DNA from: a virus
Direction: 5' to 3' (one strand)
IMG/VR virus record: IMGVR_UViG_3300020183_000250
Location: 1 to 34,851 of that record
Length of the DNA: 34,851 nucleotides
Shown: piece by piece, positions 1-34,851 of the stretch
How the letters are laid out: each line of letters opens with the position of its first letter
Numbering within the stretch: position 1 is the first letter of the stretch
Position numbers and translations under genes: made by a program
Notes under the pieces: generated by a model
What the model saw: the letters and a program-made list of their open reading frames with translations, nothing else
What the model was told of the DNA's origin: nothing
Databases searched by the model: none

Positions 1-1
1 A

Positions 2-85
2 CAAGAATTTACCCAATCGGTATCCGAAAAATATGGTCGAGTTAATATTGACCCAGAAACTGGTGAGATTACTACATTAGAGTAA
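2..85 (+). CDS. 3' end of an upstream phage gene (partial)
   Basis: An open frame enters from the left edge and ends at the TAA at 83-85, giving 27 residues that finish YGRVNIDPETGEITTLE. It is followed by a late-promoter-like motif and the first tail sheath gene. In T4 the gene before the sheath gene is the large terminase (gp17), so a terminase C-terminus is possible, but the visible residues carry no diagnostic motif. Identity is unknown. Confidence 0.6.
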   Translation, partial: QEFTQSVSEKYGRVNIDPETGEITTLE

Positions 86-103
86 TCTAGATCAAAATAC
101 ACC

Positions 104-114
104 ATATTTATAAT
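104..114 (+). promoter_or_regulatory. Putative phage late promoter motif (ATATTTATAAT)
   Basis: ATATTTATAAT lies 17 nt before the ATG of the first tail sheath gene. Very similar motifs precede the second sheath, tube, tape measure and other virion genes, but not the replication genes. The core TATTTATA is the reverse complement of the T4 late promoter TATAAATA. The promoter role is inferred from recurrence and position. Confidence 0.6.
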
Positions 115-131
115 AAAATAATTTATTTGCA

Positions 132-1901
132 ATGGCAGAAACAATTGTATCACCTGGTGTATTAGTAATAGAAAACGACCAATCATTTGTAACTCAACAA
201 CCTGTACAAGCAGGTGCTGCTATCATTGGACCAACCGTAAAAGGTAAAGTAGGAATCCCTACTATTGTAACTACATATAGTGATTATTTAAATAAGTTTG
301 GTGCTACTTTCCTTAGCGGAAGTAACACCTATACTTTTTTAACTTCCGTTACAGCATATAATTATTTTGCGGGAGGTGGAAATACATTATTAATTACCCG
401 TGTAGTAAGCGGTAGTACCTTAACTGATTGGACTCCTGCAACATCTTCATTTATTTCTGCTTCTGCCCACCCATCCGGTTCACCTTATAATACTAATGTT
501 TTTGTATTAGAAACATTATCTGAAGGTATTATTATGAATAGTGTTGGCCCTACTGGTTCAAATGATACCTTATTAAGTGGTTCATCTGAAAATTATAGAT
601 GGCAAATTACTTCCCCAGATACAAATAATGGAACTTTTTCTCTTGTTATTAGACAAGGAAATGATTCAAGTATTCAACAGTCTATTTTAGAAACTTGGGG
701 GCCACTTTCATTAGATCCATATGCTTCTAATTATATTGAAAAAGTAATTGGAAACCAGGTTGAAACTATTCAAGAAGATAATGGTGAATACTACATTCAA
801 ATGTCTGGGAGTTATGCAAATCAATCTGCTTATATTCGTGTAAAACAAGTAAATCAAACTACTCCAAATTATTTTGATAATATAGGAAATCCAAAAAATG
901 AATTTACTGGGTCAATTCCTATCACACAAAGTGGAGTATTTGGTGCCGCTAAAGGAAATATTATCCCTACAGGTACGGCAGCAGCATATTATGAAAATAT
1001 TTCAAATACAAATATTCAAGGTTTAACTGCAAATGATTATACCGAATCTATTTCTTTATTAGCAAATAAAGATGCATTTAGATATAATTTATTAGTTGCT
1101 CCTGGTTTAATTGCTGATCCATCTCAATTTCCTTTACATAATACTGTAGTAAATCAAATGATTACTACTGTTCAAGAAAGAGGCGACTCAATGGTTACTC
1201 TTGACTTAGTTGGATACGGATCCAACATTAACCCAGTAGTTACTAGTGCACAAACAAAAGATACTTCATATGCAGCAGCATATTGGCCTTGGCTATATAC
1301 AATAGATCCAAATACATCTAATCAAGTATGGGTACCTACAACAACGTTAATTCCAAGAGTATATGCTCAAAATGATACTATTGCTTATCCTTGGTTTGCA
1401 CCTGCTGGTATTAATCGTGGAGTAATGACATCTGTTATTAAAACAGAACGTATATTAACTCAAGGAAATAGAGATTTACTTTATAAAAATAATGTAAACC
1501 CAATTGCAAATGTTGCCACTGCTAATGGATCTGCAATAACAGTATTTGGACAAAAAACATTACAGAAAAAAGCAAGTGCTTTAGATCGTGTAAATGTACG
1601 ACGCTTATTAATTGAACTTAAAAATTATATTTCTCAAGTAGCTGATACATTTGTGTTTGAACAAAATAATGCAATAACTAGAAGTAATTTATTATCATTG
1701 ATTAATCCATATTTATCACAAGTACAACAACAACAAGGATTAACTGCATTTAAAGTAGTAATAAACGAAAATAACAACCCACCAAGTGTTATAGATCAAA
1801 ACCAATTAATTGGTCAAATTTATCTTCAACCTACAAGAACAGCTGAATTTATTGTACTTGATTTCAACATATTACCTACTGGTGCAACATTTCCTGCTTA
1901 A
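132..1901 (+). CDS. Contractile tail sheath protein, copy A (gp18-like)
   Basis: Phage tail sheath family, the protein that polymerises around the tail tube and contracts to drive the tube into the host. The 589-residue product opens with the typical sheath start (SPGVLVIENDQS, then QAGAAIIGPTVKG). It ends with the conserved C-terminal domain: helix RVNVRRLLIELKNYI, DTFVFEQN, then QLIGQIYLQPTRTAEFI and a terminal FNILPTGATF. The body (PWFAPAGINRG, LTQGNRDLLYKNNVNPI, FGQKTLQKKASALDRVN) also matches sheath proteins. A paralogue follows directly, and the tube gene comes after it, in the T4 order gp18-gp19. The start ATG sits downstream of a late-promoter-like motif. Function is secure; what each copy contributes is unknown. 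Confidence 0.95.
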   Translation: MAETIVSPGVLVIENDQSFVTQQPVQAGAAIIGPTVKGKVGIPTIVTTYSDYLNKFGATFLSGSNTYTFLTSVTAYNYFAGGGNTLLITRVVSGSTLTDWTPATSSFISASAHPSGSPYNTNVFVLETLSEGIIMNSVGPTGSNDTLLSGSSENYRWQITSPDTNNGTFSLVIRQGNDSSIQQSILETWGPLSLDPYASNYIEKVIGNQVETIQEDNGEYYIQMSGSYANQSAYIRVKQVNQTTPNYFDNIGNPKNEFTGSIPITQSGVFGAAKGNIIPTGTAAAYYENISNTNIQGLTANDYTESISLLANKDAFRYNLLVAPGLIADPSQFPLHNTVVNQMITTVQERGDSMVTLDLVGYGSNINPVVTSAQTKDTSYAAAYWPWLYTIDPNTSNQVWVPTTTLIPRVYAQNDTIAYPWFAPAGINRGVMTSVIKTERILTQGNRDLLYKNNVNPIANVATANGSAITVFGQKTLQKKASALDRVNVRRLLIELKNYISQVADTFVFEQNNAITRSNLLSLINPYLSQVQQQQGLTAFKVVINENNNPPSVIDQNQLIGQIYLQPTRTAEFIVLDFNILPTGATFPA

Positions 1902-1926
1902 TAGTATATTTTAAGGAAATTTTAGA

Positions 1927-1935
1927 TATTTATAA
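1927..1935 (+). promoter_or_regulatory. Putative phage late promoter motif (TATTTATAA)
   Basis: The motif lies 12 nt before the ATG of the second sheath gene, within AGATATTTATAATAAA, which is identical over 16 nt to the copy before the tail tube gene. This suggests that the second sheath is also transcribed from its own late start. Confidence 0.6.
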
Positions 1936-1947
1936 TAAAAAAATACA

Positions 1948-3963
1948 ATGGCAAATTTTACAACTTCTCCTGGAGTAGCAATCAGTGAATTAGATAACAC
2001 CTTTTTAACTGGCCAACCCATTCAAGCTGGTGCTGCTATTATAGGCCCAACAGTTAAAGGTCCTGTTGAAAAACCAACCCTTGTAACCACTTATTCAGAT
2101 TTTGTAACATTATTTGGTGATACATTTGTAAGTGGTGGTCAATCATATTCTTATTTAACTTCAATTGCCGCAGCTAATTATTTCAACTATGGAGGAACTT
2201 CATTATTAGTTGCTCGTGTAGCAAGTGGTTCCTACACTTCAGCAATTACTAAAGATATAAACTCAGGAATAGGAATTACTTCAGCATCAGCTGTTCTTAA
2301 TTTAACGAATGCTGTTACTCAAGCATATACAGCTTCATTTAATGGAGTAAACGTAATATTATCAGGATCATCTGTTCAAAATATATTCAACAATGCTACA
2401 TCTTCAGGTGTTATTCCTTCAAACCCAACTAACTTCTATACAAATACAACTATTAACAGTAGTGCATCATTTATTTCTCCTAATATGACTGTAACTGCTT
2501 TAGCTCAAGGTATTGCTGGAAATTTGTATTATTATGTTTCCGGTTCAACTACAGTTTATTATAGTGGAGGAACTAATGCATCTTCTTTTGTCCTAGAAAC
2601 AATTTCAGAAGGAATCCTTATGAATAACTCAGGTTCTAACATGTTAGGATCTAATGGGGCCTTAAATTCAGGATCAGTATCTAATATTCGTTGGGAAATT
2701 ACAAATGCAAATACTGGGTCAGGTACATTTAATGTATTAGTTAGACGTGGTAATGATATTACTGATAATAAAGTAGTGTTAGAAGCTTGGAATAATTTAA
2801 CATTAGATCCAAATTCAACACGTTATATTTCTAGAATAATTGGTAATCAAGTATTAGATTATAATTCTGTAAATAATCAAATGGAATTATATGGTGAATA
2901 TCCAAATAATTCAAAATATATTCGTGTAAAAACTGTTAATTTACCTACACTAAATTATTTTGATTCTAACGGAATTGCAGTAAGTGCTTATACCTCATTA
3001 ATTCCTCTTAATGGAAGTGGTTCAGCAGGCGGTTCATTTTATAATGCTATTGGAAGTGTAAATAGTAACATCACTGTATACGATGCTATTTCAACTAATA
3101 CACAAGGATTAACAGGTGCTAGTTATAATAATATGATTGCACTTTTAGGTAATCCTGAAGCATATCAATTTAATGTACTATTTACTCCTGGTTTATTAAA
3201 TGATATCCATGTTACACAAGTTACTAATATTATCAATAATACAACTGCTAGAGGTGATAGTTTGTATGTAATGGATTTAGGAATATATGGTAGTTCACTT
3301 GGAGAAGTAGTAACACAAGCTCAAACTCGTGATACTTCTTACGCTGCAACATACTGGCCTTGGGTACGCATTATCGATCCAGGAACAGGAAAACAAGTAT
3401 GGGTTCCAGCTTCAACAGTAATCCCAGGTGTATATGCATTTAATGATAAAGTATCTGCTCCATGGTTTGCACCTGCAGGCATTAACCGCGGTGGGTTAAA
3501 CACAGTTTTACAAGCTGAATTGAAACTAACACAAGGTAATCGTGATACATTATATAGCAATAATATTAATCCAATTGCAACACTACCCCAACAAGGTGTT
3601 GTAGTATATGGTCAGAAAACATTACAAAAAGCTCAATCTGCTTTAGATCGTGTAAATGTACGTCGTTTAATGATTGAATTAAAATCATATATTCGTCAAA
3701 TTGCAGATACAATCGTATTTGAACAAAATACAATCACTACAAGAATAGCATTTACTTCAAGAGTTACTCCATATTTGGAATCAATTCAACAAAAACAAGG
3801 TTTATATGCATTTAAAGTAGTAATAGATGATACAAACAATGGTCCAGCAGTAATTGATCAAAACCAATTAATAGGTCAAATTTATATCCAACCAACACGC
3901 ACAGCTGAATTTATTTCATTAGATTTCATCTTGATGCCTACAGGAGCTGAATTCCCAGGGTAA
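1948..3963 (+). CDS. Contractile tail sheath protein, copy B (gp18-like paralogue)
   Basis: A second tail sheath protein of 671 residues, clearly paralogous to the preceding gene along its length. Shared blocks include QAGAAIIGPTVKG near the N-terminus, the PWFAPAGINRG block, YGQKTLQKAQSALDRVNVRR, and the end QLIGQIYIQPTRTAEFI. It differs mainly by about 80 extra residues in the N-terminal half, between the LLVARVASGS and SFVLETISEGI blocks. That insert is rich in Ser, Thr, Asn and Val and is likely a surface-exposed domain. It has its own late-promoter-like motif. Both copies look intact, with no stop or frameshift, so this is a functional duplication rather than decay. Possible outcomes are a mixed sheath or alternative virion forms; the sequence cannot decide. 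Confidence 0.95.
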   Translation: MANFTTSPGVAISELDNTFLTGQPIQAGAAIIGPTVKGPVEKPTLVTTYSDFVTLFGDTFVSGGQSYSYLTSIAAANYFNYGGTSLLVARVASGSYTSAITKDINSGIGITSASAVLNLTNAVTQAYTASFNGVNVILSGSSVQNIFNNATSSGVIPSNPTNFYTNTTINSSASFISPNMTVTALAQGIAGNLYYYVSGSTTVYYSGGTNASSFVLETISEGILMNNSGSNMLGSNGALNSGSVSNIRWEITNANTGSGTFNVLVRRGNDITDNKVVLEAWNNLTLDPNSTRYISRIIGNQVLDYNSVNNQMELYGEYPNNSKYIRVKTVNLPTLNYFDSNGIAVSAYTSLIPLNGSGSAGGSFYNAIGSVNSNITVYDAISTNTQGLTGASYNNMIALLGNPEAYQFNVLFTPGLLNDIHVTQVTNIINNTTARGDSLYVMDLGIYGSSLGEVVTQAQTRDTSYAATYWPWVRIIDPGTGKQVWVPASTVIPGVYAFNDKVSAPWFAPAGINRGGLNTVLQAELKLTQGNRDTLYSNNINPIATLPQQGVVVYGQKTLQKAQSALDRVNVRRLMIELKSYIRQIADTIVFEQNTITTRIAFTSRVTPYLESIQQKQGLYAFKVVIDDTNNGPAVIDQNQLIGQIYIQPTRTAEFISLDFILMPTGAEFPG

Positions 3964-3979
3964 AAATTAAAAAATTAGA

Positions 3980-3988
3980 TATTTATAA
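3980..3988 (+). promoter_or_regulatory. Putative phage late promoter motif (TATTTATAA)
   Basis: The motif lies 21 nt before the tail tube ATG. Its context AGATATTTATAATAAA matches the copy before sheath B. Confidence 0.6.
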
Positions 3989-4009
3989 TAAAGAATTAAA
4001 TAATATAAA

Positions 4010-4498
4010 ATGGCAATTTTAGATCAAAATCAAATATTTTTTACCCCGTTTGAGCCAAAACAAAGTAACCGCTTTGTAGCTACAATCGATGGTGTTCCTG
4101 CCTATTTAGTTAAAGGTGTAAGTGCAGTTAACTTAACTCAAACAGCAGTTGCTCTTAACCATATCAACATCCAACGATATGTAAAAGGAAAAACAGTTTG
4201 GGGTACAATTTCATTTACATTATATGAAGCAATTACTCCAAGTGGTGCTCAAGCAGTAATGGAATGGGTACGTTTAGGACACGAATCAGTAACAGGTAGA
4301 GATGGTTACTCTGATTTCTACAAGAAAGACATTACGTTTAACGTAATCGGACCTGTAGGTGATATCGTTTCTGAATGGGTTATTAAAGGAGCCATTATTA
4401 CAAGTGTTAACTTTGGTGACTATAGCTATGATGATGATGGAACCCCAGTAAACATCTCAGTTGAAGTACAACCAGATTACTGTGTATTGAATTTCTAA
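4010..4498 (+). CDS. Tail tube protein (gp19-like)
   Basis: A 162-residue protein of the T4 gp19/phage tail tube type, which stacks as hexameric rings to form the inner conduit for DNA. Features that fit are the N-terminal EPKQSNRFVATIDGVPAYLVKGV, the QRYVKGKTVWGTISFTLYEAI strand pattern, the helix ALQ-like segment with VMEWVRLGHESVTGRDGYSD, and the acidic-aromatic C-terminus (NFGDYSYDDDGTPVNISVEVQPDYCVLNF). Length is close to T4 gp19 (163 residues). Position directly after the sheath genes is the classic T4 order. A strong terminator follows within 30 nt, so this gene ends the sheath-tube transcription unit. Confidence 0.93.
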   Translation: MAILDQNQIFFTPFEPKQSNRFVATIDGVPAYLVKGVSAVNLTQTAVALNHINIQRYVKGKTVWGTISFTLYEAITPSGAQAVMEWVRLGHESVTGRDGYSDFYKKDITFNVIGPVGDIVSEWVIKGAIITSVNFGDYSYDDDGTPVNISVEVQPDYCVLNF

Positions 4499-4524
4499 TA
4501 TTAGATTAAACAACAAATACAATG

Positions 4525-4560
4525 AAAGCTCCAAAGAAATTTGGGGCTTTTATTTTTTTT
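4525..4560 (+). terminator. Rho-independent terminator after tail tube gene
   Basis: Bases 4525-4535 pair with 4540-4550 in an 11-bp stem (AAAGCTCCAAA / TTTGGGGCTTT, one G-T pair) closed by a GAAA tetraloop, followed by a T-rich tract to 4560. It separates the tail tube gene from the secreted-protein gene. The 3' arm also contributes the TTTG of a host-type promoter. Confidence 0.85.
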
Positions 4561-4571
4561 CAATATATTAG
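4540..4571 (+). promoter_or_regulatory. Bacteroidota-type promoter overlapping the terminator
   Basis: TTTG (4540-4543), a 20-nt spacer and TATATTAG (4564-4571) match the Bacteroidota primary-sigma consensus TTTG / TAnnTTTG at 5 of 6 fixed positions of the -10. The ATG at 4576 follows only 4 nt later, so transcription would start at or near the start codon (leaderless or nearly so). Confidence 0.6.
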
Positions 4572-4575
4572 ACTT

Positions 4576-6543
4576 ATGAAAAAACTATTATTATTTTTAC
4601 TATTAGCTAATATAGGATATGGTCAATATTGTCCTTCTTTAGGACCTGATCAAATATTGCCTTGTGGTGTAGGGTCAATTACTTTAACCGCAGATTTAAG
4701 TCAATGTGGTGTAGGTACTAACCCCAATCAAACAACAAATTATACTGTAGGAAGCATACCGTATGTTCCTTTATTAAATACAGGTACCCAACTGTTTATG
4801 ACAGATGATTCTCAACAAGGGCCATTTAATATTGGATTTTCATTTTGTTTCTTTGGACAAACGTATACTCAATTTTGGGTAGGTTCAAATGGATGGATTT
4901 CATTTTCTCCTGGTCAACCAACCACATTTACAACACAAACAATTCCTACAGGTAATTTTTTAGTACCTAAAAATTGTATTATGGGTCCTTGGCAAGATTG
5001 GCATCCTGGAATTGGAGGTCAAATTAGATACCAAACTACAGGAGTTGCCCCTTGTCGAAAATTAACTGTATCTTGGACAAACATGCCTATGTTTAGTTGT
5101 ACAGGCAACCAAGGAACATTTCATATTGTAATTTACGAATCTACAAATTATATTGAAAATTATATCCAAAACAAACCAGCTTGTTTGCAATGGCAAGGAG
5201 GAACAGCTACTGAAGGTATCCACAATACTGCAGGAACAATAGGTATTACAGTCCCTGGCCGTAATTCAACTGCTTGGACAGCAACAAATGATGCTTGGCG
5301 TTGGACTCCTAGTGGACCAGTAGTTAATCCTATTTTAGTATGGTATCAAGTAGGTAACCCTGCTCCAATTGGAACAGGAAATTCAATTACAGTTACACCA
5401 AACGGACCTACTCAATATACTTGTCATTTAAGTTACCCAACATGTAATGCTGGTTGGAATGTTTGTAATGGAAATGGTACTGCTATTGGGCCTGATACAA
5501 TATTAGTTGTACCTGGTCCCCCAATCCCATCAACAGGACCTATTAATGGATCAGATACAATATGTTATTTAAGTTCAAATGAAATATATGATGTTCCTTT
5601 AAATCCAACTTACAATTATTTATGGAGTACAGTTGGAACCCTAACCTCAGGACAAGGAACAAATCAAATTACAGTAGATTTTAGTTTATTCCCTGCAGGA
5701 TTTATCCCTGGTGCTATTCAAGTAACACCTGAAGCAAATGGATGTATTGGGCCAACAGTATCATTTGATGTAACAATATTTAATATAGTTCCTGTAATTG
5801 ATCCCATAGGACCATTCTGTTCGTACGACGAATTTGTTACTTTAAACGCGGTTCCTGCTGGAGGAATATTTAGTGGTAATGGTATTGTAGGTAATAATTT
5901 TACACCTCCACTTGCGGTAGGAACAAATATACTTACTTATACTTATACTCAAAGTGGATGTATTTTTGATACTACAACTACAGTAATTGTTAATCCACAA
6001 CCAACTCTTGATTCAATTACTCCATATAATCCATTCTATGAATTATGTGAAGGCGATTCAATAACATTAACATTTAGTGCCCTGTCAAATTTATCAGGAT
6101 ATAATGAATGGGCATTTATTGGAACAATTTATCAACAAGATAATTTAACTATTTCATTTGAAACCCCAGGAATGTTTCCTATTTCAGTAGCACATTATTC
6201 AAATGGATGTGTTTCTCCTATACAACAAACAGTAGTTACTATCGCACGTTGCCCTGAATTGTTATTTTATATTCCAAATACTTTTACCCCAGATGGAAAC
6301 GAACATAATAATGTATTTCAACCTGTATTTACAAATGGATTTGACCCATATGATTTTCATTTAGAAATTTACAATAGATGGGGAGAATTAATTTATGAGT
6401 CGTATAATTGTACAGAATATTGGGACGGAACATACAATAATACACCTTGTCCTGTAGGATTATACACATATAAAATCCAATTTGGATTTAAAGAAACAGA
6501 TAATGATCAAGTTGTAAGTGGAAATGTTAATCTTATTCGATAG
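4576..6543 (+). CDS. Secreted multidomain protein with T9SS type B (gliding-motility-associated) C-terminal domain
   Basis: A 655-residue protein. The start at 4576 is chosen because the upstream in-frame ATG at 4522 lies in the terminator stem, and because 4576 gives a textbook Sec signal peptide (MKKLLLFLLLANIGYG, likely cleaved before Q17). Residues about 60-245 form a Cys-containing beta-rich domain (IGFSFCFFGQTYTQFWVGSNGWISF, GPWQDWHPG, IGITVPGRN), as in Bacteroidota surface proteins. Residues about 255-555 hold repeated PKD/Ig-like segments. Residues 566-655 are a CHU_C/T9SS type B sorting domain: IPNTFTPDGNEHNNVF, FHLEIYNRWGELIYES, YWDGTYNN, CPVGLYTYKI, ending GNVNLIR. Known role of the family: Sec export, then outer-membrane translocation by the host type IX system. 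I infer a host-derived accessory gene exported to the infected cell surface. A virion adhesin is the alternative, but the signal peptide argues against it. Confidence 0.85.
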   Translation: MKKLLLFLLLANIGYGQYCPSLGPDQILPCGVGSITLTADLSQCGVGTNPNQTTNYTVGSIPYVPLLNTGTQLFMTDDSQQGPFNIGFSFCFFGQTYTQFWVGSNGWISFSPGQPTTFTTQTIPTGNFLVPKNCIMGPWQDWHPGIGGQIRYQTTGVAPCRKLTVSWTNMPMFSCTGNQGTFHIVIYESTNYIENYIQNKPACLQWQGGTATEGIHNTAGTIGITVPGRNSTAWTATNDAWRWTPSGPVVNPILVWYQVGNPAPIGTGNSITVTPNGPTQYTCHLSYPTCNAGWNVCNGNGTAIGPDTILVVPGPPIPSTGPINGSDTICYLSSNEIYDVPLNPTYNYLWSTVGTLTSGQGTNQITVDFSLFPAGFIPGAIQVTPEANGCIGPTVSFDVTIFNIVPVIDPIGPFCSYDEFVTLNAVPAGGIFSGNGIVGNNFTPPLAVGTNILTYTYTQSGCIFDTTTTVIVNPQPTLDSITPYNPFYELCEGDSITLTFSALSNLSGYNEWAFIGTIYQQDNLTISFETPGMFPISVAHYSNGCVSPIQQTVVTIARCPELLFYIPNTFTPDGNEHNNVFQPVFTNGFDPYDFHLEIYNRWGELIYESYNCTEYWDGTYNNTPCPVGLYTYKIQFGFKETDNDQVVSGNVNLIR

Positions 6544-6548
6544 GCCAA

Positions 6549-6557
6549 TATTTATAA
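6549..6557 (+). promoter_or_regulatory. Putative phage late promoter motif (TATTTATAA)
   Basis: The motif lies only 4 nt before the ATG at 6562 and 5 nt after the stop of the secreted-protein gene, restoring late-type transcription after the inserted unit. Confidence 0.5.
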
Positions 6558-6561
6558 CCAT

Positions 6562-6933
6562 ATGAAACTAGATAGTTTACGTACGTTAGTTAAAGAGGAG
6601 CTTAGTAAAAAGCTAAATGAGGAATACCAAGACAAGTTTAAAATGGTAGGTATGCTTATTACTAACATTAAAAAACGCCCTCAAAAAGAAATATTCTCTG
6701 ATATTCGCTCTATTCCAGGTGTGACAATAGCATCTGTAAAAGAACCTATGGATTATAATGAACAAAATACAGAAAAATTCCAATCTATTTTAACTGTTAA
6801 AGTTGATGGGCATCCTTGGATCGCAACTAGTGGTTTTGATCGTTCAAAAATGGAAGACATACGTAAAGCAATATTAAAAGTAGAAGGAGTTTTATCATAT
6901 AATGTAAATCCTGATAATATTTCTGCTCTTTAA
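6562..6933 (+). CDS. Unknown small protein with amphipathic N-terminal helix
   Basis: A 123-residue protein I do not recognise. The N-terminus (MKLDSLRTLVKEELSKKLNE) is a charged amphipathic helix. The rest alternates beta and alpha segments (MVGMLITNIKKRP, IFSDIRSIPGVTIASVKEP, ILTVKVDGHPW, MEDIRKAILKVEGVLSYNV), compatible with a small ferredoxin-like alpha/beta fold. Residues 18-20 are L-N-E, which fits the (L/I)xE cleavage rule of T4-type prohead proteases, so the N-terminus could be a removable head-targeting peptide; this is speculative. It is preceded by a late-promoter-like motif and followed by another, so it appears to be an independent late gene. Confidence 0.75.
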   Translation: MKLDSLRTLVKEELSKKLNEEYQDKFKMVGMLITNIKKRPQKEIFSDIRSIPGVTIASVKEPMDYNEQNTEKFQSILTVKVDGHPWIATSGFDRSKMEDIRKAILKVEGVLSYNVNPDNISAL

Positions 6934-6935
6934 TA

Positions 6936-6944
6936 TATTTATAT
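6936..6944 (+). promoter_or_regulatory. Putative phage late promoter motif (TATTTATAT)
   Basis: A variant of the late motif, 29 nt before the ATG of the gp26/gp51-like gene. It is a weaker match than the copies before the sheath and tube genes. Confidence 0.4.
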
Positions 6945-6973
6945 AAGACAATAAGTTATAACAAATAAAAATT

Positions 6974-7705
6974 ATGGAAGAATTTAAAGTACCAACTGAA
7001 AAAATCGAATTACCTTCAAAAGGTTTAGTTTATCCCCCTGAAAGTCCCCTTGCTCAAGGTTATGTTGAAATGAAATACATGACTGCAAAAGAAGAGGATA
7101 TCTTACTTAATGCAAACTACATTAAAAACGGTACTGCAATTGATAAATTATTAAAAGCATTAATTGTAACCCCAATTAATTATGATGATTTAATTGTTGG
7201 AGATAAAAATGCAATCATGATTGCTTCTCGTATTTTAGGATACGGCCCAGAATATTCATTTGAATATGAAGGTGAAAGTTATACAATTGATTTATCTCAG
7301 TTAGATAGTAAACCATTAGATGAATCTTTGTTTACAAAAGGAGTAAATGAATTTGCTTATACATTTCCTTTTTCTAAAACAGAAATTACTTTCAAATTAC
7401 TTCAACATAAAGACGAAAATAATATTACTCGTGAATTAGATGGTCTTAAAAAGATTAACAAAGAAAATTCACCTGAATTATCTACTCGTTTAAAATATAT
7501 GATCACATCAGTAGATGGAAATCGAGAGTCTAGAGTAATCCGAGAGTTTGTTGATAAACACTTACTAGCTCGAGATGCTAAATCATTAAGAACTCATATC
7601 AAAAAATTCCAACCAGATGTAGATCTAACTTTTTTTCCCTCCGGAGATTCGGATAGAGTCAGTATTCCAATTGGGATTAAGTTTTTTTGGCCTGACGTCG
7701 ATTGA
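6974..7705 (+). CDS. T4 gp26/gp51-family baseplate protein
   Basis: A 243-residue protein of the T4-type baseplate hub/assembly family. The diagnostic N-terminal pattern is IELPSKGLVYPPESPL, followed by GYVEMKYMTAKEEDILL. A central block LLKALIVTPINYDDLIVGDKNAIMIASRILGYG and later FVDKHLLARDAKSLRTHIKK also fit. The C-terminus is VSIPIGIKFFWPDVD; related proteins, as I recall them, end shortly after a similar FFxP segment. Its last 35 nt overlap the next ORF in another frame, over a run of seven T. It sits two genes before the tape measure, the position in many tailed phages of the tail assembly chaperones, so a role in tube/baseplate assembly is likely. Confidence 0.82.
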   Translation: MEEFKVPTEKIELPSKGLVYPPESPLAQGYVEMKYMTAKEEDILLNANYIKNGTAIDKLLKALIVTPINYDDLIVGDKNAIMIASRILGYGPEYSFEYEGESYTIDLSQLDSKPLDESLFTKGVNEFAYTFPFSKTEITFKLLQHKDENNITRELDGLKKINKENSPELSTRLKYMITSVDGNRESRVIREFVDKHLLARDAKSLRTHIKKFQPDVDLTFFPSGDSDRVSIPIGIKFFWPDVD

Positions 7706-7976
7706 TCAAGCTAATAAGGCTAAAGTAGCCATCTATAAACAGATACATCAAATTTGCTTTTTTGGAAAAGGAGGATACAGCTGGCCTATTGTCTATAATA
7801 TGCCAGTGTATCTTCGTCGTTTTATTTTTGATGAAATGAAACAATTTTATGATGAAGAAAAATCAGCCCATGAAAAAGCTTCAAAACGATCTCGTTCGGG
7901 AAAAAACACATCTGAAACTCAAACATTTGATATGGGTGCTCCTTCAAAAGGTAAAGCACCTGTTAAATATCAATAA
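7671..7976 (+). CDS. Small protein upstream of tape measure, possibly made as a frameshift extension
   Basis: A 101-residue ORF whose conserved-looking part begins around IDQANKAKVAIYKQIHQICFFGKGGYSWPIVYNMPVYLRRFIFDEMKQFYDEEKSAHEKASKRS and ends in a low-complexity tail. No ATG is available before the conserved segment. The only upstream options are TTG at 7671 or CTG at 7692, both inside the preceding gene. The frame is +1 (equivalently -2) relative to that gene. This arrangement directly before a tape measure gene resembles the G/GT tail chaperone pairs of lambda-type phages, so it may be translated as a fusion by slippage at the T run. A separate TTG-started protein is the alternative. The exact function is unknown. 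Confidence 0.65.
   Translation: MGLSFFGLTSIDQANKAKVAIYKQIHQICFFGKGGYSWPIVYNMPVYLRRFIFDEMKQFYDEEKSAHEKASKRSRSGKNTSETQTFDMGAPSKGKAPVKYQ
7681..7690 (+). other. Candidate programmed frameshift site (T7 run)
   Basis: In the upstream frame the codons are AAG TTT TTT TGG. A +1 slip of the tRNA on the second TTT re-pairs perfectly with TTT at 7686-7688 and continues GGC CTG ACG in the downstream frame; a -2 slip also works. If the run were really six T, the two ORFs would be one continuous frame, so a homopolymer length error must be considered. Confidence 0.4.
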
Positions 7977-7992
7977 AAGCTTGCATTTTTAA

Positions 7993-8001
7993 TATTTATT
8001 A
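7993..8001 (+). promoter_or_regulatory. Putative phage late promoter motif (TATTTATTA)
   Basis: A variant of the late motif, 17 nt before the ATG of the tape measure gene, preceded by AA as in other copies. Confidence 0.5.
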
Positions 8002-8018
8002 CAGAATAATTTAAAGAT

Positions 8019-10316
8019 ATGGCTGACAAAAATAAAGAAGCTCAGGAACTTAAGGGAATTTTAGGGGAGGTAAATGCTGCCCTAAAAGAAATGGAGGATC
8101 GCAATAAAAGGATTAAAGATGGTTTTGCATCCTCTAAAGATTCTTTATCTAGTTTAGTAACATTAGCCTCTGAATTCAATAGTCACCAAGATCAAACTAA
8201 ACGATTATCTACAGATCAACTAAAAAATCTTTCTGAAAAACTTCAAAAAGAAAAAGAAAATCTTAGATTATCTCAAGAATCTCTTTCTGCTCAAATAAAC
8301 AGTACAAAAACTGAAAGAGACAAAGCAAAGAATCAAAAAGAACATTTAGAAAAACTTCAAAAAGAAAAAGGGTTTAATAAAGAACGCCAAGCTCAAATTG
8401 ATAAATTACTAAATAAAAGCATAGAATTTACAAATACCCTTCAAGACCAACAAGCTGTATTCGCCCAATCTCAAGACATATTAGAAGATATGGATGGTGA
8501 TATAGGGAATTTAGAAAAAGATTTAAAAAAAGCAGTTCAAGCTGCTAAAGGATTTGAAATATTAGATAAAATAGGGGGAAAATTAGATAAATTAAACACC
8601 CCCTTAGATGAATTCCTCCAACCATTTGCTGTTATAAATAAAATTATTGGATTTGTTGTTGGAAGCGTTACAGAACTTGATAAAGAGTTAGGAGATGCTG
8701 CAAAAAGTATGAACATGACATATGAGGCTGCTGGTAGATCTCGTATGGAAATGACTAAATTTGCTCAAGCAACTGGAGATACTTTAGTAAATTCAAAACA
8801 TTTACAAGAAAGTGTTTTATCTATTAACGAATCTTTAGGTTCAAATGTTGCATTCGAACAAATGTCCGAATCATTCCAAAAAGATGTAACATTTTTATCT
8901 AAAATGTCTCACTATGCTGGTTTAACAGCAGAAGAAGCTAATAATATAGCTAAACTAACATTAGCAACTGGACAGAGTGCTGAAGATTTCTCCGGAGAAT
9001 TAATGGCCCAAACAAAACTTTCAGGTATTCAAAAAGGTTTAATTCTTAATGAAAAAACCGCATTAAAAGAAATCTCCAAAACATCAGCAGCTATTAAAAT
9101 GTCGTTTCATGGCTCGGCAAAAGGATTGGGTGATGCATATGCTAAAGCAAAGGCATTAGGTACTAGTTTAGATAAAGTTGATGATATAGCAGGTAGTATT
9201 CTTAATTTTGAAGAATCAATTGAAGCGGAATTAAGTGCAGAATTATTAACTGGTAAAAATTTAAATTTAGAAAAAGCACGTGAAGCTGCTTTGAACAATG
9301 ATATAGCAACAGTAGCAGAAGAAATTGCTAAAAATGTCGGTAGTGCCGCTGACTTTGCTAATATGAATAGAATCCAACAAGATGCAATTGCAAAATCTGT
9401 TGGAATGACTCGTGAAGAATTAGCTGCTTCACTTCAAGAACAAGAATCTTTAAAAGCTATAGGTGCGGCATCTGTAGAAGATGCAAAAGCAAAATATGAT
9501 AAGCTCCGTGAAACTATGACTGCTGAAGAAGCCATGGTTGCATTAAAAGATGAAGAATTAGCTAAACAATTTGAACAACAGAATATACAAGAAAATTTAG
9601 GAGCAGCCCAACTTCAGATGGCTGACTCAATGAATAAAACTCTTATTCCTGCCTTGATTACTATCAACAAAAATTTCAATGATATGTGGAATAAAATAAA
9701 AGATATTATTGATAAATTAGGGGGAATGAAAACTATTTTAGTTATAATTGGAGGAATTATGGCAGCTAAAATGATTAAAGGTATTTGGGATTTTGCTTCG
9801 GGAGTAAGTACTGCTATTAAAACTGCTAAAGCATTAGCTGCTGCTGAAAAACAAGGTGCCATAATGTCTATTATATCGGGAGCATGGAAATCTTTGGGTC
9901 CAATTCCATTTGTAGGAGCTGCATTAGCCACCGCTGCAGTAGGTGCAGGTATTGGATATCTTATGAGTCAAATGAATGATGGAATTATTTCCCCATCATC
10001 AGGAGGTAGTGGTTATGGTGATAGAGTATTGTATGGTCCTGAAGGTGCAATTTCATTTAATAATAAAGATACTATTGTAGCTGGCACAGATTTATTTAAA
10101 GCAAACGATATGGTATCTGCCCCTAAAGGTGCAGTTCAAGTAGGAGGTGGAACTTCATCTAAAGATATAGCTGAATTAAAAGGTGCTATAATGGCTTTAG
10201 CAGCACGTCCTGTAAATGTAGCAATTGATGGTAAAAAAGTAATTGAAGCAACAACAGGTGCTCAACCAAATACTCAAGGAGTTGAATCTGCTAAGAATAG
10301 TTTCAAAATGCAATAA
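8019..10316 (+). CDS. Tail tape measure protein
   Basis: A 765-residue protein. The N-terminal ~185 residues are a long Lys/Glu/Gln-rich coiled coil (repeated KLQKEKENL-type heptads). A hydrophobic stretch follows around 205-220 (AVINKIIGFVVGSV), then helical regions, then a hydrophobic central-C-terminal region (MKTILVIIGGIMAAKMIKGIW; IPFVGAALATAAVGAGIGYLM). The C-terminus has the NDGIISPSSGGSGYGDRVLYG and AISFNNKDTIVAG patterns typical of tape measure proteins, which have an 'N-D-G-I/V ... D-T-I-x-A' end. The family sets tail length and helps DNA cross the host membrane. Modest length suggests a medium tail, unless coupling to length is unusual. Context (just after chaperone-like ORFs, before baseplate genes) agrees. 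Confidence 0.85.
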   Translation: MADKNKEAQELKGILGEVNAALKEMEDRNKRIKDGFASSKDSLSSLVTLASEFNSHQDQTKRLSTDQLKNLSEKLQKEKENLRLSQESLSAQINSTKTERDKAKNQKEHLEKLQKEKGFNKERQAQIDKLLNKSIEFTNTLQDQQAVFAQSQDILEDMDGDIGNLEKDLKKAVQAAKGFEILDKIGGKLDKLNTPLDEFLQPFAVINKIIGFVVGSVTELDKELGDAAKSMNMTYEAAGRSRMEMTKFAQATGDTLVNSKHLQESVLSINESLGSNVAFEQMSESFQKDVTFLSKMSHYAGLTAEEANNIAKLTLATGQSAEDFSGELMAQTKLSGIQKGLILNEKTALKEISKTSAAIKMSFHGSAKGLGDAYAKAKALGTSLDKVDDIAGSILNFEESIEAELSAELLTGKNLNLEKAREAALNNDIATVAEEIAKNVGSAADFANMNRIQQDAIAKSVGMTREELAASLQEQESLKAIGAASVEDAKAKYDKLRETMTAEEAMVALKDEELAKQFEQQNIQENLGAAQLQMADSMNKTLIPALITINKNFNDMWNKIKDIIDKLGGMKTILVIIGGIMAAKMIKGIWDFASGVSTAIKTAKALAAAEKQGAIMSIISGAWKSLGPIPFVGAALATAAVGAGIGYLMSQMNDGIISPSSGGSGYGDRVLYGPEGAISFNNKDTIVAGTDLFKANDMVSAPKGAVQVGGGTSSKDIAELKGAIMALAARPVNVAIDGKKVIEATTGAQPNTQGVESAKNSFKMQ

Positions 10317-10323
10317 TATTTAA

Positions 10324-10332
10324 TATTTATAA
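10324..10332 (+). promoter_or_regulatory. Putative phage late promoter motif (TATTTATAA)
   Basis: The motif lies 11 nt before the ATG of the first MGL-family gene, just after the tape measure stop. It probably opens a baseplate transcription unit. Confidence 0.55.
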
Positions 10333-10343
10333 ACAAAATAATT

Positions 10344-10619
10344 ATGGGACTTTTAAATAAACTTCAACAACAAGGATCAGCATATTCAGAATATGATGGT
10401 ACAAACCCACCTACAAATCCTCTAGCAACTAATTTATCTCAATTACACGCTGGTGCAGGAGGTACTGCAGGGTACTCTTTAAATGGTTCAAACCAATCCC
10501 AAGTAAACATTAATTATAATGCATATTTGGATGGAGTATCAAATGCATTACCTACACCTTCTCAATTGGATTTAAACGGCACAAACCCTGTTCCTTATTT
10601 GCAAAATCCACCACAATAA
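10344..10619 (+). CDS. Small MGL-family structural protein, copy 1
   Basis: A 91-residue protein of unknown function, rich in Asn, Gln, Ser and Gly, with no hydrophobic or catalytic features. It starts MGLLNKLQQQGS and contains EYDGTNPPTNPLATNLSQLH, then NAYLDGVSNALPTPSQLDLNG. The next gene repeats all three blocks, so the two are paralogues. Low complexity and position among tail and baseplate genes suggest a small virion component or assembly factor. Confidence 0.75.
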   Translation: MGLLNKLQQQGSAYSEYDGTNPPTNPLATNLSQLHAGAGGTAGYSLNGSNQSQVNINYNAYLDGVSNALPTPSQLDLNGTNPVPYLQNPPQ

Positions 10620-10626
10620 TTAATTT

Positions 10627-11058
10627 ATGGGGTTAAAGGATTTATTACAACAACAGGGGTCAACTCTAGCATATGGTGCTAATCCCACAAATCCTTCTAA
10701 TGGTGATAATATTTCTCCATTAAACCAAGAGACCTTATTACCTGGGTTTTCAACAGAAGGATCTGGTTTAACAGAATATGATGGTACTACTCCTTCAATA
10801 AATCCATTAGCTACAAAGTTATCAACCCTTCATTACGACCCTAAAAGTAACTCTGAAGGTTGGTCAGTTAGAGGTTACCAATCCCCTTCAGGGTTTAAAA
10901 CAGTTTCAGATTATACAGCATATCAAGATGGAGTATTTAACCCCATTCCATCCCCTACTGCATTAGATCTTAATGATCCCGAAGGAGCAGATCCAAATTA
11001 TAAACCCCTATATTCTTCAATAGAAGGAAATAGATATGAAGATTTATCTTTTCAATAA
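10627..11058 (+). CDS. Small MGL-family structural protein, copy 2
   Basis: A 143-residue paralogue of the preceding gene. It starts MGLKDLLQQQGS and has the same EYDGT-P-x-NPLAT-x-LS-x-LH block and TAYQDGVFNPIPSPTALDLND block. About 50 extra residues lie between the N-terminal motif and EYDGT, plus a longer C-terminal tail. Spacing to the flanking genes is 7 nt and 3 nt, so it is cotranscribed. Function is unknown; a tail or baseplate role is inferred from the neighbours. Confidence 0.75.
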   Translation: MGLKDLLQQQGSTLAYGANPTNPSNGDNISPLNQETLLPGFSTEGSGLTEYDGTTPSINPLATKLSTLHYDPKSNSEGWSVRGYQSPSGFKTVSDYTAYQDGVFNPIPSPTALDLNDPEGADPNYKPLYSSIEGNRYEDLSFQ

Positions 11059-11061
11059 CAT

Positions 11062-13221
11062 ATGGGACTAGTTCAAATACTTACTGCTCCTGGGAGTTTT
11101 AAATTTTATGCGGAAAAAAGTTTCCCAAATCCTAATGCCGTATCTATAGCTACTTCATTTGGTCAAAAAAGAATTGGTTATGGAGATACCAATCAACCAT
11201 ATATTAAAATTCCATTTCCTGAATCCCCTATAAAGTTTAATAAATTAAATGTTCCTAGTCAAGGTCCTACATATTTTTTAAATAGTTTAGGTACCCTTCC
11301 GTTAAATATCATTAGTAGTATAGGAGGTCAATTTTCTACTTCATTTGATATAACATCTGAAAGTGATATAAGATATAATTCTAGAGCTTGGGGTCCTGAT
11401 TTTTTAACTAGAGGTAATGCTTTTGGTATTATTAGAACAGCTGATGATGTTTTACGATTAACAAAATATTTTACAGATAATAGAAGTGTTAATGGAGAAT
11501 TGTTTATAGTTAAACAAAATTTACTTTCTAGAATTGCCCCAAAAACCGAAGCATCATATGGTCTTGCATATGGTGCAGGTACTATAAATGGAGGTATTTA
11601 CACTCCTGTTTCAACAGTAGCCCAAGCTGGATTAAGCCTATTTGGGGGAACTCTCCTCAAACAAGGAATTGACCCAACTGGTTTACTCCCAGGTGCAGGA
11701 GCTATACGAACGTATCAAGATGCTATTGATGAAAAACAATTTTCTACTAAGGATAGTGAAGCTAACCGTTTAATTAAATTAAGTAAATTATCATACATAA
11801 CAGTTGCTGAAACAATAGCATTAAATATTGGTTCAACATATAATATAACCCAAGATGCGGGTTATTTTATGTCTTATGGTGGAGGCCCTGATTCAGCTTT
11901 AGGTATAGGAAAAACTAAAATAAAATACGCCACTGATAAAACAGGAAAAGTTTCATCTCTTACCATTTCTAAATTTCCTATAACTGATAATTTACTCTAT
12001 TTAACATGGGATAGAAAACAATTATCTGAAGCTTCTTACAATCCTTTTCAAACACCAACAGTAGGTGAAGATTTTAGAAAACCTCTTTTAGATACTTCAA
12101 CTCCAACACAACAAATATTTTTAAGTTCTTCCCCTAGCTACAATCCAAATGGATCAAATACTGGCAATATTGAAAAAAGAACTAATTTTGGAGGAGCTGG
12201 TGCTAGAGGAAATAGAAAAAATTACCAAGAAGGTAAAAGAAAAATTGGAACTCCATCAAACCCAGGAAAAGTAATAGGTCCAACAGACTTAATAAATGCT
12301 TTTCCTATATATCAAGGTGCTACTGCTACTGATAATGAATTAACAAAAGATTTAGTTGATTTTCGTATAGGAATTTACGATAATGATACTATTGGATTTG
12401 GTAACATAATCCAACTTAATTGGCTCCATTTCAGAGTCCTTTTAGATGACTTTTCTGATTCATATGGTGCTGATTGGAAAGCATTAAATTATATGGGTAG
12501 AGCAGAAAATTTCTACAAATACGAATCCTTTAAAAGAGATATATCTATTGGATTTACTGTAGCGGCTCAATCAAAACAAGAACTTTTACCAATATATAAA
12601 AAACTTAACTATTTAGCCTCTTCAATGGCCCCTAGTTATTCTACTAATGGATTTATTCGTGGTAATTTATCTCGAATTACTTTAGGTAACTGGCTTTGGG
12701 AACAACCAGGATTTATTTCTTCAGTGGATTTATCTATTCCTGATGAATCTCCTTGGGAAATTAATCTTCCTCTTGATACTCCTGATCCTGATGAATTTGT
12801 TAAACAGGTTCCTCATATGGTTCAAGTAAAAATTAAATTTACTCCAATCCATAGATTTAGACCAGAAATTACCAAACTTGGTAGCCTACCTAATCCTGCA
12901 GACTTTACCGAAGATAACATTATTTACCAAGATCCAGTATATGGACCACAAAGATATATTGCTTTACAGGACCAAAATACTAATGGATATGATACAATAC
13001 CAACCCAGACTCCTCCTCCATCCCCAGGAACATCTTTAACAGATGAACAAAATAACCAAATACCTTATGGACCTGTAACACAACAAGAAGCCTCAAATTT
13101 TGTATCCCCATTAGACCAAGGAATATTCTCATCCCCAGTTTCAACAACACCTCCTTCAACACCTGCCAATCCAAACTTGGCTTTAGGAAATCAAGGAAGT
13201 ATATTTATACCTGCACCATAA
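11062..13221 (+). CDS. Large baseplate/tail protein (MGL N-terminus)
   Basis: A 719-residue protein. The first residues (MGLVQILTAPGSFKFY) echo the MGL...QGS start of the two preceding genes. The middle is poorly recognisable. The last third contains IQLNWLHFRVLLDDFSDSYGADW, then the run NFYKYESFKRDISIGFTVAAQSKQELLPIY, then LGNWLWEQPGFISSVDLSI and VKIKFTPIHRFRPE. This pattern is familiar to me from baseplate or tube-junction proteins of T4-like phages (gp48/gp54 position). A Pro/Thr/Gln-rich tail ends the protein. It sits between the tape measure region and the gp53-like gene. Structural role likely, exact subunit not assigned. Confidence 0.75.
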   Translation: MGLVQILTAPGSFKFYAEKSFPNPNAVSIATSFGQKRIGYGDTNQPYIKIPFPESPIKFNKLNVPSQGPTYFLNSLGTLPLNIISSIGGQFSTSFDITSESDIRYNSRAWGPDFLTRGNAFGIIRTADDVLRLTKYFTDNRSVNGELFIVKQNLLSRIAPKTEASYGLAYGAGTINGGIYTPVSTVAQAGLSLFGGTLLKQGIDPTGLLPGAGAIRTYQDAIDEKQFSTKDSEANRLIKLSKLSYITVAETIALNIGSTYNITQDAGYFMSYGGGPDSALGIGKTKIKYATDKTGKVSSLTISKFPITDNLLYLTWDRKQLSEASYNPFQTPTVGEDFRKPLLDTSTPTQQIFLSSSPSYNPNGSNTGNIEKRTNFGGAGARGNRKNYQEGKRKIGTPSNPGKVIGPTDLINAFPIYQGATATDNELTKDLVDFRIGIYDNDTIGFGNIIQLNWLHFRVLLDDFSDSYGADWKALNYMGRAENFYKYESFKRDISIGFTVAAQSKQELLPIYKKLNYLASSMAPSYSTNGFIRGNLSRITLGNWLWEQPGFISSVDLSIPDESPWEINLPLDTPDPDEFVKQVPHMVQVKIKFTPIHRFRPEITKLGSLPNPADFTEDNIIYQDPVYGPQRYIALQDQNTNGYDTIPTQTPPPSPGTSLTDEQNNQIPYGPVTQQEASNFVSPLDQGIFSSPVSTTPPSTPANPNLALGNQGSIFIPAP

Positions 13222-13225
13222 TAAT

Positions 13226-13543
13226 ATGAATAGATATAGCGTAGCTCAAATAGTTAAAACTGCAGAAAATACAAATAGAAGATATACTAATGTAAAATAT
13301 CCTCTAATACCCCCTTCTTCTGCAGATACTTATTTATATACAGGTCAAGGAGATAGATATGATACTTTAGCATTGACTTACTATAGTGATACTACATTGT
13401 GGTGGGTAATTAGTAGAGCAAACCCATCCCAACCTAATGATACTCTATATCCAAATGTTGGAGCCCAAATTAGAATTCCTGCACCTGCAAGAATTCCAAC
13501 TATAATCTCAAATTTCCAAAATTTAAACAATATATCAATTTAA
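13226..13543 (+). CDS. Baseplate wedge protein, gp53/LysM-like
   Basis: A 105-residue protein with a LysM-like core typical of T4 gp53 and phage tail protein X relatives: DRYDTLALTYYSDTTLWWVISRAN (residues about 43-66), then NDTLYPNVGAQIRIP. In T4, gp53 joins baseplate wedges to one another and to the hub. Length is shorter than T4 gp53 (196 residues), so only the core module is present. It is 4 nt after the previous gene and 9 nt before the next, within a tightly packed baseplate operon. Confidence 0.8.
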   Translation: MNRYSVAQIVKTAENTNRRYTNVKYPLIPPSSADTYLYTGQGDRYDTLALTYYSDTTLWWVISRANPSQPNDTLYPNVGAQIRIPAPARIPTIISNFQNLNNISI

Positions 13544-13552
13544 TATTAAGTT

Positions 13553-16177
13553 ATGGCACTAGTAGGAGAGCAAATCCCAGGTTATGTTCAAAAACAAATA
13601 GAGGTTAGACAAAAAGCTCATGGTAGTGGAATTTCTTTTGATTCATTAAGAACAGACGAAACACTAATTTATACTAATTCTAGAAATGCTTTTATTAAAA
13701 TGGCTTCTGGAGTTTCAGTTTCTGGGTCAAAACTTGAAGAAATAGGATATAGTGGAGCAGATTTAGATACCTTAAAAGGAATGGGTCTTGCTAAAAACCA
13801 TATTTTATTTGGAGGTATCTCTGTTATGTCTCAAATTGACGATGGTAACGGAGGAACTGATGGAATTTTATCTCAAAAAACCGACTTTATAGGAATTAAC
13901 GGAGCTTACACCGCAGACCCAGACTTTGGAATAATACCTATGCCCGGTATAGAAAGTTTAGAGGTAAAATCTTTAAACCGAGGATCATTAAAAAAAGCTA
14001 CAGTTAAACTTACTGCCCAAACTAGAAATCAACTTGCTGTTCTAGATTTGTTATATATGCGTTTAGGATATACTGTCTTAATTGAATGGGGTAATTCTAT
14101 TTATCTTGATAAAGATGGTAAGTTACAAAAAATGTATACTTCTATTATTGAAGATAATAAATTATGGTTTAATCCAACATGGTCTTCAAAAAGATCATTT
14201 GCTGATATTACAGGACAAATAACTAAAGTAAGAGAATTATATGATGGAAATTTTGATGCTTTATTAGGAAAAGTATCCAATTTTAATTGGTCTTTTAATT
14301 CAGACGGTTCATATAATGTAGAATTAACTATTATTAGCTTAGGAGATGTAGTTGAATCTTTAAAGGTTAATGTACCTGCTGCTCATAATACAATAAAATT
14401 TGTTAATGACAATGGTACAGCATGGTTAACAGAAGATGATACTTTAGATCAACATAGAAAAGATAATATTGTTTTATCTTTACTTCATACTTTTAGAGTA
14501 TTAAATCAAAATCCTAATGGAACTAAAATTACTATTTCTACAAAAGATGCATCCGGAGTAGATCAACCAATAGCATATCCTGGAAGGTTATTAACTATAG
14601 GAGGTAATGTAATTACTACTTCTGATCATCAATTAACTCTAACATATACTGTTGGTTGGAAAAATGATGAAACAGGTCAATTTATTAATCCTGATGATTT
14701 AGTTGAAGGATATTATGGTCTTTTTGGTGTAGCAGCAAGACAACTAACATTTGATGAAGCCAAAAAGATAGCCTCTTCAAATTCAGAAGCCAATGGAGAC
14801 CCAGAATATTATAAAGGATATGGGTATGATATACAAGAAATTGGAAATATAAAAAGAGCCCGATTAGTATTTAAGTCTAAAAGAACAGCAAATGTTTTTA
14901 CGGAAACTCAAACCTTTAGTGATGTTGTATGGAAAGATTATATTGATTCAGGTGACCAAAGTAAAAACTATAAAGAACTATCTAAATCAGAAAATCCAGT
15001 ATCTAAGTTTAGATATGCATTTTTTACAAAATATAGTGATTTTGATTTTGATAAAACTAAAGAAGGTTTTTTACCTGTTGCTCTTTTTTCTGATTGGACT
15101 AGAGATGTTTTAAGAACTACTCCAAAAGAAAGAAAATTATCTGCAATAGAAAATGACCCTAGAAAAATATCAATCTCAAATCAAATCCCGATTTCATTCG
15201 CTCAAGTTCCTAATAGATCGACTCAATCTGTAAATACACAAAATATTGATAATCCTTTAAAAGGAACAGGATTTGAAAGTGAGGATGCCTTTGTATTAAA
15301 TTTAGATAAACCTCAATATTATATTAGATTTGGATATTTACTTGATTTGCTTAAGAAAAAAGTTATAACTCGTATAAATACAGGCAAATCAAATTATGAT
15401 GATAACCCAAATATATTTAATATAGATACTAACGAGAATAATAATTTAATGTTATGTTTACCCCAACAAATTTCTTTTGATTGGAGAACATGTGTAGTAA
15501 GACGAAATCATTTTGATAGAGAAAAATCGTGGCAACAAAAAATTTTCCCCCAATTAAGAGCCTGGTATAGACCAGATACTAATACTGCTTTTGCTTTAAA
15601 TATTTATTTAAATTTTAATTTTATAGCAGAAAGTATGACCTCAAACACAGATGATAGAGGAAATATTTCAGTTTATGATTTTATTAAATCTATGTGTGAT
15701 GGGATAAATAAAGCAATGGGTGGTATAAATAACCTTGAACCAATAATTGATGAAGATACTAATACTTTACGTATTTTTGAATCTTCCCCTATCCCAAAAG
15801 AACCAGTAAACCCAGGATATAAACTTCAATTATATGGATATGGTAATGGTGTTACTAGTCCTAAAGATTCTTCAACTTTTGTAAGAAAAGTTGATTTAAA
15901 AACTGCTATAACCCCAGAATATGCTACAATGATTACAGTTGGAGCAACAGCTAATGGATATGTTAAAGGAACAGAAGCAACCGCATTTGCTAGATGGAAT
16001 GCTGGATTAACTGATAGATTTAAAAGTGAATTACTAGCAGCTGATTCTGAAACTCAAAAAGCTGGAAAAACTGATAAAGATGATACAGCAGCAAGTTTTC
16101 AACAAGCAATGAATTGGACAGCAAGATGTTTTGGGATTGAAGGAGCAGGTAAAATATGGGAATGTTTTCCTCAATAA
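13553..16177 (+). CDS. Large baseplate hub-type protein
   Basis: An 874-residue protein. The recognisable part is the N-terminal third: DFGIIPMPGIESLEVKSLNRGSLKKATVKLTAQTRNQLAVLDLLYMRLGYTVLIEWG. This pattern of beta strands plus 'YMRLGYTVLIEWG' occurs in large hub or baseplate proteins of T4-like phages. The remainder has no catalytic motif that I can identify. The two genes immediately downstream start with a domain that resembles the C-terminal part of gp27/gpD-type hubs, so this protein and those may together form the hub. The ATG is preceded by the AAGTTATG context seen at several other starts here. Confidence 0.75.
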   Translation: MALVGEQIPGYVQKQIEVRQKAHGSGISFDSLRTDETLIYTNSRNAFIKMASGVSVSGSKLEEIGYSGADLDTLKGMGLAKNHILFGGISVMSQIDDGNGGTDGILSQKTDFIGINGAYTADPDFGIIPMPGIESLEVKSLNRGSLKKATVKLTAQTRNQLAVLDLLYMRLGYTVLIEWGNSIYLDKDGKLQKMYTSIIEDNKLWFNPTWSSKRSFADITGQITKVRELYDGNFDALLGKVSNFNWSFNSDGSYNVELTIISLGDVVESLKVNVPAAHNTIKFVNDNGTAWLTEDDTLDQHRKDNIVLSLLHTFRVLNQNPNGTKITISTKDASGVDQPIAYPGRLLTIGGNVITTSDHQLTLTYTVGWKNDETGQFINPDDLVEGYYGLFGVAARQLTFDEAKKIASSNSEANGDPEYYKGYGYDIQEIGNIKRARLVFKSKRTANVFTETQTFSDVVWKDYIDSGDQSKNYKELSKSENPVSKFRYAFFTKYSDFDFDKTKEGFLPVALFSDWTRDVLRTTPKERKLSAIENDPRKISISNQIPISFAQVPNRSTQSVNTQNIDNPLKGTGFESEDAFVLNLDKPQYYIRFGYLLDLLKKKVITRINTGKSNYDDNPNIFNIDTNENNNLMLCLPQQISFDWRTCVVRRNHFDREKSWQQKIFPQLRAWYRPDTNTAFALNIYLNFNFIAESMTSNTDDRGNISVYDFIKSMCDGINKAMGGINNLEPIIDEDTNTLRIFESSPIPKEPVNPGYKLQLYGYGNGVTSPKDSSTFVRKVDLKTAITPEYATMITVGATANGYVKGTEATAFARWNAGLTDRFKSELLAADSETQKAGKTDKDDTAASFQQAMNWTARCFGIEGAGKIWECFPQ

Positions 16178-16189
16178 ATAAGTTAATGT

Positions 16190-16570
16190 ATGCCACACTT
16201 TGTAGATTCACGTATAAATGAAAATGTAGAAATAGCAACTGAATATTTTAAAGCATTAGTTTCTTCTAACTTTAAAGATGCTGAAAATAGACAAAAACAG
16301 TCTGCTGGGTCAATAGGTTTTATTCCATATAATATATCCTTTACTATGGATGGTATAGGAGGAATTAAAATCTATAATGAATTATCTTTAGACACTAGTT
16401 TTCTCCCTGCAGGATATACTAAAACTACTGATTTTATAGTAACAGGAGTAGATCATAAAATACAAAATGGGGATTGGGAAACAAGTATAAATGTAACCCT
16501 TATTCCTCGAACAAGCCCTATAAATAATGTTATCACCAGTAGTTTATCCTTTACTTCTCAAACTGAAGAA
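16190..16570 (+). repeat. Diverged direct repeat, copy 1 (hub domain)
   Basis: About 380 nt at the start of the SleB-like gene recur at the start of the VanY-like gene. The first ~70 nt are nearly identical, with only scattered third-position changes, and the 5' protein blocks match closely. It marks a tandem gene duplication followed by exchange of the enzyme domain. Confidence 0.85.
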
Positions 16571-17227
16571 ACTAGAGTTGATACTGCTCCTACAAATAAT
16601 AATACTGTATCTTCTCCTGCATCTACTACAGGTGTTGCTGTAACAGGGGGTGATGCTGATTTTTGGTCTTTATTAACTATATGTCTTTTTGAAGACGGAG
16701 ATGACCAAGCAAGAGCAGACATAGCTCAGTCTATATATAATCGAGTAGGATCAGGAGCATATTCAACTTCAATAGCAGCAGCAATAAAAAGAGATGGACA
16801 ATACGAACCAGCATTTGCGAAAGGTACTTCAAAAGTATCTACAGTTTGGAAAAATATCCAAAATAAAGCAACTGCTATTGCAGCAGTAAGAGCCACCAAA
16901 CCTAATACATATAAAGATGATACATCTGCTTTAAATGCCCTTAAAAGTGTTTATGAGGCTATAAAAGACCCAGCTAAACAAGAAGCATCTAAAACATTCA
17001 TTCAAGGAAGAACTGATTTTTTAAGTATTAGTCAAGGTACTGTAGATAAAAGAAATGCTAAAGTAAAAGCAGGATCATATGATCCAACTGGTAAACGTGG
17101 AACATTTTTAATGAGAAATAATGGAACCCCTAATAACGTATTTGGGTGGGCATATAATTATATTAAAAATGTTATTGCTCAACCTCCGGGACAAGATTGG
17201 TGGGATAAATATAAAGATCAATTTTAA
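16190..17227 (+). CDS. Hub-domain protein fused to SleB-like cell wall hydrolase
   Basis: A 345-residue two-part protein. Residues 1-~125 form a baseplate hub-like domain, shared almost unchanged with the next gene: SIGFIPYNISFTMDGIGGIKIYNELSLD, then DFIVTGVDHKIQNGDWETSI. After a Thr/Asn/Ser linker, residues ~155-345 resemble the SleB/Hydrolase_2 glycosidase fold: FWSLLTICLFEDGDDQARADIAQSIYNRV, with E168 as the probable catalytic Glu, and GQYEPAF in place of the usual QFS/QYEP segment. The likely role is local peptidoglycan cleavage during injection, as T4 gp5 does on the gp27 hub. Catalysis is inferred from motif similarity. There is no signal peptide, consistent with a virion enzyme. Confidence 0.75.
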   Translation: MPHFVDSRINENVEIATEYFKALVSSNFKDAENRQKQSAGSIGFIPYNISFTMDGIGGIKIYNELSLDTSFLPAGYTKTTDFIVTGVDHKIQNGDWETSINVTLIPRTSPINNVITSSLSFTSQTEETRVDTAPTNNNTVSSPASTTGVAVTGGDADFWSLLTICLFEDGDDQARADIAQSIYNRVGSGAYSTSIAAAIKRDGQYEPAFAKGTSKVSTVWKNIQNKATAIAAVRATKPNTYKDDTSALNALKSVYEAIKDPAKQEASKTFIQGRTDFLSISQGTVDKRNAKVKAGSYDPTGKRGTFLMRNNGTPNNVFGWAYNYIKNVIAQPPGQDWWDKYKDQF

Positions 17228-17229
17228 CT

Positions 17230-17587
17230 ATGCCTCATTTTGTAGATTCACGTATAAATGAAAATGTAGAGATAGCAACTGAATACTTCAAGGCATTAGT
17301 CTCCCAAAAAGATGGAGATAAAGCTTTTGCAGGTTCAATAGGTTTTATCCCTTATAATATGTCTTTTACAATGGATGGTATAGGGGGAATTAAAATCTAC
17401 AATGAATTATCTGTTGATACTAGTTTTTTACCTCCTGGCTATACTAAAACTACAGACTTTATAGTAACGGGCATTGATCATAAAATTCAAAATGGTGATT
17501 GGGAAACTAGTATTACTACTACTTTAATTCCTAGAACAAGCCCTATAAATAATATTATCACTAGTAGTTTATCCTTCCTTAGTCAAA
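17230..17587 (+). repeat. Diverged direct repeat, copy 2 (hub domain)
   Basis: Partner of the copy at 16190-16570. It is shorter by a few codons after residue 25 (SQKDGDKAFAG versus a longer segment in copy 1). Similarity ends around the SQTEE segment, where the linkers and enzyme domains begin. Confidence 0.85.
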
Positions 17588-18099
17588 CAGAAGAAGCCCG
17601 ATCAGACACTGCTCCTTCAGTTAATATCCCTGCAGGTACTGAAGGTGAAAATGGAAGACTCTCGGATAGTGCATTAAAAAGTGTAGGAATGGGGGATAAA
17701 AAATTAGCCATTGAAGCTGCTGATGCCTTTATGAGAATGGTAGAAGATATGAAAAAAGAAGGTTTAAAACCTCGCTTAAGCTCTGCTTATAGAACATTTG
17801 ACACTCAAAGTTCTATATTTGATTGGGAATATTATATATCTACCGGTGGATCATATACTGATAAAACTCCAAAACCAGGAGCTAAAAGACGTAAAAAAGG
17901 TACCGTCGATACAGCAGCAGCCTTCCCAGGAACATCCAACCATGGTTGGGGTAAAGCTATTGATATCTACCCTAAAAATGTACAAGATTGGATTAAGAAA
18001 AATGGTGTTAAATATGGGTGGTCTTGGTATGAAGGAAGATCAGTTAATGAAAACTGGCACTTTACTTATGATCCTTCCAAAACAGAAGTATACGTTTAA
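17230..18099 (+). CDS. Hub-domain protein fused to VanY-like (M15) peptidase
   Basis: A 289-residue paralogue of the preceding gene over its first ~125 residues, but with a different enzyme domain. Residues ~145-289 are a D-alanyl-D-alanine carboxypeptidase/endopeptidase of the VanY/M15 type: SAYR at 185-188, the SxHxxGxAxD motif SNHGWGKAID at 236-245, and ExxH at 274-277 followed by F. H238, D245 and H277 are the expected zinc ligands and E274 the catalytic Glu. All are intact, so an active metallopeptidase that cuts peptide cross-links is expected. It starts 2 nt after the upstream stop. A tail-tip lysin role is inferred from the shared hub domain. Confidence 0.85.
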   Translation: MPHFVDSRINENVEIATEYFKALVSQKDGDKAFAGSIGFIPYNMSFTMDGIGGIKIYNELSVDTSFLPPGYTKTTDFIVTGIDHKIQNGDWETSITTTLIPRTSPINNIITSSLSFLSQTEEARSDTAPSVNIPAGTEGENGRLSDSALKSVGMGDKKLAIEAADAFMRMVEDMKKEGLKPRLSSAYRTFDTQSSIFDWEYYISTGGSYTDKTPKPGAKRRKKGTVDTAAAFPGTSNHGWGKAIDIYPKNVQDWIKKNGVKYGWSWYEGRSVNENWHFTYDPSKTEVYV

Positions 18100-18102
18100 T
18101 TA

Positions 18103-18111
18103 TATTTATTA
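18103..18111 (+). promoter_or_regulatory. Putative phage late promoter motif (TATTTATTA)
   Basis: A variant motif, only 2 nt before the ATG at 18114. If it is a -10-type element, the transcript could not include this ATG in a normal leader, so either the motif is fortuitous or its start lies elsewhere. Confidence 0.35.
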
Positions 18112-18113
18112 GT

Positions 18114-18839
18114 ATGGCATATTATCCTAAATCCCAAGTTAAAACTAATCTATATACTAATGGAGGGGAATATACTACGTCACAAAACCAATTTTCAACG
18201 GTTGCTGAATCTTACATAGGATATTATTATAAAACATCTACTGGACAACTTTTTACAGGAAAAAACCCACAAGAAAAACCAAGTTTACTTTTATACCCAT
18301 ATGAACCACTTTTAAGTAATATTGAAGCCGGAGTAGAAATTGAAACTCCCCCAAACAATTTAATTGTAACTAATCTTCAAGAACCAAAATATTCTTATAG
18401 TAGTACTATTTCTCCTCAAACACGATCTATTCCTCAATTTTCTTTAACTTTACCAACTGCTGAAGACAAAAAACGTGGTTACTTTATGAGGTACTTTTGT
18501 AAAAAGAATAATGAGTTAATATATTACGAAACTTCTCAAACTGATTATGATAAAACAAAAAGTCAAGACCCTAAAATGGCATATGATTTATACTCTGTTT
18601 TAACATTACAATGGTCTTTAACAGGTGATCCTTCCCAAGTAGCTGGTTTCAATGCATCTAGTGTAAATAGAGCTACTTCTCTTAACGGTTGGACTGGATT
18701 CCCTCAATATTTTAAAGGAAATTTTACACAATACTTGGGATCTCAAAATAATACTTTAAAAAATCCAAATATTTCTTATCCTCAATCTCAAAACATGGGA
18801 AATGCAGGGAATATAAGTGGAGGAGGTGGAGGATATTAA
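18114..18839 (+). CDS. Probable structural protein, unknown
   Basis: A 241-residue protein with no signal peptide or membrane segment. It is rich in Tyr, Asn, Ser and Gln, with blocks SQVKTNLYTNGGEY, SYIGYYYKTSTGQLFTGKNPQ, and a Gly-rich C-terminus (GNAGNISGGGGGY). I recognise the N-terminal pattern as recurring next to baseplate genes in T4-like phage genomes but cannot assign a function. It is the last gene of the virion block; the next gene begins from a host-type promoter and encodes DNA polymerase. Confidence 0.7.
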   Translation: MAYYPKSQVKTNLYTNGGEYTTSQNQFSTVAESYIGYYYKTSTGQLFTGKNPQEKPSLLLYPYEPLLSNIEAGVEIETPPNNLIVTNLQEPKYSYSSTISPQTRSIPQFSLTLPTAEDKKRGYFMRYFCKKNNELIYYETSQTDYDKTKSQDPKMAYDLYSVLTLQWSLTGDPSQVAGFNASSVNRATSLNGWTGFPQYFKGNFTQYLGSQNNTLKNPNISYPQSQNMGNAGNISGGGGGY

Positions 18840-18845
18840 TTCTGG

Positions 18846-18877
18846 TTTGGTTTTTTAAAATTTAATTAGTATCTTTA
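18846..18877 (+). promoter_or_regulatory. Bacteroidota-type promoter for the polymerase gene
   Basis: TTTG (18846-18849), 20-nt spacer, TATCTTTA (18870-18877): a strong match to TTTG / TAnnTTTG. The ATG follows after 4 nt, so the transcript is probably leaderless. It marks the switch from late structural genes to replication genes. Confidence 0.7.
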
Positions 18878-18881
18878 CAGC

Positions 18882-20129
18882 ATGTACTGGCTGATAGAGG
18901 ACCCTAAACACATTGAATTACTTACAAGTTTAAAACATGAAGATGTTTATGTTGAAGTAATCCCCACTTCCCACAACTTACATCCAGTTGAAAACGATGT
19001 ATGTGCTATTTATCTTAGACCAAAAAAGGATACAAAAGGATACATTATACCAATTAATCATAGCGAAACAATAAATTCCACAATAGAGCAAGTTCAAGAC
19101 TTGTTAAATAGTATAGAAAGAATTTACGTAAGGGATAGAAAAGAATTTTTACATTATTTTCCCATTAAGCATTGTTACCAATCCTCACCCTCCCCACATA
19201 CGTATATACCGCAATTAACAACGGCTCACACGCAATTATACAGCAGGTATCCGCAAGTACCAAATTTAAACACTATTGTACCGATTGTTAAACACTATGA
19301 GGTATGTGAACAAAACCATGCTAATTTTAAAGGTGAAGTAAATCCATTTTACAACAAAGCAGCATTGGTGTTTAATCAACTAGAACGAGCGGGTATCAAA
19401 GTGGATCCATTGTTGTTTGAGGAGTACTTTGACCAACAAATAGACGAATTTGTATACACGCAATACAATCTAAACACATTAACAACAAGACCATCAAATA
19501 CATTTAATAATATTAATTTTTCGGCATTAAATAAAGACAATGGAGAAAGAAAATGTTTTATACCGCGCAATGATAAGTTTATCGAGATGGATATTTCTGC
19601 TTATCACCCTACCCTTCTTGCTAATTTACTTGACTATACTTTTGATAGTAGTGATATCCATGGCAGTTTTGCTAAGATGTATAATGTGGATTACGCCAAA
19701 GCAAAAGAGATCACGTTTAAGCAAATTTATGGTGGAGTTTGGAAAGAGTATAAAGAGTTGGAGTTTTTCAAACGAGTAATAGCATATACAGATCAACTAT
19801 GGGATGAATTCCAATACGGTGGAAAAGTTATTTGCCCTATTTCAGGACATGAATTTGTAAGAGCAGAGATGAATGAAATGAATCCTCAAAAGCTTTTAAA
19901 TTATATACTCCAAAACTTGGAGACCGCAAATAATGTTAATATACTATATGATATATTTAAGATATTACGCGGAAAAAAGACTAAATTAGTGTTATATGTG
20001 TATGATTCGTTTTTATTTGACTATGATAGTAACGAACCTGACGTAATGCTTGAAATATTAGGAATATTTAACAAATATAAGTTACAAATTAAAACAAAAG
20101 ACGGTAAAAATTACCACGAAATTAAATAA
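18882..20129 (+). CDS. Compact family A DNA polymerase
   Basis: A 415-residue polymerase of the Pol I (family A) type. The palm and fingers motifs are visible. TRPSNTFNNIN (202-212) precedes motif A, with D237 in FIEMDISAYHPTLLANLL. Motif B has K275, F279 and Y283 at exactly the spacing of E. coli K758-F762-Y766 (KEITFKQIYGG). Motif C, at LYVYDSFLFD, has D375 in place of the usual HDE, so the acidic E is replaced by S376. The N-terminal ~150 residues are too short for a normal 3'-5' exonuclease domain and lack its acidic motifs. T4 itself uses a family B polymerase, so the replisome is mixed. It is preceded by a host-type promoter. Confidence 0.85.
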   Translation: MYWLIEDPKHIELLTSLKHEDVYVEVIPTSHNLHPVENDVCAIYLRPKKDTKGYIIPINHSETINSTIEQVQDLLNSIERIYVRDRKEFLHYFPIKHCYQSSPSPHTYIPQLTTAHTQLYSRYPQVPNLNTIVPIVKHYEVCEQNHANFKGEVNPFYNKAALVFNQLERAGIKVDPLLFEEYFDQQIDEFVYTQYNLNTLTTRPSNTFNNINFSALNKDNGERKCFIPRNDKFIEMDISAYHPTLLANLLDYTFDSSDIHGSFAKMYNVDYAKAKEITFKQIYGGVWKEYKELEFFKRVIAYTDQLWDEFQYGGKVICPISGHEFVRAEMNEMNPQKLLNYILQNLETANNVNILYDIFKILRGKKTKLVLYVYDSFLFDYDSNEPDVMLEILGIFNKYKLQIKTKDGKNYHEIK

Positions 20130-20134
20130 AAGTT

Positions 20135-20596
20135 ATGTATAGTACTTTGGACCACCCTCGTCGTATGTATAATCAATTCGACTATGATTTTACATTTGAT
20201 AATTTATTGATGAACAATAGACTGTTTTGTACTTTTACTGCAATAGAGGATTTAGAGGCGTTGGTTGATGAATTAACAAAACGCTATTCCATCATGTATA
20301 ATAAAATGTTTGTATTGCATGTTAAAAGCAATAACGAATATGTTATTACATATAATGTTGATCAAGGTAATATCAACGACATCCCCGAAAACACCATTCT
20401 AGTACATAGAAAAAAAGAATCAAACACACTTTATACCATTAATGCTCTAAATGAGTTAATTAAGAAATTAAACGGTGGTGTAGTTGATACAAATTATGCA
20501 GTAAACTGGCACCACTATAGAAATTGTATATTGTTAACTCAACACAATGAGATTAAACAATTGAATACAAAAATATTTAAAATAGTTGAATTATGA
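20135..20596 (+). CDS. Unknown protein in replication operon
   Basis: A 153-residue protein, start ATG in the context AAAAGTTATG shared with other starts. Visible blocks include MNNRLFCTFTAIEDLEALVDELTKRYSIMYNKMFVLHVK, YVITYNVDQGN and RKKESNTLYTINALNELIKKLNGG. An alpha/beta composition with no catalytic signature. I have an impression of similar small proteins next to phage polymerase genes but no function. Its stop overlaps the next start by ATGA, so translation is coupled. Confidence 0.75.
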   Translation: MYSTLDHPRRMYNQFDYDFTFDNLLMNNRLFCTFTAIEDLEALVDELTKRYSIMYNKMFVLHVKSNNEYVITYNVDQGNINDIPENTILVHRKKESNTLYTINALNELIKKLNGGVVDTNYAVNWHHYRNCILLTQHNEIKQLNTKIFKIVEL

Positions 20597-20659
20597 AAAA
20601 AGTAACTCTATCTGAAGAATTTAAAAGAATGCAAAAGCTTGCAGGGATTCAATTAAATG
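20576..20659 (+). repeat. Direct repeat of gene start (tag cassette), copy 1
   Basis: 61 nt (20576-20636) are identical to 20858-20918, and similarity continues to about 20659. The repeat includes the last codons of the upstream gene, the leader, the ATG and the first 23 codons. Confidence 0.9.
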
Positions 20660-20862
20660 AGGCCTTTAATCCATTTTTAGATACTGAAGAAGGTGGATAT
20701 ATGAGAGAATATATTGATTCTATAGCAGAAGAAGAAGGATTAGATTTATATTATCGTAATGAATTCAACATAGCTTTCAATTCAGCATTAGCTAAACTTA
20801 AAAAAGACCATCCTAAATTAGATTTTGAAGCCATCGAAGCCAATAGAGAATCTTTCTTTTAA
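20593..20862 (+). CDS. Small protein with duplicated N-terminal tag, copy 1
   Basis: An 89-residue protein. Residues 1-23 (MKKVTLSEEFKRMQKLAGIQ then LNE) are identical, except for one L/I exchange, to the next gene. The remainder (AFNPFLDTEEGGYMREYIDS...) is unrelated and acidic. The shared segment ends exactly at L-N-E, which matches the (L/I)xE rule for cleavage by T4-type prohead protease gp21. I infer a removable head-targeting peptide, as on T4 internal proteins, but this is not shown. Start overlaps the upstream stop by ATGA. Confidence 0.75.
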   Translation: MKKVTLSEEFKRMQKLAGIQLNEAFNPFLDTEEGGYMREYIDSIAEEEGLDLYYRNEFNIAFNSALAKLKKDHPKLDFEAIEANRESFF

Positions 20863-20941
20863 AATAGTTGAATTATGAAAAAAGTAACTCTATCTGAAGA
20901 ATTTAAAAGAATGCAAAAACTTGCAGGAATTCAAATTAATG
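20858..20941 (+). repeat. Direct repeat of gene start (tag cassette), copy 2
   Basis: Copy 2 of the tag cassette. It retains AAAATAGTTGAATT before its ATG, which in copy 1 is the end of an upstream coding region. This shows that copy 1 was the source and copy 2 derives from it. Confidence 0.9.
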
Positions 20942-21435
20942 AAGATCTTCAAGAAGTTATATTATATGCTACTTGGGTATTAGATACTCCTGAAGCTAGA
21001 AAAGAAGATATAGTTATATCCCCAAGTATTTCTGAAGATAATATTCCTTCAAGTTTTAGTGGGGATTCTACCCCTAATGGATATACTGGGGCTAATAAAA
21101 CAATATTATGTACTAATTACCCATGGACTTTAGTAAGTGAAACCAATGAAGTTAATTTAGAAGATATAAAAATACTAATAGTTAAATTTAAAAAACCACT
21201 TACAGATGTATTCCTAGATGATGATTTTTACATAGAAACCTTTGGAATTGATGAAGAACCAGATTTAGATTATTCTAAAGATATACCACTATCTGAATTA
21301 GTACCATATGGGTTAAATACTAATGATAGATGGTATGGTTGTTATGTAAATAATATTTCTTCTGGTGAGGTAATTGCTAAAAAAGTAGGTTATCAAAGTG
21401 AAAATAGAAGTGAAAGTGAATGGTCATCTTTTTAA
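20875..21435 (+). CDS. Small protein with duplicated N-terminal tag, copy 2
   Basis: A 186-residue protein with the same 23-residue N-terminal tag, ending I-N-E at residues 21-23, followed by an unrelated 163-residue body: DLQEVILYATWVLDTPEARKEDIVISP, then a run of mixed strand segments and a Ser/Glu-rich end (SENRSESEWSSF). No known domain is recognised in the body. The tag-plus-variable-body arrangement resembles T4 internal head proteins or a modular targeting system. A plain duplicated 5' end with no targeting role is the alternative. Confidence 0.75.
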   Translation: MKKVTLSEEFKRMQKLAGIQINEDLQEVILYATWVLDTPEARKEDIVISPSISEDNIPSSFSGDSTPNGYTGANKTILCTNYPWTLVSETNEVNLEDIKILIVKFKKPLTDVFLDDDFYIETFGIDEEPDLDYSKDIPLSELVPYGLNTNDRWYGCYVNNISSGEVIAKKVGYQSENRSESEWSSF

Positions 21436-21440
21436 AATAA

Positions 21441-21472
21441 TTTGGTCTCTTAAATAAAGGTTATTATATTAA
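21441..21472 (+). promoter_or_regulatory. Probable Bacteroidota-type promoter for SSB
   Basis: TTTG (21441-21444), 20-nt spacer and TATATTAA (21465-21472) fit the host-type pattern with two mismatches in the -10. The ATG follows 28 nt later, leaving a short leader. Confidence 0.45.
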
Positions 21473-21500
21473 ACGTTGTAAACAATAAATTAGTTATATT

Positions 21501-22322
21501 ATGAATCTTGATGCAATTAAGAAAAAACTTGAGTCAATGCAAAAACAACCTTCATCAGGTGGTGGCTCAAACAACCAAACAAAGCGCTTTAAGCCCCAAG
21601 TTGGTAAACAAACGGTTCGTGTTGTTCCTTTCAAATACAACAAAGAGTTTCCATTTACGGAAATGAAATTCTACTATGGTATTGGTAGTAAAAAATTAAT
21701 CGCTTCTCCATTAAACTGGGGTGAAAAAGATCCAATTGCAGAATTTGCAAAACAACTTCGTGGTACAAACGATAAAGAAAATTGGCGTTTGGCTAAAAAA
21801 TTAGATCCGAAAGTTCGTATCTTTGCTCCTGTAATCGTTCGTGGACAAGAATCTGAAGGTGTTCATTTATGGGAATTTGGTAAAGAAATTTACGAGGCGT
21901 TCTTGCAAATGGCTGCTGATGAAGAAGTAGGTGACTTCACAGACATCATGACTGGTCGTGACATAAAATTAGTTACTGTAGGTCCTGAATCAACTGGTAC
22001 TGTCTATAACAAGACAACAATTCAACCTTCAATGAAAATGTCTCCATTGTCTGAAGACGATAAAGAATTGGAATTGTGGTTGGACGATCAAGTTAATCCA
22101 AAAGAAATCTACAAACCACTTCCGTTTGATGATATCAAAGCGGCACTTCAAGAATGGTTAACCCCTGAAGAAGAAGAAGAAGAATTTCCTGCAGATGGTA
22201 AATTGGGAGTAGAAGAAAAACCCCAAACAAACTATAGTCTTTCAGCTAAACCAGCAGCTAAGAAATCTAAAGCAGATCAATTTGATGATTTGTTTGATGA
22301 GGATGATGATATGCCATTTTAA
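21501..22322 (+). CDS. gp32-like single-stranded DNA-binding protein
   Basis: A 273-residue protein of the T4 gp32 type. Features: a basic N-terminus (MNLDAIKKKLESMQKQ), an OB-fold core starting TVRVVPFKYNKEFPFTEMKFYYGIG, the segment VHLWEFGKEIYEAFLQM that corresponds to 'FKYRFGKKIWDKI' in T4 gp32, and an acidic C-terminal tail (EEEEEEF; FDDLFDEDDDMPF) used to recruit replication partners. T4 gp32 binds zinc through three Cys and one His, but here the core has no Cys at all, so the zinc site has been lost. It heads the ssb-uvsX-exonuclease-helicase run. Confidence 0.88.
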   Translation: MNLDAIKKKLESMQKQPSSGGGSNNQTKRFKPQVGKQTVRVVPFKYNKEFPFTEMKFYYGIGSKKLIASPLNWGEKDPIAEFAKQLRGTNDKENWRLAKKLDPKVRIFAPVIVRGQESEGVHLWEFGKEIYEAFLQMAADEEVGDFTDIMTGRDIKLVTVGPESTGTVYNKTTIQPSMKMSPLSEDDKELELWLDDQVNPKEIYKPLPFDDIKAALQEWLTPEEEEEEFPADGKLGVEEKPQTNYSLSAKPAAKKSKADQFDDLFDEDDDMPF

Positions 22323-22336
22323 TTTAAATTAAGGTT

Positions 22337-23422
22337 ATGGCTAAAGGAAGAAAATCGCTAACAGAGGCGGCGGATAAGGAATTAAAAACCGCCTTTAGCT
22401 TAGATAAATTTAAAGCAAATAAAGGCTTAGCATCAAACATTAAGTTTAAGGAGCAAAAATGGATTCCATTTTCTCCAGCTTTGCAAGAAGCACTATCTAT
22501 CCCTGGTATTCCTATGGGTCATAATTCAATGGTTCGAGGAAAATCAAACACTGGAAAATCTACTATGACCATTGAGGTAGCAGTTAATGCTCAAAAAATG
22601 GGAGTTTTACCTGTCTTGATTATTACCGAAATGAAACACGATTGGAACCACTGGAAAACAATAGGGTTTGATATTGAGGATGTAGTTGATGAAGAAACAG
22701 GTGAAATTTTGGATCAAACAGGATTCTTTATCTATCGAGATAGAAGTTCATTGAATTCAATTGAAGATATTGCTGCATTTATTATTGATCTACTTACAGA
22801 ACAAAAGAAAGGCAATTTACCATATGATCTATTATTTATTTGGGATTCAGTTGGTTCAATTCCATGCCAAATGTCAATTGAGCAAGGTAAAAACAATCCA
22901 ATGTGGAACGCAGGAGCTATTGCAACTCAATTCGGGAACTTTATTAATCAACAGATTGTAATGTCTCGTAAGGAAAGCTCAAAATACACGAATACCTTAT
23001 TTATTGTAAACAAAGTAGGTGTTGCTCCAGCTCTAACTCCAATGTCACAACCTAGAATGACAAACAAAGGTGGAGATACATTCTATTATGACGTGTCATT
23101 GTGTTTGACTTTTGGAAACGTTACAAATGCTGGTACTTCTAAACTTAACGCTGTTAAAGACAAGAAGAAAGTTGAATTTGCATTACGTACAAAAATTGCT
23201 TGTGATAAAAACCATATCAATGGAATCACTACAATGGGTACTATTGTTTCTACAGTACATGGATTTATCAAAGATGATCCGAATGTTATTAAGAAATATA
23301 AAGATGCACACTCAACTGAATGGGCCGATATTTTAGGTCAAGGTACTTATACAGTACAAGAAGATAACAGCGAGTGGGATGAAAAAGCACCTACACCAGA
23401 TTTATTTGAAAACGAAGATTAA
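22337..23422 (+). CDS. uvsX: UvsX/RecA-like recombinase
   Basis: A 361-residue RecA-fold ATPase, most like the T4 UvsX group by context. Walker A is GKSNTGKST (residues 68-76). The Walker B-type strand LLFIWDSVGSI lies near residue 165. A mobile-loop region follows, with QFGNFINQQI and the conserved NKGG segment (RMTNKGGDTFYYDVSL). It would catalyse strand exchange for recombination-dependent replication with the gp32-like protein just upstream. The start has the AAGGTTATG context. The next ORF begins 1 nt after its stop, so translation is coupled. Confidence 0.85.
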   Translation: MAKGRKSLTEAADKELKTAFSLDKFKANKGLASNIKFKEQKWIPFSPALQEALSIPGIPMGHNSMVRGKSNTGKSTMTIEVAVNAQKMGVLPVLIITEMKHDWNHWKTIGFDIEDVVDEETGEILDQTGFFIYRDRSSLNSIEDIAAFIIDLLTEQKKGNLPYDLLFIWDSVGSIPCQMSIEQGKNNPMWNAGAIATQFGNFINQQIVMSRKESSKYTNTLFIVNKVGVAPALTPMSQPRMTNKGGDTFYYDVSLCLTFGNVTNAGTSKLNAVKDKKKVEFALRTKIACDKNHINGITTMGTIVSTVHGFIKDDPNVIKKYKDAHSTEWADILGQGTYTVQEDNSEWDEKAPTPDLFENED

Positions 23423-23423
23423 T

Positions 23424-24455
23424 ATGAAGAAAGACCTCTTAAATCTCTTAAATAACATACAAGAACACGGTGAAGAAACACCTCAATCAGAGCGATTCCT
23501 GCTCATAGATGGACTCAATCTCTTTTTTCGAAATTTTAGTGCAATTAATGCCGTCAACTCAAATGGAGTCCATATTGGAGGTTTAGGAGGATTCTTTCGA
23601 TCTTTGGGAGCTTTAATTCGCACCATTCAACCTACACAAGTTTATGTAGTGTTTGATGGTGTGGGTTCTTCCAATAATAGAAAAAATATTATTTCCGAAT
23701 ACAAATCAAATAGAAATATTACTCGAGTTACTAAACATGAATTGTTTGATAATTTAGAGGAAGAAGACGATTCAAAGGTAGATCAAATTGTTCGAATCAT
23801 TCAATATTTAAAAACACTACCTGTTAAAACAGTATCTCTACCTGGAATAGAGGCAGATGATATTATCGCTTACTTAAGTGATATCTTGCCTATAAAACCC
23901 GAAGACAGAGCATTCATAGTATCCAGTGATAAAGACTATTTACAATTGGTAACCGAACAAGTAATCGTTTATCGCCCAGTTGAAAAAGAATACTATACAA
24001 TAGATACTGTAAAAGAAAAATTTAATGTACCACCACATAATTTCTTATTATATAAGTTATTGATGGGAGATAATTCCGATGGAATTACAGGTATCAAGGG
24101 TTTAGGACCTAAAGGTTTATTCAAAAAATTCCCCGAACTAGCAACTCAAAATTTATCACTAGATGATATTGTTGATCTTGCTGAAACTAGATTAAAAGAA
24201 CACGTTGTGTATGCAAGAGTAATACATGATGTGGATCTATTAGAGGATAAGTATAGAGTTATGGATTTATCCAATCCTATGATGAGCGATAAAGACAAAA
24301 TGTTTATAGACAAATTTGTTGAACATACTCACCTAAACTTTTTCCCTCACACATTCGTTGAAATGTGTAATGAAGATCAACTTGGAAATTTAATTCGAAA
24401 TACTGAATTTTGGGTTCAAGATATCTTTAAAGATTTGTTGGCTCCCCAACAATAA
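23424..24455 (+). CDS. 5'-3' exonuclease / RNase H-like FEN nuclease
   Basis: A 343-residue protein of the Pol I 5'-nuclease/T4 RNase H (FEN) family. The ATG at 23424 is chosen because the ORF extends upstream into uvsX and this ATG sits 1 nt past the uvsX stop. Conserved acidic sites: LLIDG (D29), YVVFDG (D78), then GIEADDIIAYLS, SSDKDYLQL, and the helix-3-turn-helix MGDNSDGITGIKGLGPKG that binds DNA. It removes RNA primers or flaps during lagging-strand synthesis. This fits the compact family A polymerase, which lacks this domain, so the nuclease works in trans. Confidence 0.9.
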   Translation: MKKDLLNLLNNIQEHGEETPQSERFLLIDGLNLFFRNFSAINAVNSNGVHIGGLGGFFRSLGALIRTIQPTQVYVVFDGVGSSNNRKNIISEYKSNRNITRVTKHELFDNLEEEDDSKVDQIVRIIQYLKTLPVKTVSLPGIEADDIIAYLSDILPIKPEDRAFIVSSDKDYLQLVTEQVIVYRPVEKEYYTIDTVKEKFNVPPHNFLLYKLLMGDNSDGITGIKGLGPKGLFKKFPELATQNLSLDDIVDLAETRLKEHVVYARVIHDVDLLEDKYRVMDLSNPMMSDKDKMFIDKFVEHTHLNFFPHTFVEMCNEDQLGNLIRNTEFWVQDIFKDLLAPQQ

Positions 24456-24483
24456 GTTATTAAATTTAAATAAAAGTTATAAA

Positions 24484-25842
24484 ATGACCCTATCTTCAAT
24501 TGATGAATACGGACCATCGTTTCAGATGAAAGTGATTTCTTCTTTATTAACACATAAAGAGTTCTTACAAAACATAAATGATGTACTAAGCGACGAATAT
24601 TTTAACAATCCAGCTCATAAATGGATTATAAACGAAATTATTAAGTACTACGAAAAGTACCATACAACAATTTCCATGGACATCTTAAAGGTGGAAATGA
24701 AGAAGTTGGACAATGAAGTACTTAAAGTATCCGTTAAAGAACAATTACGCGAAGCATACAAAGCAGATATTGATGATTTAGCTTATGTACAAGAAGAATT
24801 TTCTACATTCTGTAAAAACCAACAATTAAAAAAAGCACTATTGAATAGTGTTGATTTATTGAAAGCAGGAGATTATGACTCAATCAAGTATATGATTGAA
24901 TCAGCTATGAAAGCTGGACAAGATAAAAACATTGGCCACGAATACAAACGTGATACAGAATCTCGTTACCGTGAAGATTATAGAAAAATTGTTCCTACAC
25001 CTTGGAACGAAATTAATGAACTAGTTCAAGGCGGTTTAGGTAATGGAGATTTAGGATTGATTTTTGGTAATCCTGGAGGAGGTAAATCTTGGACACTAGT
25101 TGCTTTAGGTGGATTTGCAGTTCAAATGGGTTATAATGTCATTCACTATACTTTAGAATTAAGTGAAGCTTATACTGGAAGACGATATGACGCTTTCTTT
25201 ACTGGTACATCTGTTGACCAATTAGAAAAACATAAAAAACACGTAGAAACATTAACAGCAAATCTACCAGGTGAATTGATTATTCGTGAATTTCCTATGG
25301 GAAAAACCACAATTAGTACTATAGAAGCGCACATTCAAAAAGTAAAAGATTTAGGAATTGAACCAGACCTTATCATTATAGATTACATTGATCTTCTTTC
25401 AACAAGGAAAAGAAATGTTGACCGTAAGGGAGAAATTGATGATATTTATACAAGCACCAAGGGATTAGCTCGCGAATTAAACATACCAATTTGGTCGGTT
25501 TCGCAAGTAAATCGCGCGGGAGCCAAAGATGACATCATTGAAGGCGATAAGGCAGCAGGTAGTTACGACAAAATGATGATTACCGACCTTTCAATGTCGT
25601 TATCTAGAAAAAAAGAAGATAAAGTTAACGGAACCGGACGTCTCCATATTATGAAAAACAGATATGGAATGGATGGCTTAACTTTTCAAGTAGATGTTAA
25701 CACATCAAATGGTCACATTTCAGTTGGAAGCCATTACGATGAAGAAGCAGATACTGTTACACCTAAAAAACCGTCAAACGATAATTTTGACGATTTAGAT
25801 AAAAGAATGTTGGCAAATAAATTTTTTGAATTAAACGCATAA
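24484..25842 (+). CDS. DnaB-type replicative helicase (gp41-like)
   Basis: A 452-residue hexameric helicase of the DnaB/T4 gp41 type. N-terminal ~150 residues are helical (the primase-interacting part). The RecA-like domain has Walker A GNPGGGKS (195-202), Walker B DLIIIDYIDLLSTRKR, the SVSQVNR segment typical of motif H3/H4, and MTDLSMSLSRKKEDK near the end. It unwinds DNA ahead of the fork, 5' to 3' on the lagging strand. No primase gene is visible in this window. The protein ends with FDDLDKRMLANKFFELNA. The start lies after AAAAGTTATAAA. Confidence 0.88.
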   Translation: MTLSSIDEYGPSFQMKVISSLLTHKEFLQNINDVLSDEYFNNPAHKWIINEIIKYYEKYHTTISMDILKVEMKKLDNEVLKVSVKEQLREAYKADIDDLAYVQEEFSTFCKNQQLKKALLNSVDLLKAGDYDSIKYMIESAMKAGQDKNIGHEYKRDTESRYREDYRKIVPTPWNEINELVQGGLGNGDLGLIFGNPGGGKSWTLVALGGFAVQMGYNVIHYTLELSEAYTGRRYDAFFTGTSVDQLEKHKKHVETLTANLPGELIIREFPMGKTTISTIEAHIQKVKDLGIEPDLIIIDYIDLLSTRKRNVDRKGEIDDIYTSTKGLARELNIPIWSVSQVNRAGAKDDIIEGDKAAGSYDKMMITDLSMSLSRKKEDKVNGTGRLHIMKNRYGMDGLTFQVDVNTSNGHISVGSHYDEEADTVTPKKPSNDNFDDLDKRMLANKFFELNA

Positions 25843-25845
25843 AAA

Positions 25846-26337
25846 ATGAAACTAGTCAAAATACTTAAAGAAATGGTTACATCTGACACCCTAAACCTAG
25901 GAGATAAATACATTTCAGGAAATAATCTTGCTAAAAAATTAGAGTCTAACCCTAATGAAATATATGATTTTGGTGGAGGAGATAAACAGATATTTGGAGA
26001 TAAATCTGTAGTAATAGATGCATATGATACCCCCAAAAATGGAAACCCAGATGATAAAATTCATGATCTTAATAAATATATTTTCTTACCTCCAAGAAAA
26101 CTTATTAATATGGGGCATTCATTTTACAATTTTCAATTTTCTAAAGAAATTAAAAAAACAGTAGATGATGCTTTAAAACCTGGGGGTTATTTAGTAGTTC
26201 AAGATTATTATAATACATTAGAAAAATTAAAATCCATTTTTAAAAATTATAAAATTGTTTATGAAAGAACATATGAAGGAGACCCTGATCTTGATGAAAA
26301 TGATGATGGGGGTTATGTAATAGTATTCCAAAAATAA
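25846..26337 (+). CDS. Methyltransferase-like (Rossmann) protein
   Basis: A 163-residue protein with a degenerate class I SAM-methyltransferase pattern: a Gly-rich motif I-like segment IYDFGGGDKQIFGDKSVVIDAYD (40-61), then INMGHSFYNFQ, and a post-motif LKPGGYLVVQDYY (110-122). It lacks a clear motif IV catalytic signature (such as DPPY), so the substrate is unknown and activity is not assured. It sits 3 nt after the helicase stop and 12 nt before nrdB, suggesting cotranscription with replication genes. Confidence 0.6.
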   Translation: MKLVKILKEMVTSDTLNLGDKYISGNNLAKKLESNPNEIYDFGGGDKQIFGDKSVVIDAYDTPKNGNPDDKIHDLNKYIFLPPRKLINMGHSFYNFQFSKEIKKTVDDALKPGGYLVVQDYYNTLEKLKSIFKNYKIVYERTYEGDPDLDENDDGGYVIVFQK

Positions 26338-26349
26338 TAAATTAAACAC

Positions 26350-27300
26350 ATGATAACAGAATCTCGCAATTTTTATAAGCCGTTTGAATACCAAACAGCA
26401 TTTGATTTTTACAAAGATCAACATAGAGCCCATTGGCTAGCAGATGAAGTTCCACTCGCTTCAGATTTAAATGATTGGAAACTTAAACTTACCGAATCTG
26501 AAAAAAATCTAATCGGTAATATTTTGAAATCGTTTGCTCAAACAGAGGTTCACGTAAACGATTATTGGTCAACAAAAGTATCTTTATGGTTTCCAAAACC
26601 TGAAGTACAAGCTATGGCTCGTGTATTTGCTGATTTTGAATCAATTCATGCTGAAGCATATGCTCGTTTAAATGAAGAACTTGGCTTAGATAATTTTGCT
26701 GCATTTTTAGAAGATGAAGAAGCAAAAGCAAAAATTGATCGTTTAGTAGAATTGCCTGGAGAAACATTACATGAAAAAGCACTTTCATTAGCTATATTCT
26801 CTGCATTTACTGAAGGTGTAAATTTATTTTCTTCATTTGCGGTATTGATGTCATTTCAATTACGTAATATGATGAAAGGTACAGGCCAAATTGTAGAATG
26901 GTCTGTACGTGATGAATCATTACATTCAAAAGCTGGATGCTGGTTATTCAGAACATTAATTGAAGAAAACCCAGAATTAGATACTCAAGCACTTACACAA
27001 GGTATTTATGAAGCCTGTGATTTGTCTGTAAAACTTGAATTTGATTTTATTGACAAAGCATTTGAAATGGGTAATATTGAAGGTTTATCAAAAGAACAAT
27101 TGAAAAACTTTATTAAAGCACGTGCAAACGAAAAAATTACTGAATTAGGTTATACTGCAATTTATAATGACGTCGATCCTAATTTGCTAAGACAAATGGA
27201 ATGGTTTAACCATTTAACAAGCGGAAAAACACATCAAGATTTCTTCGCAAACCGAGTAACAGATTATTCAAAATCAACAGCAGACTGGACAGATTTATAA
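26350..27300 (+). CDS. nrdB: Ribonucleotide reductase small subunit (NrdB)
   Basis: A 316-residue class I RNR beta subunit that supplies the radical to NrdA. Metal ligands are recognisable at E66, E97, H100, E155, E189 and H192, with spacings equal to E. coli D84-E115-H118-E204-E238-H241. Y104 is the radical tyrosine position (H+4), and it is present. The first ligand is Glu instead of Asp. The C-terminus ends STADWTDL, the tail that docks to the large subunit. It is followed 3 nt later by nrdA, so the two are cotranscribed and make dNTPs for phage replication. Confidence 0.93.
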   Translation: MITESRNFYKPFEYQTAFDFYKDQHRAHWLADEVPLASDLNDWKLKLTESEKNLIGNILKSFAQTEVHVNDYWSTKVSLWFPKPEVQAMARVFADFESIHAEAYARLNEELGLDNFAAFLEDEEAKAKIDRLVELPGETLHEKALSLAIFSAFTEGVNLFSSFAVLMSFQLRNMMKGTGQIVEWSVRDESLHSKAGCWLFRTLIEENPELDTQALTQGIYEACDLSVKLEFDFIDKAFEMGNIEGLSKEQLKNFIKARANEKITELGYTAIYNDVDPNLLRQMEWFNHLTSGKTHQDFFANRVTDYSKSTADWTDL

Positions 27301-27303
27301 ATT

Positions 27304-29028
27304 ATGAGTATAAACATAGACACAACAGATTGGACAAAAGGGAAAAATTTTCCTACATGGATGGACGAAATTGGATTAAGCATCATCTCAAAAGGATACT
27401 TACTCCCAGATGAAGATGTATTTGGAGCATTTAAACGTGTGTCTAGAGCATCAGCTCGTCGCCTAAAAAGAAAAGACTTACAACCATTCTTTTATGAAGC
27501 AATAGTAAAAAATTGGTTATGCCTAGCATCCCCAGTTTTATCAAATATGGGAACTGAACGAGGTATGCCTATTTCATGTTTTGGAATTGATACAGATGAT
27601 TCAATTGAAGGAATTGCATTAGCAAACTCTGAATTGATGCGCTTATCATCTCAAGGTGGTGGTGTAGGTATTGGTGTATCTCGAATTCGAGGACGTGGTA
27701 AATCTATTAGAGATAATGGTGTTTCTGAAGGTGTAGTTCCATGGATTAAAATTTATGATTCAACTATACTAGCAACAAACCAAGGTTCAGTTAGACGAGG
27801 TGCCGCATCAGTTAACCTAAACATCAATCACCCAGATATTGAAGAATTTTTAATGATTCGTCGTCCAAAAGGTGATGTTAATCGTCAATGTCTAAACATG
27901 CATCAATGTGTTGTTATTGATGATGAATTTATGAACAAACTTGAAGAACGTGAACCTAAAGCATTAAAACTATGGGGTGAAATTTTAAAAACACGTTTAG
28001 AAACAGGTGAACCATATATTATGTTTGAGGACAATGTAAACAATGCAAATCCTAAAGCATATAAAAAGAATAACTTGCATGTTTCAATGACAAATATTTG
28101 CTCTGAAATTGCATTATACACAGACGAATTACATTCATTCATTTGTTGTTTATCTTCATTGAATTTGGCACGTTGGGATGAATGGAAAGACTATAAGTTT
28201 GAAAATGGTATGACTTTACCTGAATTAACTTGCTGGTTTTTGGAAGGTGTATTACAAGAATTTATTGATAGAGCCAAAAATGTTCGTTTCATGGAAAATA
28301 CCTACCGCTCAGCATCTAAAGGTAGAGCAATTGGTATTGGTGTTTTAGGTTGGCATACATTCTTACAAGAAAAAGATATTCCATTTGCAAGTTTACAAGC
28401 AAATTCCTACACTCGAATTATGTCTGAATTTATTGAGCAAGAAGCATTAAAAGCATCTCGTGATCAAGCTAAAGCATATGGAGAACCTGAATGGTGTAAA
28501 GGAACAGGATTACGTCATACACATCATTTAGCAATTGCTCCAACAGTATCAAATGCCCATATTTCAGGTGGTGTTTCTCCTTCAATTGAACCAATCCCTG
28601 CAAATGTATTTAACTTAAAAACAGCAAAAGGTACATTTATCAAACGTAATCCAACACTTGAAAAATTACTTGAATCTAAAGGATACAATATTGATAGTGT
28701 TTGGGATCAAATTGCTCGTGATAAAGGTTCTGTTATGGGATTACCTGATCATATCTTGTCACCTGAAGAAAAAGAAATTTTCTTGACATTTAAAGAAATT
28801 AACCCATATGAAATCGTTCGTCAAAATGGTATCCGTCAAAAACATATTGATCAAGCAATTTCATTAAACTTAACATTTGATCCTTCTGATTCACCTAAAT
28901 ATATTAGTGAAGTGCATAAATTAGCTTGGAAAGAAGGTATCAAAACGTTATATTATATGCGATCTGAGTCGATTTTGAGAGGAGATACAATTTCAAGAGA
29001 TGATAATTGTGTTGCTTGTGAAAGTTAA
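27304..29028 (+). CDS. nrdA: Ribonucleotide reductase large subunit (NrdA)
   Basis: A 574-residue class I RNR alpha subunit, shorter than E. coli NrdA (761), without an N-terminal ATP cone, so activity-site allostery is probably absent. Catalytic residues: C92 (GMPISCFG), the finger-loop NICSE with N264, C266 and E268, and a Cys at 281/282 in CCLSSLNLA as the disulfide partner. The radical-path YY is in TLYYMRSES. C-terminal CVAC (569-572) is the re-reduction pair. The substrate-specificity loop is intact. It pairs with the upstream NrdB. Confidence 0.93.
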   Translation: MSINIDTTDWTKGKNFPTWMDEIGLSIISKGYLLPDEDVFGAFKRVSRASARRLKRKDLQPFFYEAIVKNWLCLASPVLSNMGTERGMPISCFGIDTDDSIEGIALANSELMRLSSQGGGVGIGVSRIRGRGKSIRDNGVSEGVVPWIKIYDSTILATNQGSVRRGAASVNLNINHPDIEEFLMIRRPKGDVNRQCLNMHQCVVIDDEFMNKLEEREPKALKLWGEILKTRLETGEPYIMFEDNVNNANPKAYKKNNLHVSMTNICSEIALYTDELHSFICCLSSLNLARWDEWKDYKFENGMTLPELTCWFLEGVLQEFIDRAKNVRFMENTYRSASKGRAIGIGVLGWHTFLQEKDIPFASLQANSYTRIMSEFIEQEALKASRDQAKAYGEPEWCKGTGLRHTHHLAIAPTVSNAHISGGVSPSIEPIPANVFNLKTAKGTFIKRNPTLEKLLESKGYNIDSVWDQIARDKGSVMGLPDHILSPEEKEIFLTFKEINPYEIVRQNGIRQKHIDQAISLNLTFDPSDSPKYISEVHKLAWKEGIKTLYYMRSESILRGDTISRDDNCVACES

Positions 29029-29048
29029 GCATATGTATAATAAAAGAA

Positions 29049-29288
29049 ATGAAGAAAAAAATATTAACTTTTAGAAAAGATTATTGGAAACCAACTCCAA
29101 AAAAATGGAGAAAAATTGGAGATACTCTTTTAGCAGTCTCTTCAGTACTTGCAATTGGAGGAATATGGCAGTTTGATAATCTTAAAGATATTTTTACAGC
29201 ATTTGAAATTAAAGCAATGATAGTTACTTCTATTGTTTTAGGTGCTTTAGGAAAATTTTTAACAAACTTTTTTAAAGAAGAAAAATAA
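29049..29288 (+). CDS. Small two-TM membrane protein, possible holin
   Basis: A 79-residue protein with a basic N-terminus (MKKKILTFRKDYWKPTPKKW), two hydrophobic segments (about 25-41, TLLAVSSVLAIGGIW, and 54-70, IKAMIVTSIVLGALGKFL) and a charged C-terminal end. This profile and its position 2 nt before an endolysin gene fit a holin, which lets endolysin across the membrane. There is no family signature, so the assignment rests on context. Confidence 0.55.
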   Translation: MKKKILTFRKDYWKPTPKKWRKIGDTLLAVSSVLAIGGIWQFDNLKDIFTAFEIKAMIVTSIVLGALGKFLTNFFKEEK

Positions 29289-29289
29289 T

Positions 29290-29808
29290 ATGAGCTACGA
29301 TTGGTTAAAAGAAGAAAAATCTCCAAAAATTCTAGTAGAAGCTGTTAAGCATATTGGAGTTAAAGAAATAGTAGGAAAAGCTCACAATCCTGTTATACTA
29401 GGTTGGGCTGGGGCTTTAGGACTTAAAAGCATTTATACTAACGATGAAATTCCTTGGTGTGGATTATTTGTAGCATATTGTGCCTATTCTGCAGGATTAG
29501 ATGTAGTTGAAAGACCTTTATGGGCTTTAAATTGGGCAAAGTATGGTACTGAAGTTGCTGAACCTATGCTTGGGGATATTTTAACATTTAAAAGAAACGG
29601 AGGTGGTCACGTTGGTATTTATGTTGGAGAAGATACTCAATACTATCATGTTTTAGGAGGCAACCAAAACAATTCAGTAAGTGTTTCTAGAATTGCAAAA
29701 TCTAGATTACATAAAGCAAGAAGAACAGCATGGAAAATAGCACAACCAGCTAACGTAAGAAAGGTATTCTTAGAAGCAAAAGGAGCTATTACTACAAATG
29801 AAAGTTAA
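29290..29808 (+). CDS. Endolysin, TIGR02594/CHAP-like
   Basis: A 172-residue cysteine peptidase/amidase-like lysin of the TIGR02594 type. Conserved elements: EIPWCGLFVAYCAYSAG with C57 as nucleophile, LGDILTFKRNGGGHVGIYVGED with H107, and LGGNQNNSVSVSRI. No signal peptide, so release depends on a holin. It lies between a holin-like gene and an L,D-transpeptidase-like gene and would degrade the host peptidoglycan at lysis. Confidence 0.85.
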   Translation: MSYDWLKEEKSPKILVEAVKHIGVKEIVGKAHNPVILGWAGALGLKSIYTNDEIPWCGLFVAYCAYSAGLDVVERPLWALNWAKYGTEVAEPMLGDILTFKRNGGGHVGIYVGEDTQYYHVLGGNQNNSVSVSRIAKSRLHKARRTAWKIAQPANVRKVFLEAKGAITTNES

Positions 29809-29824
29809 ATTAAAATAGATATAT

Positions 29825-30433
29825 ATGTGTTATACTAAAGAACAAATAGAAAAAGCCATTAAATCTAAAGGTTATAAATGGTTTGAAGACATGTCAAACA
29901 AAAGTTATGATGTGAATATTGTAGGTGTGAGAAATACTTCACCTTCAGTTTATAAAAAAGTTACAAATGTTTTTGATGATTGTCTTACAATATCTTTTAA
30001 AGATGATAAAGGTGTATGGCAATTTTATTGTTGGATGGCTACTTGTGATCCAGGTAAAAAAGGCGTACAACAATTCCATAATAAAAAAGGGGTTGCTCGT
30101 TTAATCCCAGGACAATATAGAGCTACTTGGGCTGTTGATTTACATCAAGGTAAATATAGTGCACTCTGCCAAAGACTAGATAATGTTACTGTTTGGAGAG
30201 ATGCAAACAAAGACTTAGTGTTTGATGAAAAAGTAAAAGATACTGGGATGTTTGGTATTAACATACATAAAGCAGGACAAGATTCTACTTGGGTTGAAAA
30301 TTGGTCAGAAGGATGTCAAGTGTTTAAACGAGTAAGAGATTTTGATGTATTTATGTCTATCTGTAAAAAAGCAGCCAAAATACATGGTAATAAATTTTCA
30401 TACACACTTTTAGAATCTACTGATATTAAATAA
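29825..30433 (+). CDS. L,D-transpeptidase-like protein in lysis cassette
   Basis: A 202-residue protein. The C-terminal part has a YkuD-like active-site pattern: GINIHKAG (H148), then 12 residues, then SEGCQVF (S161, C164), compared with HX14-17[ST]HGC in L,D-transpeptidases. The His following Ser is replaced by Glu and the spacing is a little short, so catalysis may differ (hydrolase rather than transferase). The N-terminal half has VNIVGVRN and NVFDDCLTISFK strands. Placed after the endolysin; a cell wall-acting role is inferred from context and motif. Confidence 0.6.
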   Translation: MCYTKEQIEKAIKSKGYKWFEDMSNKSYDVNIVGVRNTSPSVYKKVTNVFDDCLTISFKDDKGVWQFYCWMATCDPGKKGVQQFHNKKGVARLIPGQYRATWAVDLHQGKYSALCQRLDNVTVWRDANKDLVFDEKVKDTGMFGINIHKAGQDSTWVENWSEGCQVFKRVRDFDVFMSICKKAAKIHGNKFSYTLLESTDIK

Positions 30434-30457
30434 AGTAACCAATAAAAATAAAATAAA

Positions 30458-30622
30458 ATGACAAAAGAACAAATTTTAGGAATTACTCGTCATGCTTTAA
30501 CTTTCATAGGTGGTATTCTAATCATGAAAGGATTCCTTGATGAAAGTACTTGGACCGAAATTTCAGGTAGTGCTCTTACTTTAATCGGTACCATCTGGTC
30601 AGTAATTGATAAAAATAAGTAA
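30458..30622 (+). CDS. Small holin-like protein (Pam3-gp28/r1t type)
   Basis: A 54-residue protein. The start is ATG at 30458, which gives MTKEQILGITRHALTFIGGI, and the stop is at 30620-30622. It has two short hydrophobic segments (around 12-26 and 37-50, LTLIGTIWSVI) joined by LDESTWTEISG. The pattern 'RHxLTxxGGxL...G..DE.T...I.G....LxGxxWS' is what I recall for small phage holins of the Pam3-gp28 kind. It closes the lysis cassette just before a terminator. The cassette therefore has two candidate holins. Confidence 0.7.
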   Translation: MTKEQILGITRHALTFIGGILIMKGFLDESTWTEISGSALTLIGTIWSVIDKNK

Positions 30623-30643
30623 ATTAATTCTTTTTAAAAATGG

Positions 30644-30675
30644 TTTGGCCCCTATATGGGGCCTTTTTATATTTC
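30644..30675 (+). promoter_or_regulatory. Bacteroidota-type promoter overlapping a terminator
   Basis: TTTG (30644-30647), 20-nt spacer containing the terminator hairpin, and TATATTTC (30668-30675), one mismatch in the -10. The ATG at 30681 follows 5 nt later, again a leaderless or near-leaderless arrangement. Confidence 0.6.
30647..30668 (+). terminator. Rho-independent terminator after lysis cassette
   Basis: A perfect 6-bp GC stem, GGCCCC (30647-30652) with GGGGCC (30658-30663), loop TATAT, followed by five T. It ends the lysis operon and lies within the spacer of the next promoter. Confidence 0.85.
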
Positions 30676-30680
30676 ATACC

Positions 30681-31697
30681 ATGCAACAAAAATATTTACC
30701 TTGGTTTTTGCTGTTTTGTGCACTAGGTTTGTCAACAACAGCAGCTTATTATAGTGTAATCGGTTTATCTGTGGTATTTACCGGAGTAGCTATACCTGTG
30801 ATTGTAATGGGGTCATTTTTAGAAGTATCTAAAATTGCAATTGCAACATATCTTCATAATGCTTGGAAAAAAACATATACACTTTTAAAAGTATATTTGA
30901 CTATAGCACTAGTAGTATTATCAGTTATTACTTCTATTGGAATTTATGGTTTGTTAAGTACTGGATTTCAAGAAAATATTATTAAACTTGAAATCGGAAC
31001 TAAACAAATCCAAAATATAGAGGTTAAAAAACAAAGATTTGAGGAAATCAAACTTGAATTATCCAAAGAAAAAACAACCTTAGATAAAGATATTTCTCAG
31101 TTACGCAATGCTTTATCTACAAATACAACTACTCAAACAGTAGATGCTAAAACTGGACAATTAGTTACAAAAGCAAATAATGCTAACCGTAAATCATTTG
31201 AAACACAACTTGCTGGGGCACAAGTAAATAGAGACAAACTATCTACTAAAATAGATGCTTTAAACGATTCAATTACAAATCTAGATATTCAAATCTTAGG
31301 TATGGAATCTAAAGCAAGTGAATCAAATGAATTAGGTGCCGTACAATATGTAAGTGAAATTACGGGGTCTGACGTTAAAACAGTGGCAAATTGGTTTATA
31401 TTCATGTTGATCTTTGTGTTTGATCCATTAGCTATTACTCTTATTATAGCTACAAATCAAGCGTTTGAACAGCGCAAACCTAAAACAAATATTTACGGTG
31501 AACCAAAACCTATTGAACCTGAACCTGTAGTTAAACCTGAACCGACTTCAAGAGAAATAATTGAACAAGAAAAACAACAAATCCAAAACGAAATATATCG
31601 TATTCAACGTTCAGGAGTATCAGGAAGAAAAGCAGGGCCGGCAATTAATCAACTTAAAAATCGTTTACAAGATTTAGATAATCAAATAATTTACTAA
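30681..31697 (+). CDS. Membrane protein with large coiled-coil domain
   Basis: A 338-residue protein. The start at 30681 is chosen over the upstream in-frame start at 30606, which would span the terminator. Three N-terminal TM segments (about 7-25, 27-48, 68-94) are followed by a ~130-residue coiled coil (roughly 97-215), a fourth TM at about 236-257 (FIFMLIFVFDPLAITLII), then a Pro/Glu-rich stretch (KPIEPEPVVKPEP) and a C-terminal helical segment. No enzyme motif. I do not recognise a family. The architecture suggests an inner-membrane scaffold; superinfection exclusion or membrane remodelling are possibilities only. Confidence 0.75.
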   Translation: MQQKYLPWFLLFCALGLSTTAAYYSVIGLSVVFTGVAIPVIVMGSFLEVSKIAIATYLHNAWKKTYTLLKVYLTIALVVLSVITSIGIYGLLSTGFQENIIKLEIGTKQIQNIEVKKQRFEEIKLELSKEKTTLDKDISQLRNALSTNTTTQTVDAKTGQLVTKANNANRKSFETQLAGAQVNRDKLSTKIDALNDSITNLDIQILGMESKASESNELGAVQYVSEITGSDVKTVANWFIFMLIFVFDPLAITLIIATNQAFEQRKPKTNIYGEPKPIEPEPVVKPEPTSREIIEQEKQQIQNEIYRIQRSGVSGRKAGPAINQLKNRLQDLDNQIIY

Positions 31698-31702
31698 AAA
31701 TA

Positions 31703-31734
31703 CTAGGTTTTTTAAAAAGATTTTTGTACATTTA
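31703..31734 (+). promoter_or_regulatory. Possible Bacteroidota-type promoter
   Basis: TACATTTA (31727-31734) is a fair -10, and the upstream GGTTTTTTAAAA block aligns with the promoter before the polymerase gene, but the -33 position reads CTAG instead of TTTG. A short leader with AAAGG follows. Weak but position-consistent. Confidence 0.35.
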
Positions 31735-31742
31735 TTGAAAAC

Positions 31743-31749
31743 AAAGGTT
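31743..31749 (+). promoter_or_regulatory. AAAGGTT start context (possible weak RBS)
   Basis: AAAGGTT directly precedes the ATG at 31750. Similar AAAGTTATG or AAGGTTATG contexts precede the ATGs at 13553, 20135 and 22337. It favours ATG 31750 over the upstream TTG at 31735. Confidence 0.4.
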
Positions 31750-32337
31750 ATGTACACATTTATTAAAGAAAGTAGTATTCGCCACAGTAAAGAAACAGTT
31801 TTGAGCCATATCAAAAAGCTCCAACCACTCAACTATAATAAGTTTATGTGGTGGAGAACCCACACTGATAAAGTTACTCCACTAGGCAAACGTGCTTTGC
31901 TTAAAGAACGTATCTTAAACGGTGATTTTGAACCATCTTCATATTTTTGGCAAGCACAACTTGCACTTTATAATGCAAAAGATAAACTTGATTTATCCAA
32001 ACACGATACTCGTTACCAAATTGAAATTTGTGCTGTTGACTTTCAACGTTACAAAAAACTAATGGAAGATTTTGAAAAAGAAGAAGCAAATCGTATGACC
32101 GCTTTATATGATGCTTTTACTTCAGAATATCGTATCACCAAAGAAGAACTTGAAGAACGTTTCCTTACATTCAACGGAACAGTCCTCCAATTTTACTACT
32201 ATGCTGAAGAATTCCTATATAAACTCCCAGCATCAAATAGAAAAAATATGCGTGGTCGTCCTAAAAAAGTATTAAACCAACCTTTACCTAGAGTTTTACA
32301 ACCAAAACGAGGTAGAGGCAGACCCAAGACAAAATAA
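31750..32337 (+). CDS. Unknown protein with two C-terminal AT-hooks
   Basis: A 195-residue protein. The start at 31750 is preferred because of the AAAGGTTATG context seen at other starts. The body is mostly helical (HSKETVLSHIKKLQPLNYNKFMWWRTH; FQRYKKLMEDFEKEEANRM) and has no recognised domain. The C-terminus carries two AT-hook cores, RGRP at 168-171 and RGRP at 189-192 (in KRGRGRPKTK), each with flanking Lys/Arg. AT-hooks bind the minor groove of AT-rich DNA, which suits this AT-rich genome. A nucleoid-like, regulatory or packaging role is possible. Confidence 0.75.
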   Translation: MYTFIKESSIRHSKETVLSHIKKLQPLNYNKFMWWRTHTDKVTPLGKRALLKERILNGDFEPSSYFWQAQLALYNAKDKLDLSKHDTRYQIEICAVDFQRYKKLMEDFEKEEANRMTALYDAFTSEYRITKEELEERFLTFNGTVLQFYYYAEEFLYKLPASNRKNMRGRPKKVLNQPLPRVLQPKRGRGRPKTK

Positions 32338-32338
32338 T

Positions 32339-32773
32339 ATGATAACAGGAATTATAGCAGGCAACTTTGATTGCATCCACCCAGGATATATAAAAATGTT
32401 TACTGAAATGAAAGACCATACTGATTTAGTGTGGGTAATGCTTCAAACTGACCCAACAGTTGAAAGACCAGAAAAATGTAAACCTATACTTTCTGTTGAA
32501 GAAAGAACAGAAATATTGTCTTCCTTGGTTCAAATTAACAATGTTATACCTTATACAACAGAGTCAGAATTATATAATCTTTTAAAAATATGTGAAGAGC
32601 ATAATATTGATAATACTTTAAATTCAAAATTTGTACGTTTTTTAGGAGATGATTATATTGGAAAATCATTTACTGGAGATGATTTAGGTATTCCAATCTA
32701 TTACTTAAACAGAGACCATGGTTGGTCAACTACAAAATATAAACAATTAATAGCAAATAGTTTAAAATCATGA
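32339..32773 (+). CDS. Cytidylyltransferase-like nucleotidyltransferase
   Basis: A 144-residue protein of the cytidylyltransferase/TagD-type nucleotidyltransferase fold. The N-terminal GNFDCIHPGYIKM (8-20) matches the 'GxFDxxHxGH' motif, but with Y17 in place of the second His. VEERTEILSSL and the C-terminal HGWSTTKYKQ (the 'ISTTxI' motif) also fit, as does RFLGDDY. The substitution in HxGH may alter activity or specificity. The natural role could be activating a sugar or lipid head group, or a nucleotide-cofactor reaction. The stop overlaps the next start by ATGA. Confidence 0.75.
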   Translation: MITGIIAGNFDCIHPGYIKMFTEMKDHTDLVWVMLQTDPTVERPEKCKPILSVEERTEILSSLVQINNVIPYTTESELYNLLKICEEHNIDNTLNSKFVRFLGDDYIGKSFTGDDLGIPIYYLNRDHGWSTTKYKQLIANSLKS

Positions 32774-32868
32774 AATGGACATCAATAATATTAATTAGTG
32801 GGTGGATTATAAGCTTAATTTGGTTAGGATATCATTTATATAAATACATAACTCACGATGAAGATTAA
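32770..32868 (+). CDS. Tiny single-TM protein
   Basis: A 32-residue ORF starting in an ATGA overlap with the upstream stop: MKWTSIILISGWIISLIWLG, then YHLYKYITHDED. Residues about 5-25 form a single hydrophobic segment with a short charged C-terminus. Translational coupling at both ends (next ATG at 32858 lies inside it) supports it being real. Function unknown. Confidence 0.5.
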   Translation: MKWTSIILISGWIISLIWLGYHLYKYITHDED

Positions 32869-33028
32869 ATTCTATTGGCATAGCAATTGGGATATGCACT
32901 TCAAACAATTAGCATTAATACCTACCATATTCATTATCGCAAGTCGATATAACCAAACGCGTTTTACTATACTTAGTTTCAATTTCTTAGTATGGGACTT
33001 TGGCGTATCTTATTTTAAGTACAAATGA
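32858..33028 (+). CDS. Tiny unknown protein coupled to GH16 gene
   Basis: A 56-residue ORF, MKIKFYWHSNWDMHFKQLAL..., aromatic-rich and basic, with a moderately hydrophobic middle (IPTIFIIASR). It overlaps the preceding tiny ORF by 11 nt and the following GH16 gene by ATGA, so it may mainly couple translation. Function unknown. Confidence 0.5.
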   Translation: MKIKFYWHSNWDMHFKQLALIPTIFIIASRYNQTRFTILSFNFLVWDFGVSYFKYK

Positions 33029-33738
33029 AAAACACAATACAATGGGCCGGGTATGAATGGCTAACAGAAGAACGTTGGGGACAAATGCACCCGGAGAAGC
33101 CTAAGATGTGGTATGATGCTACATGCATTCTTCAAGCAGACAATACAGGTGAGTTGCATTTACTCACAAAGAAACATGAAAAGAAGTTTGGTCAAATCAA
33201 ATCTCCAATTGGAATAGGATTAGTATCATGCACAGAACAATTTGGATATGGTACTTTTAGCATTGAAGCCAAGCTACCTGCAGGACCTAACCTTTGGCCT
33301 GCATTTTGGATGTATGCATGGGAAACATGGCCACCTGAGATAGATGTATTTGAAGCTTACTCATACAGTAATAGCAGTTACATTAATCGCAACATGGATC
33401 TGCTTCGAGGTAAATGGTATCGAGTTCAAACCAATGTGCACTTGGGCCAAGTACCAAACAACTTCAATGCAGGTGCAGAGAATGGGCGAATTGCTCTACG
33501 AAAGGATCCTACCCGACATTTTATTGAGTATCGTGTAGATTGGACTCCAGAACACATACAGATTTGGTATGATGGCAACATGGTAAGATGCATTACAGAT
33601 GCAAGCATCTTATCTCAATTTGTCGGCAAGACAATGAATGTAGTTATTAATAACGGCATACAAGACTCATACGATACCACTCGAACAGAGTTATCCTCAT
33701 TAACAGTAAGAAATTTTAAATACACTCCTTATGAATAA
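33025..33738 (+). CDS. Glycoside hydrolase family 16 enzyme
   Basis: A 237-residue beta-jelly-roll glycanase. The active site PPEIDVFEAY matches E-x-D-x-x-E of GH16, with E105 as nucleophile, D107 assisting and E110 as acid/base. NLWPAFWMYAWE before it and the aromatic YRVDWTPEHIQIWYDG after it are also typical of laminarinase/agarase-type members. It covers the catalytic domain only. No signal peptide, so the enzyme would stay in the cytosol or be released at lysis, unless it is a virion component. The substrate (beta-1,3-glucan, agar, carrageenan or another polysaccharide) cannot be told from the sequence. The next gene overlaps its end by 8 nt. Confidence 0.82.
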   Translation: MKNTIQWAGYEWLTEERWGQMHPEKPKMWYDATCILQADNTGELHLLTKKHEKKFGQIKSPIGIGLVSCTEQFGYGTFSIEAKLPAGPNLWPAFWMYAWETWPPEIDVFEAYSYSNSSYINRNMDLLRGKWYRVQTNVHLGQVPNNFNAGAENGRIALRKDPTRHFIEYRVDWTPEHIQIWYDGNMVRCITDASILSQFVGKTMNVVINNGIQDSYDTTRTELSSLTVRNFKYTPYE

Positions 33739-34851
33739 CATAGAACACGATTACCTTAAACTACTTAAAGACATTTTAGACAATGGAGTAGAGAAGAAAG
33801 ACAGAACAGGTACCGGTACTAGGTCAGTATTTGGAAGACAAATTCGTCATGATATGAGTTTAGGGTTTCCACTACTCACAACCAAGAAGATGGCGTGGAA
33901 AACGATGGTAACCGAATTGTTATGGTTTTTACGTGGTGATACAAACATCAAATACCTTGTTGATAATGATTGTCATATTTGGGACGGAGATTGTTTCGCT
34001 AACTACATAAAACATAACCCAAATGCGGATGAACAAATGATTAACGATGCTGGTCGGATGGTAAATATAAAAGATTGGTTCATCAACAAAATTAAAACAG
34101 ATGATGAGTTTGCTAAGAAGTGGGGTGAGCTTGGACCTATCTATGGTCATCAATGGCGTGATTGGGGAGCTCGATATGAAACTAATCATATCTTAGGTAC
34201 CCGCACTCGCCGCAAACCTGGTATTGACCAGATTGCAAACCTAATCCATGATCTTAAAACAAACCCAGACTCAAGACGACTAATGGTATCAGCTTGGAAT
34301 GTTGATGAATTAGACCAAATGACGCTTCCACCTTGTCATTATGGATTTCAAGTTTACACAAGAGAGTTATCTACTAGAGAGAGATTAAAAATATGGATAA
34401 ATCGCAGTACTGATAAGGAATGGAGAAGCAGCTTAGAACAAGCGTATCATGATTGGGATAATCCAAAGTGGGTACATGGAGTATTTGAAACTGATATGGA
34501 TGATGCAGAAATACCAAAAAGAACAATCTCCTTAATGTGGAATCAACGTTCGGCAGACGTGTTTTTAGGTTTGCCATTCAATATAGCTAGTTACGGATTG
34601 TTACTAGAAATCATTGCTAAAGCAGTTGGTATGATACCTGATGAGTTGATTGGCAATATTGGCGATGCTCATTTGTATTTGAATCACATAGAGCAAGCTA
34701 AAGAACAAATGCATCGAGAACTTTATCCGTTACCTAAGCTTATGTTTAAAGATCATTTAAAAGATTTTGACAACATCATTGATGTTTTACGCATTAATAA
34801 TTTTATATTAGATGGATATCAATCACACCCAACAATTAAAGCACCTTTATC
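33731..34851 (+). CDS. thyA: Thymidylate synthase (ThyA), truncated by window end
   Basis: An open frame of 373 codons from ATG 33731, running past the window edge. It converts dUMP to dTMP with methylene-tetrahydrofolate. Recognised sites: the N-terminal DRTGTGTRSVFG phosphate loop (R25), LWFLRGDTNIKYL, GPIYGHQWRDWGA, the catalytic Cys in TLPPCHYGFQV (C202), and RSADVFLGLPFNIASYG. Two segments are longer than in E. coli ThyA (264 residues): about residues 90-130 and 211-262. It supplies dTTP alongside NrdAB. The 3' end is missing. Confidence 0.92.
   Translation, partial: MNNIEHDYLKLLKDILDNGVEKKDRTGTGTRSVFGRQIRHDMSLGFPLLTTKKMAWKTMVTELLWFLRGDTNIKYLVDNDCHIWDGDCFANYIKHNPNADEQMINDAGRMVNIKDWFINKIKTDDEFAKKWGELGPIYGHQWRDWGARYETNHILGTRTRRKPGIDQIANLIHDLKTNPDSRRLMVSAWNVDELDQMTLPPCHYGFQVYTRELSTRERLKIWINRSTDKEWRSSLEQAYHDWDNPKWVHGVFETDMDDAEIPKRTISLMWNQRSADVFLGLPFNIASYGLLLEIIAKAVGMIPDELIGNIGDAHLYLNHIEQAKEQMHRELYPLPKLMFKDHLKDFDNIIDVLRINNFILDGYQSHPTIKAPL

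Follow-up and report, generated by a model that had tools for sequence, protein, structure and literature searches.

A probable composite of terminator and host-type promoter

We find that positions 4525-4578 of IMG/VR virus record IMGVR_UViG_3300020183_000250 very likely form a composite of a terminator and a host-type (housekeeping sigma) promoter, followed by a message that would be leaderless (Table 1). The window here means the whole stretch of DNA analyzed, 34,851 nucleotides long. Directly observed are the anatomy of the element, its conservation, its spacing and, in the homologues of a second site at 30647, covariation of the hairpin.

The hairpin consists of a 5' arm (AAAGCTCCAAA, 4525-4535), a GAAA loop (4536-4539) and a 3' arm (TTTGGGGCTTT, 4540-4550), giving a stem of 11 pairs that includes one T.G wobble. 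Folded as coding-strand RNA it reached -18.1 kcal/mol (z -4.5), a value equalled by 0/200 shuffles, and a stricter terminator scan returned only two terminators in the window, this one among them. A stable GC-containing hairpin and a T-rich tail thus stand together on the transcribed strand, as expected of an intrinsic terminator. The preliminary description had proposed that the 3' arm of this stem supplies the TTTG of a host-type promoter, and the coordinates bear this out exactly: TTTG (4540-4543) is followed after precisely 20 nt by TATATTAG (4564-4571) and, 4 nt further on, by the ATG (4576-4578). The spacing is also kept in relatives, such that the length from TTTG to the -7 box is constant across 18 aligned sequences, two of the relatives (L086 and L089) having TATATTTG as their -7 element.

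By their sequence, such TTTG/TAnnTTTG sites are the published Bacteroidota housekeeping promoter (PMC6847099, PMC7366714), and they share motifs, spacing and -7-to-predicted +1 distance with sigma ABfr promoters of that phylum (PMC6847099, PMC9723704, PMC7366714). Positions 4540-4571 have the -33 element, the -7 element and the spacing of this class with one -7 mismatch, in that TATATTAG is without one nearly invariant T of the Bacteroidota -7 consensus. The phage sites differ from the cellular ones in that the -33 element and spacer double as a terminator hairpin, and in their tight TTTGG-N19 form, whereas the -33 motif of F. johnsoniae is weak and barely visible (PMC6847099). A simple sigma-70 scan, which is ill-suited to Bacteroidota, gave matches no commoner than in shuffles.

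Table 1. Features of the window, with strand and the evidence or context for each.
Feature	Position	Strand	Evidence or context
Tail tube gene, upstream unit	4010..4498	+	PHROG 4542 tail tube, E 2e-24; late motif at 3979
Terminator hairpin core (putative)	4525..4550	+	11 bp, GAAA loop; fold, stricter scan and relatives
-33 element TTTG, within hairpin 3' arm	4540..4543	+	Sequence and spacing statistics
T-rich tail, doubling as -33/-7 spacer	4551..4560	+	Sequence; 18-sequence alignment
-7 element TATATTAG	4564..4571	+	Host consensus TAnnTTTG
Predicted secreted protein gene	4576..6543	+	CHU_C 1e-13, PKD_6; start conserved in relatives
Phage late motif ATATTTATAA	6548..6557	+	Precedes gene 6562; secreted gene lies between -7 box and motif
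Host-type promoter TTTG-N20-TATCTTTA, no hairpin	18846..18877	+	Near-leaderless; ATG 18882 at 4 nt
Host-type promoter TTTGG-N19-TATATTAA	21441..21472	+	Precedes single-strand-binding protein gene (21501), leader ~24 nt
-33 element TTTG, second composite	30644..30647	+	Foot of hairpin 5' arm
Hairpin GGCCCC-TATAT-GGGGCC occupying promoter spacer	30647..30663	+	Fold z -1.8; compensatory changes in homologues
-7 element TATATTTC, also part of T-rich tail	30668..30675	+	Sequence and homologues
Predicted membrane protein gene	30681..31697	+	ATG 5 nt downstream of -7 element TATATTTC

Promoter spacing is fixed while hairpins move

Promoter spacing was counted in 81 loci (803 kb), made up of the window and 80 loci picked solely by tail tube protein similarity. 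On the intergenic coding strand, the pattern TTTG-Nk-TATATT occurred 25 times at k=20 and 9 times at k=19, with 0-5 occurrences at any other k, and the non-coding strand of these loci gave no spacing peak; the promoter sites listed from them mostly read TTTGG-N19-TATATT. For two long relatives (G001, 166 kb, and G002, 174 kb), 18/18 exact promoter matches lay on the gene-direction strand of each record, and a reversed control pattern produced two matches against the 18 of the promoter pattern.

We evaluated the overlap of terminators with promoters on deduplicated, intergenic terminators from loci not selected via promoter sequence; loci that had been retrieved with a promoter or hairpin pattern were excluded as biased, and the statistic was recomputed without their terminators. 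In 33 cases a TTG stood at N20 relative to a -7-like box that lay no more than 20 nt from the hairpin. The other 23 TTG offsets (8 to 31) in the same terminators averaged 2.6 (at most 9), and a swap control with upstream and downstream halves exchanged averaged 5.7 (at most 14), the sequences being related throughout and the counts not independent events. Among the 33, the TTG was in the 5' arm in 22, in the loop in 3, in the 3' arm in 3 and immediately upstream of the hairpin in 5.

Almost every relative has a hairpin after the tube gene, and at these junctions TA stands at exactly N20 from the TTG in 29/29 complete unique CTTG-type cases, three of which (L018, L019, L027) have the TTG 3' of the hairpin. 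The junction offset histogram holds 28 at N20 and at most 8 at any other offset. Within these 28, between 4 and 19 nt of hairpin lie past the TTG and the remaining spacer compensates, although these junctions were picked for N20 and the unconditioned evidence is the histogram together with the 29/29. Relatives keep TTG-N20-TA..TT while the sequence, size and position of the hairpin relative to the TTG all change, and this constant -33/-7 spacing under differing hairpin geometry upholds the terminator/promoter overlap of the preliminary description.

It is unlikely, in our assessment, that the site is a plain terminator with an incidental TTTG, the secreted gene being expressed by read-through or from the -7 box alone, which may act as a weak late promoter. 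Pairing with CAAA would force the TTTG in any case, so that at the secreted-gene site promoter selection and stem pairing are inseparable; two close relatives (L005 and L010) carry a phage late motif, TATATTTATA, at the equivalent place; and of 40 terminators in 800 kb of MAG DNA from Bacteroidota, 18 are closely followed by a -7-like box with no TTG at N20. Against this, TTG-N20 is enriched across differing hairpins, and three relatives (L022, L014, L063) retain the TTTG-N20 promoter outside the hairpin. Upstream of 4576, neither the window nor any of 17 aligned carriers has the late motif ATATTTAT, which argues against a weak late promoter at the -7 position. Moreover, TTG at N19/20 was found at 8/16 phage terminators (G001, G002 and the window) versus 0/18 of the MAG terminators followed by a -7-like box (Fisher p 0.0007), and the composite is present at 8/23 co-directional terminators in the same phage sequences. 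Judged by these counts, the overlap of putative terminator and promoter is not chance, and the composite recurs as a design across this phage group rather than being a single curiosity.

A second composite with a covarying hairpin

The same logic had been described as recurring at 30644-30683, and a hairpin/promoter composite does recur there, but its TTTG stands outside the 3' arm, at the foot of the 5' arm; the hairpin instead forms the N20 spacer, and the -7 box itself forms most of the T-rich tail. Homologues of the 30681 gene mostly have a TTG at N20 and an ATG 4-5 nt past the -7 box, with exceptions at L181 (N19) and at L169 and L174 (TTAG replacing TTTG). Their paired stem changes read GGAGCCCC/GGGGCTCC, GGAGCTCC/GGAGCTCC, GGAGTCCC/GGGACTCC and AAGCCCC/GGGGCTT; across nine homologues in one register, 72/72 cells are paired, 4/8 pairs have double changes, and 0/500 shuffles reach the observed covariation score. 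On this measure, the hairpin at 30647 is maintained through compensatory changes. One homologue (L170 2501) is fused to an upstream coding stretch and is without the composite, possibly through deletion or misassembly. The 30681 protein itself gave only a weak, sub-threshold Tetraspanin match, and a PHROGs search returned no family for it or for the secreted protein.

That the 30647 hairpin fills the spacer in every close homologue would also suit a hairpin that is part of the promoter, recognized by polymerase as DNA in the manner of phage N4, rather than a terminator. We consider this very improbable, and rejected it on the sliding position of the hairpin and on strand asymmetry: the hairpin shifts relative to -33/-7 rather than holding the fixed position of an N4-type promoter, the T-rich tail is on its 3' side, and the G.U pair of the 4525 stem suits coding-strand RNA, a 32-base stretch of the opposite strand folding to just -8.7 kcal/mol versus the -18.1 given above. 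Most promoters of the class are, in addition, hairpin-free, with 4% having a hairpin in a broad virus sample.

A predicted leaderless start

The -7 box of F. psychrophilum spans -12 to -5 (PMC9723704), and 4-5 nt separate the -7 box from the transcription start in F. johnsoniae (PMC6847099). These published distances therefore place the predicted +1 on the A of the ATG (4576) and, at the other sites, at 18882 and 30680-30681, and the message for the secreted protein probably starts at 4576 and is leaderless, making the near-leaderless start first proposed if anything over-cautious. Translation from an ATG at 4522 in frame through the hairpin is hardly credible, open as the frame is from there and A-rich as its upstream context may be: this ATG is missing in carriers (e.g., L088, L089, L131), homologues align starting at ATG 4576, the spacer differs by 1 nt between L012 and L013, and the hairpin occurs even without the secreted gene. 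The 4522 start was rejected because it is not conserved in carriers, which leaves 4576 as the likely start.

In an IMG/VR sample, TTTGG-N19-TATATT sites were fetched on condition of an ATG at most 30 nt downstream, and the comparison uses the distance distribution alone, not totals (ORFs of at least 50 codons; box of 8 nt). Among the matches listed, the first ORF ATG lay 3-6 nt past the box in 37/181 sites (20 at 4 nt) and at 7-10 nt in 5 sites, with a rise again at ~14-30 nt; at a control spacing (N16), 2/42 among the matches listed had the ATG at 3-6 nt. By this distribution, the near-ATG sites (4-5 nt) are a separate, putatively leaderless peak in virus promoters, to be set, with differing denominators, against the 5.5% of mapped mRNAs that are leaderless in F. 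psychrophilum (PMC9723704). Leaders under 10 nt make up about 3.7% in B. thetaiotaomicron (PMC7366714), and the virus sites resemble leaderless mRNAs of Flavobacteria and Bacteroides in having the start codon at the predicted +1.

Flanking genes and the late motif

The downstream product (655 aa) had been called a secreted protein, and the prediction agrees: the C-terminal domain is of the type IX secretion kind (Pfam CHU_C), and the N terminus looks signal-peptide-like by eye. Its relatives came from 34 genome contigs, of which 33 carry a Bacteroidota label. At positions 4576-6543 the phage thus encodes, between tail genes, a predicted substrate of type IX secretion (CHU_C, PKD). The close relatives L005 and L010 have no secreted gene at the equivalent junction: there the next tail gene, with TATATTTATAACCAT-ATG, comes straight after the same hairpin. 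For L005 the break in the alignment falls at window 4569/6548, past the -7 box and ahead of the late motif. Since the hairpin is present there without the secreted gene, the composite would be available to whichever gene comes next. Remoter secreted-gene homologues have the late motif or other signals in place of the composite.

A conserved ATATTTATA/T motif with no -33 element lies upstream of structural genes and their homologues at 104, 1926, 3979 and 6548 in the window, with further positions at 6935, 7992, 10323 and 18102. As ATATTTAT, the late motif precedes genes 132, 1948, 4010, 6562, 6974, 8019, 10344 and 18114. It looks like the late promoter of this phage group and is comparable with the T4 late -10 element. 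At L049, L056, L065 and tube junctions such as L051, TTG-N20-TATATTGA is followed by TATTTATC, a host-type promoter overlapping the late motif, and this arrangement suggests genes with both early and late starts.

Elsewhere in the window we observed two tandem, clearly paralogous tail sheath genes (132-1901 and 1948-3963), adjacent genes with a common N-terminal part (MPHFVDSRINENVEIATEYFKALVS) and differing C-terminal parts (16190-17227 and 17230-18099), adjacent proteins with an identical initial MKKVTLSEEFKRMQKLAGIQ tag and upstream sequence AAAATAGTTGAATT (20593-20862 and 20875-21435), and a gene with a Glycosyl hydrolase family 16 domain (33025-33738; Pfam 2.6e-15). A nucleotide search against named phages gave one match, with 71.6% identity over 14% of the query, to an unannotated 634,780-base uncultured phage record.

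Proposed mechanism and relation to known systems

Polymerase arriving from the tail genes would form the 4525-4550 hairpin and release in the T-rich tail at ~4555-4560, a point that overlaps the next promoter. There, host holoenzyme would re-initiate ~20 bp further on, with the TTTG of the 3' arm as -33 element, a 20-nt spacer made up of the remaining arm and the T tail, and the adjoining TATATTAG as -7 box, and the new transcript would begin at 4576. Termination, initiation, the exact +1 and the time of expression are what we infer here from sequence. A polymerase stalled over the promoter might either block it, as a switch, or be a mere consequence of space economy. As a transcription switch, which we think conceivable yet doubtful, polymerases terminating over -33 to +1 would shut the host-type promoter during heavy late transcription, and early leaderless downstream expression would then fall as upstream late transcription rises, with no regulator protein.

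The element resembles intrinsic (Rho-independent) terminators in its GC-containing intergenic hairpin and T tail, and differs in that the phage T tail enters, or partly consists of, the -7 promoter element. In the E. coli frd terminator/ampC attenuator, one hairpin likewise ends one unit inside the control region of the next, but there it comes after the ampC promoter and belongs to the leader, whereas the phage hairpin is inside the promoter. Phage morons are acquired genes with their own promoter and terminator, and the secreted gene is like them a non-structural gene among tail genes that is missing from close relatives; unlike in morons, the phage terminator and promoter are fused and already there without the gene. 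A search of the open-access literature returned no account of overlapping terminator-promoter composites.

The composites point to a compact, checkable rule for the borders of transcription units, in which a hairpin and the -33/-7 elements share bases at a fixed 20-nt spacing. The rule would cover Bacteroidota phages that are abundant as a group and whose gene regulation seems to have received little study. Leaderless host-type transcripts are indicated as a distinct class in Bacteroidota viruses, in the context of a phylum that does without Shine-Dalgarno pairing. With terminator and promoter within about 50 bp, the elements may also provide small ready-made parts for work in Bacteroidota.

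Follow-up and report, generated by a model that had tools for sequence, protein, structure and literature searches.

A Phage Cassette That Probably Displays a Stalked Protein on Infected Cells by Way of the Host Type IX Secretion System

RESULTS

A phage gene carries the features of a type B T9SS cargo protein

The stretch of DNA analyzed here (the window) is a virus record of 34,851 bases that includes tail sheath, tail tube, and other phage genes. The gene of interest (window 4576-6543, plus strand) encodes a protein of 655 amino acids that begins with MKKLLLFLLLANIGYG, continues with Q, and ends with GNVNLIR (Table 1). A longer open reading frame, called mechanically from position 4522, was rejected: it begins within a terminator, and the signal-peptide start at 4576 is common to relatives.

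Table 1. Features of the exported-protein gene and its surroundings in the window
Feature	Position	Strand	Evidence
Tail tube gene, left neighbor, fixed landmark of the insertion site	4010..4498	+	phrog_4542, E 2e-24
Intrinsic terminator hairpin between tail tube and exported-protein genes	4521..4554	+	
TATATTAG box just 5' of the start codon (TATATTNG in close relatives); promoter role uncertain	4564..4571	+	
Extent of the inserted DNA compared with empty-site allele L132; breakpoints approximate	4569..6548	.	blastn
T9SS type B cargo protein, single-chain form, 655 aa, phage-encoded	4576..6543	+	ORF and domain matches
Sec signal peptide, predicted cleavage before Gln17 (Q-rule)	4576..4623	+	sequence and heuristic; PMC5837995
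Head domain, residues 17-313, strongly conserved; without Pfam/NCBIfam family or confident PDB fold match	4624..5514	+	
Head-to-middle joint, counterpart of the I-x-H-N end in free heads	5527..5565	+	fused-protein alignment
Residues 327-481, PKD_6-like middle domain; aligns colinearly with the free middle subunit	5554..6018	+	match to L149
Middle-to-CTD joint LDSITPYN, counterpart of the SPIQHN end in free middles	6001..6048	+	fused-protein alignment
Residues 489-655, Ig-like domain and type B CTD; aligns colinearly with the free third subunit	6040..6540	+	
Type B T9SS sorting domain (TIGR04131 / CHU_C)	6271..6540	+	profile matches
ATATTTATAA box marking the right edge of the insertion; candidate phage late promoter for the gene that follows	6548..6557	+	
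Right neighbor gene, 123 aa	6562..6933	+	weak tail-terminator match, phrog_3907, E 0.008

Substrates of the type IX secretion system (T9SS) require both a Sec signal peptide and a C-terminal domain (CTD) (PMC10994853), and most substrates of signal peptidase I in Bacteroidetes expose a Gln residue (PMC5837995). A preliminary description of this DNA had claimed a signal peptide and beta-rich, PKD-like segments. Both are confirmed by our searches, in that MKKLLLFLLLANIGYG is called as a signal peptide cleaved before Gln17, and the protein matches PKD_6 (PF19408) above its cut-off (E 3e-6). The profile search suggested in the same description recovers TIGR04131 at residues 566-655 of 655 (E 1.8e-11, 44 bits; curated cut-off 35) and CHU_C (PF13585; E 1e-13, 51.6 bits; cut-off 27). 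A NIDO domain, also suggested there, is found nowhere above threshold, the only match being a sub-threshold one (E 0.35) in a relative from record L082. Likewise, the domain search finds no SprB repeats in the window protein; some relatives do have them, mostly with scores near or below the cut-off.

A signal peptide with Gln at position +1 is present in 35/35 representative single-chain (fused) proteins, compared with 52 of the 872 other open reading frames of the operon loci described below (6%, the background of our purpose-made heuristic, which is not a trained predictor). The sorting domain scores above its cut-off in all 20 phage records tested. With frequencies such as these, the domain architecture is not a product of chance. 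The signal peptide, the Q-rule residue, and the type B CTD thus support the routing through the host T9SS that had been predicted, and the observation of a phage gene with the sequence features of a T9SS type B cargo protein holds.

The head domain yields a confident, beta-rich model (pLDDT 92, pTM 0.85, from a 53-sequence alignment). No PDB entry matches this model below an E value of 0.03, and no Pfam or NCBIfam family matches the domain, so that the head, common to phages and Bacteroidota, is a confidently modeled structure without a confident PDB match. Modeled at full length (pLDDT 79, pTM 0.41), the protein is a chain of beta domains, and fragments of Aureispira GhpA are its best fold matches, with low TM-scores of about 0.2. 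GhpA (PDB 9flp and others) is also the best PDB match of the family profile, and it resembles the window protein in its string of Ig/PKD-like domains. It differs in its length of 5898 amino acids and in lacking the head domain of the window protein. We rejected GhpA as a true homologue on the basis of the low TM-scores and because the window protein, searched by itself, does not match GhpA. The strong profile E value is attributable to repeated beta modules, and the likeness, as modeled, is one of bead-string architecture only.

Elsewhere in the window, two tail sheath paralogues adjoin (132-1901 and 1948-3963), as do two proteins (16190-17227 and 17230-18099) that have an N-terminal part in common and carry different lytic domains (cell wall hydrolase versus VanY). 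The neighboring genes at 20593-20862 and 20875-21435 have a common leader of about 20 residues, MKKVTLSEEFKRMQKLAGIQ, beyond which they differ.

The gene is an accessory insertion behind the tail tube gene

The gene had been placed between tail tube and baseplate genes. The tail tube side of this assignment stands, and the same left neighbor is seen in about 50 relatives among the best 80 of 138, whereas the right neighbor is only weakly tail-terminator-like (Table 1). A terminator in front of the gene, also claimed, is indeed present, and the same AGCTCC..GGAGCTTTT hairpin is kept upstream in relatives with the fused gene, with a split operon, or with an empty site. The proposed host-type promoter did not survive comparison with shuffled sequence, which has at least as many promoter-like matches as this region. 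A phage-like TATTTAT box precedes the start codon in most relatives found at other sites. In addition, a TATTTATA box (mostly ATATTTATAA) occurs at window positions 104, 1926, 3979, 6548, 6936, and 10323, shortly 5' of the starts of the sheath, tube, 6562, 6974, and 10344 genes, and is a candidate late promoter of this phage group.

Comparison with related phages at this exact position bears out the proposal that the gene is an inserted accessory gene. Specifically, the near-identical phage L132 has an empty site: blastn blocks covering window 2579-4569 and 6548-9500 adjoin in L132 at about 4556-4560. The flanking DNA is about 87-90% identical (81% further downstream) and the tube protein 98% identical. 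The fused gene is present in 7 and absent from 61 of the 68 tail-tube relatives with enough sequence to judge. Moreover, among 18 syntenic loci the pattern of head similarity is unlinked to that of the tube or gp26-like proteins (Spearman -0.03 and -0.12, respectively), whereas the tube and gp26-like proteins track one another (Spearman 0.85). The tail neighbors were rejected as functional partners because they have no shared history with the head.

The gene at 6562-6933 accompanies nearly all fused and split cassettes at the tail-tube site and is absent between the tube and gp26-like genes in most tail-tube relatives. Its similarity pattern tracks the head domain (Spearman 0.50), and it may belong to the cassette. 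In seven further records (L190, L173, L175, L148, L156, L207, and L192), other small, unrelated genes follow the tail tube gene, a pattern that identifies this site as a general hotspot for accessory genes.

In other phages the same chassis is encoded as three subunits with signal peptides

In record L149, the single gene is replaced at the same site by three small open reading frames, each with a signal peptide, and at least 68 such triads were retrieved in further scans (best 80 matches per scan). The genes are arranged in the order head, PKD_6-like middle (about 187 aa), and Ig plus CTD subunit (about 188 aa). The head is about 200 aa long, and other, larger heads sometimes take its place. 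The free middle aligns with window residues 327-481 (48% identity, E 5e-44, for L149 4492-5055) and the free third subunit with residues 489-655 (36-38% identity, E 5e-37 to 3e-42), in the same order and without overlap. The fused and split forms are colinear, and the window protein is thus the same chassis as a single chain that bears a different head.

Only the third subunit of each triad carries the T9SS domain. As judged by the same heuristic, however, a signal peptide with Gln at +1 is present in 77/77 heads, 84/88 middles, and 84/85 third subunits, far above the frequency in the other open reading frames. In most loci, the stop codon of the middle gene and the start codon of the third share one base (TAATG). 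Triads lie at the same tail-tube site in many phages and at other sites in others. Quick trees indicate that one fusion or fission suffices to explain the middle domain, and that CTDs have moved between the fused and split forms at least two times.

The subunits that lack a CTD end in a characteristic tail, with the consensus P-x-L-x-P-I-x-H-N-COOH, that is common to subunits of different head families. Tails of the I-x-H-N type terminate 70 of 72 distinct CTD-less C-termini and none of 48 third subunits. An H-N or H-D ending is seen in 40/41 distinct head and 30/31 distinct middle C-termini. When the DNA encoding P-I-x-H-N-TAATG-K was searched for in the 2.9 million viral contigs of IMG/VR, 49 of the 50 matches proved to be the operon; the junction pattern alone picks it out. 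The fused proteins have conserved joints at the corresponding places, with the pattern G-P-I..D-T-x-C between head and middle (I323 in 33/35, D327 in 34/35, C330 in 35/35) and L-x-x-I-T-P-Y-N between middle and CTD (I481 and N485 each in 30/35).

Most likely, the tail serves to dock each subunit end-to-end onto the next, a connection that the fused form would make by peptide bond. If the tails dock in this manner, then only the last subunit needs a sorting domain. The products of the operon might then form a multi-subunit, T9SS-exported appendage, in which a CTD-less head and stalk are joined by I-x-H-N tails to the CTD subunit and carried through the host translocon as one complex, with CTDs exchanged to fit host shuttles and with the window gene as the single-chain version. 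We rate the chances of this full scheme as somewhat short of even, and our literature search found no precedent for T9SS transport of CTD-less subunits in piggyback fashion.

A split form in bacteria was considered and rejected on the strength of 297 Bacteroidota genomes, in which matches to the middle domain occur only inside open reading frames of at least 590 aa and a looser junction pattern is found at chance level (7 matches versus 4 in the reversed control). Just upstream of the triad, two records (L231 1473-3932 and L291 1277-3493) encode large proteins that have signal peptides and sub-threshold type A sorting domains (TIGR04183).

The family is widespread in phages and exchanges its sorting domain

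A scan of IMG/VR identified at least 138 stretches that encode relatives, of which the best 80 were kept. These and our other counts report what the scans retrieved (the best 80 matches per scan, biased to the query peptides) and not prevalence, and the carrier contigs are uncultured fragments. Among the best 80, the gene lies between the tail tube gene and a 6562-type gene in about 50 and in other neighborhoods in about 30, for example beside phosphoesterases, DNA ligase, or endolysins. Of the 31 carrier contigs tested, at least 12 encode a large terminase, among them contigs 263, 281, and 436 kb in length. A search of 50,697 phage records returned no isolated phage with the gene, only uncultured megaphages and one faecal contig, and a single full-length relative (54% identical) in the 635-kb metagenomic megaphage LR745206. 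Thus, the gene is by these matches a large family in many unrelated phages, whose hosts are presumably Bacteroidota, and not an oddity of one phage.

TIGR04131 matches four places in LR745206, three of them above the cut-off. The same megaphage (L082 29949-30662, minus strand) encodes a clear relative of the GH16-type protein at window 33025-33738, and so carries both this relative and the fused exported protein. Another record encodes, near the fused gene, a further phage protein that ends in a type B CTD (L039 556-4599); it is 1347 aa long and has ten PKD domains. Record L084 encodes a T9SS protein of Bacteroidota type although its title is Candidatus Competibacteraceae (Pseudomonadota), and this bin is therefore probably contaminated.

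All 36 phage head domains form one clade (support 100/99) that excludes the 20 bacterial homologues, and copies from the tail site and from other sites are intermixed within the tree. Among the 297 Bacteroidota genomes sampled, 64 encode homologues of the head. Values of omega are 0.06-0.18 for the head, 0.01-0.19 for the CTD where it has not been swapped, and mostly 0.13-0.4 for the middle, which shows that the gene is under purifying selection.

The domains of the protein do not always travel together. For example, the window protein is 93% identical to that of L041 in the head and 60% in the CTD, while it is 94% identical to that of L055 in the CTD and 63% in the middle. Neither the head nor the CTD alignment accepts the tree of the other domain (delta lnL 378 and 667); the sorting domain is exchanged among phages within the gene. 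A recent bacterial donor of the window CTD was rejected, as the best matches are only about 41-49% identical (16 genomes from one order).

DISCUSSION

A probable host-dependent route to the cell surface

Type B CTDs need PorP/SprF shuttles, and their known substrates are adhesins; five CTD motifs, A through E, are required for secretion (PMC12618676). A PorP/SprF gene commonly lies directly downstream of its substrate gene, but this is not universal, and 3 of 12 Flavobacterium johnsoniae substrates are orphans (PMC12618676). When type B CTD fusions were overproduced in F. johnsoniae, they were secreted only with a co-produced shuttle, whose levels are limiting (PMC12618676). We found no PorP/SprF shuttle (TIGR03519) in any of 20 phage records, whereas the same profile detects it in 6/6 bacterial genomes, and genomes with head homologues have 5-18 PorP/SprF genes. 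Therefore, the phage cargo must borrow a host shuttle. The phage protein is in this sense an orphan type B cargo, and exchange of the CTD is readily explained as a fit to the shuttle set of the host.

We propose that the gene is an optional phage cassette, or moron, for a cell-surface protein. The infected cell would synthesize the protein, host Sec would export it, and signal peptidase I would cut before Gln17. The type B CTD would then lead the protein through the host T9SS, and a host PorP/SprF-like shuttle would leave on the surface a PKD/Ig-like stalk presenting the N-terminal head. Other phages would build the same object from three separately exported subunits docked by their tails. A surface protein that bears the address labels of the host export machine suggests that infected cells display a virus-made structure, and we consider such a stalked head on the infected cell the probable product of this cassette. 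The T9SS passage itself, the docking by tails, and the biological role are inferred.

The benefit to the phage would most likely come from a changed cell exterior, since it is the infected cell itself that is re-dressed. Such a change could block superinfection, prevent the loss of progeny to host receptors, or alter adhesion. The preliminary description had likewise suggested a superinfection block or altered adhesion, and also dispersal, as possible roles. Flavobacterial phages depend on surface proteins that are exported by the T9SS or involved in gliding, and gld/spr mutants are phage resistant (PMC9233685, PMC13288928). Given this dependence, a surface change or competition for shuttles could plausibly keep other phages out or shield the progeny. 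Given display, we hold a superinfection block only tentatively, and a role in adhesion or aggregation just as tentatively. There are also points against display. Conservation of the head is very high, which is atypical of surface proteins in an arms race, and a phage without a shuttle of its own might export poorly, given the requirement for a co-produced shuttle in F. johnsoniae (PMC12618676).

Some of these observations would also fit a protein that acts in the periplasm, where it engages the T9SS translocon or the limiting PorP/SprF shuttle and mainly stops the display of SprB/RemA-type adhesins that serve as phage receptors. Its effect would be one of competition and not of a surface structure. 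The lack of a phage-encoded shuttle, the retention of overproduced type B CTDs without extra shuttle (PMC12618676), and the phage resistance of T9SS and gliding mutants (PMC9233685) all agree with such competition, and CTD diversity could match different shuttles. However, a competitor of this kind has no need of a 300-aa head, the most conserved part of the protein, or of separately exported head subunits, and for these reasons we regard it as unlikely.

Display can likewise be weighed against a structural role in the virion. Ig-like decorations are common in phage virions, and the window gene lies within a tail gene cluster, so the protein might be an Ig/PKD-domain tail or fibre decoration that merely resembles a surface protein. 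This is improbable for a protein whose representatives all retain a signal peptide with Gln at +1 and an intact sorting domain, whose gene is away from tail genes in many phages and absent from most tail-tube relatives and from near-identical L132, and whose head has a history unlinked to the tube and gp26-like genes. Far less probable still is a host gene that was captured recently and does nothing for the phage, or a contig that is bacterial or mis-assembled. Homologues do exist in Bacteroidota chromosomes, but the synteny repeated in about 50 contigs (of the best 80 of 138), the separation of the phage clade from the bacterial sequences, and the low omega values all speak against it. Thus, display on the infected cell remains the reading that we favor.

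If display is correct, then reprogramming of the cell surface through the host type IX system would be a recurrent, selected strategy of many Bacteroidota phages, from T4-like to huge. In addition, the split operon provides a ready-made test case for possible T9SS transport of CTD-less partners as a complex, and the swapped CTDs provide a natural panel for decoding the specificity between type B CTDs and shuttles.

Relation to known systems

Phages are known to alter the exterior of the infected cell through superinfection-exclusion proteins such as T5 Llp and phi80 Cor, which are small surface lipoproteins that act on one receptor and do not involve the T9SS. The window protein would resemble them in changing the outside of the cell.

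Among bacterial proteins, the closest parallels are the type B cargo proteins of F. johnsoniae (SprB, Fjoh_3952, and the orphans Fjoh_1123, Fjoh_1720, and Fjoh_4934), which have the same Sec signal peptide, Gln at +1, beta-rich stalk, and C-terminal type B CTD. The orphans, like the window gene, have no adjacent PorP/SprF gene (PMC12618676). The window family differs in being phage-encoded, in having no shuttle in the phage records searched, in exchanging its CTD, and in having a split form with CTD-less partners. It is also distinct from SprB-type gliding adhesins, in that the window protein is without SprB repeats and the phage records are without a sprF-type neighbor.

The search of open-access literature returned no description of a type B chassis in fused and split forms, of the C-terminal tail, of how widely the chassis is spread, or of CTD swapping. 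Some viral database entries bear the CHU_C name. In the part of the crAss-like phage study available to us, a T9SS sorting domain is mentioned in passing for ORFs with BACON repeats, and no three-subunit operon or tails are described there (PMC6949934). Cryophage genes with sorting domains are likewise variable accessory genes, for which hijacking of the host system was proposed (PMC7468147). Their domains are type A and are attached to an endoglucanase, a GH39 protein, and a PA14 protein (PMC7468147), whereas the window family is type B, has a different head, is conserved across many phages, and uses a fused/split chassis. Phage-encoded T9SS cargo was therefore already known, and the fused/split architecture is new as far as the open-access literature shows.
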